A stretch of 64,000 bases of DNA from Thermomonas sp. (lineage in GTDB: Bacteria > Pseudomonadota > Gammaproteobacteria > Xanthomonadales > Xanthomonadaceae), in NCBI RefSeq assembly GCF_029945965.1, contig NZ_JAQSDO010000015.1, positions 718,921 through 782,920 of the forward strand, read 5' to 3'. Below are positions 1 through 64,000 of this stretch, piece after piece. The translations under genes and the position numbers were made by a program. Position 1 is the stretch's first letter. Each line of letters begins with the position of its first letter. Under the pieces are notes generated by a model that worked only from the letters and a program-made list of their open reading frames with translations, ran no database searches and was not told the DNA's origin.

Positions 1-475
1 AGACAAGCCCACGCCGGGCTACGCCCGGCGCAGAGCTGAATGCGCTGTTTTCCGCTGTTCTGCGCTCCCGCATGAACTCCCGGAAGGCTCGGGCCTGCTG
101 GACCAGCAGCGATTGCCACACGAGGTCGGACGGTTCGAAGCGGTGGCCCTCAGGCGTGCACAGGACGCCACGCCACACGTGGAAGCCTGCCCAGTCCGGG
201 CCGAGCACCTTGCCAGCGCGCATGACCCTCATCAGGCGATAGGCGGCGTAGGGAACTCGGGCCGAGGCTGATTCCCAATTCCGGATCGTTCGTTCGCTGA
301 CTTGCAGCAGGTCGGCACAGGATTCCACGCTCAACATGCAGCTGAGGCGGGCTTCCCGGAACCGGCAGGCTGTGACCGGAAAATGCTGCCGTTTGGCTGC
401 CTTGCGGTGGGGTCGCTTGACCCTCTTTGACTTCGCATAATGTCTATTATGTCCAGACAAAGACGTAGCCGACAT
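1..475 (-). CDS. Phage-type Xer recombination activation factor (VC1465/XafT-like), partial at left edge
   Basis: An open frame of 158 codons starts at ATG 475 and has no stop before the window edge, so the C-terminus is missing. The N-terminus is very basic (about residues 16-30, with RVKRPHRKAAKRQ). A helix-turn-helix segment follows at about 46-70 (CADLLQVSERTIRNWES), then a conserved-looking region with WAGFHVWRGVLCTPEG. I recognise this pattern from the VC1465 family of proteins carried by filamentous phages of Vibrio and Xanthomonas, where TLC-phi XafT activates XerCD recombination at dif. The ATG lies only 2 bases beyond the phrB stop. A dif-like site overlaps codons 7-16, which supports the family call. 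Function is inferred; the fold and motifs are read directly. Confidence 0.7.
   Translation of the reverse strand, partial: MSATSLSGHNRHYAKSKRVKRPHRKAAKRQHFPVTACRFREARLSCMLSVESCADLLQVSERTIRNWESASARVPYAAYRLMRVMRAGKVLGPDWAGFHVWRGVLCTPEGHRFEPSDLVWQSLLVQQARAFREFMRERRTAENSAFSSAPGVARRGLV
430..457 (+). other. dif-like XerC/XerD site (possible att junction)
   Basis: The 28 bases have the dif layout: an 11-base arm ACTTCGCATAA, a 6-base centre TGTCTA, and an 11-base arm TTATGTCCAGA. The E. coli dif has the same inner bases of both arms (CGCATAA and TTATGT) around a TGTATA centre. The outer part of the right arm departs from the usual TTAAAT ending. The site lies within the 5' end of the phage-type gene and 21 bases from the phrB stop codon. 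It could be the chromosomal dif, an attL/attR junction, or a decayed site. Confidence 0.6.
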
Positions 476-477
476 GG

Positions 478-1884
478 CTAGATAGCTGACCTACCAGCTC
501 TGACCTGCTCGAAAGCCCTGAGTGCATCCAACCGACTTGCGGCCAGATCCACGATGGGTACCCGCGGATAGCCTCCGACGCCATTGCTTGAGAGCCATGG
601 CGCATGACGATCAATAGCGGCGAGGCCTGCAAGTTCGGGAATCCAATGTGCGATGTAATCGCCATCCGGGTCGAACCGTTGTGATTGCAGGACCGGATTG
701 AACACCCGGATGTACGGCGCTGCATCGACGCCGGTTCCCGCGACCCATTGCCAGCCCAAGGTGTTATTGGCCAGGTCTGCATCGACCAATGTGTCCCAGA
801 ACCATGCTGCACCGTGTTGCCAGTGGGCGCGCAGGTTCTTGGTCAGGAAGCTGGCCACGATCATCCGCACCCGGTTGTGCATCCAGCCGGTTTCCCACAG
901 CTCGCGCATGCCGGCATCGACGATTGGAATTCCAGTACGCCCTTGCCGCCACGCATCCAGTTTCGCTTCAGGCACATCGGCCCAGGGAAAGTCGTCGAAG
1001 TGATGGTTGAAGTTGCTCTCGGGCGTGTCAGGGAAGTGATGCAGGACGTGGTGGGCGAAGTCACGCCAACCAAGTTGGCGCAGGTAGATGCTGCCGGCTT
1101 CCGGAAGTTGCTGGATGCTGCGGGAAACCTGCCAAGGTGAAATTTCGCCGAAATGCAGATGCGGCGACAGGCGTGAGGTGCCAGCCTGGCCCGGGAAATC
1201 CCGCGTTAGGCCGTAATCAGCCAGCGCCTGTTCGATGAACATGGATAGTGATCCCTGTGCACCCACCTCGCCCGGCGTCCACTGCATCCAGAACCTCTGA
1301 TCCCAATGCAGGCTGGGCGCAAGCTCCAGGTCGCCGACGGATAACCCGCCTGCGAGAGGCGTGACTCCTGGTAACCGTACAGGAGCGGCCATGGGCACTG
1401 GCAGCCGGAGTTGCCCCAGTGCAGTGCGCCAGAACGGCGTGAAAACGCGGTACGGATCGCCCTGCTTGTTCTCTACCTGCCATGGTTCGAACAGCAGGCT
1501 GTCGTTGAAACTCTCGACACGCAGTCCGGTGCTACGCAAGGCGCGCTTGATGCCGGCGTCGCGTTGCTCGATGGCGGGTTCATAGCGCCGATTCCAGAAA
1601 ACGGCTTCGGCATTGCAGTCGGCAGCTGCGCGCTGCAAAGATTCGAGACTCGGGCCCCGCATGATATTGAGGCGCGAACCACGCTCGCGCAGTGATGCAT
1701 CCAGTGCCAGCAATGAACGACGGCGCCATGCATTCGAGGCAGCACCTGGTGGCCATGCACCCTCCTCCCCTGGCGCATGGATATACAACGGAATTGGATC
1801 GAAACCCTGACGTAGCGCAGCCTGCAAGGCAGGCTGGTCGTTGAGTCTCAGGTCGTTGCGGAACCAGACGATGGCATTCGGCAC
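478..1884 (-). CDS. phrB: Deoxyribodipyrimidine photolyase (cryptochrome/photolyase family)
   Basis: Light-driven repair of cyclobutane pyrimidine dimers in DNA. The protein is 468 aa, close to the 470-480 aa of class I photolyases. The N-terminal antenna-binding alpha/beta domain starts with WFRNDLRLND (7-16). The FAD domain shows TSRLSPHLHFGEIS (about 245-258), WMHNRVRM (344-351) and DADLANNTLGWQW (378-390), including the tryptophans expected for electron transfer. The start ATG is immediately before the antenna domain. It lies 21 bases downstream of the lipoprotein hydrolase on the same strand and probably shares its promoter at 2812-2839. This would place it in the ECF sigma regulon of the neighbouring cluster. 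Confidence 0.95.
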   Translation of the reverse strand: MPNAIVWFRNDLRLNDQPALQAALRQGFDPIPLYIHAPGEEGAWPPGAASNAWRRRSLLALDASLRERGSRLNIMRGPSLESLQRAAADCNAEAVFWNRRYEPAIEQRDAGIKRALRSTGLRVESFNDSLLFEPWQVENKQGDPYRVFTPFWRTALGQLRLPVPMAAPVRLPGVTPLAGGLSVGDLELAPSLHWDQRFWMQWTPGEVGAQGSLSMFIEQALADYGLTRDFPGQAGTSRLSPHLHFGEISPWQVSRSIQQLPEAGSIYLRQLGWRDFAHHVLHHFPDTPESNFNHHFDDFPWADVPEAKLDAWRQGRTGIPIVDAGMRELWETGWMHNRVRMIVASFLTKNLRAHWQHGAAWFWDTLVDADLANNTLGWQWVAGTGVDAAPYIRVFNPVLQSQRFDPDGDYIAHWIPELAGLAAIDRHAPWLSSNGVGGYPRVPIVDLAASRLDALRAFEQVRAGRSAI

Positions 1885-1905
1885 GGGGCGATGAGTCCAT
1901 GGAAG

Positions 1906-2781
1906 TCAGTGGGTGGCGCGTACGCTTTGCGTAGTGTCGTCGCCCTTGATGAAAGCCAGCATGTCGGTAAGTACATCCGGCGCTCGCCTCGGATCATAAA
2001 GGCCCGCCAGCGGCGTGAGATGCCCGGCATCCGGCAGCAACTTCAATGTCGCGGGGACGCCATGGCTGCGCAGCTTTTCTGCAAGTTCCACGCTATCCAC
2101 ATATTCCACCACCCGGTCCCCGGTTCCATGCAGCAGCAGGAAAGGCGGTTCGTTGCCATCGACGAAGTTGACCGCCTGCGCACGTGGCCATAGCGATGGC
2201 GGCCCGAACACATCCACCAGGTCGCCGGTGACGTTGAAGTCATAGGGCCCTGACAGGCCAATCACGCCCGCCAGCTGGCCTGGTTCCATGCCATGCGCAA
2301 GCAGGTAGCGCGGGTCGGTGGCCAACAATGCCGCGATCTGTGCGCCAGCCGAATGTCCGGCAATGAAGATACGGTTCGGGTCACCGCCCCACCCTGCGAC
2401 ATCGTCATGGACACGGCGCACCGCACGCGCCGCGTCATCCATGAAAGCCGGGAACATCGCCTTGGGATACGTCCTGTAGTCCGCCACAACAGCCAGAATA
2501 CCGTTGTCCGCGAGCCGCTCACCGACGAACTTGTATTGCGCGCGATTTCCGCGCTGCCACGAGCCCCCATAGAAGAACACCACCACCGGCGCCGGTTTTG
2601 CGGTCACCATCCGAGGCCTGTAGACGTCCATCGACAAGCCGATGTCGGGCGCGAAGGTCACCGTCAGGTCGGGTGGCGGAAGGCCGCGATTGACGAAGCG
2701 GAAGACCGTTGCTTCGCACCCCGACAGCCAAAGCGCCAGCATCGATACCGCAATGAACCTGATCAAGCCTGTTTGTTGCAA
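1906..2781 (-). CDS. Alpha/beta hydrolase lipoprotein (carboxylesterase-like)
   Basis: A 291 aa esterase-type hydrolase anchored as a lipoprotein. The signal peptide ends in LSGC, with Cys22 as the lipidation site. The oxyanion-hole motif YGGSW is at 71-75, the nucleophile elbow GHSAG has Ser144, and Asp222 and His254 complete a catalytic triad. It resembles the carboxylesterase/kynurenine-formamidase-like branch with an HGG-type motif. The start is TTG at 2781, supported by a strong AGGAGG 5 bases upstream; no better ATG precedes the signal peptide. It is first in a two-gene unit with phrB, and a promoter-like GCATCC-N16-CGTATC lies just upstream. The substrate is unknown; membrane lipid is a guess from context. 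Confidence 0.85.
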   Translation of the reverse strand: MQQTGLIRFIAVSMLALWLSGCEATVFRFVNRGLPPPDLTVTFAPDIGLSMDVYRPRMVTAKPAPVVVFFYGGSWQRGNRAQYKFVGERLADNGILAVVADYRTYPKAMFPAFMDDAARAVRRVHDDVAGWGGDPNRIFIAGHSAGAQIAALLATDPRYLLAHGMEPGQLAGVIGLSGPYDFNVTGDLVDVFGPPSLWPRAQAVNFVDGNEPPFLLLHGTGDRVVEYVDSVELAEKLRSHGVPATLKLLPDAGHLTPLAGLYDPRRAPDVLTDMLAFIKGDDTTQSVRATH

Positions 2782-2811
2782 GGTCCCCTCCTATCTTGTT
2801 TCAACCATTCG

Positions 2812-2839
2812 GATACGGATCAATCGAGGGTGCGGATGC
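2812..2839 (-). promoter_or_regulatory. Candidate ECF sigma promoter for the hydrolase-phrB unit
   Basis: On the minus strand GCATCC (2839-2834) is followed by 16 bases and CGTATC (2817-2812). The same hexamer, the same spacing and the same CGTA core occur at 2874-2901 and 5267-5294. The expected transcription start is about 25 bases before the TTG start. A -35 with CATCC resembles the CCATCC reported for SigK-type ECF factors paired with RskA anti-sigma factors. Confidence 0.6.
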
Positions 2840-2873
2840 ATAGTGAACAGCTGACGCTGCCAGCACCGTGCTT

Positions 2874-2901
2874 GCATCCGAACGCGTAAAAGCCGCGTAT
2901 A
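2874..2901 (+). promoter_or_regulatory. Candidate ECF sigma promoter for the exported protein-sigma operon
   Basis: GCATCC at 2874-2879, 16 bases, then CGTATA at 2896-2901. It is back to back with the minus-strand copy, with 34 bases between the two -35 elements, so the divergent region would drive both arms of the regulon. If so, the sigma factor gene at 3899 would be autoregulated through read-through from here; I found no good copy between 3738 and 3898. Confidence 0.6.
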
Positions 2902-2942
2902 GACCGTGACACCACCGCAACGGACCTCCATCGGCCACGCCA

Positions 2943-3737
2943 ATGCCTTACTCGCATATCCAACGCGCGCATCTCACATTCGGCGGCCTGCTGCTTGCAC
3001 TGGTGTCATTGCCTGCTTCGGGCCAAACGGCTACGACAAACGAAGGCACGGCTTACAGGCTGGAGGATGGTACGGCTATATATCGTGAAACCCACATGCT
3101 GTACGAGATAGGCGGCAAACCAGCAAGACTGGTTCTGTACCGCTGCATGGATGGGTCGGCTTTTGCACGGAAGATCGTGGTGGAGCGCACTGGTGCCGCA
3201 ACACCGGACTTCGACTTCATTGACGGGCGTACCGGCTACCGTGAAGGCGTGCGTACCAGTGCCGACGATCGCGACGTCTATTGGCAGAAGTCGAGCTCGA
3301 CTGCAGAGAAAAGGAAGACGCTGGAAATCCCCGCGAACGCCATCATCGATTCTGGCTTCGATGCGATGGTCCGCGCTCAATGGCCGCTTCTTTCGACCGA
3401 AGGTGGCATCAGCGCGAAATTCCTGCTGCCCAGCGCATTGCGCTTCCTCAAGGTCAGCATCGAGCGAGTGAAGCTGAAGCCAGTGGTTGGAGTTACCCAT
3501 CTGCGAATGAAGCTGAATACCTGGTACGGCTTTGCTGCGCCCGATACCGACCTCGACTATCGCAGCAGCGATCGACGCCTGCTGCGCTTCAAGGGCATCG
3601 GCAGTATCCATGATGCACGCGGGCGCAACCAGGCCGTGCGCATCGAATTCCCGGGTGGTCTGCAGGGCCAACGCGCCAGTGCAGGCGATATCGAAACCGT
3701 GCGCAGCTTGCCCCTGATCGGCCAATGCGGGACATAA
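2943..3737 (+). CDS. Exported protein of unknown function, first gene of the ECF cluster
   Basis: A 264 aa protein with a signal peptide (hydrophobic LTFGGLLLALVSLPASG, likely cut after ASG near residue 27). The mature part is mixed alpha/beta with many charged residues, only three cysteines over its length and no motif I recognise. Phrases such as ETHMLYEIGGKPARLVLYRC and YWQKSSS suggest an ordered periplasmic domain. The start ATG at 2943 has only a weak ribosome-binding site. It is preceded by the ECF-type promoter at 2874-2901 and followed by the sigma gene 161 bases later. It may be a stress sensor or an envelope-repair protein; this is inference from position only. Confidence 0.7.
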   Translation: MPYSHIQRAHLTFGGLLLALVSLPASGQTATTNEGTAYRLEDGTAIYRETHMLYEIGGKPARLVLYRCMDGSAFARKIVVERTGAATPDFDFIDGRTGYREGVRTSADDRDVYWQKSSSTAEKRKTLEIPANAIIDSGFDAMVRAQWPLLSTEGGISAKFLLPSALRFLKVSIERVKLKPVVGVTHLRMKLNTWYGFAAPDTDLDYRSSDRRLLRFKGIGSIHDARGRNQAVRIEFPGGLQGQRASAGDIETVRSLPLIGQCGT

Positions 3738-3898
3738 TCATGGCCTTCCATCCAACCACCATCGCAACAGCCCATTCAGCATCACCAGGCCCATGGCGAC
3801 AACGCAGGTTGTCGCGGCACATCAACCCATGGCATAACATCCACTCGCAATACCGCAGCCCCATCCGGGGATGCCAGTCAGTCCTGCGAGGGGAATGG

Positions 3899-4474
3899 AT
3901 GACCGCTTCAACGTTGCTTGATCGGGATGAGCAGGCCATACAGGTGGATGCTTGGCTGAGCGCTGCCGGTCGCGGCGACCAGCGTGCATTCGATTCGCTC
4001 TACCAGGCCACCTCCAGCATGTTGCTTGGCGTCTGCATGCGCGTGCTGGGTGATCGCAGCGAGGCCGAAGACGTGCTGCAAGAGGTTTACGTCACCGTGT
4101 GGCGCAAGGCGGTCCAGTTCGACAGCGCCCGTGCCCGCGCCAGCACCTGGATGGGTACGATCGCGCGCAATCGCTGCATCGACCGCCTGCGCAGCCAGCC
4201 GGCTTCGGCGCTGCGCGCCCCCATTGAAGTACTTGATTTTGCGGAAGATCCCTCCCCTAGTCCGGTTGCGCATGCCGAATCCGGCATGGAGCGCGCGCAA
4301 TTGGACGACTGCATTGAGCAACTGGAGCCCAAGCGCAAGGTCCTGATCCGCACGGCGTTCTTCGAAGGTGCCACGTACGAGGAACTCTCGGCCCGTTCGG
4401 GTTCGCCGCTCGGCTCGGTGAAGAGCTGGATCCGCCGCGGCCTGCTGCAACTTCGCGCGTGCCTTGAATCATGA
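3899..4474 (+). CDS. RNA polymerase ECF-type sigma factor (SigK-like)
   Basis: A 191 aa sigma factor with the two ECF domains. Region 2 is at about 29-97, including EDVLQEVYVTVWRKA and STWMGTIARNRCIDRLR. Region 4 is at about 133-188, with the helix-turn-helix TYEELSARSGSPLGSVKSW. An upstream in-frame ATG at 3725 would add 58 residues without sigma character; ATG 3899 has GAGGGG just upstream and gives the normal family length, so it is chosen. The stop overlaps the anti-sigma start by 4 bases (ATGA), pointing to translational coupling. Pairing with an RskA-type anti-sigma factor points to the SigK group. It probably reads the GCATCC-N16-CGTA motifs nearby. Confidence 0.92.
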   Translation: MTASTLLDRDEQAIQVDAWLSAAGRGDQRAFDSLYQATSSMLLGVCMRVLGDRSEAEDVLQEVYVTVWRKAVQFDSARARASTWMGTIARNRCIDRLRSQPASALRAPIEVLDFAEDPSPSPVAHAESGMERAQLDDCIEQLEPKRKVLIRTAFFEGATYEELSARSGSPLGSVKSWIRRGLLQLRACLES

Positions 4475-5259
4475 GTTCGCCCATCGACCGCATCGAAGAC
4501 GACAACGACCTGCCGCCCAGCGATGACTTGCGCGCAGGCGAGTACGTGCTTGGCGTGCTGGATGCGCAATCGCGCGTGCAGGCGCAAGCCAGGATAGCCT
4601 CAGACCACAGCTTTGCCGCCTTGGTTGCGCAGTGGGAGGATCGCTTCTCCGCATGGATGACCCGCGCCGAGCCGGTCGCGCCATCAGCCCATGTCTGGCC
4701 CCGGATCCGCAGTGAACTGGGCTGGAACGCGGTTGCCAGCAGCCCGACGGGTCTCTGGAACAGCGTCGGATTCTGGCGTGGCGCCACCGCTCTTGCGGCA
4801 GCGGCAAGCGTGGCCGCGATCGTCTTCGGCCTGCGCGGCGCTGCGCCGGTACCCCTGCCACCGCAGGTCGTGGTCCAGCTGCCAACACCACAAGTTCCGC
4901 CACAAACCGAAGAAGCGGTTGCTCGTCCGGTCACGGTTCTTGCCACGGATGACGGCGCCACAGGCTGGATCGCCAGGATCGATGCCAGCGGCGGCAAGGT
5001 CCTGATGGTGCCGGTGCCCAGGCCTGCAGATCCCAGTGGCAAAGTCGACGAGCTTTGGGTCATCCCCGCGGGCCAGGCACCCATATCGCTGGGCTTCGTC
5101 TCCAACGAAAAGGCGCACAGCATCGACGTGCCCGCTTCGGTGCGTACAGCCCTGATTGCAGGCTCCACCTTGGCAGTGACCCTGGAAGCGCAGGAAGGCA
5201 TGCCACATTCCGCGCCTGCCGGTCCGATCGTCGCCAAGGGCGCCATCGTCACGATCTGA
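4471..5259 (+). CDS. RskA-type membrane anti-sigma factor
   Basis: A 262 aa single-pass membrane protein. The N-terminal cytoplasmic sigma-binding part contains AGEYVLGVLD (22-31). One transmembrane helix spans about 103-122 (ATALAAAASVAAIVFGLRG). The C-terminal periplasmic RskA/anti-sigma-K domain contains VDELWVIPAG and AVTLEAQEG. It lacks the zinc-binding HxxxCxxC motif of ChrR/RsrA, so it is not a ZAS anti-sigma factor even though the gene neighbourhood resembles ChrR regulons. By family knowledge it would hold the sigma factor at the membrane until regulated proteolysis. It is translationally coupled to the sigma gene. Confidence 0.9.
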   Translation: MSSPIDRIEDDNDLPPSDDLRAGEYVLGVLDAQSRVQAQARIASDHSFAALVAQWEDRFSAWMTRAEPVAPSAHVWPRIRSELGWNAVASSPTGLWNSVGFWRGATALAAAASVAAIVFGLRGAAPVPLPPQVVVQLPTPQVPPQTEEAVARPVTVLATDDGATGWIARIDASGGKVLMVPVPRPADPSGKVDELWVIPAGQAPISLGFVSNEKAHSIDVPASVRTALIAGSTLAVTLEAQEGMPHSAPAGPIVAKGAIVTI

Positions 5260-5266
5260 TCCAGGT

Positions 5267-5294
5267 GCATCCGAGCAAGGCTGGTGACCGTACA
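5267..5294 (+). promoter_or_regulatory. Candidate ECF sigma promoter in front of the desaturase
   Basis: GCATCC at 5267-5272, 16 bases, CGTACA at 5289-5294, inside the 55-base gap between the anti-sigma gene and the desaturase gene. Start of transcription is expected near 5301. This would give the lipid genes an internal promoter, separate from the sigma/anti-sigma pair. Confidence 0.6.
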
Positions 5295-5314
5295 TACCGC
5301 ATCACCCTTGCAGG

Positions 5315-6322
5315 ATGCACCAGATGCTGGATCCCGGCGAAAGCCCGAGCCTTGCCAACTCCGGGCAAGGCGATACCGTCCATGAAGGCCAGCGGCCACG
5401 GACAGGCTTGGCGGCATCCACTCGTCGCTGGTTCGATACGCAGGCCAATGATGCTGCCAGCGCCAATATCGACGAGTACCGCATCGACTGGTTGCGCGCC
5501 GTGCCTTTCATCGCGATGCACCTGGCTTGCATCGCAGTCCTGTGGGTTGGCGTGTCGTCGGTTGCGCTTTGGGTAGCAGCCGCACTGTACGCAGTGCGGA
5601 TGTTCGCGCTTACCGGCTTTTATCACCGATATTTCTCGCACAAGACCTTTCGAACGTCCCGCGCGGTCCAATTCCTGTTTGCGCTTGTCGGCGCTGCATG
5701 CGTGCAGCGCGGGCCGCTGTGGTGGGCGGCGCACCATCGCAATCACCATCGCCATGCCGATACCGCGCTGGATCCGCACTCCCCCGGCCTGCGTGGATTC
5801 CTGTGGAGCCATGCCGGCTGGTTCCTGACCCCGCATGCATTCCGCACCGACTGGTCACGCATTCCCGATCTGGCCAAATACCCCGAACTGCGTTGGCTTG
5901 ACCGCTACGACACGCTAGTGCCGGTGGTGCTTGCCGCATTGCTTTACGGGCTTGGCGTCTTGCTGGAACACACCCAGCCGCAGTTGGGAACCAGTGGCGG
6001 ACAGATGCTGGTCTGGGGCTTCTTCGTTTCGACCATCGTGCTGTTCCACGCGACCGTGACCATCAATTCATTCGCGCATCGCTTTGGCAAGCGGCGTTTC
6101 GACACCAGGGACGACAGCCGCAACAACGTCTGGCTGGCGCTCATCACTTTTGGCGAAGGCTGGCACAACAACCACCATTTCTTCCCCGGCACGGTGCGCC
6201 AGGGCTTCCGCTGGTGGGAAGTGGATGTCACCTGGTACGTGCTGCGACTGATGGCGATGTTCGGGCTGGTACGTGACCTCAAGCCGATCCCGGCGTGGGT
6301 CACGGCAAAGGTGCGAGGCTGA
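5315..6322 (+). CDS. Acyl-CoA/fatty-acid desaturase (membrane di-iron, delta-9 type)
   Basis: Introduces a double bond into fatty acyl chains at the membrane using a di-iron centre. The 335 aa protein carries the three histidine boxes of the family: HRYFSH (104-109), HHRNHH (140-145) and HNNHH (284-288). Hydrophobic segments lie at about 63-100, 118-130 and 203-250. The first 50 residues are polar and poorly conserved in appearance. ATG 5315 is chosen, but ATG 5324 has a better-placed AGG upstream and is equally possible. It is the first lipid gene of the cluster and could supply the unsaturated chains that the two downstream methyltransferases modify. Confidence 0.88.
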   Translation: MHQMLDPGESPSLANSGQGDTVHEGQRPRTGLAASTRRWFDTQANDAASANIDEYRIDWLRAVPFIAMHLACIAVLWVGVSSVALWVAAALYAVRMFALTGFYHRYFSHKTFRTSRAVQFLFALVGAACVQRGPLWWAAHHRNHHRHADTALDPHSPGLRGFLWSHAGWFLTPHAFRTDWSRIPDLAKYPELRWLDRYDTLVPVVLAALLYGLGVLLEHTQPQLGTSGGQMLVWGFFVSTIVLFHATVTINSFAHRFGKRRFDTRDDSRNNVWLALITFGEGWHNNHHFFPGTVRQGFRWWEVDVTWYVLRLMAMFGLVRDLKPIPAWVTAKVRG

Positions 6323-6323
6323 C

Positions 6324-7634
6324 ATGCGTATCGCCGTCATTGGTTCAGGCATCTCCGGCCTGGCATCGGCATGGTTGCTCTCGCGCAGGCACGAGGTCGT
6401 GCTGTTCGAGGCCGGCGACTATCTCGGCGGGCATACGCATACCCACGACATCGAGTTAGATGGCCAGCATTTCCGCGTGGACACCGGGTTCATCGTGCAC
6501 AGCCCAGCGCACTACCCGCTGCTGACAGGCATGTTCAATGAGCTAGGCGTGCGCATGAAGCCGACCACGATGAGTTTCTCCGTGCATGGCGACCCCGAGA
6601 AAGGACGCGATCCACTGGAATACAACGCCACCTCGCTGGATGGGCTGTTCTGCCAGCGTCGCAACCTGGTTTCGCCGCGTTTCTGGGGCATGTTGCGCGA
6701 CCTGCGCCGTTTCTACCGGATCGCTCCGGCCCTGCTCGAAGGCGATGGCCCCGGTCCGGCATTGGGCGACTACCTTGATGCCAATGGCTTCGGCGCGATG
6801 TTCCGCGACCATCACCTGGTGCCGATGGCCTCCGCACTATGGTCATCGCCATCAGCGCAGATCCTGTCATTCCCGGCGCGTTACCTGGTGCAGTTCATGG
6901 ACAACCACCACATGTTGCAGGTCAGCGGACGCCCGCCATGGCGCGTGGTGGAAGGTGGCTCGGCAGGCTATGTCAAGGCGATGGTGGCGGACTGGCGTGT
7001 AAATGTGCGCCTGAGAACCGCTGTGACTGGCGTGCGCCGCGACGCCGAGAGTGTAGAAATCGAGACCACAGACCGCAGGGAGCGTTTCGACCAGGTCGTG
7101 ATGGCCTGCCACAGTGACCAGGCGTTGCGCCTGCTGGCCGATGCAGGACAAGCCGAAACAGAGATCCTAGGCGCCATACCCTACCAGGATAACGACGTCG
7201 TGCTGCACACCGACACGCATCTGCTTCCGCGCAATCGCAGGGCATGGGCGGCGTGGAATGTACACATCCCGTCGAATCCTGCCGATGCCTGCACCGTCAG
7301 CTACTGCATGAATTTGTTGCAGGGCATCGACGCACCTAAACCATTGATCGTGACCTTGAACCGCACCGATGCGATTGATCCTGCGAAGGTGCTGCGCCGG
7401 ATGCAGTACCAGCATCCGGTCTATACCCAGGCTTCAGTGGCGGCGCAATCGCGCAAAGCGGAAATCCAGGGCCGGCGCAATACCTGGTTCGCCGGCGCCT
7501 ATTGGGGTTGGGGTTTCCATGAGGACGGCATGCGCAGTGCAGTCGACGTTGCCCGCGCGCTTGGCGTTGCATGGGAACCTGTCCCTTCGTCATCGCCAGC
7601 TGCTTCGTTCGATCCGGAGCTGGTGCCGGCATGA
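6324..7634 (+). CDS. FAD-dependent oxidoreductase (amine-oxidase/COG2907 type)
   Basis: A 436 aa flavoprotein. The N-terminal Rossmann motif is GSGISGLASAWLL (7-19), followed by the FAD ribose-binding Glu in VVLFEAGDYLGGHTHTH. A second conserved segment, VVEGGSAGYVKAMV, lies near 210, and the C-terminal flavin motif region has NTWFAGAYWGWGFHEDG. The family sits beside DUF1365 and CFA-synthase genes in many bacteria. ATG 6324 is 1 base after the desaturase stop; the frame is open upstream, but that part overlaps the desaturase. It may oxidise or rearrange the methylated acyl chain, as the flavin or oxygenase step in furan fatty acid synthesis does; this is inference. Confidence 0.85.
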   Translation: MRIAVIGSGISGLASAWLLSRRHEVVLFEAGDYLGGHTHTHDIELDGQHFRVDTGFIVHSPAHYPLLTGMFNELGVRMKPTTMSFSVHGDPEKGRDPLEYNATSLDGLFCQRRNLVSPRFWGMLRDLRRFYRIAPALLEGDGPGPALGDYLDANGFGAMFRDHHLVPMASALWSSPSAQILSFPARYLVQFMDNHHMLQVSGRPPWRVVEGGSAGYVKAMVADWRVNVRLRTAVTGVRRDAESVEIETTDRRERFDQVVMACHSDQALRLLADAGQAETEILGAIPYQDNDVVLHTDTHLLPRNRRAWAAWNVHIPSNPADACTVSYCMNLLQGIDAPKPLIVTLNRTDAIDPAKVLRRMQYQHPVYTQASVAAQSRKAEIQGRRNTWFAGAYWGWGFHEDGMRSAVDVARALGVAWEPVPSSSPAASFDPELVPA

Positions 7635-8437
7635 GCGATGGCGGCGACCGGATGGCGATTCTGGCCAACTCTGGCTTGGCCAGTGCCGTCTATGAAGGCA
7701 CGGTGCGGCATCGTCGCCATTACCCACGGCCGCATGAATTCAGCTACCGCATGGCCCAGATATATCTCGACCTCGACGAGGTCGATACGCTCTTCGACAA
7801 ACGCTGGTTGTGGTCGTCAGGGAACCGCAACCTCGCCGAATTTCGCCGCGCGGATTACCTCGGCGCGACTGATGTCCCGCTTGCCGAAGCCGTGCGTGAT
7901 CGCATCCACGCCACCACCGGTTTGCGTCACGTTGGCCCGATCCGCCTGCTCACCCACCTGCGCTATGCCGGCTTCGTCTTCAATCCGGTCAGCTTCTACT
8001 ACTGCTACGCGCCGGACGGCCTGCGCCTGGAATATGTGGTCGCCGAGATCACCAACACACCGTGGAAGGAACGCCACGCCTATGTGCTGCCGATTGCCGA
8101 TGCGCAGCCGCATGGGCGCGCGTGGCATTGGGACTTCGCGAAGGCCTTCCACGTTTCGCCATTCATGGCGATGCAACGCGACTATCACTGGAGCTTCACT
8201 GCGCCAGGCAAGGATCTACATGTCCACATGGATGTCATGAACGCAGGCGAGCGTGAATTCGATGCCACCGTGTCCTTGCAACGCAGTCCGCTCGATGGCA
8301 AGTCGCTGGCCCGCGTGCTGTGGCGGTATCCACTGATGACCGCCCAGGTCGTCGGTGCCATCCACTGGCAGGCGCTGCGCCTGTGGCTCAAGCGCACTCC
8401 CGTACACGACCACCCCCGACACCACAGGGCCGACTGA
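7631..8437 (+). CDS. DUF1365 family protein
   Basis: A 268 aa protein of the DUF1365 (COG3496) family, recognised by YEGTVRHRRHYPRPHEFSY near the N-terminus, RLLTHLRYAGFVFNPVSFYYCY in the middle (given here as family hallmark text) and AFHVSPFMAMQRDYHW later. The biochemical role is unknown; in many genomes it lies between the COG2907 oxidoreductase and a CFA-type methyltransferase. The start ATG overlaps the stop of the oxidoreductase by 4 bases (ATGA). A second ATG at 7652 is possible. A lipid-related role is inferred from its constant neighbours. Confidence 0.88.
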   Translation: MSDGGDRMAILANSGLASAVYEGTVRHRRHYPRPHEFSYRMAQIYLDLDEVDTLFDKRWLWSSGNRNLAEFRRADYLGATDVPLAEAVRDRIHATTGLRHVGPIRLLTHLRYAGFVFNPVSFYYCYAPDGLRLEYVVAEITNTPWKERHAYVLPIADAQPHGRAWHWDFAKAFHVSPFMAMQRDYHWSFTAPGKDLHVHMDVMNAGEREFDATVSLQRSPLDGKSLARVLWRYPLMTAQVVGAIHWQALRLWLKRTPVHDHPRHHRAD

Positions 8438-9729
8438 TGAACCGATCCATTGAAGCGCTGCAACTTCCTGCCGACCGCTACGGCGCGCTCGACCGCATGC
8501 TGCGCAACCGCCTGCACGCCACGATGGCCGCGTTGCGTGGGCGCGGCCTGAGGGTGACCGATGCACTGGGTACACAGGAATTCGCTGGCAATGAGGCATC
8601 GCCTGAGATCATGATCGAGGTCCTGGACCCGGCGTTCTATCGTGCCGTCGCTGCAAATGGCAGCGTCGGTGCCGGTGAAGCATGGATGGATGGCCACTGG
8701 CGCTGCGATGATCTGGTCGGACTGATTCGCCTGTTGGTACAAAACCGCGCGCTGCTGGACGGCATGGAAACCGGCATGGCCCGCCTTGGTGGCATCGCGA
8801 TGCGTGGCTGGCATGCGCTGCGCAAGAACACCCGCGATGGAGCCCGACGCAATATCGCCGCGCATTATGACCTCGGCAACGAGTTCTTCGGTTTGTTCCT
8901 GTCCGACGACCTGATGTATTCCTCGGCGTTGTATGCAGGCGACGATGATGATCTGGAAACAGCATCCACACGCAAACTGGACCGCATCTGTCAGAAACTA
9001 CGATTGCAGCCCAGCGATCGCGTGATCGAGATCGGCACCGGCTGGGGCGGCTTCGCGGTGCATGCCGCGCGCCACTATGGTTGCCACGTCACCACGACCA
9101 CCATCTCGCGCGAGCAACATGCATTGGCCGCCTCGCGTGTCGCCGAAGCCGGCCTGCAGGATCGCGTGACCCTGCTGCTTGAGGATTACCGTGATTTGAA
9201 GGGTACCTACGACAAGCTGGTCTCGATCGAAATGATCGAGGCGATCGGTGCGCAGTACCTCGACACCTACTTCGGCAAACTTGCATCGCTGCTCAAGCCG
9301 GATGGCCTGGCGCTGGTGCAGGCGATCACCATTGAAGACCACCGCTACAAGCAGGCGCTGCATTCAGTCGACTTCATCAAGCGCTATGTGTTCCCCGGCT
9401 CGTTCATACCATCGATAGCAGTAATGCTCGATGCCAAGACCCGCAGCAGCGACCTGGCCCTGACCCATCTGGAGGACTTTGGGTCCTCGTATGCGTGCAC
9501 CTTGCATGCGTGGCGGCAGCGCTTCATGGCGCGCTTGCCGGAGGTGCGCGCACAGGGCTTCGACGAACGCTTCATCCGTATGTGGGAGTTCTACCTGGCT
9601 TATTGCGAAGGTGGGTTCATGGAGCGCTCGATCGGCGTGGCGCAATTGCTGATGGCCAAGCCCGGCAATCGCGATGCCGAATTCGTGTCCGGTCTCAATA
9701 CCAGCCGCAGCGACTGGATCACAGCCTGA
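8437..9729 (+). CDS. cfa: Cyclopropane-fatty-acyl-phospholipid synthase family methyltransferase (copy 1)
   Basis: A SAM-dependent enzyme that methylates or cyclopropanates double bonds in membrane phospholipid acyl chains. It has 430 aa. An N-terminal lipid-binding domain is followed by AAHYDLGNEFF (141-151), the SAM-binding motif IEIGTGWGG (197-205) and SIEMIEAIG, all typical of CFA synthase. The C-terminal part has FIKRYVFPGSFIPS and FYLAYCEGGF. The start overlaps the DUF1365 stop by one base (TGATG). This is the classical CFA-synthase branch, and the protein could also be the methylase of a furan or branched fatty acid pathway. Confidence 0.92.
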   Translation: MNRSIEALQLPADRYGALDRMLRNRLHATMAALRGRGLRVTDALGTQEFAGNEASPEIMIEVLDPAFYRAVAANGSVGAGEAWMDGHWRCDDLVGLIRLLVQNRALLDGMETGMARLGGIAMRGWHALRKNTRDGARRNIAAHYDLGNEFFGLFLSDDLMYSSALYAGDDDDLETASTRKLDRICQKLRLQPSDRVIEIGTGWGGFAVHAARHYGCHVTTTTISREQHALAASRVAEAGLQDRVTLLLEDYRDLKGTYDKLVSIEMIEAIGAQYLDTYFGKLASLLKPDGLALVQAITIEDHRYKQALHSVDFIKRYVFPGSFIPSIAVMLDAKTRSSDLALTHLEDFGSSYACTLHAWRQRFMARLPEVRAQGFDERFIRMWEFYLAYCEGGFMERSIGVAQLLMAKPGNRDAEFVSGLNTSRSDWITA

Positions 9730-9730
9730 C

Positions 9731-10279
9731 ATGCGCTTCTGGGCCAACCTCGTCGGCTATCAGCTGGTCTGGTTCGTGATCGTGATCAGTGCGTCGCGCG
9801 GGCAGCCATGGTTGGGAATTGCGGCGTCGCTGGTCTTCATCGTGCTGCAGACCTTCACCTCAACAACCCGCAAATCAGATATGCGCGCACTGCTCGCGAC
9901 TTTCATCTGCGGATTTCTGCTGGATGGCGCCTTGGTGGCCGTCGGCTGGTTGCACTACGCATCACCCTTGCTGTCCCTACCCGCACCGGTCTGGATCCTC
10001 GCGCTATGGATGGCGTTTGCGATGACGCTTAATCATTCGATGGCGTTCCTGCGCGGCAAGACCGTGATGGCGGCATTGCTGGGCGGGATCGGTGGGCCAC
10101 TGGCATATCTGGGCGCAGCGCGTGGTTTTAATGCCGTCATCTTCGTAGCACCTGCATGGCATGCCATCGCCCTGCTGGCCATCGGTTGGGCCATCGCATT
10201 GGCCGCGCTTGCGGTCCTCACCCAGCGCTGGGCTGTTGAAAGCACAGAATCCACATTGCAACCGGAGCATATGCAATGA
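9731..10279 (+). CDS. DUF2878 family integral membrane protein
   Basis: A 182 aa hydrophobic protein with five or six predicted membrane helices (for example LVGYQLVWFVIVISAS at the start and HAIALLAIGWAIALAALAVL near the end). The segment WMAFAMTLNHSMAFL is typical of DUF2878, a family often found in CFA-synthase operons of gammaproteobacteria. No catalytic motif is visible. ATG 9731 is 1 base after the previous stop; an in-frame ATG further upstream would lie inside the methyltransferase gene. Function unknown. Confidence 0.82.
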   Translation: MRFWANLVGYQLVWFVIVISASRGQPWLGIAASLVFIVLQTFTSTTRKSDMRALLATFICGFLLDGALVAVGWLHYASPLLSLPAPVWILALWMAFAMTLNHSMAFLRGKTVMAALLGGIGGPLAYLGAARGFNAVIFVAPAWHAIALLAIGWAIALAALAVLTQRWAVESTESTLQPEHMQ

Positions 10280-11109
10280 CGATTGGCCCGATGAGTGCAG
10301 GCATGAGTTTACTGGTGATCTGGCTACTGGCCGTAGCCGCCCAGACAGTTGGTTGGCTATGGCAGAAACGCCATCGCAATGCCGGCATGGTCGATGTGGT
10401 GTGGTCGGCAGGTGTTGGCGGAGCCGCCGTTGTTGCGGCGGTGCTGGGGGATGGCGCACTGCTCCCCCGCGTCCTGCTGGCAGTGCTGGGCGGCCTCTGG
10501 GGGCTGCGGCTTGCTGGCCACCTGCTGCATCGCGTGCTGGGCGAACCCGAAGACGGGCGTTACGCACACATGCGAAAGAGTTTTGGACAAGACCAACGCA
10601 AGTGGTTCGCGTTCTTTCAGTTCCAGGCCTTGCTGGTAGTGCTGTTCGCCCTGCCCTTCGTTGCGGTCGCCCGCAATCCAAAGCCGAGCGTCACCATGTG
10701 GATACTGGTTGGCGTCGCCTTCTGGTTGCTGAGCGTGTTCGGCGAAGCCGCGGCGGATCGGCAACTGGCTCGTTTCCGCGCCAACCCGGCGAACAAGGGG
10801 TACACCTGTCGGGATGGTCTCTGGCGCTATTCGCGTCACCCCAATTATTTTTTCGAGTGGCTGCACTGGTTTGCCTACGTCTGCCTGGCTGTTGGCTCGC
10901 CGCTTTGGTGGCTGGCCTGGGCCGGGCCGTTGGTGATGTTCGTGTTCCTGCGATGGGTCAGCGGCATCCCGTACACCGAAGCACAGGCCCTGCGCACGCG
11001 CGGCGATGACTACCGCGACTACCAGCAGACCACGCCCATGTTGTTCCCGTGGTTTCCCAAGACACCCGCCGAACCGTCATCAAAAAAACCTGTAAGGAAT
11101 GCGCCATGA
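10276..11109 (+). CDS. DUF1295 family membrane protein (steroid 5-alpha-reductase-like)
   Basis: A 277 aa polytopic membrane protein. The family is related to steroid 5-alpha-reductase C-terminal domains and isoprenylcysteine methyltransferases. Hallmarks are NAGMVDVVWSAGVG (36-49) and GLWRYSRHPNYFFEW near 180, where the His-Pro-Asn-Tyr core would bind a reduced nicotinamide or similar cofactor. It overlaps both neighbours by 4 bases (ATGA). An acyl-chain or enone reductase acting on modified lipids is a reasonable guess; the true substrate is unknown. Confidence 0.85.
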   Translation: MTIGPMSAGMSLLVIWLLAVAAQTVGWLWQKRHRNAGMVDVVWSAGVGGAAVVAAVLGDGALLPRVLLAVLGGLWGLRLAGHLLHRVLGEPEDGRYAHMRKSFGQDQRKWFAFFQFQALLVVLFALPFVAVARNPKPSVTMWILVGVAFWLLSVFGEAAADRQLARFRANPANKGYTCRDGLWRYSRHPNYFFEWLHWFAYVCLAVGSPLWWLAWAGPLVMFVFLRWVSGIPYTEAQALRTRGDDYRDYQQTTPMLFPWFPKTPAEPSSKKPVRNAP

Positions 11110-12185
11110 ATACCCTCGCCGAAACCCTGCAACTTGACAGTGACACCGCCGCGCCCGGCCTGCTTGGCTTGGCAGAACGCGGGCTGGTGCCGGATGCACT
11201 GTTGCGTGCTGGCATCCGCCGGATGTGCGCCCTGCGCTTGAATGAGGAATCGGCAGGCGGCCCGGAAGCGGTCAGTCAGCGCTTCCGGCAACAAATAAAG
11301 ATCCTGCGCGACAGCCCGGTCGCCATCCACACCGATGCCGCAAACCGCCAGCATTACGAGTTGCCGCCCGCGTTCTTCCAGCACTGCCTCGGGCCGCGCC
11401 TGAAGTATTCGTCTTGCTATTACCCGACCGGTAACGAGTCCCTCGCCGAGGCCGAAGAGGCCATGCTCAAGCTGTATGGCGAGCGCGCCGAACTCGCCGA
11501 CGGGCAGGACGTGTTGGAACTTGGCTGCGGCTGGGGTTCACTGACCTTGTGGATGGCGCAGCGCTATCCGAATTCGAATATAACCGCAGTGTCGAACTCA
11601 CGCCCGCAGCGCGAGTTCATCGAAGCACGCTGCCGCGAACGTGGGTTGGACAATGTGCGCATCGTCACCTGTGACGTCAACCAGCTTGAATTGCAGGCCG
11701 ACCAGTTCGACCGCTGCGTGTCGATCGAGATGTTCGAGCACATGCGCAACTACGAGACCTTGCTCAGGCGCATCAACCGATGGTTGCGCCCCGGTGGCGC
11801 GCTGTTCGTGCACATCTTCTGCCACAAGACCCTGCTCTACCCGTTCGAGACCGAGGGCGAGGACAACTGGATGGGTCACCACTTCTTCACGGGTGGCTTG
11901 ATGCCTTCGGCAGATACCTTGTTGTGGTTCCAGCAGCAGCTGCGCATCGAGCAACGATGGCTGGTCGATGGCCGCCACTACCAGCGAACCGCCGACCATT
12001 GGCTGGCCGAACAGGACAAGCATCGCGACGTGGTGATGCCGGTGTTGCGCGAAGCCTATGGCGATGCCGCAGGCCTGTGGTTCCATCGCTGGCGGATGTT
12101 CTGGATGGCCTGTGCAGAGTTGTTCGGCTACGACCAAGGCCGGGAATGGATGGTCAGCCACTACCGTTTCCGCAAGGAGCAATAA
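11106..12185 (+). CDS. CFA-synthase-like SAM methyltransferase (copy 2, coclaurine-N-methyltransferase-like branch)
   Basis: A 359 aa SAM-dependent methyltransferase. HYELPPAFFQ and KYSSCYY (about 83-106) precede the SAM motif LELGCGWGS (137-145), and SIEMFEHM follows. HYELP with KYSSCYY is the signature of the branch that contains plant coclaurine N-methyltransferases and bacterial relatives, unlike the HYDLGNEFF of the classical CFA synthase at 8437. The lineage is thus different from copy 1, so this is not a recent duplication. It overlaps the DUF1295 gene by 4 bases. The substrate is probably a fatty-acid derivative, inferred from context. Confidence 0.87.
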   Translation: MNTLAETLQLDSDTAAPGLLGLAERGLVPDALLRAGIRRMCALRLNEESAGGPEAVSQRFRQQIKILRDSPVAIHTDAANRQHYELPPAFFQHCLGPRLKYSSCYYPTGNESLAEAEEAMLKLYGERAELADGQDVLELGCGWGSLTLWMAQRYPNSNITAVSNSRPQREFIEARCRERGLDNVRIVTCDVNQLELQADQFDRCVSIEMFEHMRNYETLLRRINRWLRPGGALFVHIFCHKTLLYPFETEGEDNWMGHHFFTGGLMPSADTLLWFQQQLRIEQRWLVDGRHYQRTADHWLAEQDKHRDVVMPVLREAYGDAAGLWFHRWRMFWMACAELFGYDQGREWMVSHYRFRKEQ

Positions 12186-12186
12186 A

Positions 12187-12735
12187 ATGAAGAACACACA
12201 CATGCGCGTACTGGCTTCGATCGTGGCCCTCCTGTTTGGCGCAGGTTGCGCGCACACGCCACCAACGATTTCCCCGGTTGCGAACGTCGACCTGCAAAAA
12301 TTCATGGGCGACTGGTACGTGATCGCAAACATCCCGTCCTATCCCGAGCGTGAGGCCTACAACGCGGTGGAGTCCTACGTGCTGCAGCCGGACGGCCGCA
12401 TCGAGACGACGTTCCGTTTTCGCAAGGGCGGCTTCGATGCCCCAGTGAAAATCATGCATCCGGTCGGGCGCGTAGTCGCCGGCACCAACAACGCCGTCTG
12501 GGACATGCAGGTGTTCTGGCCCATCAAGGCCGAATACGTGATCGTGGGGCTCAACGACGATTATTCGCAGACCATCATCGGGCGCAGCAAGCGTGACTAC
12601 GCTTGGGTGATGGCGCGTACGCCGACCATCAGCGAACAGGATTACCAGGCGGCGCTGTCCAAGCTGAAGGTGCTGGGTTACTCGCTGGACAAGCTGCGCA
12701 AGGTCCCGCAGCAGTGGCCCGAAGCCGCGTCTTGA
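12187..12735 (+). CDS. blc: Outer-membrane lipocalin lipoprotein (Blc-like)
   Basis: A 182 aa lipoprotein of the bacterial lipocalin family, which bind and carry lipids or fatty acids at the envelope. The lipobox is in LFGAGCAH. The lipocalin GxW motif is KFMGDWYVIANIPS, and later conserved pieces are VFWPIKAEYVIVGL and YAWVMARTP. ATG 12187 follows the previous stop after one base. A position at the end of a lipid-modifying operon fits delivery or repair of membrane lipids. Confidence in the family is high; the ligand is unknown. Confidence 0.93.
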   Translation: MKNTHMRVLASIVALLFGAGCAHTPPTISPVANVDLQKFMGDWYVIANIPSYPEREAYNAVESYVLQPDGRIETTFRFRKGGFDAPVKIMHPVGRVVAGTNNAVWDMQVFWPIKAEYVIVGLNDDYSQTIIGRSKRDYAWVMARTPTISEQDYQAALSKLKVLGYSLDKLRKVPQQWPEAAS

Positions 12736-12739
12736 ACAT

Positions 12740-13135
12740 CTAGCGACAAACGCTTCGGACATCGGCGTCGAGCTTGCTGAGCAGGTCAAAGTTGCGCTTC
12801 AGGCCCACACGCTCGAGCGTTGCCTGGCGACGTTCGCGTGCACGGGCGCAGGCGTCCGGTTTAGGGCGTTGTGCACGCGCCGATACCCGGTGGTAGCCCG
12901 ACTTGGGGTGTGACCTCCCTACTGTTTTGACTGGTGCGTGTGAGGATGCAGGCAAAGTGATCGGCGCTTCGGGTGTGTAGGCAAGGCTTCGCATCGTGCG
13001 CATGCCCTGCGCGCAAGGCAACGATTGCCAGGACACTGCGCCGCTGCCTGAAACGCATTTGTAGACGGTCTGTGCATTGGCATTTCCGGCGAGCAATAGC
13101 AGCAAGGCCAGCAAACGTCGCAAGGATCTCATCAT
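12740..13135 (-). CDS. Small secreted protein, DUF4124-like
   Basis: A 131 aa protein with a signal peptide (RRLLALLLLLAGNANA) and a short N-terminal domain, TVYKCVSGSGAVSWQSLPC, that resembles DUF4124. The C-terminal half is rich in Arg/Lys and Ala (ACARARERRQATLERVG). ATG 13135 is chosen because it directly precedes the signal peptide; an upstream in-frame start at 13180 adds 15 residues of no clear character. It is convergent with the lipocalin gene, with 4 bases between stops. Function unknown. Confidence 0.75.
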   Translation of the reverse strand: MMRSLRRLLALLLLLAGNANAQTVYKCVSGSGAVSWQSLPCAQGMRTMRSLAYTPEAPITLPASSHAPVKTVGRSHPKSGYHRVSARAQRPKPDACARARERRQATLERVGLKRNFDLLSKLDADVRSVCR

Positions 13136-13272
13136 GTCCGGCCTGTAATGGATTCCCCGCAGGATTCCATCGACCGTCATTGCTAGCTATGGGCGCAAGA
13201 CGTGTTGCCAGGTAGGTGAATCCCTTGTCGGTTCGCCGTCTAGGCATCGGCAAGATTCGATGCAATCAATGC

Positions 13273-13302
13273 TTGACGCTCATTTGGGCCAGCCGTTATC
13301 AT
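13273..13302 (+). promoter_or_regulatory. Sigma70 promoter of the tRNA pair
   Basis: TTGACG (13273-13278) and TATCAT (13297-13302) are 18 bases apart; read as TTATCA, the -10 is 17 bases away. A GC-rich discriminator (GCGCGG) follows, as usual for stable-RNA promoters under stringent control. It lies about 18 bases before tRNA-Ala. Confidence 0.75.
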
Positions 13303-13319
13303 GCGCGGCTCCAGATCTT

Positions 13320-13395
13320 GGGGCCATAGCTCAGATGGGAGAGCGCCTGCATGGCATGCAGGAGGTCGACGGTTCGATCCCGTCTGGCTCCACCA
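13320..13395 (+). tRNA. tRNA-Ala (GGC)
   Basis: 76 bases with encoded CCA. The acceptor stem GGGGCCA pairs with TGGCTCC. The anticodon stem CCTGC/GCAGG encloses a loop with GGC, which reads GCC alanine codons. The T-loop GGTTCGATCC is normal. Confidence 0.96.
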
Positions 13396-13428
13396 CATCG
13401 CTGGAAAGCTTCAAGGATTTTGCGCCTC

Positions 13429-13504
13429 GTCCCCATCGTCTAGAGGCCTAGGACACCACCCTTTCACGGTGGACACGGGGGTTCGAATCCCCCTGGGGAC
13501 GCCA
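13429..13504 (+). tRNA. tRNA-Glu (TTC)
   Basis: 76 bases with encoded CCA. The acceptor stem GTCCCCA pairs with TGGGGAC. The anticodon stem CCACC/GGTGG has the loop CTTTCAC, anticodon TTC. It is 33 bases after tRNA-Ala, probably in one transcript. Confidence 0.96.
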
Positions 13505-13531
13505 GCAAAATCACTGGTAGATCAATAGTTT

Positions 13532-13564
13532 ACGGGTCGCAGCGATGCGGCCCGTTTTCTTTTG
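13532..13564 (+). terminator. Intrinsic terminator after tRNA-Glu
   Basis: ACGGGTCGCA and TGCGGCCCGT form a 10-base stem with one G-T pair around a GCGA loop, followed by a T-rich run (TTTCTTTT). Confidence 0.85.
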
Positions 13565-13598
13565 TGGCGTGCTAAGAAGATAAGTGGAAAATTGACCA

Positions 13599-14348
13599 AT
13601 GAATTTCCCAGCCCTCGGTGTGCTTATCCTGCTGCTTCCCGGGGCTGCGCTGGCTGATACTCCGCCGTTCGATCGTCCCAGCTTCAGCTTCGCACCGGCG
13701 GTGCTGCCAGCAGGCTCGTTCGCATGGGAGCAAGGCCTGCCCGATATGGAACGCGACAGTGACGGCGGCGCGCGGATGACCACATACGCCGCAGACACAG
13801 TGTTGCGCTTCGGACTCACATCGAACATCGAAGTGCAGTTACACACTTCGCCGTGGAACCGGATGACTACACGCGTTGAAAATCTGCATGCGGATGTCGA
13901 AGGCACGGGTGATAGCGCACTCGGGATCAAGTGGGCGCCGTTGCTGGACAGCAAGGTGTGGACGCTGGCGGTACTCGGGCTGATCAGTGTCGACACTGGG
14001 TCGTCTGCGTTCAGCAATGGCCACACTGTAACGTCCCTGGGTGTCGCGGCCGGACGCGACTTCGGTGACAACCACTCGCTGGGCCTGTATGCGAACGTCG
14101 ATCACGGCGCCGGACAGAACACCTGGACGGAATCGGCGAATTTCAACTTCCCGATTCAGGGTGGCTTCGGCGGCTTCGTGCAGGTCGGGCGATTCAACGG
14201 CGGCGGCACGTCGAGGTCGCTAGCCGGCGGCGGCATCACCTGGCTGCTGCACGACTGCGTGCAAGTCGACCTTGGTGCCAACTTCGGCCTGACGTCCCGC
14301 AGCCCGGATTATCAGGCCGGGCTAGGCGTCTCGGTGTTCTGGAAGTAA
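13599..14348 (+). CDS. Outer-membrane transporter-like protein (MetA-pathway phenol degradation family)
   Basis: A 249 aa protein with a signal peptide (LGVLILLLPGAALAD). The mature part has alternating hydrophobic and polar residues and many Gly, as in a beta-barrel, and ends in aromatic/basic residues (VSVFWK). The layout resembles the outer-membrane family PF13557. Phrases such as DTVLRFGLTSNIEVQLHTSP and GDSALGIKWAPL fit that family. It begins shortly after the tRNA terminator and probably has its own promoter. The substrate is unknown. Confidence 0.8.
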   Translation: MNFPALGVLILLLPGAALADTPPFDRPSFSFAPAVLPAGSFAWEQGLPDMERDSDGGARMTTYAADTVLRFGLTSNIEVQLHTSPWNRMTTRVENLHADVEGTGDSALGIKWAPLLDSKVWTLAVLGLISVDTGSSAFSNGHTVTSLGVAAGRDFGDNHSLGLYANVDHGAGQNTWTESANFNFPIQGGFGGFVQVGRFNGGGTSRSLAGGGITWLLHDCVQVDLGANFGLTSRSPDYQAGLGVSVFWK

Positions 14349-14457
14349 GACCGCGTAGCCCGCTAAGTACCAATGGTTACGGTCTTTAGGATTGGCATTC
14401 GCTGGCTTAGCTCCACTTTTGATGTCCGTTAAAAGTGGGGGACTACCAATTCTTGCA
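14349..14457. other. Noncoding gap with an 8-bp hairpin
   Basis: Between convergent genes. CCACTTTT (14413-14420) and AAAAGTGG (14431-14438) form a perfect stem with a 10-base loop. There is no clear T-run, so it is at best a weak bidirectional terminator. Confidence 0.4.
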
Positions 14458-14940
14458 TCAGGCAATGACGGCTTCCGGCGGGCACGACTGCAGCGTAGCG
14501 ACACCATGCCCCTGCTCGGCCAGGTATTCCAGCCACTTGCCGAGGAACGTGTTCATGCGCAGCCGGTGGTCGAGTATGCGTTGAGGCGGCGGATACATAC
14601 CGATCACGTCCTGCCAGCGACGACCGGCATAGCAATGGGTCGCCTCGACCTGGCGCGCATCGCGATACAGCCGCAGGCTCGCCGAGGGGTCGCGCAGGCC
14701 GGTCTGCGGATCGATCAGGCCATAGCTCATCCGCAGTTCGACCGTATAAGCATGTCGCTCGATTATTTCGAGCTGCAGGTCGAGCCTATCGCCGATGCTG
14801 GAGACGTATGCACCGCAGGCCAGATCCGCAGGTTCGAACAACCGCTGCAGGCGCACATGGTTTTCCGCATACAGGCCCATCAACCAACCGAAACGGCTGA
14901 TGTGTGGCAGTGGAACTCTGCGGGCAAGCGCTGCACTCAT
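14458..14940 (-). CDS. DUF1249 family protein (YqiB-like)
   Basis: A 160 aa cytoplasmic protein of the DUF1249/YqiB family, recognised by FGWLMGLYAENHVRLQRLF near the N-terminus and by YTVELRMSYGL in the middle. In E. coli yqiB lies with cpdA and nudF. No enzyme motif is visible and the role is unknown. Length and start are as expected for the family. It follows the dipeptidase gene on the same strand, separated from it by 96 bases. Confidence 0.85.
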   Translation of the reverse strand: MSAALARRVPLPHISRFGWLMGLYAENHVRLQRLFEPADLACGAYVSSIGDRLDLQLEIIERHAYTVELRMSYGLIDPQTGLRDPSASLRLYRDARQVEATHCYAGRRWQDVIGMYPPPQRILDHRLRMNTFLGKWLEYLAEQGHGVATLQSCPPEAVIA

Positions 14941-15036
14941 GGCTTGATCCTACACGCGCGATGGCAATAGCGGCAGGATTGACGGATACGTTTGCGAGGC
15001 CTAGGTTGGGGAGCTTGTTGCGTGCTTTGGCTTGCC

Positions 15037-16350
15037 CTACTCGGCCACCAGCGGCTTGCCATCAATCGTGAGCGTGGACGGCTGTTCGGTGACCTGCAAG
15101 CGCTTGGCGACAGCTTCCGCTTCGCGCATCACCCGCAGCATGTTGCCACCAGCCACCGCGGCAAGTTCTGCATCGGTCCAGCCACGGCGAGCAAGCTCGA
15201 TCAGCAACGCCGGATATTTGTCGACCGCATTCAGCCCTTCGGGTGTAGTCGGGATGCCATCGAAATCCGAACCAATCCCGACGCTCTCCACGCCCGCCAC
15301 TTTGCGGATGTGTTCGAAATGGTCGGCCACCATGCCCAGCGTCACCACCGGCGCGGGATGCTGTTTTTCCCATTCGGCCAGCGCCGCATTGGCACGTTCC
15401 GGCTGGCCGATATACAGACCGCCGTAGGGCGGCGCATTGAAACGGGCTTTTTCCGCGGCACGGCCTGCATCCCAGCGTGCGCTCGCAGCGGAGACATAGC
15501 CTGGATAAAAATTCACCATCACGATACCGTGGTTTTTCGCAACCAACCGCAACACATCATCCGGCACATCACGCGGATGATCGATCAGTGCACGTGCACC
15601 GGAATGCGAGAACATTACTGGGGCGGCGCTGGCGGCAATCGCCTGGCGCATGGTGTCGGGCGAGACATGACTGAGGTCGACCAGCATGCCGAGCCGGTTC
15701 ATCTCGCCAACGATTGCCTTGCCGAATGGCGTCAGTCCATGGTGCTCGGGATCTGCAGTCGCCGAGTCCGCCCAGTCGGTATTGCTGGTATGCGTCAGGG
15801 TCATGTAGCGCGCACCAAGCACGTACATCTGGCGCAGCACTGCCATCGAATCGTTGATCTGGTGGCCACCTTCAATACCGATCAGCGAGGCGATGCGGCC
15901 TTCAAGATGGATGCGCTCGATGTCGGCGGCGGTATACGCCATCTCGAACGCTTCGGGATAGCGCGCCACCATCGTGCGCACGATGTCGATTTCTTCCAGC
16001 GTCATCTGCACTGCAGCCGGGCCGGTTATCGATGCGGGAATCCAGACCGACCAGAACTGACCGCCCATGCCGCCTGCACGCATGCGCGGTATATCTGTCA
16101 TGAGCGGCGTTTGGCCAGCCTTGGCCTTGTCGTGCTTCGAATGGTCGACGCGCAGATCGACAGCGCCACGTGCACGCAATTCCCACGGCAGGTCGTTGTG
16201 ACCGTCGATCAATGGGGTGTCCGCCAGCACCTTGGCGACGCGCGCCGCCAGTGCCGCATCGTTCTTGCCGGATGACGGCGTCGCGGCCTGCGCCAGACTG
16301 CTGCAGGCGATTGCCACGGAGATCAACCAAGCCAACTTGCGACGCTGCAT
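15037..16350 (-). CDS. Membrane dipeptidase (peptidase family M19)
   Basis: A secreted zinc dipeptidase of the renal dipeptidase family, 437 aa. A signal peptide (LAWLISVAIACSSLAQA) precedes the zinc motif DGHNDLPWELR. Other family pieces are IEGGHQINDS, HTSNTDWADS, SHSGARALIDHPRDVPDD and GVESVGIGSDFDGI, together giving the His and Asp ligands of the binuclear site. ATG 16350 is chosen because it begins the signal peptide; the upstream in-frame extension of 71 residues has no matching character. It probably degrades dipeptides in the periplasm or at the outer membrane. Confidence 0.92.
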   Translation of the reverse strand: MQRRKLAWLISVAIACSSLAQAATPSSGKNDAALAARVAKVLADTPLIDGHNDLPWELRARGAVDLRVDHSKHDKAKAGQTPLMTDIPRMRAGGMGGQFWSVWIPASITGPAAVQMTLEEIDIVRTMVARYPEAFEMAYTAADIERIHLEGRIASLIGIEGGHQINDSMAVLRQMYVLGARYMTLTHTSNTDWADSATADPEHHGLTPFGKAIVGEMNRLGMLVDLSHVSPDTMRQAIAASAAPVMFSHSGARALIDHPRDVPDDVLRLVAKNHGIVMVNFYPGYVSAASARWDAGRAAEKARFNAPPYGGLYIGQPERANAALAEWEKQHPAPVVTLGMVADHFEHIRKVAGVESVGIGSDFDGIPTTPEGLNAVDKYPALLIELARRGWTDAELAAVAGGNMLRVMREAEAVAKRLQVTEQPSTLTIDGKPLVAE

Positions 16351-16495
16351 CCGTGTCTCCCGGTAATGGTGTGAGTGAATCCACTGCCCGTCTCGCCGGA
16401 ATCGCGAGGCGCGAACAAGCCTGATCAGGCCAACAGCGATCTTACTCCAGGCATCACGTCCGCCAATGCTCGCGCGATTGCTCAGGACATCTGGC

Positions 16496-17317
16496 TCAGA
16501 ACATTCCTCGACTGATGCCCAGGTGCTCCAGCACGCGGCTTGAAATCTCTTCGATCGAGGCATTCGTCGTGCTCAACAATTCAATGCCTTCACGTCGCAT
16601 CATTGCTTCGGCCTGCGCGACTTCGCGCTTGCAGGTGTCGAGCTGCGAATAGCGTGAATTCGGCCGGCGTTCCTGGCGGATCTGCTGCAAGCGGATCGGG
16701 TCGATGGTCAGGCCGAACAGCTTGTTGCGATAGGCACGCAGTTTGGCCGGCAAGCGCTCGACCTCCAGGTCTTCTTCGGTCAATGGATAATTGGCCGCGC
16801 GCACGCCATGGTGCAAGGCCAAATACACGCAGGTGGGCGTCTTGCCCGCACGCGAGACCGCGACCAGGATCAGGTCGGCCTCGGCATAGTCGATGTTCAT
16901 GCCATCGTCGTGGGTCAAGGCATAGTTCATCGCATTGATGCGGCGATGGTAAGCATCGAAATCCACGATCCCATGTGCCTGCCCGACGGTTGACTGGCTA
17001 ATGGCGCCAAGCTCCTGCTCAAGTGGAGCGATGAAGGGCGCGAACACGTCCAGCATCAAGGCCCCACTGCTGGCCAGCAAGGTGTTCAATTCGGCGTCCA
17101 CTCCGGAATTCACCACGATCGGGCGGATTCCGGCGGCCTCACCGGCCGCGCGGATCTTGCGGGCCGCCTCGCGCGCCTTGTCCGGGGTGTCCACGAACGG
17201 CAGGCGATCGGTCTTGAAGCGAGTCCCACTGAACTGGGTCAGCAGGCTGTGTCCAATGGTTTCAGCGGTAATGCCGGTGCCATCGGAGACGTAAAACACG
17301 GGGCGTATGTCGGTCAT
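16496..17317 (-). CDS. ppsR: PEP synthase regulatory protein (bifunctional kinase/phosphorylase)
   Basis: Turns PEP synthase off and on by ADP-dependent phosphorylation and phosphate-dependent dephosphorylation. At 273 aa it matches the DUF299 family (E. coli PpsR 277 aa). The N-terminus [19 protein letters not shown] and the P-loop-like [14 protein letters not shown] are typical. Start ATG 17317 is the natural one; the frame is open far upstream, but that part is antisense to ppsA. It is divergent from ppsA with 90 bases between starts, which fits its role as regulator of that enzyme. Confidence 0.95.
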
Positions 17318-17407
17318 CGTGAAATCGCAGTCAGTCTTGGAGGGTAGCCGTTGTAAAATAGCGGTTTCGGCGAGTTCGCGTCGCCCTCCCCATACACGGA
17401 GCCTGCC

Positions 17408-19807
17408 TTGAACGCCCCCGCCTTGATCAAGAACGTCCTGTGGCTGCAAGACCTGCGCCTGTCCGACCTGGCCCAGGTCGGCGGCAAGAATTCCTCGCTC
17501 GGTGAAATGATCGGCGAGCTGTCCGGCCTTGGCGTGTCGGTGCCCGGCGGTTTTGCCACCACCGCTGACGCCTTCCAGGCATTCATCGCCCACAACGACC
17601 TGCACGCGCGGATCTACGACAAGCTGGCCACGGTTGATGTCGAGGATGTGCCTGCATTGACGGCTGCTGGTGCACTGGTGCGTGGCTGGGTGATGGATGC
17701 GCCGCTGCAACCTGAACTCGACAACGACATCCGCAACGCGTATGCGAAGTTGTGCGCGGACAATGGGGGAGGCGATGTTGCTGTGGCTGTGCGCTCCTCG
17801 GCAACCGCCGAAGACCTGCCGGATGCCAGCTTTGCCGGCCAGCAGGAGACCTTCCTCAACGTCACTGGCGCCGATGATGTGGTGCGCAAGGTCAAGGAAG
17901 TCTTCACCAGCCTCTACAATGACCGTGCGATCGCCTATCGCGTGCATCATGGTTTTGCCCACGAAGATGTGTTCCTGTCCGCCGGCGTGCAGCTGATGGT
18001 GCGTTCGGACTGCGGGTCTTCCGGCGTGCTGTTCACCCTCGACACTGAATCCGGTTTCCGCGACGTGGTCTTCGTTACCGCCAGTTATGGCCTGGGTGAA
18101 ATGGTTGTGCAAGGTGCGGTGAATCCGGACGAATTCTACGTCTACAAGCGCACGCTCACCGCCGGCAAGCCCGCGATCCTGCGCCGCTCGCTGGGCAGCA
18201 AGCAATTGCGGATGGTTTATTCCGATGTGCCCGGCGAACGCGTGCGCACCGAAGCCACTCCTGCGGAATTGCAAAAACAATTCTCGATCAGCGATGCCGA
18301 CGTGCAGGAATTGTCGCGGCAGGCGTTGACCATCGAACGGCACTATGACCGCCCGATGGACATCGAATGGGGCAAGGACGGCGTCAGCGGCAAGCTCTTC
18401 ATTCTGCAGGCCAGGCCTGAAACGGTGAAGTCACGTGCGCATGCGACCCAGCTCGAGCGCTACACCTTGGGCGAGCGCGGCGACGTGCTGGTCGAGGGCC
18501 GCGCGATCGGCAGCAAGATCGGCAGTGGCATCGCTCGTGTCGTGCGTTCGCTGGAAGACATGGCTCGCGTGCAGCCTGGCGACGTGCTGGTGGCCGACAT
18601 GACCGATCCCGACTGGGAGCCGGTGATGAAGCGCTCCGCCGCCATCGTCACCAACCGTGGCGGCCGCACCTGCCATGCCGCGATCATCGCGCGCGAATTG
18701 GGCGTGCCGGCCGTGGTCGGCACCGGCGATGCGCTGGACCGGATCAAGGACGGCGACGAGATCACCGTCAGTTGTGCCGAAGGCGACACCGGCTTCATCT
18801 ATGCGGGTGCCCTGCCCTTTGAGCGCACCACCACCGACCTCGGCAACATGCCGCCGGCGCCGCTGAAGATCATGATGAACGTGGGCAACCCGGACCGTGC
18901 GTTCGACTTCGGCATGTTGCCGAATGCGGGGATTGGTTTGGCCCGGCTCGAGATGATCATTGCCAGCCATATCGGCGTGCATCCCAAGGCACTGTTGGAC
19001 TATGCCCTGCAGGATTCGGCGACCAAGGCGAAGATCGACGAACGCATCGCCGGTTATGCCGGGCCGGTCGAGTTCTACGTGGACCGCCTGGCCGAGGGCA
19101 TCGCCACGATTACTGCGTCGGTCGCGCCGAAACCCGTGATCGTGCGATTGAGCGACTTCAAGTCCAACGAATACGCCAACCTGATTGGTGGCGCGCGCTA
19201 CGAGCCGCATGAAGAAAACCCGATGATCGGTTTCCGCGGCGCCAGCCGCTACATCGACCCGTCCTTCCGCGATGCGTTTGCGCTGGAATGCCAAGCAGTC
19301 AAACGCGTGCGCGAAGACATGGGGCTGGATAACCTGTGGGTGATGATCCCGTTCGTGCGCACGCTCGACGAAGGCCGCAAGGTGATCGAGGTGCTGCGCG
19401 AGAATGGCCTGGTCCAGGGCGACGTATCCGGTGAGGGCGGCGGCCTGAAGATCATCATGATGTGCGAACTGCCATCGAACGCACTGATGGCCGACGAGTT
19501 CCTGGAGATCTTCGACGGCTTCTCGATCGGTTCCAATGACATGACCCAGCTCACATTGGGGCTTGATCGTGATTCGGCGATCGTGGCGAACCTGTTCGAT
19601 GAGCGCGATCCGGCGGTGAAGAAGTTGCTGTCGATGGCGATCAAGTCCGCACGCGCCAAGGGCAAGTACATCGGCATCTGCGGCCAGGGCCCAAGCGACC
19701 ATCCGGATCTTGCAGTGTGGCTGATGGAGCAAGGCATAGAATCGGTCTCGCTCAATCCCGACACCGTGGTCGATACCTGGCTGGCGCTGGCACGGTCGAA
19801 GGCATGA
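17408..19807 (+). CDS. ppsA: Phosphoenolpyruvate synthase (pyruvate, water dikinase)
   Basis: Makes PEP from pyruvate and ATP for gluconeogenesis. The protein is 799 aa, close to E. coli PpsA (792). The N-terminal ATP-binding domain includes [11 protein letters not shown] and [20 protein letters not shown]. The swivelling phosphohistidine domain has GGRTCHAAI with His423. The C-terminal PEP-binding barrel has [14 protein letters not shown]. The start is TTG 17408 with GGAG upstream; no ATG in a suitable place precedes the conserved N-terminus. Its stop overlaps the mscS start. Confidence 0.96.
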
Positions 19808-20748
19808 CCAATCCGATCGCCAAGTCCGCGGCAGGCTTCGATCCACGCGCTTGGCTGACCGCCGGGTTGGCTGACAAGGCGATTGATTTCGTTGCGGCAC
19901 TGCTGATCGTGCTGGTCGGATGGTGGCTGGCGCGCTGGATCTCGCGCCTGCTCGACAAGTCGCTGGTCAAGATGGAGGCAGACGAGATCCTGCGCAGCTT
20001 CCTGCGCAACATCGCCTTTGCGGCGCTGATGGTGGTAGTGCTGATCGCCGCATTGCAGAAGGTCGGTGTGCCGACGACCTCGCTGCTTGCGATGGTTGGC
20101 GCGGCAGGCTTGGCAATTGGCCTTGCGCTGAAGGACTCGCTGTCCAACATTGCATCGGGTCTGATGCTGATCGTGCAGCGTCCGTTCAAAGCCGGCGATG
20201 CGGTGCAGGTTGGCGGAGTGGAAGGCGTGGTGGAGCAGGTCCGTATCTTCACCACCCGCTTGCGCACCTACCAGAACGAGTTGGTCGTGCTCCCCAACAG
20301 CGAGATCACCACCAAGCCAATAATCAACTTCACCTATAAGCCTTTGCGTCGCGCCGATATCACGGTGGGGATTGGCTATGGCGAACGCGTGGATCGTGCC
20401 CGCGAAGTACTGCTTGCCGTCGCCAAGGCCAATCCCGAGGTCCTGCGCAAGCCCGCCACCGAGGTGCTGGTGACTGGCCTTGGCGAGAGCAGCGTGGACC
20501 TGGTGCTGCGTGCGTGGATCAAGACCGAGGTATTCGTGCAGACCCGCAGCGAACTGACCGAAGCGGTGCATCGCGAGTTCACCGATGCCGGCATCAATAT
20601 TCCGTACCCGCAGCGCGATGTGCACGTCTATCAGCACGCTGGCAAGGATGCGGACATGAATCGGAGCGATGGCGATGTAAATGCCGATATTAATGGTGAT
20701 GGTGATGGCGACGACATCGCCAAGGCCGCTACTGCCGCCAGCAACTGA
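19804..20748 (+). CDS. mscS: Small-conductance mechanosensitive channel, MscS family
   Basis: A 314 aa membrane channel that relieves osmotic downshock. The three N-terminal helices include the pore helix, [20 protein letters not shown]. The beta domain follows with [15 protein letters not shown] and the alpha/beta C-terminal domain with [20 protein letters not shown] 19804 overlaps the ppsA stop by 4 bases, so it is probably cotranscribed with ppsA. The last 35 residues form an unusual Asp/Asn/Gly-rich tail (20647-20715), with [16 protein letters not shown], absent from typical MscS proteins. Confidence 0.93.
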
Positions 20749-20756
20749 GACCGGCT

Positions 20757-23700
20757 TCAGCCGTGGATGCGATTGCGGCCAGCGCGCTTGGCTTCGTATA
20801 GCAATGTATCTGCGCGGCTGAGCAGTTTTTCGTAATGCGACAAACCGGTGCGTTCGGCCACGCCCCCACTGATGGTCATTTTCCAGCCCGGCGCGAACGC
20901 GCTGCAGTCCAACCGTTCCACCGCCCAGCGCAGCCGTTCGCAACGGTTCCGCGCCTCTTCCAGCGGCAGGCCTTCGAACAGCACGGCGAATTCCTCACCT
21001 CCCCAGCGCGCAAGAATTCCCAGCGCGCCAAGTTCCTCGCGCATGGTGTCAGCCACTGCGATCAGTGCCTGGTCGCCTGCCGCATGCGAATAACCGTCGT
21101 TGATCCGTTTGAATTCGTCGATGTCGAATAGCCCGACACTGAGTCGGCGACCGCTCGCAATTGCTTCAGCGAATGCACGCGTGAGTTGTTCGTCCATGCT
21201 GCGCCGGTTGGCCAAACCGGTCAGCGCGTCCTCGCGTGCCTGGCGTTCGAATGCCTCGGCCTGATCCTTCAATTTTTCCAGCAGGAAGGTCTTTTCCTTG
21301 TCCGATTCCATCAGGCGGTCAGTGCGGTCGCGCAGGTCACTGGTGCGCTGTTCAATCAGGTCTTCCAGTTGCACCGAGCGTTGCCGTAAATGACCCAGCC
21401 GCCAGCGATACATGCCAGCAACCAGCAGGCCAGCCAGCAACACCAGCAGCGGGATGAACCACGGCTGCTGCCAGAGCAGTGGCTTGATTTCGATATCCAG
21501 TGCAGTGATGTCCTTGCTCCAGCCCATGCCGAGCCCAGGCAGCGAGGCATTGACCAGGAACCGGTAATGCCCCGGGCGCAGGTTGGTGTATTGCGCCACG
21601 CGCTGGTTGCCACGTTCATTCCACTCATGCTCCAGGCCGTCCAGCCGGTAGCGATAGCGGATGAAGCGCGGGAATTTGAAAGTCAGGCTGGCGTAATGGA
21701 ACTCGAGCTTGCGCTTGCCGGCCGGCAAGCGTAACGGCGACTGCATCGTTACCTGCTGGTCGTTGGCGGACACATCCTCGATCACTACCGGCGGCAGCCC
21801 GCGCCGATATTCGTCCAGCTTTGTGGGATCGACAACAGCGGCGCCACCGGCAGTGGCCACCCAGATCCGCCCACGCGCATCGAGCAAGGCAGCAGGCCCG
21901 GAACCGCCATTGCACTGGCTGCTGGCGAGGCCGTCGGCCTCGCCGAAATGGTCGACCGTCAATACGTCCTTGCTGTCGGACAGCACGGCCTCCGCATCGG
22001 CCCGGCGTATCCGCAACACACCTCGGTTGGACGTCAGCCACAGACTGCCGCGGCCATCGTCGATGACCTCGAACAGGGTGTCGATGGGTAATCCCTGCTT
22101 CAATCCCAGCACCTTAAGCTGGCCGTCTCGATAGCGCACCAGTCCGCGATCGGTGGCGATCCACAACGTGCCATCGGCATCTTCGAGGAAATCGAACACG
22201 TCCTGCGCACCGTTCATGCCACGCAAGTCCACCGTCGACACCTTGTCGCCGACGATATGCGCCACGCCGTTGGCGGTGCCGACCCACAGGCTGTCATCGC
22301 GCGCTACTTCCAGGGTGATGATGAAATCCCGCGGCAGCCCCTGCTCGACACCGAAGTATTCGAATTTGCCATCACGCATGCGGACCAGACCGCGGTTGGT
22401 GCCGATCCAGACCGTGCCATCGGATTGCTGCGCAAGCGCACGGATCTGGTTGCTGCCCGGCATGCCATGCGCGCGGTCGTATTGGGCAATCACCTTGCCA
22501 TTGCGCAAGCGCAACACGCCGGCGGTATAGCTGCCTACCAGCAGGCTGCCATCGCGATCCTCGAGCAGGCTCAGCACAGAATCGCTGGGCAGGCCATCGG
22601 CACTGGTGTAACTCGCCTGCAGCTTGCCGTTGCGCCACTGGTTTAGCCCACGGCTGGTGCCGATCCAGATTGAACCATCGCGAGATTCTGCAAGGGCGCG
22701 CACATAGTCGTCGCTTAGCCCCTGGTCGCGATTGAACGTGCTGAAGGGCGCATCGCTGAGCCGCATCAGGCCGGCATTGGTTCCCGCCCAGATACTGCCT
22801 TCGCGGTCGACCAGCAAGGCCGCAACGCGATTGTTTGGCAAGCCGCGCAGGCTGGTGAAACGCTCCAGGCTGGACGCCCGTTGTCGCAGCAGGCCATTGT
22901 TGACCGTGCCCACCCACAGATATCCAGAGGAATCCGTTGCCAGGCTGGGCACCCCATCCACGGGCAATTCAGGGGATTGCAGGACGAAGCGATCACCTTG
23001 CCTGCGATACACGCCTCGCTCGGTGCCGACGAACAGGGTGCCTCCAGCATCCTGGATCACCCGGAAGATCGGTGCATCCGGGAGCCCCGCTGCGGTCGCG
23101 TAAACCACCGGGCGATCTTCCACGAAGTGCACCAGCCCGGCGGCTGTCGCCACCCAGACGCTGCCATCGCGGTCCAGCAGCAGACCGTAGTTGATGTCGG
23201 ACGGCAGGCCATTGTGGCTAGTGAAATAAGTTGGCTTCTTTTTACTGTTGCCAATATCAATGCGGGTAATGCCTGCACTCTCGGTGGCCACCCACAAGCG
23301 TCCCTGCTTGTCGATCAGGGCGTCCATGATCTCTTCCTGGGACAGCCCGTCCTTCATCAGCCATGTGCGCCAGCTGTCGCCGCGCATGACGCTGACACCG
23401 CCACGCGACGTGCCGATGACGACCGCACCATCCGCAGTCGCGCGCACCGAACGCACGCCATTGTCTTTCAGCGCAGGCGTATTGCTGCGGTCGAACACCC
23501 GGAACTCGAGCCCGTTGTAGCGCACCAGGCCTTCCCAGGTACCCAGCCACAAATAGCCATCCGGCGACTGCGCAATCGAATTGACCTGGTTGTGCGGCAG
23601 GCCTTGCCGGGTCGTCCATGTTTCGCGGAAGTAGGCGGACAGCGGCTTGTCCTGCGCAACCGCATGGCCTGCCGGCAGCAAGACACACAGCAGTAACAGA

Positions 23701-23774
23701 CATAACCACGCATGCCATTGGCATGGTGATCGGCTGCGCATTCGACCCTGAGATGCCCCCTGCATCCGGTTCAT
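20757..23774 (-). CDS. Sensor diguanylate cyclase with beta-propeller (Reg_prop/Y_Y_Y/GGDEF)
   Basis: A 1005 aa inner-membrane sensor that makes c-di-GMP. A signal peptide (HAWLCLLLLCVLLPAGHA) is followed by a periplasmic propeller of about a dozen repeats of the DGYLWLGTWEGLVRYNG type. A Y_Y_Y domain (LEFHYASLTF..YRYRLDGLE) comes next, then one transmembrane helix (WFIPLLVLLAGLLVAGMY), a coiled-coil linker and a GGDEF domain with the intact active motif GGEEF. The inhibitory RxxD site is absent: the positions that should be Arg and Asp are both Gly. ATG 23774 leaves 16 bases after the orn stop; ATG 23735 is an alternative. The ligand is unknown. Confidence 0.92.
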   Translation of the reverse strand: MNRMQGASQGRMRSRSPCQWHAWLCLLLLCVLLPAGHAVAQDKPLSAYFRETWTTRQGLPHNQVNSIAQSPDGYLWLGTWEGLVRYNGLEFRVFDRSNTPALKDNGVRSVRATADGAVVIGTSRGGVSVMRGDSWRTWLMKDGLSQEEIMDALIDKQGRLWVATESAGITRIDIGNSKKKPTYFTSHNGLPSDINYGLLLDRDGSVWVATAAGLVHFVEDRPVVYATAAGLPDAPIFRVIQDAGGTLFVGTERGVYRRQGDRFVLQSPELPVDGVPSLATDSSGYLWVGTVNNGLLRQRASSLERFTSLRGLPNNRVAALLVDREGSIWAGTNAGLMRLSDAPFSTFNRDQGLSDDYVRALAESRDGSIWIGTSRGLNQWRNGKLQASYTSADGLPSDSVLSLLEDRDGSLLVGSYTAGVLRLRNGKVIAQYDRAHGMPGSNQIRALAQQSDGTVWIGTNRGLVRMRDGKFEYFGVEQGLPRDFIITLEVARDDSLWVGTANGVAHIVGDKVSTVDLRGMNGAQDVFDFLEDADGTLWIATDRGLVRYRDGQLKVLGLKQGLPIDTLFEVIDDGRGSLWLTSNRGVLRIRRADAEAVLSDSKDVLTVDHFGEADGLASSQCNGGSGPAALLDARGRIWVATAGGAAVVDPTKLDEYRRGLPPVVIEDVSANDQQVTMQSPLRLPAGKRKLEFHYASLTFKFPRFIRYRYRLDGLEHEWNERGNQRVAQYTNLRPGHYRFLVNASLPGLGMGWSKDITALDIEIKPLLWQQPWFIPLLVLLAGLLVAGMYRWRLGHLRQRSVQLEDLIEQRTSDLRDRTDRLMESDKEKTFLLEKLKDQAEAFERQAREDALTGLANRRSMDEQLTRAFAEAIASGRRLSVGLFDIDEFKRINDGYSHAAGDQALIAVADTMREELGALGILARWGGEEFAVLFEGLPLEEARNRCERLRWAVERLDCSAFAPGWKMTISGGVAERTGLSHYEKLLSRADTLLYEAKRAGRNRIHG

Positions 23775-23790
23775 GCCTGTCTGCTTCGCC

Positions 23791-24372
23791 TCAGCTCGCC
23801 GGTAATCCGGCCAAAGTACCCATGAACTGCCGGTAATGCCGCAGCTCCTCGATCGAGTCGCGCACATCGCTCAATGCGGTATGCGCGGACTGTTTGTTGA
23901 ACCCCACCATCGTCTGAGGCGACCAGCGCCGCGCAAGTTCCTTGACGGTGCTGACATCCAGGTTGCGATAGTGGTAATACGCTTCCAATGCAGGCATCAG
24001 GCGAGCCATGAAACGCCGGTCCTGGCAGATCGAATTGCCGCACATCGGCGACGCATTCGCCGGCACCCATTCGCGCAGGAACGCCAGCGTGCGCGCTTCG
24101 GCTTCCGCCAGCGGCACGCCCTGCTCCAGCACCCGCGTCCACAAGCCGGACTTGCCATGCTGGTTGCGGTTCCAGTCGTCCATCGCCTCCAGCGTCGCCA
24201 ACGGATGGGCGATGGCCAGGTCCGGACCTTCCGCCAGGAAATTCAGCTGGCCATCGGTGACGACGGTAGCGATTTCGAGGATGCCATCGCGGTCGGTATC
24301 CAACCCGGTCATTTCCAGATCGATCCAGACCAGACGCTCGTTGGCGGTGTCTGTTGCGTTGTCGGCAGCCAT
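23791..24372 (-). CDS. orn: Oligoribonuclease
   Basis: A 3'-5' exoribonuclease that finishes RNA decay and hydrolyses pGpG, the breakdown product of c-di-GMP. The protein is 193 aa with the DEDDh set: [10 protein letters not shown] near the start, a central region with [13 protein letters not shown], and [11 protein letters not shown] near the C-terminus. ATG 24372 is chosen; upstream in-frame sequence has no conserved character. It lies 16 bases upstream of the diguanylate cyclase gene on the same strand, likely an operon. Confidence 0.96.
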
Positions 24373-24430
24373 GTAGTCGCGCTCCCTTATTAGGTCAGGG
24401 CATGATACCGGCTCATCCACGGAAACTTGC

Positions 24431-24895
24431 ATGCTGCAGACCACGACCACCGCAATGAGCCACTACGCCATCCTGACCGCAATGCTGGCGCCGGCGTTCT
24501 TCCTGACTGCGACCGCCTCTCTGTTGATGTCGGCCAACAGCCGACTGGCCAGGGTCGTGGATCGGCTAAGGGCGTTGATCGTGTCATGGGACAACGACGC
24601 ACCTGATCGTGCGGAACGCGAGGACCAGATCCGTCGCCATCGCCAACGTGCCCATATCGTGTTGCGTGCCTGCCGCCTGCTGCATGGCGCGCTCGCAAGC
24701 TTCGTCGGCACCAGCCTGGCGCTGGCGATGGATGCGTTTCTGGGTTTCCGGCTGGGCGCAGTGCCTACGATCATGGCCGTGCTCGGCGTGCTGTTCCTGC
24801 TTGCCGCCAGCTTTTCGATGTGGCGCGAAGTCAGCCTGGCCGTGAAAAGCTTCGACCTGGAACTTGATCAGGAAATGTTGCGGCGCAGGGGCTAG
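24431..24895 (+). CDS. DUF2721 family membrane protein
   Basis: A 154 aa membrane protein. The first helix is followed by [18 protein letters not shown], the hallmark of DUF2721, and two further helices lie at about 85-125. The middle is basic and probably cytoplasmic. It is divergent from orn, and its stop codon overlaps the tadA stop in the shared tetramer CTAG (24892-24895). Function unknown. Confidence 0.85.
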
Positions 24896-25428
24896 CCCGC
24901 GACCTTTCCGCGCTTTGCCCTGAAATAGGCGGTCAACATCGCGCCGGCCTGGTCGCCCAGCACGCCCCCCACGACCTCGACACGATGGTTGTGACGTGCG
25001 TCGGAAAGCAGGTCGAATACGCTGCCGGCCGCGCCCGTCTTCGGATCAAACGCACCAAACACCACCCTTGCGATGCGCGCATGCACGGCGGCCATCGCGC
25101 ACATCGCGCAGGGCTCCAGCGTCACATACAGCGTGCAACCGACCAACCGGTGATTGCCTAAAGAGTGCCCCGCCCTGCGCATCGCCACGATTTCGGCATG
25201 TGCACTGGGATCGTGGTCGGCGATATTGCGGTTCCAGCCCTCGCCGATGAGCTCGCCATCGGCATCGACGACAAGCGCACCGACCGGAATCTCGTTGTCT
25301 TCGCGTTGCGCGCGCTCGGCGAGAGCCAAGGCTTGATGCATCCAGTGGTGGTCACTATTTGTTGTCGCATCGGGGTGTGTCACGCGCAAAAAACCTCCGC
25401 CCTCGTCATCTTCGTGGCTGCCGTCCAT
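24892..25428 (-). CDS. tadA: tRNA-specific adenosine deaminase
   Basis: Converts adenosine 34 to inosine in the tRNA-Arg anticodon. The protein is 178 aa with the zinc-binding deaminase motifs HAEIVAMRRAG and PCAMCAMAAVHARI and the substrate-contact region GWNRNIADHDPSAH. ATG 25428 gives a 28-residue polar extension before WMHQALALAERAQ; a shorter start is possible. It lies downstream of guaA on the same strand. Confidence 0.93.
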   Translation of the reverse strand: MDGSHEDDEGGGFLRVTHPDATTNSDHHWMHQALALAERAQREDNEIPVGALVVDADGELIGEGWNRNIADHDPSAHAEIVAMRRAGHSLGNHRLVGCTLYVTLEPCAMCAMAAVHARIARVVFGAFDPKTGAAGSVFDLLSDARHNHRVEVVGGVLGDQAGAMLTAYFRAKRGKVAG

Positions 25429-25460
25429 GGCGCGGCATCAATGGCTTCGGTGCTCCCGGC

Positions 25461-25478
25461 CCGGCCATCCATGGCCGG
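25461..25478. repeat. Palindrome CCGGCCAT-CC-ATGGCCGG
   Basis: A perfect 8-base inverted repeat with a 2-base centre, between tadA and guaA. Nearly the same structure (CCGACCAT-CC-ATGGTCGG) lies on the other side of guaA at 27171-27188, where it is preceded by a second small palindrome. The base changes are compensated in both arms, so the hairpin is kept. It looks like a REP-type element. Confidence 0.6.
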
Positions 25479-25480
25479 TC

Positions 25481-25524
25481 AATAATCCGCTTGCGCGCCA
25501 TGGCGCGCTAACAAGCGGATTATT
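25481..25524. repeat. 13-bp inverted repeat over the guaA stop codon
   Basis: AATAATCCGCTTG (25481-25493) and CAAGCGGATTATT (25512-25524) match perfectly. The loop itself contains the palindrome GCGCGCCATGGCGCGC. The right arm includes the guaA TAA codon. There is no T-run after it on the minus strand, so it may protect the 3' end of the guaA transcript or act as a weak terminator. Confidence 0.65.
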
Positions 25525-27103
25525 CCCACTCGATCGTCGCCGGCGGTTTTCCTGATATGTCATAAACGACACGAGATACACCACGTATCTCATTGATAAT
25601 TCTATTCGAGACCGTTCCAAGGAAGTCGTACGGCAGGTGCGCCCAGTGTGCAGTCATGAAGTCGATGGTCTCCACCGCGCGCAACGCGATCACCCATTCG
25701 TAGGCGCGCGCGTCGCCCACAACACCCACCGACTTGATCGGCAGGAACACCGCGAATGCCTGGCTGGTCTTGTCGTACAGGTCAGCCTTGCGCAATTCCT
25801 CGATGTAGATCGCATCGGCGCGCGCCAGCAGTTCGGCGTATTCGCGCTTGACCTCGCCCAGGATGCGCACGCCCAGTCCCGGACCGGGGAATGGATGCCG
25901 GTAGACCATCTCGCGCGGCAAGCCGAGCTCGACGCCGAGCCGGCGCACCTCGTCCTTGAACAGTTCGCGCAATGGCTCGACCAGGCCCAGCTTCATGTCC
26001 GCCGGCAAGCCGCCGACGTTATGGTGGCTCTTGATCACATGCGCTTTGCCGGTCTTGCTGCCGGCCGACTCGATCACGTCGGGGTAGATCGTGCCCTGTG
26101 CGAGCCACCTGGCGTTGGCGAGCTTCGAAGATTCCTCGTCGAAGATGTCGATGAACAGGCCGCCGATGATCTTGCGCTTGGCTTCCGGGTCGCTGATGCC
26201 TGCGAGCTTGTCGAAATACCGATCCGCGGCATTCACGCGGATGACCTTGATGCCCATGCCGCCGTTGTCGGCCTCAGTGGCGAACATCGCCATCACCTGG
26301 TCGCCTTCCTGCCAGCGCAGCAGGCCGGTATCAACGAACACGCAAGTGAGCTGGTCGCCAATCGCACGATGCAGCAGCGCGGCAACGACAGAAGAATCCA
26401 CACCGCCGGACAAGCCAAGAATGACCTCGTCGGAACCAACCAGCTCTCGTACCCGCGCGATTTGGTCTTCCACGATGTTGGCTGCGGTCCACAGCGTGCG
26501 GCAGCCGCAGATGTCCACCACGAAGCGGCGCAGCAGCGCTTGCCCCTGCTTGGTGTGGGTGACTTCCGGGTGGAACTGCACGCCGTACCAGCGGCGCGCA
26601 TCGTCGGCGAAGGCGGCGACCGGAATGCGATCGGTTTTCGCAGTGACCACGAAGCCTTGCGGCGCGACCGAAACATGGTCGCCATGACTCATCCACACGT
26701 CCAGCCTCGGCGGCGAACCCGGATGATCCTTCAAGCCATCGAACAACCGGTCTTGTGCGACCAGCGAGACTTCTGCGTGACCGAATTCGCGTTGGTCGGC
26801 TGCTTCGGTCTGGCCGCCGAGCTGCTTGGCCATGGTCTGCATGCCGTAGCAGATGCCCAGGATTGGCAGGCCAGAATCAAACACCTGCTGCGGCGCGGCT
26901 GGGCAACCGGCTTCGGTAGTTGACTCAGGCCCGCCCGACAGGATGATGCCGCTGGCGCCGAAAGCGGCGATCTCGGTCGGATCATGGTCCCACGCCCAGA
27001 TTTCGCAATACACGCCGATCTCGCGAATGCGCCGCGCGATCAGCTGCGTGTACTGCGCGCCGAAGTCGAGGATGAGGATCTTGTCGTTATGGATGTTGGT
27101 CAT
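25520..27103 (-). CDS. guaA: GMP synthase (glutamine-hydrolysing)
   Basis: Converts XMP to GMP. The protein is 527 aa (E. coli 525). The glutamine amidotransferase domain carries Cys85 in GICYGMQ and HPE at 178-180. The ATP pyrophosphatase domain has the P-loop LSGGVDSS (231-238). The dimerisation domain ends in PPATIEWE, as in the whole family. ATG 27103 matches the family N-terminus. It follows guaB on the same strand, separated by 123 bases that contain palindromic repeats. Confidence 0.97.
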
Positions 27104-27129
27104 CGGGTTCGCATTCAGGAAATGATCGT

Positions 27130-27188
27130 CGCCATCCATGGCGCAGCACCCGGGCTGCGGAAGGTCCTGCCCGACCATCCATGGTCGG
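27130..27188. repeat. REP-like cluster of three small palindromes upstream of guaA
   Basis: CGCCAT-CC-ATGGCG (27130-27143), then GCAGC/GCTGC (27143-27158), then CCGACCAT-CC-ATGGTCGG (27171-27188). The last is the partner of the copy at 25461-25478. They lie in the noncoding gap between guaB and guaA. Confidence 0.6.
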
Positions 27189-27226
27189 ACGTTCGGCAGG
27201 CCTCGCGGCTGTACAAGCGGCCTACC

Positions 27227-28851
<1,625 letters not shown>

Positions 28852-29730
28852 TCATGTGTCAGCCAGCTCCGCCGCTTCCAGGGTGTTCTGCATGAGTGTG
28901 GCGACCGTCATCGGCCCCACTCCACCCGGCACCGGGGTAATCCAGCTGGCGCGCTTGGCGGCAGCATCAAAGCCGACATCGCCCACCAGCCGACCATCAT
29001 CCAGGCGGTTGATGCCGACATCGATCACCACCGCGCCGGGTTTGATCCAGTCACCAGGAATCAGACCAGGACGGCCGACCGCGACTACCAGGATATCGGC
29101 CTCGCCCACATGCCTGCGCAGCACATCTGGTGGGGTGAATTTATGGCAGCTGGTCACCGTGCAACCGGCGATCAACAGCTCCAACGCCATCGGCCGGCCA
29201 ACATGGTTGGACACACCGACAATCGTCGCGCTCTGCCCGCGCACAGGGCGGTCGGTGTAGGCCAGCAAGGTGGTGATGCCGCGCGGCGTGCACGGGCGCA
29301 AGCCGAATTCGCGCAATGCGAGATGGCCAACGTTTTCCGGATGAAAGCCATCGACGTCCTTGCGCGGATCGATGCGATGGATCAGGCGACTGGCATCGGC
29401 AATCCCCGGCAATGGCAGTTGCACCAGGATGCCGTGGACGGCCGGGTCGGCATTGAGCTTGTCGATCAATGCCAGCAGTTCGGCTTCGGTGGTGCCTGAC
29501 GGCATGTCGAAGTCGAAGGCCTCGATGCCGACTTTCTCGGCTGCACGGCGTTTGTTGCGCACATACGACTGCGATGCCGGGTCGTGTCCCACCAGCACCA
29601 CGGCGAGTCCCGGACGTGGCTTGCCGGCGGCCAGGCGCACGTCGACCTGGGCCTTGAGACCACCCAGGAGGTCGTCGGCGATGCGCTTGCCATCGAGAAT
29701 GCGTGCGGGTTGCGGGACGTCTGCAGTCAT
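28852..29730 (-). CDS. folD: Methylenetetrahydrofolate dehydrogenase/cyclohydrolase
   Basis: A bifunctional enzyme linking methylene-THF and formyl-THF, which supplies one-carbon units for purines. The protein is 292 aa. Signatures are [20 protein letters not shown] with the catalytic Lys, [22 protein letters not shown] and the Rossmann region [13 protein letters not shown]; it ends with [16 protein letters not shown] 29730 is chosen as the family start. Its position upstream of guaB-guaA fits purine synthesis. Confidence 0.96.
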
Positions 29731-29792
29731 TCTGGGCGATGCGTTACATTCGGAAGCTGCATTATCGCCCAGCAGGCTCGTCATGACCGAAC

Positions 29793-29912
29793 ATGAGCCG
29801 CGACGAGGCACCCGAAGCGGTGTACGGTATGCCCTTCAGCCAGTTCAAGGCGCGGCATCAGGCCGAAGCCACGCCCGAACAGCTGGCCGCCTTTGAAGCG
29901 GCCAAACGTTAG
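29793..29912 (+). CDS. Small hypothetical protein (39 aa)
   Basis: An ATG-initiated frame of 39 codons encoding an acidic/amphipathic peptide with [16 protein letters not shown] and [13 protein letters not shown]. The composition and helical pattern look coding, and it resembles short conserved hypotheticals with a YGMP...W/F...K motif. An overlapping frame from ATG 29783 is arginine-rich and looks spurious. No strong ribosome-binding site is visible. It is divergent from folD and precedes another small gene. Confidence 0.5.
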
Positions 29913-29945
29913 TCGGCCGGCATCGAAACCACCAGGGGCTCCATC

Positions 29946-30149
29946 ATGATGACGATCCAGGGCATCTGCCCGAAATGCGGCAAGCGGGTATTGCATGTGA
30001 ATGTAGCAACCGTCGTTGGCATGGTGGATGGCGTGAGCAAGTCGCGCTGCATCAGCCATAGCTGTATTCATTGCCACGTGGTGCTGGGCGTTCAGATCGA
30101 CCATCGGGCCAAGCCACGCTCGAAGAACAAGCCGGCCCCCACCGAATGA
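29946..30149 (+). CDS. Small cysteine-rich protein, probable zinc ribbon
   Basis: A 67 aa protein with CPKCGK near residue 8 and a second cysteine/histidine group, CISHSCIHCH, near 35-44, which together could hold a zinc ion. The basic tail is KPRSKNKPAP. AGGGG lies a few bases upstream of the ATG; the second ATG (29949) is equally possible. It is 33 bases after the 39 aa gene. Function unknown. Confidence 0.7.
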   Translation: MMTIQGICPKCGKRVLHVNVATVVGMVDGVSKSRCISHSCIHCHVVLGVQIDHRAKPRSKNKPAPTE

Positions 30150-30155
30150 CTCGGG

Positions 30156-31202
30156 TCAGTCGGAGCCCTGCACCGGGTCCTGTGTGATGGGCGCAACTTG
30201 CGTGCCGTCCACCGGGCAACGCGGGATTTCGGGCACGGCACCCAGCACGCAACGCACGCAACATGTCGACTGTGATGAAGGTGCGCGTGGTGGCGGCAGC
30301 ATCCGGGCTGGTGGCATCAAGGCGAGTTGAGCCTGCGTTTTCAGCTTCAGCAATACCGCCCAATCCTGGCGGTTGAAATTGCAGGCGGCAGGTGCGTCCG
30401 GCGAACAAGCAACGTCGCCCTGCGAACGCATCGGCAGGTTCCAGAAGCGCCCCGTCGCATTGAGGTTGAGCACGCGCATGGTCACGGCCTGCTGCACATT
30501 GCCGCCGACCAGATAGGCCTTGCTGTCACCGCCAGGATTGGCGGCGACCACGATGTCGCAATGCATCTTCAGGCCTTTCGCGCCGGCGTCGATTGCCTCG
30601 GCCAGTCCGGCATGGCCATACACGCGCCCGGTGCGCACGTAACACAGCATGTCGCCCGCCACGGGCACCGTGGTTTGCGGATCCAGGAACAAGTAAGGAC
30701 TGCCCTGCGGATTGCTGCGCGCCGCACGCACATAGTCGAAGTGGCTGGGCGATGACAGGAATCCGGGAACACCGGCGCGTTGCATCGTCCAGGAGATGAA
30801 TGCCGCCGACCATGGCTGGTCGACCACGAATCCACGGCAAGCCTGTGCCGGCATCCCGCCAGTCGGACTGGCATAGGTGCACTCGTTCGCGCCTTGATGG
30901 CCACCCATCTGCTGCAAAAGGCCAGCATCGCGCCAATATGCCGCCACTCGCAACCAGGCCGGGCCTGCACCGCTCTGCAGGTCGGTGCTTTCCGCTTCGA
31001 CCACGGTGCTGCTGGCCAGGCGCCCATCGCTGTCGATGAACGGACGGTACCAGTCCATGTGCTCATCGCAAGCCACCGCAGCGATCCGGGTCGCGATCTC
31101 CGAATCGGCCTGGCGGCTGCGCAGCAGCGGACATTGATCCGAAGCGCTCGCACTACCTGCCAGCGCCAGCAGTAACAAACCAACAACAAATTTCAGATGC
31201 AT
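30156..31202 (-). CDS. DUF2272 domain exported protein
   Basis: A 348 aa protein with a signal peptide (VVGLLLLALAGSASAS). The DUF2272 domain is shown by QPWSAAFISWTMQRAGVPGF and SPSHFDYVRAA, with DMLCYVRTGRVYGHAG further on; the family resembles NlpC/P60-like folds but has no assigned activity. ATG 31202 begins the signal peptide, so the upstream frame is ignored. The C-terminal 25 residues are proline-rich and low in order. Confidence 0.82.
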   Translation of the reverse strand: MHLKFVVGLLLLALAGSASASDQCPLLRSRQADSEIATRIAAVACDEHMDWYRPFIDSDGRLASSTVVEAESTDLQSGAGPAWLRVAAYWRDAGLLQQMGGHQGANECTYASPTGGMPAQACRGFVVDQPWSAAFISWTMQRAGVPGFLSSPSHFDYVRAARSNPQGSPYLFLDPQTTVPVAGDMLCYVRTGRVYGHAGLAEAIDAGAKGLKMHCDIVVAANPGGDSKAYLVGGNVQQAVTMRVLNLNATGRFWNLPMRSQGDVACSPDAPAACNFNRQDWAVLLKLKTQAQLALMPPARMLPPPRAPSSQSTCCVRCVLGAVPEIPRCPVDGTQVAPITQDPVQGSD

Positions 31203-31231
31203 CCGGCCCCCATGTTTCGGATTGGCATGGA

Positions 31232-32359
31232 TCAGGCGCCCGAGCAGAACGCGGCGTAATCCATATACCCGGGAAATGCGCAATCCGGCGCGCAAACCGG
31301 ACACGCCGGATCGGCAGCAAGACGGGTTTCGCGAAATCGCATGGTCAGCGCATCAAACTGCAGCAAGCGCCCGCGCAAGGGTTCGCCGATGCCCAGCACC
31401 AGTTTGATCGCCTCGGTAGCCTGCAGCATGCCAATCACACCCGGTAACACGCCCAAAACCCCAGCTTCCGAGCAATTCGGTGCGGCTTCGGGCGGCGGCG
31501 GCTGTGGGAACAGGCAGCGATAGCACGGCGCCACGCCACGCTGTCGGCCGGCATCGAATACGCTCACCTGCCCTTCGAACCGATGTACCGCGCCGTACAC
31601 CAGCGGCTTGCCAAGTTTCACGCAAGCATCGTTCAGCAGGTAACGCGCGGGGAAATTGTCGGCGCCATCGATCACCACGTCCACGCCTTCGAGGATGCGT
31701 TCGACGTTGGACGAGGTGATCCGTTCGTTGACGGCCTCGATCACGGTGCGCGGATTGAGTGCGGACAAGGCCATCGCCGCGGAATCAACCTTCGGCATTC
31801 CGATGCGTGCATCGGTATGCAGGATCTGGCGTTGCAGGTTGCTGCGGTCCACCACGTCGTCATCGGCAATGCGCAAGCTGCCGATGCCGGCTGCCGCCAG
31901 GTAGAACGCCGCAGGTGAGCCCAACCCACCCGCACCGACCAGCAGGATTCGTGCTGCCTGCAGGCGCTTTTGGCCATCCAGGCCCACTTCCGGCAGGCGT
32001 AGGTGGCGCGAGTAGCGTTCGCTGAAATCGGCGTCGATGTCTGCTCGCTGCATCGGCAATCCCGCCGCGTCCCAGGCCTCGGTGCCACCGACGACCGAGG
32101 CGAGGTTGCGATAGCCGCGTTCTTGCAGCACCAGCGCACACTGTTGCGAACGCTGGCCACGCTGGCACAACAACAGGATCTCGGCATCCAGATCGGGCAG
32201 GGCCACGCCCGGATCGCCTTCCAGCACATCGCGGTCGATGCCGCGCGCACCATCGGCCATGCCCAGCGCACGTTCGTGGTCGCCGCGCACATCGATCAGC
32301 ACCGCACCTGCACGCAGACACGCAAGAGCTTCGTCGGGAGTCAGGTGTCGAATCGGCAT
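31232..32359 (-). CDS. moeB: Rhodanese-MoeB fusion (ThiF-family sulfur-carrier adenylyltransferase)
   Basis: A 375 aa fusion. An N-terminal rhodanese domain (about 1-105) has active Cys65 in LLLCQRGQRS. A ThiF/MoeB domain follows with LLVGAGGLGSPAAFYLA, a nucleotide-contact region with DDDVVDRSNLQRQILH, and two zinc Cys pairs (CYRC near 275, CPVC near the C-terminus). MoeB adenylates a small sulfur carrier such as MoaD; the rhodanese would deliver sulfur. Known MoeZ/Uba4 proteins have the rhodanese at the C-terminus, so the order here is reversed. The mobA gene next door supports a molybdenum cofactor role. Confidence 0.9.
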   Translation of the reverse strand: MPIRHLTPDEALACLRAGAVLIDVRGDHERALGMADGARGIDRDVLEGDPGVALPDLDAEILLLCQRGQRSQQCALVLQERGYRNLASVVGGTEAWDAAGLPMQRADIDADFSERYSRHLRLPEVGLDGQKRLQAARILLVGAGGLGSPAAFYLAAAGIGSLRIADDDVVDRSNLQRQILHTDARIGMPKVDSAAMALSALNPRTVIEAVNERITSSNVERILEGVDVVIDGADNFPARYLLNDACVKLGKPLVYGAVHRFEGQVSVFDAGRQRGVAPCYRCLFPQPPPPEAAPNCSEAGVLGVLPGVIGMLQATEAIKLVLGIGEPLRGRLLQFDALTMRFRETRLAADPACPVCAPDCAFPGYMDYAAFCSGA

Positions 32360-32420
32360 GCGTTGATTATCACGCAGTCCAGCTGCATAAAGCCCACGAG
32401 AGGATCAGGCCGAGCCGCCA

Positions 32421-33026
32421 TCAAGCATCATCAATGCCGGCTGCAATCAGGTCTTCGGGCGTATTGAGATTGCCGAAGCGCAGGCCGCTGAAACGGACCC
32501 GTGGCAAATCGAGTCGCTCCTGCATGGCCTGTACCGCGTGCTCGCCTGCGGCCAGTGCAGCATTGATCGCTGCGCGAATGAGTTCCACCCGATATAAGGC
32601 AACCAGCGGTTGCAGACCGTCGTCGTCCTCTGCGACCGCGCCGGCATCGCCCGCCATGGCCAACGTGCGCAACAGGCATTCGTTGGTGCCAATGACATCG
32701 ACTGGCAGCGTCAACAGCCATGGCGTGTCGCAAGCATTGGCCAAGGCTTGCAATCCGGCAATCGGACCAACCCCGGAAACATGGTCGGAAACCACGGACA
32801 GGCCCTGCTCCGCATAGCGCTCCAGGCCGACATTGGCGCTGACAAGCACCGTGCCGCATTCGACATCGAAACGCCGCGCCAGCCGGATCACTTGTGGAAC
32901 ACCTGCGCGCTGCAGCCAGGCCTTGTCGCGTCCACCCAGACGGCTGGCGCGGCCACCGGCCAGGATTCCAAGGGTCACCTGCGAGCGATCCAAAATCTGT
33001 TCCACCTTCCACAATTCCCGCTGCAC
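32421..33026 (-). CDS. mobA: Molybdenum cofactor guanylyltransferase
   Basis: Attaches GMP to molybdopterin. The protein is 201 aa with the nucleotidyltransferase N-motif LAGGRASRLGGRDKAWL, SDHVSGVGPIAGL in the middle and a C-terminal NLNTPEDL. The first 16 residues (MQRELWKVEQILDRSQ) are not typical, so translation could start later, but no later start is obvious before the motif. The der stop is 9 bases upstream on the same strand. Confidence 0.9.
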   Translation of the reverse strand: MQRELWKVEQILDRSQVTLGILAGGRASRLGGRDKAWLQRAGVPQVIRLARRFDVECGTVLVSANVGLERYAEQGLSVVSDHVSGVGPIAGLQALANACDTPWLLTLPVDVIGTNECLLRTLAMAGDAGAVAEDDDGLQPLVALYRVELIRAAINAALAAGEHAVQAMQERLDLPRVRFSGLRFGNLNTPEDLIAAGIDDA

Positions 33027-33035
33027 GTCGAAGAA

Positions 33036-34436
33036 TTATTTACCGCGCTTGACGTGTCGGATCAGGCGCCGCTTCTTGGCAACCTGCTTCTCGGTCAGCA
33101 CGTTTTTCTTGTCCTTGTAGGGGTTCTCGCCTTCCCTGAAAATGAAGCGAATCGGCGTGCCGACCAGCTTGAAGCGCTTGCGGAAGAAATTCTCCAGGTA
33201 GCGCTGGTAGGTCTGGGACAGGGTTTTCAGGCGCGTGCCGTGGACGATGAACGTCGGTGGGCTCTCGGCGCCCGGATGCGCGAAGCGCATCTTGGCCACA
33301 TGCCCACGCACAACTGGTGGTGGGTTGGCCGCATAGGCAGCTTCCACCGCACGGGTGACATCAGCGGTGCTGAACACGTGGGTGGCTGATGCGTGCGCAC
33401 GATGGATGGCGCGGAACAGTTCACGCAGGCCCGAGCCATGCAAGGCCGAGATGCGCACGTTCTCCGACCATTCGACGAAGCTCAGCTTGCGCGAGACCAA
33501 GGCCTCGGTCTGCTGGCGCTCGTAGTCGGTGCGACCATCCCATTTGTTGACAGCGATCACCAGCGCGCGGCCGGCATCGAGGATCGCGCCCAGCACAGTT
33601 GCGTCCTGGTCTGTCACGCCTTCGGTTGCATCCAGCATCAGCACCGCGACCTGGCACTGCTCGATCGCCTGCAGGGTCTTGAACACCGAGAACTTCTCGA
33701 CCGCCTCTTCGACTTTGGCCCGGCGGCGCAGACCAGCGGTATCGATCAACCGATACTTGCGACCATCGCGCTCCAGGTCCACCGCGATCGAATCGCGAGT
33801 TGTGCCCGGTACTTCCGAGGCGATCATGCGTTCCTCGCCCAGGATGCGGTTGACCAAAGTCGACTTGCCGACATTCGGGCGCCCGACGAAGGCGATGCGG
33901 ATGCGGGTCGGATCATTGTCCAGGGTTTCCGTGTTGCCCAATGCAGGCAAATCAGTTTCAACCCGGGCCAGCAATTCATCGATGCCGGTGCGATGTGCGG
34001 ATGACACCGGCAATGCATCGCCAAAGCCGTAACGAGCGAATTCGGACATCGCCGACTGCAGGTCGATGCCGTCGCTCTTGTTGACCACCAGTAGTGTTGG
34101 TTTCGACAGCTTGCGCAGCCACCGCAGGATGTCATCGTCCAATGCGGAACTGCCTTCGCGACCATCGACGATGAACAGGATCAGGTCTGCTTCTTCCGCT
34201 GCAGCACGCGATTGACGCGCGGTGGCTCCAGCCAGGCCCTCGTCCTCGCCCGCAATACCGCCGGTATCAACCACCACGAATGGCGCAGCCTCCAGCAAAC
34301 GGCACACGCCATAGTTGCGGTCGCGGGTCACGCCCGGCTGGTCATGCACCAACGCATCGCGCGTGCGCGTCAGCGCATTGAACAATGTGGACTTGCCGAC
34401 ATTGGGGCGCCCAACCAGGGCGACGAGGGGAAGCAT
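33036..34436 (-). CDS. der: Ribosome-assembly GTPase Der (EngA)
   Basis: An essential double-GTPase for 50S ribosome maturation. The protein is 466 aa. Two P-loops GRPNVGKST lie near residues 9 and 190, with DTGG and DTAGL switch motifs and NKSD and NKWD specificity motifs. A C-terminal KH-like domain and a basic tail ([13 protein letters not shown]) follow. It is separated from bamB by an intrinsic terminator, so it probably has its own promoter. Confidence 0.96.
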
Positions 34437-34484
34437 GGGTCAACCTTTGCGCACGCGGCGCGTGATACGCGAATCAAATACTTG

Positions 34485-34518
34485 AAACACAACGGCCCCG
34501 GCAGACTAGCCGGGGCCG
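34485..34518 (-). terminator. Intrinsic terminator after bamB
   Basis: CGGCCCCGGC (34493-34502) and GCCGGGGCCG (34509-34518) form a perfect 10-base stem with loop AGACTA. On the minus strand the stem is followed by TTGTGTTT. It lies between the bamB stop and the der start. Confidence 0.75.
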
Positions 34519-34551
34519 CGGATGTACGCCAGCCAGAAGCCGGCCAAACGC

Positions 34552-35736
34552 TTACTGCAGTGCGAACGCAGCCAGCTGGCCTTCCTCGGTTTGCACAACC
34601 AGGATGCCATCGGCGACTGCCGGTTGCCCGCTGATCGCGCCGCCCAGCTTGGCGCGCGCGGCGAACGCGCCATTGCTCAGTTGCAGCCAGTGCAGGTTGC
34701 CTTCGAAGTCGCCGACCACCGCATAGTCGCCCTGCACAGCCGGTGCTGAGACCTTGCGATAGGCCAGACCATTCTGCTGCCAGAGGCTACCGCCAGTGTT
34801 TCGGTCCAGCCCCCAGACATGTCCGGCAGGATCGGTCACGACCACCGCCGAATTGCTCAGGCCCAGTCCACGCGGGCCGCCGTTTTCGCGATCCCACATC
34901 AGCTGGCCACTCGGCCCGTCGATGGCGACCGTATGATTCTTGTAGCTGGTGGCGTACAACGTGGTGTTGTCGAGGATGGCCGGGCCGTCCACGTCCGCCA
35001 TGCGCTCCAGTTCACTACGACCATCCGGCTCGGCAACCGGGGCACTCCAGCGCACGCTGCCATCGCTCATCGACAGGGCGGTCAAAGTACCATTGTCATT
35101 GCCGACGAACAGGATGTCTGGACCAAGGGTGATCGCACCACTGCCACGCACGGTCAGTGCAGGTACGTCAGGACTGTAGAACCAGCGACGTTCGCCGGTG
35201 CCCTTATCCAGCGCCGTCAACCGACCATCGTTGGAATGCACGAACACCATGCCACCGCCAACCGCCGGTGCAACCAGGACTTCATTGGCAACCTTGACGG
35301 TCCACTTCTCGGTACCCGTGGCCGCGTCCAGGGCCACCACATCGCCCTCCAGGCTGCCGACTACCACCAATCCATCCCCAGCCCCAGGACCACCGGTCAA
35401 TGGCAAGTCGGAGGCATAGTGCCAAAGTGCTTGGCCCGTTTTCAGGTCGAATGCCGAGACGCCGCCTTCAACCGCCATGGCATAGACATGCCCATCGACG
35501 ATTGCAGGGCGCATGCCGATGCCGAGATCCTTGCCGCCCTTGCCGAGCGAAGCGCTCCACAATTGGCTGACCTTGAGGCTTGGAGTAATCTGGACAAGTG
35601 GCGTGGGGTCTTCCGATTTGTCCTTGCCGCGGCCGTCGAACAGGTTTTTCACCGTCGAGCAACCAGACAAGATCGCCAACGACAGCAGCGCGACAGCGAT
35701 CTTTTGGAACGAATTTCGTGGCATGACCTGGGTCAT
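34552..35736 (-). CDS. bamB: Outer-membrane protein assembly lipoprotein BamB
   Basis: Part of the BAM complex that inserts beta-barrel proteins into the outer membrane. The protein is 394 aa. The lipobox LSGC carries Cys26. An eight-bladed propeller of PQQ-like repeats follows (for example GGVSAFDLKTGQALWHY, GDVVALDAATGTEKWTV and LTALDKGTGERRWFY). ATG 35736 overlaps the yfgM stop by one base; ATG 35724 is an alternative. The order yfgM-bamB-der is as in many gammaproteobacteria. Confidence 0.95.
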   Translation of the reverse strand: MTQVMPRNSFQKIAVALLSLAILSGCSTVKNLFDGRGKDKSEDPTPLVQITPSLKVSQLWSASLGKGGKDLGIGMRPAIVDGHVYAMAVEGGVSAFDLKTGQALWHYASDLPLTGGPGAGDGLVVVGSLEGDVVALDAATGTEKWTVKVANEVLVAPAVGGGMVFVHSNDGRLTALDKGTGERRWFYSPDVPALTVRGSGAITLGPDILFVGNDNGTLTALSMSDGSVRWSAPVAEPDGRSELERMADVDGPAILDNTTLYATSYKNHTVAIDGPSGQLMWDRENGGPRGLGLSNSAVVVTDPAGHVWGLDRNTGGSLWQQNGLAYRKVSAPAVQGDYAVVGDFEGNLHWLQLSNGAFAARAKLGGAISGQPAVADGILVVQTEEGQLAAFALQ

Positions 35737-36380
35737 CAGGTGTTGTCCTCGGTATGCGGCGGCGTACCGCCAGCTTCGATCAGCTTCAACCGCAGCAGGC
35801 GATGCTGTGGGTCGCCCACGTCCACCAAGCCTAGCGCCTTCAGGTACGCCTGTTGCGCCTTGGCGCGATCACCCAACGCCATCTGCGCATCACCCTGCAC
35901 ATCGAGCATCGCCGGATTGCGTTCGTCATCCAGCAGGGCGAGCGCATCCTTGCCCTTGCCGGCGTCGACAAGCAGCCTGGCCAGGCGCTGGTGCACGACC
36001 GTGCGCATGTCCGGGTCAAGGTCGTGGAGATTGCTCAGGGTCGCGATGGCTTCCTCTGGCTTGCCCGAATCGACCTGCGACTTCGCCAACTGCAGCGCAG
36101 CCAATGCACCCAGGGTCGGATTGCCCTTGCTGATGCTATCGATCGCGGGGCGCCCCTTGTCTGCCGGCAAGTTGCCGCTCTCGAAACGGGTCACGGCTTC
36201 GGCATAACGGCCATTGACCGACATTCGGTTTTGCTGTTGCTGGCCCTGCCACCACTGCCAGCCCGCGATGGCGGCAAGCCCCAAGGCAATACCACCAACC
36301 AAGCCGAGGGCGTTGTTGCGTACCCAGGATCGGACTAGTTCGCTTTGTTCATGCTCATCGAGCAGGTCATCAATCGCCAT
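35736..36380 (-). CDS. yfgM: YfgM family TPR membrane protein
   Basis: A periplasmic-facing TPR protein that works with the Sec translocon and periplasmic chaperones in E. coli. The protein is 214 aa. It has a short cytoplasmic N-terminus (DDLLDEHEQSELVRSWVRNN), one membrane helix (ALGLVGGIALGLAAIAGW) and TPR repeats with LGALAALQLAKSQVDSG and LARLLVDAGKGKDAL. It overlaps bamB by one base, so the two are cotranscribed. Confidence 0.93.
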   Translation of the reverse strand: MAIDDLLDEHEQSELVRSWVRNNALGLVGGIALGLAAIAGWQWWQGQQQQNRMSVNGRYAEAVTRFESGNLPADKGRPAIDSISKGNPTLGALAALQLAKSQVDSGKPEEAIATLSNLHDLDPDMRTVVHQRLARLLVDAGKGKDALALLDDERNPAMLDVQGDAQMALGDRAKAQQAYLKALGLVDVGDPQHRLLRLKLIEAGGTPPHTEDNT

Positions 36381-36450
36381 GCTGTCTCTTGCCCGCGTTC
36401 GACACGCAGGTCGCTGGTGTTGTTAGGAGAGGTGTACCCGCTTGCGTGGA

Positions 36451-37251
36451 TCAGTCGACCACGACCAGCGAACCATCGGAGGATACCGTAAAGCGGGCCA
36501 CGTTCGTTCGGGTGAACGGCGCCAAGTCGACCTGCTGCCCGTTGTGCTGCATATCCACGGCAGATGCGTTGCCAATGGTCAGGCGTGCCAGCTGAGCCGG
36601 GGCAAAACGGCGTTCGCTACCGGAGGGCAGCAATCCTTTCTCGATACTGCTGCCATCGGCTGCGACGGCATCCACCCAGGTTTCGGCATGCGTGCGGATG
36701 ACGATCCCGGCGGCCAGTGCCTCAATCGGAGGGACTGCCACCGGCCCCATCGACGCCAACACTGTACGGCTGGAAACGGGGGCCGGTTGCACGATCACAC
36801 CGATCTTGGCGGGCACATCCAGCGGCGCCGCATCATTCACATTGCCCGACAGGTGCTGGCGGGTAGCGACCCACGCCGGCACGGCCAGGGACAGGGTCAG
36901 CACGATGTAGACCAGCCGACGACCGATCTGCTCTGCCCACCACTGCGCGCGCGGGGTATGCGTGCGGCTAACCAGGTGGGATGGCTCGACCGGACCCACG
37001 TCCAGTGCCGCCATCATCGGTGCGGTGGTCAAACCGACCAGCCGGGAATAACTGCGAACCTGGCCGCGCACGAACACCGGGGCCCCAAGCCGCGACCAGT
37101 CCTCGGCCTCAAGCGAGCGCACCACTCGCGCCGGCATGTGCAAGCGCGCGGCGACATCGTCGATGCTGAGGCCCGAGGCTTCGCGCGCATGCTTCAAGCG
37201 CTCGCCGCAGCCAGCCATTGCGTGGTGAGTCGGGTCTGGAAAAGTGGTCAT
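36451..37251 (-). CDS. rodZ: RodZ-like cytoskeleton/HTH membrane protein
   Basis: Links MreB to the membrane for rod shape. The protein is 266 aa. The N-terminal helix-turn-helix contains LKHAREASGLSIDDVAARL, one membrane helix is at about 112-130 (VYIVLTLSLAVPAWV), and the C-terminal periplasmic DUF4115 region contains THAETWVDAVAADGS and RLTIGNASAVDM. ATG 37251 overlaps the pilF stop by 4 bases (ATGA). The upstream in-frame extension is antisense to pilF in character and is ignored. Confidence 0.92.
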   Translation of the reverse strand: MTTFPDPTHHAMAGCGERLKHAREASGLSIDDVAARLHMPARVVRSLEAEDWSRLGAPVFVRGQVRSYSRLVGLTTAPMMAALDVGPVEPSHLVSRTHTPRAQWWAEQIGRRLVYIVLTLSLAVPAWVATRQHLSGNVNDAAPLDVPAKIGVIVQPAPVSSRTVLASMGPVAVPPIEALAAGIVIRTHAETWVDAVAADGSSIEKGLLPSGSERRFAPAQLARLTIGNASAVDMQHNGQQVDLAPFTRTNVARFTVSSDGSLVVVD

Positions 37252-38087
37252 GGCGTCGGGGGAACAGTGGAGGCGCCCGGGGGGATCGCCTGCAAACGTA
37301 GAAGATAACGCTGTGCGGCCACGTTGTCGCCCTGTTTCTGCTCGATCTGCATCGCCAGTTGCAATGCGCTCGTATCCTTGGGGGCGATTGCCAGCCAACG
37401 CTGGACGAAGGCACGCGCATCGAAGTACTGGCCACCCGCAAATTGCAGGTTTGCCAAGCCGGATAGTGCCGGCGTCAGATTCGGGTCCAGCACAAGGGCC
37501 TGGCGCCAACTGGCTTCGGCTCGATCCAGTTGGCCCACTTGCCGGGCACAGATTCCAGCATTGGTCAGCGCAGTCGCAGGAGTTGGATAGGATGAGTCGG
37601 CCAGTGCCTTGTCGAACCAGGCCAACGATTCCTGGGCATGTCCAGTGCCACACAGCCAGATGCCGTAATTATTCGCATAGGCACCATTGGTCGGCGAGAG
37701 TTCCAGGGCCTTCCGATAATGATCGCCAGCTGCGGCGCTATCCCCTGACCTGCTGGCGATCGCTGCCAGCAGGGTATGCGCATCACCGGAGGCGGGGTCA
37801 GCCTTGATTGCTTGCTGCGCCTGCTGCTTGGCTTGGTCGAAACGACCCGCCTCATAGTAGGCACTGGCAGAAGCCACCAATTGTGCGGCTGTAAACGGCT
37901 CGGCTTTCTTGCCCTTGCCCTTGCCGCTCACATCATAAGTTGGAGCGATCTGCTCCCAGTTGCCACGCTCGGCAGAGGGACGCACGATGGTGAGGCGCTC
38001 GAACTTGCTGCATGCCGTGGTTGCAAGCACTGATCCCGCCAGCAGCAGGGCAGCGGCCAAACGCAATGATGACAATTTATGCGGCAT
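37248..38087 (-). CDS. pilF: Type IV pilus biogenesis lipoprotein PilF/PilW
   Basis: An outer-membrane TPR lipoprotein needed for PilQ secretin assembly. The protein is 279 aa. The signal peptide ends in ATTAC, Cys26. TPR repeats include [38 protein letters not shown] and [22 protein letters not shown] 38087 is chosen; a GTG at 38096 is also in frame. The start lies inside the last codons of rlmN (11 bases), which suggests coupled translation. Confidence 0.93.
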
Positions 38088-39339
38088 CGGATACACCAGA
38101 TGCCTGTAGATGCTTGCGATGCTCGGCCGAACGCCGCGTGCGATCCATCACCTGCCCTTTCAGCTGGCCGCAGGCGGCATCAATGTCGTCGCCACGGGTG
38201 CGCCGAACCGGCGCGATCATGCCGGCGCTGTTGAGCTGCTTCTGGAAGGCGCGAATGGCCTCGTCGGTCGGACGCGCAAAGCGCGTGCCGGGGTATGGAT
38301 TGAAGGGAATCAGGTTGACCTTGGCTGCGTCTTTCATCTGGACGCGACGGTCGAATTCCTGCATCAGCTTGACCAGGCCACGCGCCTGCTCAGGCTGGTC
38401 GTTGACGTCTTTCATCAATGTGTATTCGAAGGTCACCGAGCTACCGCGTTTGCGTTGCGCATAGCGCACGCAGGCGTCCATCAGCACGGCAATTGGATAT
38501 TTCTTGTTCAGCGGTACCAGGCTGGTGCGCAGCTCGTCGGTGGGCGCATGCAACGAAACCGCCAGCGAGACGTCGCTCTCCTCGCCCAAACGATCAATCA
38601 TCGGCACCACGCCGGCGGTGGACAGGGTCACCCGTTTGTTGGCCAGCCCGTAACCGAGGTCGTCGCGCATGATGCTCATCGCGCGCACCACGTTGTCGAA
38701 GTTCATGAGCGGCTCGCCCATGCCCATCATCACCACGTTGGTGAGCTTGCGCCGCTGGTGAGGCACGTTGCCCAAGTGGCGGGCAGCGATCCAGACCTGG
38801 CCGATGATCTCGGCGGTGGTCAGGTTGCGGTTGAAGCCCTGGGTTGCGGTGGAACAGAACTGGCAGTTCAACGCACAGCCGACCTGGGAGGACACGCACA
38901 GGGTGCCGCGCCCCTTGTCGGGAATGAACACCGCTTCGATGGCGTTCTTGGGATCCATCCCGAGCAGCCACTTGTGGGTGCCGTCTTCGGAGGCCTTGTC
39001 GAAGATCATTTGCGGCGCACGCACCACCGCACGTTCCTCAAGCTTGGCGCGAAGTGCCTTGCCGAGGTCGGTCATGTCGGCGAAATCCGTGGCGTAGCGA
39101 TGATGAATCCACTTCATCACCTGCTGCGCGCGGAATCTCTTCTCGCCGAGATCCTCTTCGAAGAAACGCTCGAGCGAGGCCCGGTCCAAGTCGAAGATAT
39201 TGGTACGCGAATCACCTGCTGGAATCCGCGAGGCGGCCTTGGCCACCTGCGCGGATGCGCCCACGGCCATGCCATCGCCAGCCTGGGGCTCGCCTAGCAG
39301 AGTGATGTCGATGGCCGGAGTGCTGGTGTCGCTCATCAC
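38077..39339 (-). CDS. rlmN: 23S rRNA (adenine-2503-C2)-methyltransferase RlmN
   Basis: A radical-SAM enzyme that methylates A2503 of 23S rRNA and A37 of some tRNAs. The protein is 420 aa. The [4Fe-4S] motif is CALNCQFC. Other family text is [29 protein letters not shown] and [10 protein letters not shown]. The N-terminus (about 45 residues) is longer than in E. coli (384 aa) and looks disordered; an internal start is possible. Confidence 0.96.
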
Positions 39340-39345
39340 ATCAAC

Positions 39346-39771
39346 TCAACGCGTGTACACGTCGGTGGACGGGAAGAAGTACGCGATTTCGATCGCCGCG
39401 TTCTCCAGCGAGTCCGAGCCGTGCACCGCGTTGGCATCGATGCTGTCGGCAAAGTCGGCACGGATCGTGCCCGGCGCGGCGTCCTTCGGATTGGTGGCGC
39501 CCATCAGGTCGCGATGCTTGAGTACGGCATTATCACCTTCCAGTGCCTGGATCATCACCGGGCCGGAACTCATGAAGTTGACCAGCGCGCTGTAGAATGG
39601 GCGCTCGCGATGCACAGCATAGAAGCCTTCGGCCTCCTGCTTGGACAGGTGCTTCATCTTCGAGGCCACGACCTTGAGGCCGGCCTGCTCGAAACGGGTG
39701 TAGATCTGGCCGATGACATTCTTGGCGACGGCATCGGGCTTGATGATCGAAAGGGTGCGCTCCAGCGCCAT
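39346..39771 (-). CDS. ndk: Nucleoside-diphosphate kinase
   Basis: Balances NTP and dNTP pools. The protein is 141 aa, the normal family length. The active His117 is in NAVHGSDS and the N-terminus is [17 protein letters not shown] is placed upstream of ATG 39771. The leader contains a terminator-like hairpin at 39828-39851. Confidence 0.97.
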
Positions 39772-39827
39772 TGGAATACTCCGGTGTGGCGGGCGGCGAA
39801 CAGCGTCGCACGCCCAAAGATAACAGA

Positions 39828-39851
39828 AAACCCGCGTACTGGCGCGGGTTT
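39828..39851 (-). terminator. Terminator-like hairpin in the ndk leader
   Basis: On the minus strand AAACCCGCG and CGCGGGTTT enclose a 6-base loop, followed by TTCTGTTATCTTT. This is the shape of an intrinsic terminator, but it lies upstream of ndk, and the only gene beyond is divergent. It may end a small RNA, act as an attenuator, or serve as a stabiliser. Confidence 0.5.
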
Positions 39852-39930
39852 GGCCGACATGGCTACCGACGATTCTAATCCAATTCCCCCTGCGTGGCAC
39901 GTTTTTTGTCGGCTGGCACGCCCCACGCTA

Positions 39931-39959
39931 TTGACGTGATGGCGACCCCGTCCTAATAT
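39931..39959 (+). promoter_or_regulatory. Sigma70 promoter of the TetR-fadNA unit
   Basis: TTGACG (39931-39936) and TAATAT (39954-39959) with a 17-base spacer, close to consensus. The start of transcription would fall inside the operator palindrome at 39959-39974. Confidence 0.75.
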
Positions 39960-39974
39960 CAAACAAGCGTTTGA
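39959..39974. promoter_or_regulatory. PsrA-like operator TCAAAC-AAGC-GTTTGA
   Basis: A perfect 6-base inverted repeat with a 4-base centre. It fits the reported PsrA consensus of Pseudomonas, (G/C)AAAC-N2-4-GTTT(G/C). It overlaps the end of the -10 and the predicted transcription start, a position suited to autorepression by the TetR protein encoded at 39990. Confidence 0.7.
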
Positions 39975-39989
39975 TTCAGGTAACTGCCG

Positions 39990-40616
39990 ATGAGCCTGCA
40001 GCATTTCTCGACCAAGGATCGGATCCTGCACGCAGCCGAGGAACTGTTTGCCCAGCAGGGCTTCGGCGCCACCTCGTTGCGCCAGGTCACCAGCCGCGCC
40101 GACGTCAATATCGCCGCGGTCAATTACCACTTCGGCAGCAAGGACAATCTGGTCAACGAAGTGTTCCGTCGGCGCATGGACGACATGAGCCGCGACCGCC
40201 TGCAGGCACTGCAGGCTGCAACAGCCAAGCATCCTGGCGAACTGGAACCGATCCTGGCTGCCTTCGTCGAACCTGCCTTGGCGATGGCCCAGGATCGCCA
40301 TGGCGGTGGTGCCTTCATCAGGGTGATCGCCCGTGCGTACGCCGAAAACAACGACACCCTGCGCAAATTCCTGTCCGACCAGTACGGCCACGTGCTGCGC
40401 GAATTCGCCAAGGCGATTGGCGTTTGCGTTCCCGCGCTGGGCAAGGAAGAACTGTATTGGCGGCTGGACTTCCTGTCGGGCGCACTGACCTATGCGATGG
40501 CCGATTTCGGCCTGATCAAGCGACCCGCATCGGTCTCCGAAGCGACCCATCGCCAACGCGCCGCCAAGGCCTTGATCCGGTTTGCGAGTGCCGGCTTCCA
40601 AGCGGAAGCAATATGA
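39990..40616 (+). CDS. TetR-family fatty-acid regulator (PsrA-like)
   Basis: A 208 aa repressor. The N-terminal DNA-binding domain (about 5-55) has RILHAAEELFAQQGF and the recognition-helix segment INYHFGSKDNLVNEVF in the form VNYHFGSKDNL. The C-terminal ligand domain has FIRVIARAYAENNDTLRKFL. Context and operator suggest it senses long-chain acyl-CoA or fatty acids and represses itself and fadNA, as PsrA and the Xanthomonas TfmR-type regulators do. It is cotranscribed with the downstream genes (21-base gap). Confidence 0.87.
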   Translation: MSLQHFSTKDRILHAAEELFAQQGFGATSLRQVTSRADVNIAAVNYHFGSKDNLVNEVFRRRMDDMSRDRLQALQAATAKHPGELEPILAAFVEPALAMAQDRHGGGAFIRVIARAYAENNDTLRKFLSDQYGHVLREFAKAIGVCVPALGKEELYWRLDFLSGALTYAMADFGLIKRPASVSEATHRQRAAKALIRFASAGFQAEAI

Positions 40617-40637
40617 ATTTTCAAGGAGTTATGAAAC

Positions 40638-43010
40638 ATGTCTGAGAAATTACTTGTACGCCGTGCCGCCGTGCTCGGTGCCGGCGTGATGGGCGCACAG
40701 ATTGCGGCGCACCTGACCAATGCCGGTGTCGACACCGTGCTTTTCGATCTGGCTGCAAAGGAAGGCGACCCCAACGGCGTCGTGCTCAAGGCCATCGCCA
40801 ATCTCGGCAAGCTGTCGCCTGCCCCGCTGGCCAGCAAGTCGCTGGCGGCCGCGATCATGCCTGCCAACTACGAGACTGGCCTGTCATTGCTGGAAGGCTG
40901 CGACCTGATCATCGAGGCGATTGCCGAACGGATGGACTGGAAGCAGGACCTGTATCGCCGCATCGCGCCGCATGTGTCCGCGAATGCTGTGCTCGCCAGC
41001 AACACATCTGGTTTGGGAATCAATGCCTTGGCCGATGTTCTTCCGGAACAACTGCGCCACCGCTTCTGCGGCGTGCACTTCTTCAACCCGCCGCGCTATA
41101 TGCACCTGGCCGAACTGATTCCGGCCAAGACCACCGACCCTTCTGTCATCGCGGGTCTGGAAAGCTTCCTGGTCACCCAGCTCGGCAAGGGCGTGGTGAT
41201 CGCCAAGGACACTCCGAACTTCATCGGCAACCGCATCGGTGTGTTCTCGATGCTGGCAACCATGCACCACACCCGGGCGTTCAAGCTGGGCTTTGATGTC
41301 GCCGATGCACTGACCGGCCCAGCCATCGGCCGACCGAAGTCCGCCACATTCCGCACCGCCGACGTGGTTGGCCTGGACACGATGGCACATGTCATCAAGA
41401 CCATGGCCGACACCCTGCCGGACGATCCCTGGCATGCCCATTTCAAGGCGCCGAAATGGCTGCTCGCGCTGATCGATAAAGGCGCGCTGGGCCAGAAGAC
41501 CGGCGCCGGCATCTATACCAAGCGCGGCAAGGATATCTTGGTCCTGGACCTGGAAACGCAGGATTACCGCCCAACCGCAGCCGAGGTCGCCCCCGAAGTC
41601 GCCGCAATCCTGAAGGAACGCGATCCTGCGGCCAAGTTCGCCGCGCTGCGTGCCAGCGCGCATCCGCAGGCCCAGTTCCTGTGGGCGGTATTCCGTGACC
41701 TGTTCCACTACAGCGCCTTCCACCTGAAGGACATTGCCGAAACCGCGCGCGACGTTGACCTTGCGATCCGCTGGGGCTACGGCTGGAGCCTGGGTCCGTT
41801 CGAGACCTGGCAAGCCGCTGGCTGGAAACAGGTTGCCGACTGGGTGGCCGAGGACATCGTCGCCGGCAAGGCGATGAGCAATGCACCGCTGCCGGACTGG
41901 GTGTTCGATGGCCGCGAAGGTGTGCATGGCGCCGAAGGCAGTTACAACCCGGGCAAGGATGCAAAGTTGCCGCGTTCTGCCCTGCCCGTCTACAAGCGCC
42001 AGCGCTTCCAGGATCCATTGCTGGGCGAGCGTGCTGCACCTGGCGAGACCGTGTTCGAGAACGATGGTGTCCGACTCTGGCATGACGGCGACGGCATCGC
42101 CGTGCTCAGCTTCAAGACCAAGATGCACACGGTCAACGACCATGTGCTCAACGGTGTGCAGGAAGCAATCACGATGGCCGAGCGCGACTTCCGCGGGATG
42201 GTGATCTGGCAACCGAAGGAGCCGTTCTCGGCCGGTGCCGACCTGTCCGGCGCGCTGGGCCTGCTGCAGGCTGGCGACGTCACGGGCTTCGAGGCGATGG
42301 TCGCGAACTTCCAGGCCACCAGCCAGCGCATCAAGTATTCGCTGGTTCCAGTGGTCTCCGCGGTCCGCGGCCTGGCACTTGGCGGCGGCTGCGAGTTCCA
42401 GATGCATTCGGCGCATACCGTGTTCGGGCTGGAGAGTTATCTCGGTCTGGTCGAAGCCGGCGTCGGCCTGCTGCCGGCCGGTGGTGGCTTGAAGGAATTC
42501 GCGGTGCGCGCCTCCGAGGCCGCCGGCGCGAGCGGCGACGTGTTCGCCGAGCTCAAGACCGCATTTGAAGGCGCGGCGATGGGCAAAGTCAGCACCTCCG
42601 CCATGGAAGCGCGCGAACTGAAGCTGGCACGCGAATCGGACACGATTGTTTTCAATGCCTTTGAGTTGCTGCATGTCGCCAAGGCATGCGCCTCTGCCTT
42701 GGCCGAAAGCGGCTATCGCCCGCCGCTACCGGCACGCAGGGTTCGCGTGGCCGGCGATGTCGGCATCGCGACTTTCAAAATGATGCTGGTGAACATGCTG
42801 GAAGGACGCTTCATTTCGCCGCACGACTATGAAGTTTCGACCCGCATCGCGACCGTCATGTGCGGCGGCGAGATCGACCGCAACGCACTGGTAGACGAGG
42901 AGTGGCTACTGCGGCTGGAGCGCGAGCACTTCGTCGCACTGGCACAGATGCCCAAGACCCAGGAGCGCATCGCGCACATGCTCAAGACCGGCAAGCCCTT
43001 GCGTAACTGA
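40638..43010 (+). CDS. fadN: 3-hydroxyacyl-CoA dehydrogenase/enoyl-CoA hydratase (FadN-type)
   Basis: A multifunctional beta-oxidation enzyme of 790 aa. The domain order is 3-hydroxyacyl-CoA dehydrogenase first (NAD-binding VLGAGVMGAQIAAHL at 10-24, and FCGVHFFNPPRYMHLAE), then its C-terminal domains, and last an enoyl-CoA hydratase domain (SAGADLSGALG, VRGLALGGGCEFQMHS). This is the FadN order of Bacillus, not the FadB order of E. coli. AAGGAG is 10 bases before ATG 40638; a 4-codon frame (ATG 40631) sits between. It operates with the thiolase that follows. Confidence 0.93.
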   Translation: MSEKLLVRRAAVLGAGVMGAQIAAHLTNAGVDTVLFDLAAKEGDPNGVVLKAIANLGKLSPAPLASKSLAAAIMPANYETGLSLLEGCDLIIEAIAERMDWKQDLYRRIAPHVSANAVLASNTSGLGINALADVLPEQLRHRFCGVHFFNPPRYMHLAELIPAKTTDPSVIAGLESFLVTQLGKGVVIAKDTPNFIGNRIGVFSMLATMHHTRAFKLGFDVADALTGPAIGRPKSATFRTADVVGLDTMAHVIKTMADTLPDDPWHAHFKAPKWLLALIDKGALGQKTGAGIYTKRGKDILVLDLETQDYRPTAAEVAPEVAAILKERDPAAKFAALRASAHPQAQFLWAVFRDLFHYSAFHLKDIAETARDVDLAIRWGYGWSLGPFETWQAAGWKQVADWVAEDIVAGKAMSNAPLPDWVFDGREGVHGAEGSYNPGKDAKLPRSALPVYKRQRFQDPLLGERAAPGETVFENDGVRLWHDGDGIAVLSFKTKMHTVNDHVLNGVQEAITMAERDFRGMVIWQPKEPFSAGADLSGALGLLQAGDVTGFEAMVANFQATSQRIKYSLVPVVSAVRGLALGGGCEFQMHSAHTVFGLESYLGLVEAGVGLLPAGGGLKEFAVRASEAAGASGDVFAELKTAFEGAAMGKVSTSAMEARELKLARESDTIVFNAFELLHVAKACASALAESGYRPPLPARRVRVAGDVGIATFKMMLVNMLEGRFISPHDYEVSTRIATVMCGGEIDRNALVDEEWLLRLEREHFVALAQMPKTQERIAHMLKTGKPLRN

Positions 43011-43033
43011 GCGACGACACAGGACATACAGAC

Positions 43034-44239
43034 ATGACCAAACAAATCCAGGACGCCTACATCGTCGCCGCCACCCGTACTCCGGTCGGCAAGGCGCCAC
43101 GCGGCGTGTTCCACAACACCCGTCCCGACGACATGCTGGCGCATGTGCTGCGTAGCGTGATTGCGCAGGCGCCGGGCATCGACGTCAACCGCATCGACGA
43201 CGCGATCATCGGCTGCGCCATGCCAGAAGGCGAGCAAGGCATGAACGTGGCGCGCATCGGTGTGCTGCTGGCCGGCCTGCCGAATACGATCGCGGCGCAG
43301 ACCATCAACCGCTTCTGTTCGTCCGGCCTGCAGGCGGTCGCGCTGGCCGCCGACCAGATTCGCCTCGGCAATTCAGACCTGATGCTGGCCGGTGGCACCG
43401 AGTCGATGAGCATGGTGCCGATGATGGGCAACAAGGTCGCGCTGGCGCCGTCGGTGTTCAACAACGACCACATCGCGATTGCTTACGGCATGGGAATCAC
43501 CGCGGAAAAAGTCGCCGCAGAATGGAAGGTCAGTCGCGAAGACCAGGATGCGTTCGCCTTTGCCTCGCATCAGAAAGCACTTGCAGCGATTGCCGGGGGT
43601 GAATTCCGCGACGAGATCAGCCCCTACGATGTGATCTCGCACATACCGGACCTGGCGGGCAATGTCGTGCGCTTGAGGGAGAAGCTGGTCGATACCGACG
43701 AAGGGCCGCGTCCTGATACCTCGCTTGAAGGACTCGCCAAACTTCGCCCGGTGTTCCGCAATGGCCAGTTCGGCGGCAGTGTGACGGCGGGCAACAGTTC
43801 GCAGATGAGCGATGGTGCAGGCGCGGTGCTGCTGGCATCGGAACAGGCAATCAAGGATTACGGGCTGACACCGTTGGCGCGCTTCGTCAGCTTCTCCGTC
43901 GCCGGCGTGCGTCCGGAAGTGATGGGCATCGGACCGATCGAAGCGATCCCGAAGGCGCTCAGGCAAGCAGGCCTCACCCAGGACCAGTTGGACTGGATCG
44001 AGCTCAATGAAGCATTCGCCGCACAAGCGTTGGCAGTGATCCGCACCTGCGGGCTGGACCCCTCGAAGGTCAACCCACTCGGTGGTGCGATTGCGCTCGG
44101 ACATCCGCTGGGCGCGACCGGTGCGGTGCGTACCGCCACCATCCTGCATGGCATGCGCCGCCGCCAGCAGAAGTACGGCATGGTCACGATGTGCATCGGT
44201 ACTGGCATGGGCGCAGCGGGAATTTTCGAGGCGCTATAG
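43034..44239 (+). CDS. fadA: Acetyl-CoA C-acyltransferase (3-ketoacyl-CoA thiolase)
   Basis: The final step of beta-oxidation, cleaving 3-ketoacyl-CoA. The protein is 401 aa. The nucleophile Cys is in NRFCSSGLQAVALAA near residue 95. Other signatures are LNEAFAAQALAV, GGAIALGHPLGATGA and the second catalytic Cys in CIGTGMGAAGIF. It is 23 bases after fadN. Confidence 0.96.
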   Translation: MTKQIQDAYIVAATRTPVGKAPRGVFHNTRPDDMLAHVLRSVIAQAPGIDVNRIDDAIIGCAMPEGEQGMNVARIGVLLAGLPNTIAAQTINRFCSSGLQAVALAADQIRLGNSDLMLAGGTESMSMVPMMGNKVALAPSVFNNDHIAIAYGMGITAEKVAAEWKVSREDQDAFAFASHQKALAAIAGGEFRDEISPYDVISHIPDLAGNVVRLREKLVDTDEGPRPDTSLEGLAKLRPVFRNGQFGGSVTAGNSSQMSDGAGAVLLASEQAIKDYGLTPLARFVSFSVAGVRPEVMGIGPIEAIPKALRQAGLTQDQLDWIELNEAFAAQALAVIRTCGLDPSKVNPLGGAIALGHPLGATGAVRTATILHGMRRRQQKYGMVTMCIGTGMGAAGIFEAL

Positions 44240-44256
44240 CCCGCGACAAAGCCGTC

Positions 44257-44287
44257 AAAAAAAATGGGGCCATTGGCCCCGTTTTTC
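44257..44287. terminator. Bidirectional intrinsic terminator between fadA and galU
   Basis: A run of eight A, the stem GGGGCC-ATT-GGCCCC (44266-44280), then GTTTTT. It can serve fadA on the plus strand and galU on the minus strand. Confidence 0.88.
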
Positions 44288-44310
44288 TTGCGGCGCCCGA
44301 GCAAACGCGC

Positions 44311-45219
44311 TCAGGTTTCCAGCACGCCCATCTCAGCCAAAGCGTTTTGCATCAACGTGCGTGCCGCTTCGCTGAACAGCTCGTGATCCAGCGCGTAGCG
44401 CACGGTTGCCTCGATCAAACCGAGGTGGGTGCCGCAGTCAAAGCGGGTGCCGTGGAAACGGAATGCCTCGACCGGTTTGTGCAACAGCAGCGATGAGATG
44501 GCATCGGTCAACTGAATTTCGCCACCGCTGCCCTGCCCAGTGGTTTCCAGCAGGTCGAAGATCGAAGGATCCAGGATGTAGCGGCCGACCACGGCAAGAT
44601 TGCTGGGGGCATCCGCTGGTTTCGGCTTCTCGACAATGCGGGTGATGCGGCCGGCCTGGCCATCGAAGGTATTGGTGGCAACGATGCCATAACTGCCGGT
44701 CTGCTCGGGTGGCACGTCCTGCACCGCGATCACGCTGCCGCCGGTGGCCTGCGCGTGGTCGGCCATCTGCTTCAGCGCGCCATCGCCACGGCTCCAGATC
44801 AGATCGTCCGGCAACAGCACGGCAAAGGGCTCGTCGCCGATGACAGGCTTCGCGCACAGCACCGCATGGCCCAGGCCCAAGGCTTCGGACTGGGTCACGA
44901 ATATCGCACGCACGCCTGGCGGCAACACATTGCGGATCAGCTCCAGCTGCTCATGCTTGCCGGCACGTTCGAGCTTCTGTTCCAGCTCGTATGCCTTGTC
45001 GAAATAATCGGCCACCGAATGCTTGTAGCGATTGGTGACGAACACCAGGGTGTCGCAGCCTGCTTCCACAGCCTCGTCCACCGCATACTGGATCAGCGGC
45101 TTGTCGACGATCGGCAGCATCTCCTTCGGCACCGTCTTGGTTGCCGGCAGGAAGCGCGTGCCGAGGCCGGCAACCGGGAAGACGGCCTTGCGGATACGTT
45201 TCGTGGTTTGTGCAGTCAT
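44311..45219 (-). CDS. galU: UTP-glucose-1-phosphate uridylyltransferase
   Basis: Makes UDP-glucose for polysaccharide synthesis. The protein is 302 aa with the nucleotide-binding motif FPVAGLGTRFLPATKTVPKE, LPDDLIWSRGDGAL and IVEKPKPADAPSNLAVVGRY. ATG 45219 is 19 bases after the stop of the WbpM-like gene on the same strand, probably one transcription unit with the envelope polysaccharide genes. Confidence 0.96.
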   Translation of the reverse strand: MTAQTTKRIRKAVFPVAGLGTRFLPATKTVPKEMLPIVDKPLIQYAVDEAVEAGCDTLVFVTNRYKHSVADYFDKAYELEQKLERAGKHEQLELIRNVLPPGVRAIFVTQSEALGLGHAVLCAKPVIGDEPFAVLLPDDLIWSRGDGALKQMADHAQATGGSVIAVQDVPPEQTGSYGIVATNTFDGQAGRITRIVEKPKPADAPSNLAVVGRYILDPSIFDLLETTGQGSGGEIQLTDAISSLLLHKPVEAFRFHGTRFDCGTHLGLIEATVRYALDHELFSEAARTLMQNALAEMGVLET

Positions 45220-45238
45220 GCAGGCTCTATCAGGTTTT

Positions 45239-47149
45239 CTATGAATTCAGTCGGCTGCGCCGGGCCGGGAATGCCACCACGGTCGCATTGCGGGCCGGCT
45301 CATCTTCGCTGGCGGGATTGAATTCGGGGACGGCATCGCGCAGGGCTGCCGCAAGTCGTTCGAGGTCGTAGGCATCGGAAGCCTCGCGCAAGGCCTTCAC
45401 AGCCAGCTCGATGCGCTCGGAGCTCACCCCGCGAGGCATCGCCTGCAGGATCTTCGGATGACTGGTCGCGCTGTAGCGCTCATCGACGTGGAACAAGGTT
45501 TCATGCAGCTTCTCGCCCACCCGCAGACCGATATATTCGATCGCGACATCACGCCCGGGCTGCTTGCCTGCCAGCCGGATCATCTGTTCGGCCAGCATGC
45601 GAATCGAGACCGGCTCGCCCATGTCCAGGGTGTACACCGCCTGCTGGGCGCCGATTGCCGATGCCTGCAGGATCAATTGGCAAGCCTCGGGAATGGTCAT
45701 GAAATAGCGCGTCACTTCTGGATCGGTAACGGTCACCGGGCCACCGCGGCTGATCTGTTCGCGGAACAGCGGCACCACGCTACCGGCCGAATCCAGCACG
45801 TTGCCGAAGCGGACGGTCACGAACCGGGTCGAACGGTGGTCGACCTGCGCCTGGCACAGCATTTCCGCCAAACGCTTGGTGGCGCCCAGCACATTCACCG
45901 GGTCGACCGCCTTGTCTGTTGAAATCAATACAAAGGTCCCGACCCCGGCATCACGACTGGTGCGTGCCACCACATCCGTGGTCAGCACATTGTTGCGGAC
46001 AGCCTCACGCAGTTGCCGCTGCAGCAGCGGTACCTGTTTGTAGGCAGCGGCATGGAACACCGCATCGGGCTCGGCCAGGCCGAGCGCGTGCCGCATCACT
46101 GCGGGATCGCCGCAATCGCCCAGTACCGACACGTATTCGATATCGGGAAAGTCGCGCCGCAGATTGGCTTCAACGGTCAGTAGCGCAAGTTCGTCCATTT
46201 CCAGCAGGGCGATCCGCCGCGCACCATGCCGTGCACACTGCCGGCACAGTTCGGAACCGATTGAACCACCTGCGCCGGTGACCAACACCGAACGCCCGCC
46301 CAACCAGCCACGGATGGCCTTCCAGTCGGGGCTCACTGGCTGTCGGCCCAGCAGGTCCTCGATCACGACTTCCTTCAGTTGCCACGGCATTGAGCGACCT
46401 TCAAGCAGGTCGGCCAGCCGTGGCACCGTGCGGAACGGGACGCCGCTGTCCTCACAGATGCCGACCACGCGCCGCACCGCGGTGGCATCCAGCGACGGCA
46501 TCGCGATCACCAGTAATTGCACGGCCGTTTCGCGTGCGATCCGACTGACGTCGTCGATCTTGCCCAGTACCGGCAGCCCCTGCAGGCGGGTACCGCGTAA
46601 CGCGACTGCGTCGTCCAGGAAGCCCACCGGCTGGTAACGTCCGGTGCGGCGCAGGTCGCGCACCAGGGCTTCACCGGCTTGGCCAGCGCCAAGGATCAAC
46701 ACGCGCTCCGCAGAGTCGTCCAGGCGCAGCAGGCGCTGGTCCTTCCAGGCCCGGAAAATCAGGCGCGGGGCGCCCAACAACAAAGTCAGGACGAACGGAT
46801 ACAACAACAACGCTGCCCGCGAAACCAGGTCTAGCCGGCTATAGAAGAAGAGCCCCACGACAACGGCCAAAAGACCGATCAGGCTGGCCTTGAAGATGTT
46901 GAGCAGGTCGGGAACGCTTGCGAAGCGCCACAGTCCGCGATACAGGCCAACCTGCCAGGACACCAGGCCCTGCGCCACCAACACGATCAGGACTGTGCTG
47001 GAAAATGGTTCCAGCGGCAGCGGCTGCGGTTGCAGCGCGTAACGGATGTAGTGCAATCCCTGCCAGCATACCCAGACCATGACCAGGTCGTGCAGGATTA
47101 CCGCCAGCCGCGGCAGGCCGTACTTGAAGCGCTCCTTCCATGTGCTCAT
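45239..47149 (-). CDS. Membrane nucleotide-sugar 4,6-dehydratase/epimerase (WbpM/FlaA1 family)
   Basis: A 636 aa protein acting on UDP-GlcNAc-type sugars for O-antigen or exopolysaccharide. Four N-terminal membrane helices (for example LAVILHDLVMVWVCW and STVLIVLVAQGLVSW) are followed by a CoA-binding-like Rossmann domain (VLILGAGQAGEALVRDL). The catalytic SDR domain carries TGAGGSIGSELCRQ, FHAAAYKQVPLL and STDKAVDPVNVLGATKR. ATG 47149 overlaps the glycosyltransferase stop by 4 bases. The SDR part lacks the usual Tyr-x-x-x-Lys pair in its standard place, as in the WbpM family. Confidence 0.9.
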   Translation of the reverse strand: MSTWKERFKYGLPRLAVILHDLVMVWVCWQGLHYIRYALQPQPLPLEPFSSTVLIVLVAQGLVSWQVGLYRGLWRFASVPDLLNIFKASLIGLLAVVVGLFFYSRLDLVSRAALLLYPFVLTLLLGAPRLIFRAWKDQRLLRLDDSAERVLILGAGQAGEALVRDLRRTGRYQPVGFLDDAVALRGTRLQGLPVLGKIDDVSRIARETAVQLLVIAMPSLDATAVRRVVGICEDSGVPFRTVPRLADLLEGRSMPWQLKEVVIEDLLGRQPVSPDWKAIRGWLGGRSVLVTGAGGSIGSELCRQCARHGARRIALLEMDELALLTVEANLRRDFPDIEYVSVLGDCGDPAVMRHALGLAEPDAVFHAAAYKQVPLLQRQLREAVRNNVLTTDVVARTSRDAGVGTFVLISTDKAVDPVNVLGATKRLAEMLCQAQVDHRSTRFVTVRFGNVLDSAGSVVPLFREQISRGGPVTVTDPEVTRYFMTIPEACQLILQASAIGAQQAVYTLDMGEPVSIRMLAEQMIRLAGKQPGRDVAIEYIGLRVGEKLHETLFHVDERYSATSHPKILQAMPRGVSSERIELAVKALREASDAYDLERLAAALRDAVPEFNPASEDEPARNATVVAFPARRSRLNS

Positions 47150-48150
47150 GACCCGAGTCCTTCGGTTTGCCTGGCGTACTGCCGATGCAGCCACCACCAT
47201 CCGAGCGCAGCTGCCGTCACGCAAGCCAGGAACACCAACAAACCCGTGTTGCCCAGCCTGCCCCACACTGAAAGCATGACCCCAATCGCCATCATCGTCC
47301 AGAGGCCATATGCCAACGTCACGACGACATGCCCCTTGTTTCGGCTCCAGCGCTGGAAGGCGTGCTCGACATGCGCCTGCCACCAGCGATCGCCACGATG
47401 CATCCGCCACAACAAGGTCAAGCCACTGTCCACCAGCATTGCCAGTGGCGCCAACAGCAACAGCGGCCAGTCGCGGGCGGGACTGGAAACGAATCCGAGC
47501 GCGACCAGGGCAGCAACCAGATAACCCAGCGCGCCACTCCCCACGTCACCCAGAAATAGCTTGGCGCGTGGAAAATTGAATGGCAGGAATCCCAGGCATG
47601 CCCCGGCAACCGCAATACCAAGGATGGGTGCCGCGAATCCGGGTAGTAGCGCGAAAGCCAGGCCGCACAGCAGCGCTTGGCTAGTGGCCAGCCCGTTGAT
47701 GCCATCCATGAAATTCCAGGCATTGACCAGCCCGAGGGCCAGCACGAAGCCCGCCAGGGATGCCACCGTGCCAGCTCCACCCAGATGCAGCGCTGCGGCG
47801 AGCAGAAACGCCGAAAACACATGCACGCCCAGTCTGGGCCAGACCGGCAAAGGGCGGTGGTCGTCCAGCCAGCCGATGCCGGCAACCAGCGCCAAGCCTG
47901 TTGCGACCAGCCACCACCAACCATGGCCAGTGCCGTGCAAAGCCATCGCGACCAAGCACCCCAGGCCGGCGATGACAATGCCGATGCCGCCGCCACGCGG
48001 GGTTTCCACATGATGACTGCGGCGTTCGCCCGGCACGTCGATCAACCCATGGCGATGCGCATGGCCCAATGCCCATGCTGCTCCCACCGCGGACACAGCC
48101 GCTGCCGCCAATCCGGCCGCAAGCAGAACCGCCGGTTCAGACCACGGCAT
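47146..48150 (-). CDS. Glycosyltransferase family 4 (WecA/WbpL-like undecaprenyl-phosphate sugar-1-P transferase)
   Basis: Starts a lipid-linked polysaccharide chain at the membrane. The 334 aa polytopic protein has the family motifs DVPGERRSHHVETPRGGGIG (37-56), NAWNFMDGINGLA with catalytic Asp, and LGDVGSGALGYL. It overlaps the end of lapB by 14 bases, a tight link with the lipopolysaccharide regulator. The exact sugar (GlcNAc or a modified HexNAc) cannot be told. Confidence 0.9.
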   Translation of the reverse strand: MPWSEPAVLLAAGLAAAAVSAVGAAWALGHAHRHGLIDVPGERRSHHVETPRGGGIGIVIAGLGCLVAMALHGTGHGWWWLVATGLALVAGIGWLDDHRPLPVWPRLGVHVFSAFLLAAALHLGGAGTVASLAGFVLALGLVNAWNFMDGINGLATSQALLCGLAFALLPGFAAPILGIAVAGACLGFLPFNFPRAKLFLGDVGSGALGYLVAALVALGFVSSPARDWPLLLLAPLAMLVDSGLTLLWRMHRGDRWWQAHVEHAFQRWSRNKGHVVVTLAYGLWTMMAIGVMLSVWGRLGNTGLLVFLACVTAAALGWWWLHRQYARQTEGLGS

Positions 48151-49315
48151 AGTTCAGCAGCGGCTTCACCGTGCCCCATTCTTTGCAACTGGGGCATTGC
48201 CAATGATGGCTGCGTGCGCCAAAACCGCAGCGGGTGCAGCGGTAGCTCGGGTTGCGAACCAGCAGTTGGTCGGTAATGTGCTTGAGATCGTGCAGGGTGG
48301 CAGTGGCGTCGGCATCGTCGGCCAGGCTGAGCTCGATCAATGCGGCTTCGCCACGCACCGAAGGTCGATCCTTCAATTGCTGCGCCAGATATTGCCGCGC
48401 AACGCCAACGCCCTCCTCTGCTTCGAGCATGCGTGCGAGCGCCAATACTGGCGAAATCCCGCGGTAGTGTTCGCACATCTCGGCAAGGAACGCGCGGGCG
48501 CCAGTGCGCTCGCCGATAGCTTCGTAATTGGCCAGCAGTGCCGGCAGGATCACCGGCAGGAAATCCGGATCATGGCGCGCCGCGCGCTCGAATGCGCGGA
48601 TCGCAGCGACTGGATTGCCTGAATCGGTCTCGATTCGACCCTCGCTGATGCCCGCGCGAACCGAAGTGGAATCCGCCGCATACGCCCGAACAATGGCAGC
48701 GCGCGCCGCATCCAGGTCACCCGCCGAGCGTTGCCGATCCGACAATTCGCATTCGAACTGCGCGATCAGCTTGCCCATTGGTTCGCCGGTGGCTGCTTCG
48801 AAACGGCTGGCGTTCTCGATGGCTTTTTCCCAGTCGCGCTCGGCCTGGTAGATGCCGATCAGGTGGCGCAGCGCCTGCGGCGCGCGCTGGTCGATTTGGG
48901 CCAAGTCAGAAAACACGGTTTCGGCGCGATCCAGCAGTCCAGAACGCATGTAGTCCTCACCCAACGCCAACAGCGCTTGCACCTTCTGCGGATCGCTCAG
49001 GTCCGAACGCTGCACCAGTGCCTGGTGCAGGCGGATCGCGCGGTCGACTTCGCCGCGGCGACGGAACAGATGGCCCAGCGCGACCTGGGTCTCGAAGGTG
49101 TCCTTGTCCAGCTCGGCGATATGCAGGAACAACTCGATTGCCTTGTCCGGCTGTTCGTTGAGCAGGTAATTCAGGCCGCGGAAATAGGTGGTGGAGAGTT
49201 TGCTGACCTGATGGTTGCTATGCCGTTCGCCGCCACGCCGGCCAATGATCCAACCCACCAACGCGGCCATCGGGATGAAGATCAGGTACCACAGCCACTG
49301 GTCCAGGAACTCCAT
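48137..49315 (-). CDS. lapB: Lipopolysaccharide assembly protein LapB (YciM)
   Basis: Controls LpxC stability and so lipopolysaccharide synthesis. The protein is 392 aa. An N-terminal membrane anchor (WYLIFIPMAALVGWIIG) is followed by about nine TPR repeats and a C-terminal rubredoxin-like domain with CTRC and CPSC. It is 2 bases downstream of lapA and overlaps the glycosyltransferase start. Confidence 0.95.
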   Translation of the reverse strand: MEFLDQWLWYLIFIPMAALVGWIIGRRGGERHSNHQVSKLSTTYFRGLNYLLNEQPDKAIELFLHIAELDKDTFETQVALGHLFRRRGEVDRAIRLHQALVQRSDLSDPQKVQALLALGEDYMRSGLLDRAETVFSDLAQIDQRAPQALRHLIGIYQAERDWEKAIENASRFEAATGEPMGKLIAQFECELSDRQRSAGDLDAARAAIVRAYAADSTSVRAGISEGRIETDSGNPVAAIRAFERAARHDPDFLPVILPALLANYEAIGERTGARAFLAEMCEHYRGISPVLALARMLEAEEGVGVARQYLAQQLKDRPSVRGEAALIELSLADDADATATLHDLKHITDQLLVRNPSYRCTRCGFGARSHHWQCPSCKEWGTVKPLLNYAVV

Positions 49316-49317
49316 GC

Positions 49318-49575
49318 TCAGGGCTTGCTACGCGGCGCACGCATGGCGCTTTCGGCGCGGCGCAAACGCCGACGCAAAGGCGCGACCACGGCAATCGCGA
49401 GAATGCCGCCGCCTACCAAAACACCCAGCAGCAGGGCGACCAGCACGCTCAACCCCAGGCTGGCACGAATCGTGGCCATTCCGAGGTCGAGTGCAATGGG
49501 TTGCGTATTGAGCGCACCAATAATCGCACCCAACAGGATGCAGGCAATGGCGGCAATGAGGCGAATCAGGCGCAT
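49318..49575 (-). CDS. lapA: LapA family inner-membrane protein (DUF1049)
   Basis: An 85 aa protein with two membrane helices (LIRLIAAIACILLGAIIGAL and LVALLLGVLVGGGILAIAV) and a basic C-terminus (RRRLRRAESAMRAP). ATG 49575 has GGAGT upstream; an in-frame TTG two codons earlier is less likely. It pairs with lapB, as in E. coli. Confidence 0.9.
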   Translation of the reverse strand: MRLIRLIAAIACILLGAIIGALNTQPIALDLGMATIRASLGLSVLVALLLGVLVGGGILAIAVVAPLRRRLRRAESAMRAPRSKP

Positions 49576-49621
49576 AGGCAACTCCGAAGTTCGCCTGCAA
49601 GCTTAACGGACTGGCAGCAAC

Positions 49622-49924
49622 TCAGTCGTCGGCCGGCAGTGGCACGACATTGGTGACCCGTTCGCGCAGCTCCTTGCCAGGCTTGAAATGCGGGACATGC
49701 TTGCCCGGCAGTGCCACCGCGTCACCCGTCTTCGGGTTGCGGCCTGTACGCGGTGGCCGGTAATGCAGGGAAAAACTGCCAAACCCGCGCACCTCGATGC
49801 GGTCGCCACTGGCGAGCGCGGTGCCCATCATCTGCAACAACGCCTTCACCGACAGGTCGACGTCGTCGGCCTTCAGATGCGGCTGGCGCCGGGCCAGCAA
49901 TTCGATGAGTTCGGACTTGGTCAT
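49622..49924 (-). CDS. ihfB: Integration host factor beta subunit
   Basis: A DNA-bending protein of 100 aa. It begins [11 protein letters not shown] like E. coli IhfB and carries the DNA-contact arm [18 protein letters not shown] and [13 protein letters not shown]. In-frame starts at 49942 and 49978 would add 6 or 18 residues not typical of the family. It lies between rpsA and lapA, a conserved gammaproteobacterial order. Confidence 0.95.
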
Positions 49925-49998
49925 GAAATTTTTTGCGGCCATGACAAGACGACGACCCGGCTGGAGCCGGGCCGCCACGATGCACTAGGCCAACTGGA

Positions 49999-51687
49999 TC
50001 ACTCGGCCTTGCTGTTCAGCTGCTCGCGCAGTAGCGCGCCCAGCTTGGTGGTGCCACTGGCAGCGTCGGCGGAGGCCTTCTGGTACTCGACCATCGCATC
50101 GGCAGTCTCGGCATCGTCCTTGCCCTTGATCGATAGCTGCAGGCTGCGGCCCTTGCGGTCCATGCCCACGAACTTGGCTTCGACTTCCTGGCCAACCTTG
50201 AGGAACTGGCTGGCGTCCTCGACACGCTCTTCGGCGACGTCGCGCGCGAAGATGTAGCCTTCAACGCCGTCGCCCAGGTCGATCATCGCGCCCTTGGCGT
50301 CCACTTCCTTGACGGTACCGGTGACCTTGGTGCCCTTCGGGTTGGTTGCCATGAACTGGCCAAGCGGATCCTGTTCCATCTGCTTGACGCCAAGGCTGAT
50401 GCGCTCGCGCTCCGGATCAACCGCCAGCACCACTGCTTCCAGGGTGTCGCCCTTCTTGTAGTTGCGGGCCACGTCTTCACCGGTGGAGTTCCAAGTGATG
50501 TCCGACAGGTGGATCAGGCCATCGATGCCGCCGTCCAGGCCGATGAAGATGCCGAAGTCGGTGATCGACTTGATCTGGCCTTCAACCTTGTCGCCCTTCT
50601 TGTGGATCGCAGCGAAGGTTTCCCACGGATTGCTGGTGACCTGCTTGATGCCCAGCGAGATGCGGCGACGCTCTTCATCGACGTCCAGCACCATGACCTG
50701 GATGTCGTCACCGACCTGCACGATCTTGGCCGGGTTGACGTTCTTGTTGGTCCAGTCCATTTCGGACACGTGGACCAGGCCTTCGACGCCGGGCTCGATC
50801 TCGACGAATGCGCCGTAATCGGTGACGTTACTGACCTTGCCGAACACGCGGGTGTTGGAGGGATAACGGCGGGCGATGTTGTCCCACGGATCCTCGCCCA
50901 TCTGCTTCAGGCCCAGGCTGACGCGGTTGCGCTCCTTGTCGTACTTGAGCACGCGCACATCGAGTTCCTGGCCGACTTCAACGACTTCGGACGGATGGCG
51001 CACTCGCTTCCAGGCCATGTCGGTGATGTGCAGCAGGCCGTCGATGCCGCCAAGGTCGACGAATGCGCCGTAATCGGTGAGGTTCTTGACCACGCCCTTC
51101 AGCACTGCGCCCTCGACCAGCTTCTCGAGCAACTGCTCGCGCTCTTCCGAATGCTCGCTCTCGACCACCGCACGGCGGGAGACGACCACGTTGTTACGCT
51201 TGCGGTCCAGCTTGATGAGCTTGAATTCCAGCTCCTTGCCTTCCAGGTACACCGGGTCGCGCACGGGGCGCACATCGACCAGTGAACCCGGCAGGAACGC
51301 GCGGACGTCCTTGATGTCGACGGTGAAACCGCCCTTTACCTTGCCGCTGATGCGTCCAACAATGGTCGCGTTGGCTTCGAGCGCTTCCTCGAGCTCGTCC
51401 CACACCATGGCGCGCTTGGCCTTCTCGCGCGACAGCACGGTCTCGCCGAAGCCGTTCTCGAGGGAGTCGAGCGCGACTTTGACTTCGTCACCAACGCCTA
51501 CGTCGATCTCGCCAGCATCGTTGCGGAACTGTTCGATCGGCACGATGCCCTCGGACTTCAGGCCGGCATTGATCACCACGACATCGTTGCGGACTTCGAC
51601 AACGATGCCCTTGACGATGGAGCCAGGCTTGAGCTTGGCGATGTAGGCCTGGCTCTGTTCGAACAGTTCAGCGAAAGATTCGGTCAT
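49999..51687 (-). CDS. rpsA: 30S ribosomal protein S1
   Basis: A 562 aa RNA-binding ribosomal protein with six S1 motifs (for example [40 protein letters not shown] and [20 protein letters not shown]). ATG 51687 ([11 protein letters not shown]) matches the family start; ATG 51699 adds four residues. It lies downstream of cmk, as usual. Confidence 0.97.
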
Positions 51688-51915
51688 TACGGAATTCATT
51701 GGACATCTCAGTGGATACACGGGTCGCGTCGCAGCACCATGCTGCGTACATCGGCCCACCTTGGGTGTGGCATAAGCGCTGCGCCCGGATGCTGCGTGCA
51801 GTGCGTGGCCATGTGTGATGGTTGAAGGAAAACCGTGGCGCGCCTCGTCCTGGCAGCAAATAGCTGGCAGGTGATGCGACCACGGAACGGTTCTGCGACG
51901 GTTGGTTCGTGCGGA
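51688..51915. other. Noncoding leader of rpsA (228 bases)
   Basis: No gene seen. It contains a hairpin GCAGCA-CCA-TGCTGC (51731-51745) about 45 bases before the start codon. S1 in E. coli is autoregulated through a folded leader, so this could be functional, but I cannot demonstrate a matching fold. Confidence 0.4.
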
Positions 51916-52611
51916 TCAGCCGGCAGGGCGGGACATCACGTCCAGCACCTGCGCGACCACGTCCTCGATGCCAAGACCGGTGGTGTCGATGCGGACGGCG
52001 CCATCGGCCGGCCGCAAAGGCGCCACCGCGCGATTGGCGTCGCGGGCGTCACGCGCGAGAATCTCGCGTAGCAGACCGTCCAATGTAACCGAAACCCCTT
52101 TGTCCTTCAACTGCTTATGGCGTCTTTCGGCCCGCTCGTCGGCGCTGGCCGTAAGGAATACCTTGTGCCCGGCATCCGGGAAGATCACGGTGCCCATGTC
52201 GCGGCCATCGGCCACCAGCCCCGGCAATTGGCGAAACGCACGCTGGCGATCCTTGAGCGCCGCCCGCACTTCGGGAATCGCGGCAATCGCGGAGGCTGCA
52301 CCGCCGGCAGTCTCGGTACGCAATTCGTCGGTGGCATCCTGCCCGTTCACGATCACCCGTGGCTCACCGCTTGGGTCGTCGCGAAATCCAATGTTGGTAT
52401 CAAAGGTGCAGCGCACCAGCGCGGAAGGGTCGGAGAGGTCCAGGTCCGCCCAACTGGCAGCGATACCCACGGCCCGATACAGCGCTCCGGAATCCAGGTA
52501 GTGCCAACCCAGTCGCTGGGCCACGATGCGACTGATGGTGCCCTTGCCGGAGCCGGAGGGCCCATCGATCGTGAGGACGGGCACCGAGGACTGGTTCGCT
52601 GGAGTCTGCAT
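51916..52611 (-). CDS. cmk: Cytidylate kinase
   Basis: Phosphorylates CMP and dCMP. The protein is 231 aa with the P-loop [23 protein letters not shown] and the CMP-contact segment [19 protein letters not shown] 52611 gives a few residues before the first strand. It is upstream of rpsA on the same strand. Confidence 0.96.
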
Positions 52612-52696
52612 CGGGTGATTATGGCGAACTTGCTGGCATCAGATGCCATTTCGAAGGCTCAATGTCCGCCTCACTGAAACTTCCGGCCACAAGCTA

Positions 52697-52726
52697 TTGA
52701 TTCGGCGACACATAACCCGTTAGAAT
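52697..52726 (+). promoter_or_regulatory. Sigma70-type promoter of rpmJ
   Basis: TTGATT (52697-52702) and TAGAAT (52721-52726) with an 18-base spacer. It precedes the L36 gene by 75 bases and is the best match in the 189-base gap between cmk and rpmJ. Confidence 0.55.
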
Positions 52727-52800
52727 GCGCGGCTTCGCGTTTGCAGCTGTCGTGCTCACGCATGCGCACCCATCACTCAATTTTTTGCCGAGGTTCTGTC

Positions 52801-52926
52801 ATGAAGGTTCTGTCCTCCCTGAAGTCGGCGAAGACCCGTCACCGCGACTGCAAGGTGGTTCGCCGTCGTGGCAAGATCTTCGTCATCTGCAAGTCAAATC
52901 CGCGTTTCAAAGCGCGTCAGCGCTGA
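52801..52926 (+). CDS. rpmJ: 50S ribosomal protein L36, zinc-independent type
   Basis: A 41 aa protein of the L36 family, [17 protein letters not shown] at the start and NPRFKARQR at the end. Two of the four zinc ligands of the C+ form are replaced (the first Cys and the His), leaving Cys17 and Cys30, so it is the C-minus type. GAGGT lies about 9 bases upstream of ATG 52801. An intrinsic terminator follows at 52986. Confidence 0.95.
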
Positions 52927-52985
52927 GAAACGAAAAGCGTATGACCAAGGCACGCCAGCGCTGAGTCCTTCGCCGGTTGTGCATG

Positions 52986-53017
52986 CGAAGGCCGCCATGT
53001 GCGGCCTTCGTTGTTTC
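52986..53017 (+). terminator. Intrinsic terminator after rpmJ
   Basis: CGAAGGCCGC and GCGGCCTTCG form a perfect 10-base stem with loop CATGT, followed by TTGTTT. Confidence 0.85.
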
Positions 53018-53118
53018 TGGGATTCTCGAACCACGCCCTCGCCGCCGCTGCGCTCGCAGTGCGTTCACGGAATCGGCTTAGAATCCAAGACCCGCCTTCT
53101 TGCCTTGGGAGTGTTGCC

Positions 53119-53499
53119 ATGAACCGCCTGTCCCGCAGCATCGCTATTGCCGTAAAACCGCTAGTCTTCATATTGCTCGCCGTCGCCCTACCGGGCATCA
53201 GCGTTACCGCATCTGCCCAGGACCGGCAAGTCGTCGGCGACACCTTGCTGATCGAACGTGTGCAGGAAAAACCAGCCAAACTGCCAAGTCGCGGCATGAG
53301 CATGGCCCAGGTCGAAGCCCGCTATGGCGCGCCGACCGAGCGCATGGACCCGCGCGGTGGCCAGAAACGCGTCTGGCCGACCATCAACCGTTGGGTATAT
53401 CCGGCCTTCGTCGTGTATTTCGAACGCACCAAGGTCCTCAATGTGGTGATGAACAAGGCCGACCCGAACGAGATCGGCCCGAAGCCGCCTGTGACCTGA
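53119..53499 (+). CDS. Conserved exported hypothetical protein
   Basis: A 126 aa protein with a signal peptide (LVFILLAVALPGISVTASA). The mature part has MSMAQVEARYGAPTERM and INRWVYPAFVVYFERTKVLN, resembling small SmpA/OmlA-like domains in which a GMS.QV...G.P motif is common. GGGAGTG precedes ATG 53119. Function unknown; an envelope role is inferred. Confidence 0.8.
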   Translation: MNRLSRSIAIAVKPLVFILLAVALPGISVTASAQDRQVVGDTLLIERVQEKPAKLPSRGMSMAQVEARYGAPTERMDPRGGQKRVWPTINRWVYPAFVVYFERTKVLNVVMNKADPNEIGPKPPVT

Positions 53500-53560
53500 A
53501 ATCTCCGAACTGAACTACACGCCATGAGCCGCACGCCCTGAGCGCCAAGCCCTGAAAAAG

Positions 53561-54622
53561 ATGACCGATTCATCCGTGCGTTTCCCCGCCGAGTGGGAAC
53601 CCCAATCGGCGGTGCTGATCGCCTGGCCGAACGACGACACCGACTGGGTCGAGCATCTGGCCGGCGTCGAAGACACCTATATCGCGCTGGTCGCGGCGAT
53701 CACCCGCTTCCAGCCAGTAGTGATTTGCGTGGCCGACCATGACGTGGAGGCCTACGCCGATGCACGCCTGCGCTCGAACCGGATCGACATGGATCACGTG
53801 CGCTTCGTGACCGTGGCCTATGACGACACCTGGCTGCGCGACAGTGGCCCGATTACATTGATTGAAAGCGGGTTGCGCGATAACGAAGGCTTCAGGCTGC
53901 TCGACTTCCGCTTCACCGGCTGGGGCGGCAAGTTCGATGCGAGCAATGACGATCAGCTGATCGAGCGCCTCGACAAGCAGAAGTTATTTATTACAAATAC
54001 TCGGCAAGCAATTGATTTTGCTTTGGAAGGTGGTGCCATCGAAACCGATGGCGAAGGCACTCTGCTGACCACCTGGCACTGCCTGCATGAGCGTCATCCG
54101 GATTGTAGCCGTGAGCAGCTGACCGCAAAACTGGCTGGCTGGTTGCATCAGGACCGGTTGCTTTGGCTCGAGCATGGCGCACTGGAAGGCGACGATACCG
54201 ACGCACACATCGACACACTCGCCCGCTTCGCCTCGGCTGACTCCATCGTGTTCCAAGCCTGCGACGACCCGAGCGATTCGCACCATGCCGACCTGCAGGC
54301 GATGGCCGATGAAATCTCGATGCTGCGCACTCGCGATGGCCTGCCGTATCGATTGTTTCCGCTGCCATGGGCGAAACCCATCATCGACATCGATAAGCAC
54401 GGTGAAAGCCGCCGGCTTGCCGCCAGTTATGCCAATTTCCTGATCATCAATGGCGCGGTGTTGATGCCCGCTTACGGCGATCCGGCCGATGCAGATGCTG
54501 CTGCAGTGCTGGCACGCGCATTCCCCGACCGCGAGATCGTGCCGGTGCCGTGTCGTCCCCTGATCTGGCAGAACGGCAGCCTGCACTGCATCACCATGCA
54601 GTTACCCGAAGGACTGGTCTGA
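53561..54622 (+). CDS. aguA: Agmatine deiminase
   Basis: Converts agmatine to N-carbamoylputrescine in polyamine synthesis. The protein is 353 aa. Family signatures are VLIAWPNDDTDW, DDTWLRDSGP, LEGGAIETDGEGTLL and the catalytic Cys343 in GSLHCITMQLPEG. The following gene encodes the next enzyme and overlaps the stop by one base (TGATG). Confidence 0.95.
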   Translation: MTDSSVRFPAEWEPQSAVLIAWPNDDTDWVEHLAGVEDTYIALVAAITRFQPVVICVADHDVEAYADARLRSNRIDMDHVRFVTVAYDDTWLRDSGPITLIESGLRDNEGFRLLDFRFTGWGGKFDASNDDQLIERLDKQKLFITNTRQAIDFALEGGAIETDGEGTLLTTWHCLHERHPDCSREQLTAKLAGWLHQDRLLWLEHGALEGDDTDAHIDTLARFASADSIVFQACDDPSDSHHADLQAMADEISMLRTRDGLPYRLFPLPWAKPIIDIDKHGESRRLAASYANFLIINGAVLMPAYGDPADADAAAVLARAFPDREIVPVPCRPLIWQNGSLHCITMQLPEGLV

Positions 54623-55542
54623 TGGCCAAACACGACAAACTTCCCGTCGCCCTGATCCAGGAGCACGCGATCATTGACCAAGGCTTCGGCAATGCCGAGG
54701 CCAACCTGGCCGTCATCGAAACGCGCGTGGCCGAAGCGGCAGCCAGCGGCGCGAAACTCGTGCTGCTGCAGGAACTGCACAACGGCGCGTACTTCTGCCA
54801 GCATGAATCGGTGGATGAGTTCGACTTGGCAGAAACAATACCCGGCCCATCGACCGTACGCGTGGGCAAGCTTGCGAAACAACATGGCGTGGTGCTGGTC
54901 AGTTCACTATTCGAAAAGCGCGCCGTCGGGCTGTACCACAACACCGCCGTAGTGTTCGACGCCGACGGCAGCATGGCTGGCAAGTACCGGAAGATGCACA
55001 TCCCGGACGATCCAGGCTTCTACGAGAAGTTCTATTTCACCCCGGGTGACCTGGGCTTCAACCCGATCGATACCTCGGTGGGTCGACTCGGTGTGTTGGT
55101 ATGCTGGGACCAGTGGTATCCGGAAGCTGCGCGCCTGATGGCGTTGGCTGGCGCGGAATTGCTGCTATATCCGACCGCGATCGGCTGGGACCCGAGCGAC
55201 GACCAAGCCGAAAAAAACCGCCAGCGCGACGCATGGATCCTCAGCCATCGCGGGCATGCGGTCGCCAATGGCCTGCCGGTGCTCAGCTGCAATCGCGTCG
55301 GCCATGAAGCATCGCCACTTGCATCTGAAAAAGCCGTGGGGGCATCCGGCATCGATTTCTGGGGCAATAGCCATGTACTTGGGCCGCAAGGCGAATTCAT
55401 CGCCGAAGCCGGCAGCGAACCAACCATCCTGATGGCCGAGGTCGACATGCAGCGCAGCGAACACGTGCGCCGGATCTGGCCATTCCTGCGTGATCGCCGT
55501 ATCGATGCATACCAAGATCTGCTGAAGCGCTATCGTGACTGA
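54622..55542 (+). CDS. aguB: N-carbamoylputrescine amidase
   Basis: Hydrolyses N-carbamoylputrescine to putrescine. The protein is 306 aa and belongs to the nitrilase superfamily, with the triad Glu51 (LLQELHNGAYFCQ), Lys124 (YRKMHIPDD) and Cys161 (VLVCWDQWYPEAA). ATG 54622 fits the family N-terminus. It overlaps aguA and the next gene, forming a tight unit. Confidence 0.96.
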   Translation: MAKHDKLPVALIQEHAIIDQGFGNAEANLAVIETRVAEAAASGAKLVLLQELHNGAYFCQHESVDEFDLAETIPGPSTVRVGKLAKQHGVVLVSSLFEKRAVGLYHNTAVVFDADGSMAGKYRKMHIPDDPGFYEKFYFTPGDLGFNPIDTSVGRLGVLVCWDQWYPEAARLMALAGAELLLYPTAIGWDPSDDQAEKNRQRDAWILSHRGHAVANGLPVLSCNRVGHEASPLASEKAVGASGIDFWGNSHVLGPQGEFIAEAGSEPTILMAEVDMQRSEHVRRIWPFLRDRRIDAYQDLLKRYRD

Positions 55543-56746
55543 CGCGCTCGTGGCAGAGGCCGCCGACTGGACCGACCAGCCGCATATCGAGATCGAACGC
55601 GATGGGGTGCATTACACACTGCTAGGTACTGCGCACATCTCCAAGGCGAGTATTGAGGCTGTGCGTTCGGCGATCGCCAGCGGCAGGTTCGATGCGATTG
55701 CAGTTGAACTGGACGAACAACGGCACAAGGCGCTGACCGAACCGGATGCATTGGCCCAACTCGACCTGGTCAAGGTGATCCGCGAACGCAAGATCGCGCC
55801 TTTCGCCGCCAACCTGGCCTTGGCTGCTTACCAGCGCCGGCTGGCTGAGCAGCTCGACGTCGAGCCCGGCGCGGAACTCAAGACTGCCGCATTGGAAGCC
55901 AGTGCACGTGGCCTACCCTTGCAACTGATCGATCGCGATGTCGGCATCACCTTCCGCCGGATCCTGCAGAAACTGCGCTGGTGGGACCGGATGAAACTGA
56001 TCGCCGGGCTTGGCGGCGGTTTGTTTGCAAGCGACGAAATCGACGAAAGTGACATCGAGCGTCTGAAGGAAGGCGACATGCTGGAATCAAGCTTCGGTGA
56101 ATTCGCGCGCGATACGCCGTCGCTGTTTGCCACCCTGATCGACGAACGCGACCAGTTCATGGCCGCACGCCTGCGCGAGCGCACCGACGGCGCCAGCCAA
56201 GTGCTGGCGGTGGTCGGCGCCGGCCATCTGAAAGGCATGGCGCGTTACCTGGCCGAAGAAACCCGAACCCCCGACGACATCACCAACGAACTGGTGCACA
56301 TCACCAGGAAACGCAAGATTCCCTGGATCACAATTGTCCTGATGCTATTGATCGCAGCTGGCATTGCCTGGGGTTATGCGCGTGGCGGCAGCGAACTGGG
56401 CCGCGAACTGCTGATCCAATGGGTGGCATGGACCGGCGGACTGGCCGGACTGGGCGCCCTGCTCGCCCGCGGCCACATCCTCAGCGTCCTGGCCGCAGCG
56501 ATTTCAGCGCCGCTGAAACCATTCCGCCCCGGCCTGCCACCGGGCATGTTCAGCGCCTTGGTCGAAGTGCACCTGCGCAAGCCAGCCTATCCGGATTTCC
56601 TTGCATTGCGCGATGACGCCCAGACCCTTGGCGGCTGGTACCGGAACCGTGTGTGCCGGGTGGTGATGGTATTCATCCTTACCAACATCGGCAGTGCGAT
56701 CGGCGTGTGGATGGCGGGTGCACGGATTCTTGGAAAATTGCTGTAG
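55535..56746 (+). CDS. TraB/GumN family membrane protein
   Basis: A 403 aa protein. The N-terminal TraB domain (about 15-255) has LLGTAHISKASIE, VELDEQRHKAL and a second motif, VVGAGHLKGMARYL, which are the GxxH-type signatures of the family. The C-terminal part has four membrane helices (WITIVLMLLIAAGIAWGY and later). The start is GTG 55535, overlapping the aguB stop by 8 bases. A metalloprotease-like role is suspected for the family but is unproven here. Confidence 0.88.
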   Translation: MTDALVAEAADWTDQPHIEIERDGVHYTLLGTAHISKASIEAVRSAIASGRFDAIAVELDEQRHKALTEPDALAQLDLVKVIRERKIAPFAANLALAAYQRRLAEQLDVEPGAELKTAALEASARGLPLQLIDRDVGITFRRILQKLRWWDRMKLIAGLGGGLFASDEIDESDIERLKEGDMLESSFGEFARDTPSLFATLIDERDQFMAARLRERTDGASQVLAVVGAGHLKGMARYLAEETRTPDDITNELVHITRKRKIPWITIVLMLLIAAGIAWGYARGGSELGRELLIQWVAWTGGLAGLGALLARGHILSVLAAAISAPLKPFRPGLPPGMFSALVEVHLRKPAYPDFLALRDDAQTLGGWYRNRVCRVVMVFILTNIGSAIGVWMAGARILGKLL

Positions 56747-56839
56747 AAGCCACGCGGGCCCCTGAACCACATCGCCAATCCAGGTCAAACAAATCATGAG
56801 CCGAACCAATGGGTTCGACCCACGAAAGATGCAACGGAA
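56747..56839. other. Noncoding gap between convergent genes
   Basis: 93 bases between the TraB-family gene and the RND permease. A small hairpin CGAACC-AATG-GGTTCG lies in it. No T-run was seen, so termination is not supported. Confidence 0.35.
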
Positions 56840-59800
56840 TCATGCGACTGGTTGCGCCCGCAATTCGCGCCGCTGTTGCCTGCTGAGGAGCGCGCGTCGG
56901 ACCAGGTTGCCACTGCCACTACGCAGGTCGTCCAGCAGCGCGTAGATGGTCGGCAGGAACAGCAGGCTGACCACGGTGGAGAACGCCAGGCCACCCGCGA
57001 TCGCTCTCGCCATCGGGTAATACGGTGGACCATCGCCGGCGATCTGGGTGTTGGACAGCGCAATCGGCACCATCGCCAGGATCGCGGTACCCATCGTCAT
57101 CATGATCGGGCGCAGGCGCTCGCGGCTTCCTTCGACCAATGCATCGGTCCGGCTCATCCCGCGCCGCCTGAGGTTGTTGATGTGCTCGACCATCACGATG
57201 CCGTTGTTCACCACCACGCCCATCAGCACCAGGATGCCGATGATGGCCATGATATTGAATTCAGTGCCGGTCAGCCAGAACAGCCAGTAGACGCCGAAGA
57301 TCGAAAACAGCACGCAGCTCATGATCGCAAACGGGAACAACAGTGATTCGAACACGGCCGCCATCACGATGAACATCAGGATCAGGGCGATGCCGATGTT
57401 GCCGATCATCTGCGCCTGGGCATCCATGTTGAAGCCGAACCCGCCGCCATCGAAGGTGTAGCTGTAACCGGGCGGGAACTGCACCGACTTGAGCGTGGCT
57501 TCGATTTCCTTGCGAGCATCCGGCATGGTCGCATCGCCGACCAGGCCAGCCTCGACCTTGAGCATGGTCTGCCGGTTCATGCGCTGGATCGTGGTCGACG
57601 ACGGTTTCACGCTGACATCGACCATCGCAAGCAATGGCACCGAGCGGCCATCGGCGGCGCGTACCGTGAACGATTCCAGGTCGGCCGCACCGAAATGCTC
57701 CGCACCCGCGAAACGCACGTTGACCGGGATCTCGACCTCGCCGCGATGGAATGCGCGCAATGAGGTTCCGCGAAGCGCCATGCCGACGAACTGAGCCACC
57801 TGTTGCGCATTGAAGCCGAATGAGGCCGCTCGCTCGCGGTTGACCCTCACCGACAGTTCGCTGTTGGTGTCGCCGGTGTCCACGCGCACGTCGCGCAGGT
57901 TCTTGCTGCGCGACAGGATCGGGATGATGTCGGCGGCCAGCTCCTTCAGGGTTTCGGTGGAGTCGCCGGTCAGGCTGAACTGGATGCCTTGGTCATTGCC
58001 GCCCATGCCACCCTGACGACCGATGCCGATATTGGCACGCGCCGACTTGGGCAAGTCCTTGCGCAGATCGTCCTGGATCTTCATGGAGGCCTCTGTGCTC
58101 TTGGCATCCACTGTAACCCGGGTCTGCGCCCAGCCTTGTTCGCTGAAGCGACTGTAGACCTGCTCGACATGGAATCGCTTGCGGTTGCTGTTGATGAACT
58201 GTTCGACCTTGGCGACTTCCTTGCCCATCTCCTCCTTCGAGTACGAGCCCTGCCACTGGTAGTAGATCGAAATCTCGGCAGGATCCTGCTGGTTGCCGGA
58301 ATCGCCCTTGGTCATCTTCATCGGGATGATGCTGAGCAGGCTGATCAGCACGATGCCGGCCACGCTCCAACCGCGATGATCCAGCGACCAGCGCAGACCC
58401 TTTGCATAGCGCGCTTGCAGCCGCGAAATGAAGGGAGACTTCACTGCAGGCGGCGTCTTCATGCGCGCCGACAGCATCGGAATCAGGCTGATCGCGACCA
58501 GCCATGACGCCAGCAGCGATACTGAGATTGTGACCGCCAACTGGGTCAGGTACACGGTGATCATGTTCTTCTCGCCGAACATCATCGGCAGGAACACGAT
58601 GCAATGGCACAGGGTTCCCGCGCTGAGCGCGATCGCCACGTGGCGGGTGCCAATCACCGAGGCCAGGCGCGGTTGCGTGGGATATTTCTCACGCTCCTGG
58701 TAGATGCTTTCGACCACCACCACCGCGTTGTCCACCAGCATGCCGACTGCCAGCAGCAGGCCCATCATCGACATGATGTTGAGGGTAATGCCAAAAAAGT
58801 ACATGAAGCCCAGGGTAATCACGAAGCAGATCGGGATGGCGGTGCTGACCATCAGTGTCGATGGCCAATGGCGCAGGAAGAAATACAACACCGCGAGCGA
58901 GAGCAGCAGGCCGATGCCGCCGGCTTCGGCTAGCGCCGTCAATGAACTGACGACCTGTTCGCCCTGGTCGTCGGTCACTTCGATCTTGATCCCGCGCATC
59001 GCAGGATCCTTTTGCAGCAGGTCGATTTCGCGTTTGACGTTGCCGGACAACTCGACCAGGTTGGCCGCGCGCTCCTTGTAGATGTCCACGCCCACCGCAG
59101 GCTTGCCATCCACCTGCCGCACGTAGTTCATCCGTTGCGGCTGCAGGATCACCTCGGCAATGTCGGACAAGCGCGTGCCATTGGCGGCAACCGGCAGGTC
59201 ACGCAGCGACTGCAAGTCGGCCAACTCGCCCTTCGGCTGGACTCGCAATCGACGCCCGGCATCGGTGATCTCCCCAGCCGAGACCGAGAAGTTCGACGCC
59301 TGCAAACGCGACACCAGCTCGTTCAGACCAACACCATTCGCGGTCAGCCGATCCGGCTCGATCGCGATCAATACCTCCTGGCTCGGCACACCCTCCACCT
59401 CTACCCGCGCCACACCTGGCAATCGCTCCAGGCGCTGCTTGAGGCTGCGCTCAATCAGATCGCCGCGTGTCGTGAGGTCGGTCTGGCTGGTCAGGCGCAG
59501 GCTGATGGCTTCCTGGTCGCCAGTACTCCAGCGGCGCACGAAATAGCGTTGGAAATCATCCGGCAACTGGTCGCGGATTGCATCGATGCGTTCACGCGCT
59601 TCCGATGCAGCAATCGCCACGTCCTTGCCCCAGTCGCTGAACTGCACGAACACGCTACCGCCATCGGCGCTGGCACTGGCATTCATCGACTTGATGCCAG
59701 GCATGGTGGCGATAGCCTCCTCCACCGGCCGCACCAGGTTGCGCTCCACTTCCTCTGGCGTGGATCCCTGGTAGGGCAGTTGCACGAAGAAGAACGGCGG

Positions 59801-59923
59801 CGATGATTCCGGCTGCGCTTCAAGCGGCAACCGGAACCCGGCAATCAACCCGATCACCACCAACGACACGAAGATCATGATCGTGGTGACCGGGCGACGG
59901 ATGCTCAGTTCGGTGATGTTCAT
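56840..59923 (-). CDS. RND-type efflux permease (HAE1/AcrB-like), second gene
   Basis: A 1027 aa inner-membrane proton-driven exporter. The N-terminal pattern is ITELSIRRPVTTIMIFVSLV, followed by the pore and docking domains and the second half with AIIGILVLMGVVVNNGIVMV. The mid-protein segment GLLLAVGMLVDNAVVVVE is the conserved helix-4 region with acidic residues. ATG 59923 is 7 bases after the stop of the first permease. The two permeases and the fusion protein form one minus-strand operon; a heteromeric MdtBC-like pump is possible. Confidence 0.92.
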   Translation of the reverse strand: MNITELSIRRPVTTIMIFVSLVVIGLIAGFRLPLEAQPESSPPFFFVQLPYQGSTPEEVERNLVRPVEEAIATMPGIKSMNASASADGGSVFVQFSDWGKDVAIAASEARERIDAIRDQLPDDFQRYFVRRWSTGDQEAISLRLTSQTDLTTRGDLIERSLKQRLERLPGVARVEVEGVPSQEVLIAIEPDRLTANGVGLNELVSRLQASNFSVSAGEITDAGRRLRVQPKGELADLQSLRDLPVAANGTRLSDIAEVILQPQRMNYVRQVDGKPAVGVDIYKERAANLVELSGNVKREIDLLQKDPAMRGIKIEVTDDQGEQVVSSLTALAEAGGIGLLLSLAVLYFFLRHWPSTLMVSTAIPICFVITLGFMYFFGITLNIMSMMGLLLAVGMLVDNAVVVVESIYQEREKYPTQPRLASVIGTRHVAIALSAGTLCHCIVFLPMMFGEKNMITVYLTQLAVTISVSLLASWLVAISLIPMLSARMKTPPAVKSPFISRLQARYAKGLRWSLDHRGWSVAGIVLISLLSIIPMKMTKGDSGNQQDPAEISIYYQWQGSYSKEEMGKEVAKVEQFINSNRKRFHVEQVYSRFSEQGWAQTRVTVDAKSTEASMKIQDDLRKDLPKSARANIGIGRQGGMGGNDQGIQFSLTGDSTETLKELAADIIPILSRSKNLRDVRVDTGDTNSELSVRVNRERAASFGFNAQQVAQFVGMALRGTSLRAFHRGEVEIPVNVRFAGAEHFGAADLESFTVRAADGRSVPLLAMVDVSVKPSSTTIQRMNRQTMLKVEAGLVGDATMPDARKEIEATLKSVQFPPGYSYTFDGGGFGFNMDAQAQMIGNIGIALILMFIVMAAVFESLLFPFAIMSCVLFSIFGVYWLFWLTGTEFNIMAIIGILVLMGVVVNNGIVMVEHINNLRRRGMSRTDALVEGSRERLRPIMMTMGTAILAMVPIALSNTQIAGDGPPYYPMARAIAGGLAFSTVVSLLFLPTIYALLDDLRSGSGNLVRRALLSRQQRRELRAQPVA

Positions 59924-59930
59924 TGGCGCA

Positions 59931-62900
59931 TCAAGCCCCGGATGGTCCGTGTGCCCCGTGCGCATCACTCAAGGAGTCATGTTCGTGCGACAAGACTTCA
60001 GCCACTGCTTCGGCATCCTTGTGCGCGCTGCGCCCGCGTTCCGCATAGAACTCGTCCGGCTTGCGATCCAGCAGGTCATACACCACCGGGATCACCAGCA
60101 AGGTCAGCAGGGTCGATACCAGCAGGCCACCGATGACGGTGATGGCCATGGGCGAACGCACTTCCGAGCCTGCCCCGAACGCCAGCGCCAGCGGCATGAA
60201 CCCGAACAGCGCGGTCATCGTGGTCATGACGATGGGCCTAAGGCGCGAACGCGCGCCTTCCACCAATGCGGTGCGTTTGGCAACGCCTTCCTCGCGCAAT
60301 TGATTGACCTTGTCGACCAGAATGATCGCATTCTTCACCACCAAGCCGACCAGCAGGATCAGGCCTATGAACACCACCACCGATGCCGGCGAGTGGGTCA
60401 CCAGCAAGGCCGCCACCGCGCCAACCAGGGCCAACGGGATGGTGAACAGGATCACGAACGGATGCAGCAGCGATTCGAACTGCGAGGCCATCACCAGGTA
60501 GACCAGGAAAATGGCGAGGCCAAACGCGAACAGCAATGAGCGGATCGATTCGTCGAGTTCCTGACCCTGGCCGCCGATATGCATGTTGGTATCGGTGCCA
60601 ATCGGATTCTTGGCCACCATTGATTCGACTTCACGGATCGCGTTGCCCAGATCGATATCACGCAGGTTAGCCGATACGATCGCTACGCGGTGCTGGTCGG
60701 CGCGATGGATCTCACTGGGGCCTGTCGTGGAGATCACTTCGGCGACCGACGCCAGTTCAACCGGCGCGCCACGACCCGGATTGACGATCAAGCGGCGGAT
60801 GTCATCGAGTGATGCGCGATCTGATTCCTGCGCACGCACCAGCACGTCGATCTTGCGATCTCGGAAGCTGTAGCGGGTGGCCACGTTGCCGCGCACCTTG
60901 TTGACCACCACGTCAGCGATCTGGCGGGTGGTCAGCCCTAGTGCCGCCGCGCGTTCCTGGTCGAACACGATCTGGATCTCGGGGAAGCCCTGCTCCACCG
61001 TCGATTTCACGTCGGCGTAGTGCGCATTGGCGCGCAGCATCTTCGCCAGGCGACCACCGGCGGCGCGCAGGGACTCCAGGTCGTTGCCTTCCACTTCGAT
61101 TTCCAGTGGTGGCGACAGGCTGAACAGCTCTGGGCGGGCGAAGTCGACCTGCGCAGCCGGATACGCCTGCATGGTCTTGCGGAGTGCTTCGGTAAGCGGG
61201 CCTTCCGCATCGTTGTTCGTCATCACCACCGACAGCTTGCCGATGTTCTCGCCGCTTTCTGTCGGGCTGGCATCCAGCCGCGTGCCAGTACCGGACACGC
61301 CATACAGCACGCGCACGCCCGCGTCCTTGGCATGCGCGGCTTGCACCGCACGCATCACGGTATCGGTCTGTGCAAGTGGTGTGCCTGGTGGCAGCTTGGC
61401 GGTCATCTCGAAACGATCCTGCGCGAACTGCGGGATCAGGTCGGTGCCCAGCAGCGGCACTGCGAGTATGGTGAGCGCGAATGCAATCGCGGCGATCGCA
61501 AGCACCGGTACCGGCCGCGCCAATGCGGCTGGCAGTACACGCATGTAGCCGCGTTCAGCACGATGGTAGGGCGACATCGCCAAGTCACTGGCCTTGCGCA
61601 TCACTGGGCTGACAACCGCCGTGATCGCGCGCCAGATGCGTACGACAGCCCAGGCAATGCCGAAGAAGATCCCGCGGAAGAATGCACCGATGCCACGACC
61701 ACCGAGGGCGACGGGTTTTTGCCAGCGGTTGCCCGGCACCCAGCGGTCATGCGCCGGTTCTTCCGGGAAGCCCAGCGGCGGCCGACCTTTGAGTGCACTC
61801 AGCATCGGGATCAGGGTCATCGCCACCACCAGTGACACCGCAATCGCGATCGCCACGGTCAACGCCTGGTCACGGAACAGCTGGCCGGCGATCCCCTGCA
61901 CGAACACCAGCGGCAGGAACACCGCAATCGTGGTCAGGGTCGAGGCAACTACCGCCATGCTGACCTCACGTGTACCGGTAATTGCGGCATCCAGGATTCC
62001 CAAGCCTCGCTCACGCGCCTTGGCGATCGATTCGAGCACGACAATCGAGTCGTCCACCACCAAGCCGGTAGCCAGCGCCAACCCGCCCAGCGACATCACA
62101 TTGAGGCTCAGCCCCAACCGGTCCATGAAGAAGAACGTGGCGATGATCGAGACCGGCAACGACAAGCCGATCACGAACGTGCTCCAGGCATCGCGCAGGA
62201 ACAGGAAGATGATCAGGATCGACAGTAACCCGCCGATGATGCCATCACGTTTGACCTCGTGGATGGCGTTGCGGATGAACACCGACTGATCATCAATCGT
62301 GGTCAGTTCGATGTCGCCTGGCAGCTTGTCGCGGATGTCCTTGAGCTTGGCTTCCAGCGCATCCGCGGTCGACACCGTATTGGCATCGCCTTCCTTGTAG
62401 ATCGCCATCTCGACGGCCTCGCGGCCGTCCAGGCGGATGATCGCCTCGCGCTCCTTGTAGCCTTGGCGCACCTCGGCCACGTCCTTCAGGCGCAAGGCCA
62501 TTCCGCCGGCGGCAGCGCTGCTGCCACCGCTGTTCTGCTGCGACAAGGCTGCCATCACGCTTGCATCGCCGCTGGCCGCGGCTACCCGCATCGCCTGGTC
62601 GGACCCGCTGTTGCTGGCCGCCGCTGCACGCGTGGTCAACAGCATGTTGGCTATTTCGTCGACCGTCGCGAACTGGTTGACCGTGCGCACCAGGTAGCGC
62701 TGCGAGCCTTCCTCCAGGCGTCCGCCGGAGACATTGATGTTCTCCTGCTGCAGACGCTGCACCACGTTGTCCAGTGTCAGACCGAGTTGCGCGAGTTTGT
62801 GCTGGTCGATATCGACCTGGACCTCGTCTTCAAGGCCACCACCGACCTTCACCGCGGCCACGCCATCGACGGTCTCGAGCTTGCGCTTGAGATCGTCGTC

Positions 62901-63452
62901 GGCGAACCGGCGCAGTTCCATCAGCTGGCGGATTGCATCGGCATCGCTGCCAGCTTTTTTCGGCGACAGCGCCAGCCGCATGATGGGCTGCGTCGACGGG
63001 TTGAAGCGCAACAGCACCGGCGGCTTGGCTTCCAGCGGGAACTGCAGGGCTTCCATCTTGTCGCGCACGTCCAGGCTGGCCTGGTCCATGTCGGTGCCCC
63101 AAGCGAACTCCAGCACCACGTCGGACTGGCCCGTACGCGAAACCGACTTCAATTTGCGCAGGCCCTTGACTACACCGAGCGCTTCTTCCGCAGGCTGGCT
63201 GATCAGGGTTTCGACTTCCGCCGGCGCGGCGCCGGTGTAATCGGTGCGCACGGTCAGCGTGGGATAACTCAGGTCCGGCAACAGGTTGACCTTCAAGCTG
63301 CCCAACGCGATCAATCCGAACAGCACCAAGGTGACCGTCATCATCGCGATGGTGACGCGCCTGCGGGTGGAGAATTCGACCAGGTTGAAACCGACCGGTG
63401 CGGCCAGCGGATCGTGCGCGCCGGCCGGCACATGCTTGCCGGACGAACTCAT
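59931..63452 (-). CDS. RND-type efflux permease (HAE1-like), first gene
   Basis: A 1173 aa permease, longer than the usual 1030-1050 aa. The start of the pump is FNLVEFSTRRRVTIAMM and the helix-4 region is GLALATGLVVDDSIVVLE. Extra length lies in a Ser/Ala/Gly-rich insert in the first periplasmic half (about 275-325) and a long basic loop between the two halves (near 560-650). Its start overlaps the fusion-protein stop by 4 bases. The two permeases differ clearly, so this is not a simple tandem duplication. Confidence 0.92.
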   Translation of the reverse strand: MSSSGKHVPAGAHDPLAAPVGFNLVEFSTRRRVTIAMMTVTLVLFGLIALGSLKVNLLPDLSYPTLTVRTDYTGAAPAEVETLISQPAEEALGVVKGLRKLKSVSRTGQSDVVLEFAWGTDMDQASLDVRDKMEALQFPLEAKPPVLLRFNPSTQPIMRLALSPKKAGSDADAIRQLMELRRFADDDLKRKLETVDGVAAVKVGGGLEDEVQVDIDQHKLAQLGLTLDNVVQRLQQENINVSGGRLEEGSQRYLVRTVNQFATVDEIANMLLTTRAAAASNSGSDQAMRVAAASGDASVMAALSQQNSGGSSAAAGGMALRLKDVAEVRQGYKEREAIIRLDGREAVEMAIYKEGDANTVSTADALEAKLKDIRDKLPGDIELTTIDDQSVFIRNAIHEVKRDGIIGGLLSILIIFLFLRDAWSTFVIGLSLPVSIIATFFFMDRLGLSLNVMSLGGLALATGLVVDDSIVVLESIAKARERGLGILDAAITGTREVSMAVVASTLTTIAVFLPLVFVQGIAGQLFRDQALTVAIAIAVSLVVAMTLIPMLSALKGRPPLGFPEEPAHDRWVPGNRWQKPVALGGRGIGAFFRGIFFGIAWAVVRIWRAITAVVSPVMRKASDLAMSPYHRAERGYMRVLPAALARPVPVLAIAAIAFALTILAVPLLGTDLIPQFAQDRFEMTAKLPPGTPLAQTDTVMRAVQAAHAKDAGVRVLYGVSGTGTRLDASPTESGENIGKLSVVMTNNDAEGPLTEALRKTMQAYPAAQVDFARPELFSLSPPLEIEVEGNDLESLRAAGGRLAKMLRANAHYADVKSTVEQGFPEIQIVFDQERAAALGLTTRQIADVVVNKVRGNVATRYSFRDRKIDVLVRAQESDRASLDDIRRLIVNPGRGAPVELASVAEVISTTGPSEIHRADQHRVAIVSANLRDIDLGNAIREVESMVAKNPIGTDTNMHIGGQGQELDESIRSLLFAFGLAIFLVYLVMASQFESLLHPFVILFTIPLALVGAVAALLVTHSPASVVVFIGLILLVGLVVKNAIILVDKVNQLREEGVAKRTALVEGARSRLRPIVMTTMTALFGFMPLALAFGAGSEVRSPMAITVIGGLLVSTLLTLLVIPVVYDLLDRKPDEFYAERGRSAHKDAEAVAEVLSHEHDSLSDAHGAHGPSGA

Positions 63453-64000
63453 TGCGCAGCCTTCGCCGGCGCCGCATCGGCATCAGCGGCCGCTTCAGCT
63501 GGAACAGGCGCAGTGCCCGCGGCGATCACCTGCACCACGCTGCCTTCACGCAAGGCCGACTTGCCTGCGATCACCACTGGTTGGCCTTCCTTCAGCCCAG
63601 CGAGCACTTCCACCCACTCGCCATCGATGTTGCCGAGCTTGAGCGTGATGCGCGTCGCCTTGTCGGCGCGCACCGTATACACCGCCGGCTCGCTGCCATC
63701 TTCCAGCAATGCGCTGCGCGGAATCACCAACGCATTGGCACGCTGGTCGTAGTTGATCCGGATGCGCGCGAACATGCCCGGCTGCAGCACACCACCGCCA
63801 TCGAACGCGCACACCACGCGGAACGTGCCGCTGCCTGAATCGACTACGGGCGATACGCGGTCGATACGGCCTTCGAAGCTCTTGCCCGGTAGTGCATCCA
63901 CCACCAGTTGCACGGATTGCCCGGCCTTCAGCGTTTCGATTTCGCGTTCCGGCGCGTTGAGCGTGGCTTCAAGCCGCGAGACATCAACGATGCGCATGAG
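63449..64000 (-). CDS. RND membrane-fusion protein, C-terminal part only
   Basis: At least 184 codons are open to the right edge, so the N-terminal part is outside the window. The visible part has RIVDVSRLEATLNAPEREIE, then GKSFEGRIDRVSPVVDSGSG and FDGGGVLQPGMFARIRINYD, typical of the beta-barrel and membrane-proximal domains of periplasmic adaptors. The tail is rich in Ala and Pro. It is the adaptor for the two permeases. Confidence 0.88.
   Translation of the reverse strand, partial: LMRIVDVSRLEATLNAPEREIETLKAGQSVQLVVDALPGKSFEGRIDRVSPVVDSGSGTFRVVCAFDGGGVLQPGMFARIRINYDQRANALVIPRSALLEDGSEPAVYTVRADKATRITLKLGNIDGEWVEVLAGLKEGQPVVIAGKSALREGSVVQVIAAGTAPVPAEAAADADAAPAKAAQ

Follow-up and report, generated by a model that had tools for sequence, protein, structure and literature searches.

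A candidate furan fatty acid operon beside an RskA-type sigma unit in Thermomonas sp.

Furan-ring fatty acids are membrane lipids thought to be protective against light-driven oxidative damage, and in SigK/RskA-type pairs the sigma factor is released by proteolysis of its anti-sigma factor. For R. palustris, UfaD, UfaO and UfaM have been assigned to RPA2571, RPA2570 and RPA2569 and FufM to RPA0924, with RPA0923 as the adjacent tag; UfaD is an NAD/FAD-binding protein and UfaO a DUF1365 protein (Lemke 2020; PMC7380195). FufM, described in print as CNMT-like, makes dimethyl furan in R. palustris. The locus analyzed here, in a 64-kb stretch of Thermomonas sp. DNA (the window), shares the three Ufa enzyme families with both R. 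sphaeroides and R. palustris, and with R. palustris also their gene order. It differs in that R. sphaeroides ufaM lies elsewhere and that control there is by ChrR; no desaturase, DUF2878 or lipocalin gene was found with the ufa genes, and RSP1087-1089, the other three genes of the R. sphaeroides operon, are reported not to be needed for furan (PMC7380195). R. palustris fufM also sits at a separate locus, whereas its Thermomonas counterpart lies inside the ufa-type operon; a DUF1295 gene precedes both.

In S. maltophilia, the cluster Smlt2375-2367 is alike in gene kinds and order (hypothetical, desaturase, FAD oxidoreductase, hypothetical, CFA synthase, two membrane proteins, CFA synthase, lipocalin) and likewise under an adjacent sigma factor, as judged by annotation and order rather than by sequence (PMC11832516). 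Its anti-sigma factor is ChrR (sigma-Ec/ChrR) and its sigma unit is divergent, whereas Thermomonas has RskA. Loss of ChrR raises expression of the cluster 165- to 697-fold in a sigma-dependent manner, and the circuit affects menadione tolerance and ceftazidime susceptibility but not singlet-oxygen tolerance (PMC11832516). The operon was published as a lipid-modification cluster, and the terms "furan" and "Ufa" do not occur in the main text.

Two further systems resemble the regulatory side. R. capsulatus has a pair of the same SigK/RskA-like kind, induced by singlet oxygen, but is described as having no RSP1090/1091 homologues, whereas the Thermomonas pair lies inside the candidate furan operon region (PMC7074977). 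The sigma-E/ChrR (ECF11) regulons of P. syringae and S. oneidensis are alike in their cfa-containing operon, photolyase and similar promoter but differ in having TGATCC rather than TGCATCC and ChrR rather than RskA, and the passages searched on them gave no hit for a desaturase or lipocalin (PMC5507510, PMC4336711).

Gene content and layout of the locus

All ten open reading frames at 3899-12735 are intact and lie where the initial annotation had placed them. Pfam agrees with the protein families named there, assigning, in order, ECF sigma, RskA_C, FA_desaturase, FAD amine-oxidase type, DUF1365, CMAS, DUF2878, DUF1295, CMAS and lipocalin (Table 1); we refer to the two CMAS proteins as CFA1 and CFA2. 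The anti-sigma gene is followed by eight genes, however, and not by nine. The tight packing by overlaps of 1 to 4 bases was found at several junctions (4 bases at sigma/anti-sigma, FAD/DUF1365, DUF2878/DUF1295 and DUF1295/CFA2; 1 base at DUF1365/CFA1), but others are 1-base gaps (desaturase/FAD, CFA1/DUF2878 and CFA2/lipocalin), and 55 bases containing a promoter-like motif separate the anti-sigma gene from the desaturase gene. The unit extends past the limits first drawn for it: motif copies also face the conserved gene at 2943-3737 and the divergent esterase and photolyase genes, which we infer to be cotranscribed. Relatives of the gene at 2943-3737 stand before the sigma pair in loci L108, L109, L110 and L118 and directly before the desaturase gene in L107, L111, L112, L114, L116 and L138; judged by position only, it is probably the counterpart of Smlt2375.

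Table 1. Features of the Thermomonas sp. locus (positions in the window; XCP, R. palustris strain used for comparison)
Feature	Positions	Strand	Evidence or remark
DNA photolyase, second gene of divergent unit	478..1884	-	Pfam DNA_photolyase, FAD_binding_7; motif 2814-2840 (-) points its way
Esterase/alpha-beta hydrolase, first gene of divergent unit	1906..2781	-	Pfam BD-FAE, Abhydrolase_3; motif ends 32 bases before start
Promoter-like motif TGCATCC-N16-CGTA facing esterase and photolyase	2814..2840	-	
Promoter-like motif TGCATCC-N16-CGTA before gene 2943-3737 and sigma unit	2873..2899	+	
Conserved operon-associated gene	2943..3737	+	No Pfam match
ECF sigma factor, SigK clade	3899..4474	+	Pfam; tree
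RskA-type anti-sigma factor, one hydrophobic stretch	4471..5259	+	Pfam RskA_C, 62.8 bits; hydropathy
Promoter-like motif TGCATCC-N16-CGTA before eight-gene operon	5266..5292	+	
Membrane fatty acid desaturase, SCD-like; putative role	5315..6322	+	Pfam FA_desaturase; acyl-CoA desaturase 1, 93 bits
UfaD-type FAD oxidoreductase	6324..7634	+	44% identity over 440 positions to XCP ufaD-position protein (L101)
UfaO-type DUF1365 protein	7631..8437	+	Pfam DUF1365, 280 bits; 35% identity to XCP ufaO-position protein
UfaM-type SAM methyltransferase (CFA1)	8437..9729	+	41% identity to XCP ufaM-position protein; SEEQIY; clade 99/95
DUF2878 membrane protein, accessory	9731..10279	+	Pfam; in 36/40 order-level loci
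DUF1295 membrane protein, probable NAD(P)H reductase, fufM neighbor	10276..11109	+	Pfam DUF1295, Steroid_dh
FufM-type SAM methyltransferase (CFA2)	11106..12185	+	48% identity to XCP fufM-position protein
Lipocalin (Blc-like lipoprotein)	12187..12735	+	Pfam Lipocalin_2

Much of this gene set is conserved. Of the 40 order-level loci that contain DUF1365, 38 have the FAD, DUF1365 and CFA1 genes together, as do 49 of another 53 loci at class level, so the grouping of these genes is more than chance. CFA2 accompanies this core trio in 36/40 order-level but 12/53 class-level loci, and a desaturase is present in 35 of the 40. Loci L122 and L135 have neither the FAD nor the desaturase gene, and the genes before DUF1365 in L122 hold no replacement.

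Candidate product of the operon

The relationship to the UfaD/UfaM/UfaO pathway for furan fatty acids that had been proposed at the outset was borne out, with matches for all three enzyme types. In R. palustris XCP the corresponding genes are ordered ufaD-ufaO-ufaM (L101), and the window proteins are 44, 35 and 41% identical to their products; the UfaO match is the weakest of the trio. The FAD protein had initially been paired with UfaO, but it matches UfaD, and that pairing is ruled out since UfaO is the DUF1365 protein. CFA1 was assigned by residues and by tree. At the six E. coli Cfa signature sites, which we take to be C139, G236, E239, H266, I268 and Y317, CFA1 has SEEQIY, as does each of the three UfaM-position proteins that we examined, whereas six canonical Cfa rows, including the window genome's own separate Cfa, have CGEHIY; E and Q occupy both switched sites in 92 of 94 CFA1-type rows. 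CFA1 groups with UfaM (support 99/95), in a sister branch to known UfaM within the shared clade, and the genome's own Cfa (L001) forms a long branch beside that clade with weak support (90/77). Solved-structure searches for DUF1365 and DUF1295 gave nothing useful, and single-sequence structure predictions of the two (mean pLDDT 39 and 55, respectively) were left unused.

The second methyltransferase and its neighbor point to a further step. CFA2 is 48% identical to the R. palustris XCP FufM-position protein, compared to 27-31% for the two other methyltransferases there, and FufM is nested among CFA2 rows in the tree. Its best solved relative is coclaurine N-methyltransferase (265 bits; E. coli Cfa, 102 bits). 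DUF1295 genes precede CFA2-type genes in L099, L102 and L104, and the DUF1295-CFA2 pair of XCP (L099) shows 38 and 48% identity to the window proteins. Among what had been listed as extra reductase-like and unknown membrane proteins, the reductase-like DUF1295 matches the neighbor of FufM, as the second methyltransferase matches FufM itself. Taken together, the Ufa-type trio and the FufM-type CFA2 with its DUF1295 neighbor make (di)methyl furan fatty acids the most likely product of the operon.

Since UfaD is an NAD/FAD protein and UfaO a DUF1365 protein, the membrane FA_desaturase is an extra gene, with no counterpart among the characterized enzymes, and a profile search of the R. palustris and Bradyrhizobium ufa loci found no desaturase there. 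Its presence makes an undescribed lipid possible. The product may then be a furan outside the 9M5/9D5 pair, with another chain length, ring position or further double bond introduced through the operon's own desaturase, which is kept in most order-level loci even though the window genome encodes FabA (287 bits) and a further desaturase-like protein. The desaturase may, on the other hand, merely raise the supply of ordinary substrate, and substrate positions are unreadable from sequence; we hold this reading, which falls within our best explanation, to be tentative. Compensation by the desaturase for a missing FabA is not supported, either by the window genome, which has FabA, or by the distribution of the desaturase: among cluster-bearing genomes it occurs in 20 of the 22 whose FabA match exceeds the cut-off and in 15 of the other 18. 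Speaking against a clean rejection, FabA itself exceeds the cut-off in 22/40 genomes with the cluster and 19/20 without (Fisher p 0.001, although lineages are not independent, and G022 carries FabA in two adjacent pieces), so that the cluster is commoner where FabA is missing. Among the 53 class-level loci, 7 have both desaturase and FufM, 6 desaturase only, 5 FufM only and 35 neither (Fisher p 0.005), which, as the lineages are not independent, gives only a hint that the desaturase is tied to FufM.

We consider it unlikely that the core trio stops at monomethyl furan while CFA2 methylates some other target, for example an amine or a different lipid. The CNMT family does contain N-methyltransferases, and most class-level loci have the core but no CFA2, but the similarity of CFA2 to the FufM-position protein, the shared DUF1295 neighbor and the presence of CFA2 with the core in most order-level loci argue against it. 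Similarly improbable, in our estimation, is an undescribed dimethyl furan built on a desaturase-opened chain, in which DUF1295, of steroid-5-alpha-reductase type, would reduce the conjugated ene-dione (dioxoene) that results from opening of the ring by an oxidant, forming a cycle of synthesis and repair. Cyclopropane synthesis, raised initially and rejected here as the main reading, is very unlikely because CFA1 does not have the Cfa signature and a separate canonical Cfa is present: both methyltransferases are Pfam CMAS, and in the S. maltophilia paper their two counterparts carry the name CFA synthase and are discussed, speculatively, in terms of a modified membrane (PMC11832516). Against an operon in which both enzymes produced cyclopropane fatty acids while the remaining genes tuned the membrane under oxidative stress stand the UfaM pattern of CFA1, the higher score of CFA2 to coclaurine N-methyltransferase than to Cfa, and the conserved grouping of FAD, DUF1365 and CFA1, which cyclopropane synthesis does not need.

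Regulator types and a shared promoter-like motif

The initial call of RskA instead of ChrR holds, and no ChrR match was found anywhere in the genome. A sigma gene lies adjacent in 19 related loci, paired with ChrR in 14 of them and with RskA in the other 5; RskA was found in none of the 14 ChrR genomes and ChrR in none of the 5 RskA genomes. The sigma factors form two clades, with the window sigma factor, M. tuberculosis SigK (on a long branch) and the five RskA-linked sigma factors grouped at 100/99.

The window has three copies of the promoter-like motif TGCATCC-N16-CGTA, all at this region, against 0.12 expected, and at least three copies arose in 0 of 100 shuffles. Copies lie upstream of both the photolyase/esterase unit and the ufa-type operon. 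Across the 40 order-level loci there were 50 matches to TGCATCC, compared to 0, 0, 3 and 0 for four control patterns and 4 for the published TGATCC-N-CGTA; relative to the published sigma-E/ChrR promoter TGATCC-N16-CGTA, the first part differs, but the second half and the spacing agree. Of the 19 order-level loci that have a neighboring sigma gene, 17 carry the motif ahead of the operon, and none was found in two further ChrR-bearing loci, L138 and L145. Genome-wide, 7 copies were counted versus 4 for a reversed control. A sigma-70 promoter scan returned none, with 2.5 expected, and terminator-like sites were at chance level.

These comparisons suggest that relatives appear to run one gene set under either of two unrelated switches through a shared promoter-like motif. 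Transfer of whole operons together with their regulators, rather than replacement at a resident operon, might also produce the pattern. On a quick tree the RskA label requires 5 changes, compared to a mean of 4.8 for shuffled labels, and so is scattered as widely as shuffled labels would be; however, the sigma clades are deep, while within a single genus the operon proteins from RskA loci are interspersed with those from ChrR loci. We regard such transfer as possible, though short of probable.

Proposed pathway and significance

Our overall explanation, an RskA-controlled sigma regulon with an eight-gene furan fatty acid operon, seems to us quite probable. The membrane RskA-type anti-sigma factor would hold the ECF sigma factor of a photo-oxidative-stress regulon, and the freed sigma factor would transcribe its own unit, the esterase and DNA photolyase genes, and the eight-gene operon. 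The operon would convert unsaturated phospholipid acyl chains, with the desaturase as their probable source, into furan fatty acids: CFA1 would methylate the cis double bond, the UfaD-type FAD enzyme would introduce a second double bond, the UfaO-type protein would insert O2-derived oxygen and close the furan, and CFA2 would add the second ring methyl, probably with DUF1295 as its NAD(P)H reductase partner and with DUF2878 and the lipocalin as accessory proteins. The present analysis establishes the identity, order and conservation of the genes, the motif that they share and the two alternative regulator pairs of relatives, and the four steps of the CFA1-, UfaD-, UfaO- and FufM-type enzymes have been shown in other species in published work; for Thermomonas, we infer production of the lipid, use of the motif by the sigma factor, the sensed signal and the roles of the desaturase, DUF1295, DUF2878 and lipocalin. 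By analogy with RSP1087-1089 of R. sphaeroides, the extra genes may be dispensable for furan.

On this explanation, mono- and dimethyl furan genes that occupy separate loci in R. palustris would be joined here in one transcription unit, and the DUF1295-FufM pairing and the added desaturase would supply two candidate pathway enzymes. A chemical identity is thereby proposed for the sigma-controlled "membrane lipid modification" cluster of S. maltophilia, which changes stress and drug sensitivity. Finally, the two kinds of regulator would constitute a natural experiment: because unrelated pairs seem to act on a single operon via one promoter-like motif, sensing by each anti-sigma factor may be compared on one output.

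Gene content and enzyme assignment

The segment at 3899-12735 holds ten genes, all with intact open frames and in the same direction: a sigma/anti-sigma pair and, after a 55-base spacer, eight genes in the order membrane desaturase, FAD oxidoreductase, DUF1365, CFA1, DUF2878, DUF1295, CFA2 and lipocalin. The family names in the initial annotation accord with Pfam and NCBIfam, but its nine genes downstream of the anti-sigma gene number eight.

Features at and around the operon (window coordinates)
Feature	Position	Strand	Remark
Photolyase	478-1884	-	opposite direction to operon
Esterase	1906-2781	-	opposite direction to operon
Motif copy	2814-2840	-	toward esterase and photolyase
Motif copy	2873-2899	+	ahead of 2943-3737 gene and sigma unit
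Conserved gene	2943-3737	+	upstream of sigma gene; no Pfam match
ECF sigma gene	3899-4474	+	Pfam/NCBIfam
RskA-type anti-sigma gene	4471-5259	+	Pfam/NCBIfam
Motif copy	5266-5292	+	ahead of desaturase
FAD oxidoreductase	6324-7634	+	UfaD-type
CFA1	8437-9729	+	first methyltransferase
CFA2	11106-12185	+	second methyltransferase

The proposed product is (di)methyl furan fatty acids. In excerpts of Lemke 2020 (PMC7380195), the SAM methylase UfaM yields a methylated trans olefin, the NAD/FAD-binding protein UfaD a diene and the DUF1365 protein UfaO, with O2, the furan, and R. palustris FufM adds the second methyl. Our anchor genome was R. palustris strain XCP and Lemke 2020 used strain CGA009; loci were equated by order, number and identity, and locus tags played no part. 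XCP has three methyltransferase genes above 100 bits, the number described in those excerpts. One locus (L101) carries FAD-DUF1365-CFA1 in an order matching RPA2571-2569, and in another (L099) DUF1295 precedes CFA2 and overlaps it by 4 bases, which fits the expectation for RPA0923-RPA0924 (fufM). Window proteins were 44% (FAD), 35% (DUF1365) and 38% (DUF1295) identical to those of XCP; CFA1 was 41% identical to its L101 counterpart versus 34% to the third methyltransferase, and CFA2 was 48% identical to that of L099 versus 31 and 27% to the remaining two. The top solved-structure relative of CFA2 was coclaurine N-methyltransferase (265 bits versus 102 bits for E. coli Cfa). Excerpts of other papers put the identity of FufM to AT4G33110, a plant protein, at 38% (PMC10940516) and describe a furan intermediate formed by Halomonas UfaM in E. 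coli (PMC12089945).

The rival assignment of CFA1 as a cyclopropane synthase was weighed from residues and phylogeny. At six chosen sites of E. coli Cfa, the pattern CGEHIY is shared by six canonical rows (E. coli Cfa; L001, the second enzyme of the window genome; the Rhodopseudomonas/Bradyrhizobium homologues L100, L103 and L105; one in L188). Window CFA1 instead has SEEQIY, as do all three proteins examined at a UfaM position (L101, L106, L146). E at site 236 with Q at site 266 was found in 92 of 94 CFA1-type rows, some of them split or partial; the exceptions are a fragment and L205, which retains H. A phylogeny of 53 selected rows, with long branches flagged (including the genome's own Cfa, L001), placed CFA1 and UfaM in a single clade (99/95) separate from Cfa, with window CFA1 on a branch sister to known UfaM. 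CFA2, FufM and plant CNMT made up the other large group (100/100), FufM nesting inside the CFA2 rows (88/85 and 95/96). Judged by sequence, CFA1 is of the UfaM type, and a cyclopropane type is not favoured.

The desaturase is SCD-like (93 bits against acyl-CoA desaturase 1). DUF1295 is Steroid_dh-like (Pfam) and adjoins fufM-type genes in R. palustris XCP, R. pentothenatexigens and Bradyrhizobium BTAi1; we conjecture that it might reduce dioxoenes, which excerpts of PMC12595405 describe as products of furan fatty acid oxidation. DUF2878 and the lipocalin are considered accessory by position. A missing FabA does not account for the operon desaturase in the window, whose genome has FabA. Among 60 order-level genomes the cluster as a whole was commoner in those lacking FabA; FabA scored above the cut-off in 19/20 genomes without the cluster versus 22/40 with it, possibly a lineage effect.

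A promoter-like motif and two types of anti-sigma factor

The pattern TGCATCC-N(14,17)-CGTA matched three times in the 64 kb window, always with N16 and always at this locus, where 0.12 matches were expected and 0/100 shuffles reached three. Genome-wide there were seven matches versus four for a reversed control pattern, so a lone match is weak evidence. Outside the window, three of the four matches lie upstream of DUF4331-like (L240 at 6016, -), fasciclin-like (L241 at 5422, -) and cupredoxin-like lipoprotein (L242 at 1326, +) genes, the first two named by eye and the third name weakly supported; the fourth is near a contig end. These three genes are possible further regulon members. A lipocalin-like protein, also named by eye, lies at L241:249-794 (+), ~5 kb from the fasciclin-like gene.

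Of the 40 order-level loci, 19 have a sigma gene above 200 bits next to the operon, and 17 of these carry the motif ahead of the operon (exceptions L107 and L121); of the 21 others, two of which could not be scored, 1 does. The 40 loci together gave 50 matches, and four control patterns gave 0, 0, 3 and 0; the motif was discovered by eye upstream of 14 loci, whose counts are not independent of discovery. It was absent from L145 (ChrR pair, lower-scoring sigma) and L138 (ChrR piece at a contig end). The motif resembles the sigma-E/ChrR promoter TGATCC-N16-CGTA given for P. syringae and S. oneidensis in excerpts of PMC5507510 and PMC4336711, where these regulons too contain photolyase and cfa genes. 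Seven loci (L113, L115, L123, L127, L129, L133, L134) have a distant second lipocalin gene with its own motif copy, which ties lipocalin to the regulon. The base preceding CGTA in the operon motif, read by eye, was C in 5/5 RskA-type loci (window, L108, L109, L110, L118) versus 2/12 ChrR-type loci (Fisher p 0.003), a rule not kept by the remaining motifs of the same loci.

At the 19 loci where a sigma gene adjoins the operon, the anti-sigma factor was ChrR-type in 14 cases and RskA-type in 5; NCBIfam TIGR02451 confirmed ChrR in 8/8 proteins scanned, 3 of them from the 14 loci. The two kinds of sigma formed separate clades (100/99), RskA-linked with M. tuberculosis SigK and ChrR-linked with R. 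sphaeroides RpoE. RskA searches were positive in 5/5 RskA genomes and 0/14 ChrR genomes (two of them <90% complete). ChrR was found in 4/4 ChrR genomes examined, twice above the cut-off and twice as sub-cut-off pieces, and in 0/5 RskA genomes, the window's included, which bears out the annotated RskA in place of ChrR.

The window's genus contains both types of locus. On a quick FAD+DUF1365+CFA1 tree, with L138 and L145 treated as regulator-less, the RskA label needed five changes, of which well-supported branches impose three or more. Since shuffled labels needed about as many (mean 4.8), the tree indicates scatter and gives no event count. Regulator replacement can be mimicked by operon transfer. 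In the five RskA loci the sigma pair lies between the 2943-3737-type gene and the desaturase; in L107, L111, L112, L114, L116 and L138 that gene immediately precedes the desaturase.

Published relatives and conservation of the operon

According to excerpts of PMC11832516, S. maltophilia Smlt2375-2367 encodes a hypothetical protein, desaturase, FAD oxidoreductase, hypothetical protein, CfaS2, two membrane proteins, CfaS1 and lipocalin, an order that corresponds to the window operon when annotation and gene order are compared. These genes rose 165- to 697-fold on ChrR loss in a single RNA-seq, with the sigma factor required, and their deletion in the ChrR-less strain nearly reverted menadione tolerance and ceftazidime susceptibility; singlet-oxygen tolerance did not change. 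The terms 'furan' and 'Ufa' are absent from that paper's main text. Literature matches listed, from coverage that leaves out most subscription journals, included no furan fatty acid assignment of the operon and no description of its RskA-controlled form. R. capsulatus, which lacks RSP1090/1091 homologues, has a singlet-oxygen-induced SigK/RskA-like pair, which is, from excerpts of PMC7074977, an earlier case of an RskA-kind regulator in this response. Chlamydomonas genes induced by singlet oxygen and requiring SAK1 include CFA1, CFA2 (also called CPLD27, coclaurine N-methyltransferase), DUF1365, DUF1295 and fasciclin-like FAS2 (excerpts of PMC4067076). A fasciclin-like gene is common to that set and the window genome's motif set (L241).

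DUF1365 was found in 40/60 order-level genomes, counting the window's, and in 55/184 class-level genomes, 53 of them new. Presence at these loci, resting on analyst-set score thresholds and on contigs some of which stop within the locus, was FAD 38, DUF1365 40, CFA1 40, CFA2 36, DUF1295 35, DUF2878 36, desaturase 35 and lipocalin 21 among the 40 order-level loci, and 51, 53, 50, 12, 9, 17, 13 and 6, respectively, among the 53 class-level loci. Two loci (L122, L135) read DUF1365-CFA1-DUF2878-DUF1295-CFA2, with FAD and desaturase absent there, and L110, L112 and L123 have split frames of desaturase, DUF1295 or CFA1/DUF2878, from frameshift or assembly error. The core of the operon is the FAD/DUF1365/CFA1 trio, and FufM, DUF1295, DUF2878 and the desaturase are a layer added to it that is common in the window's order.
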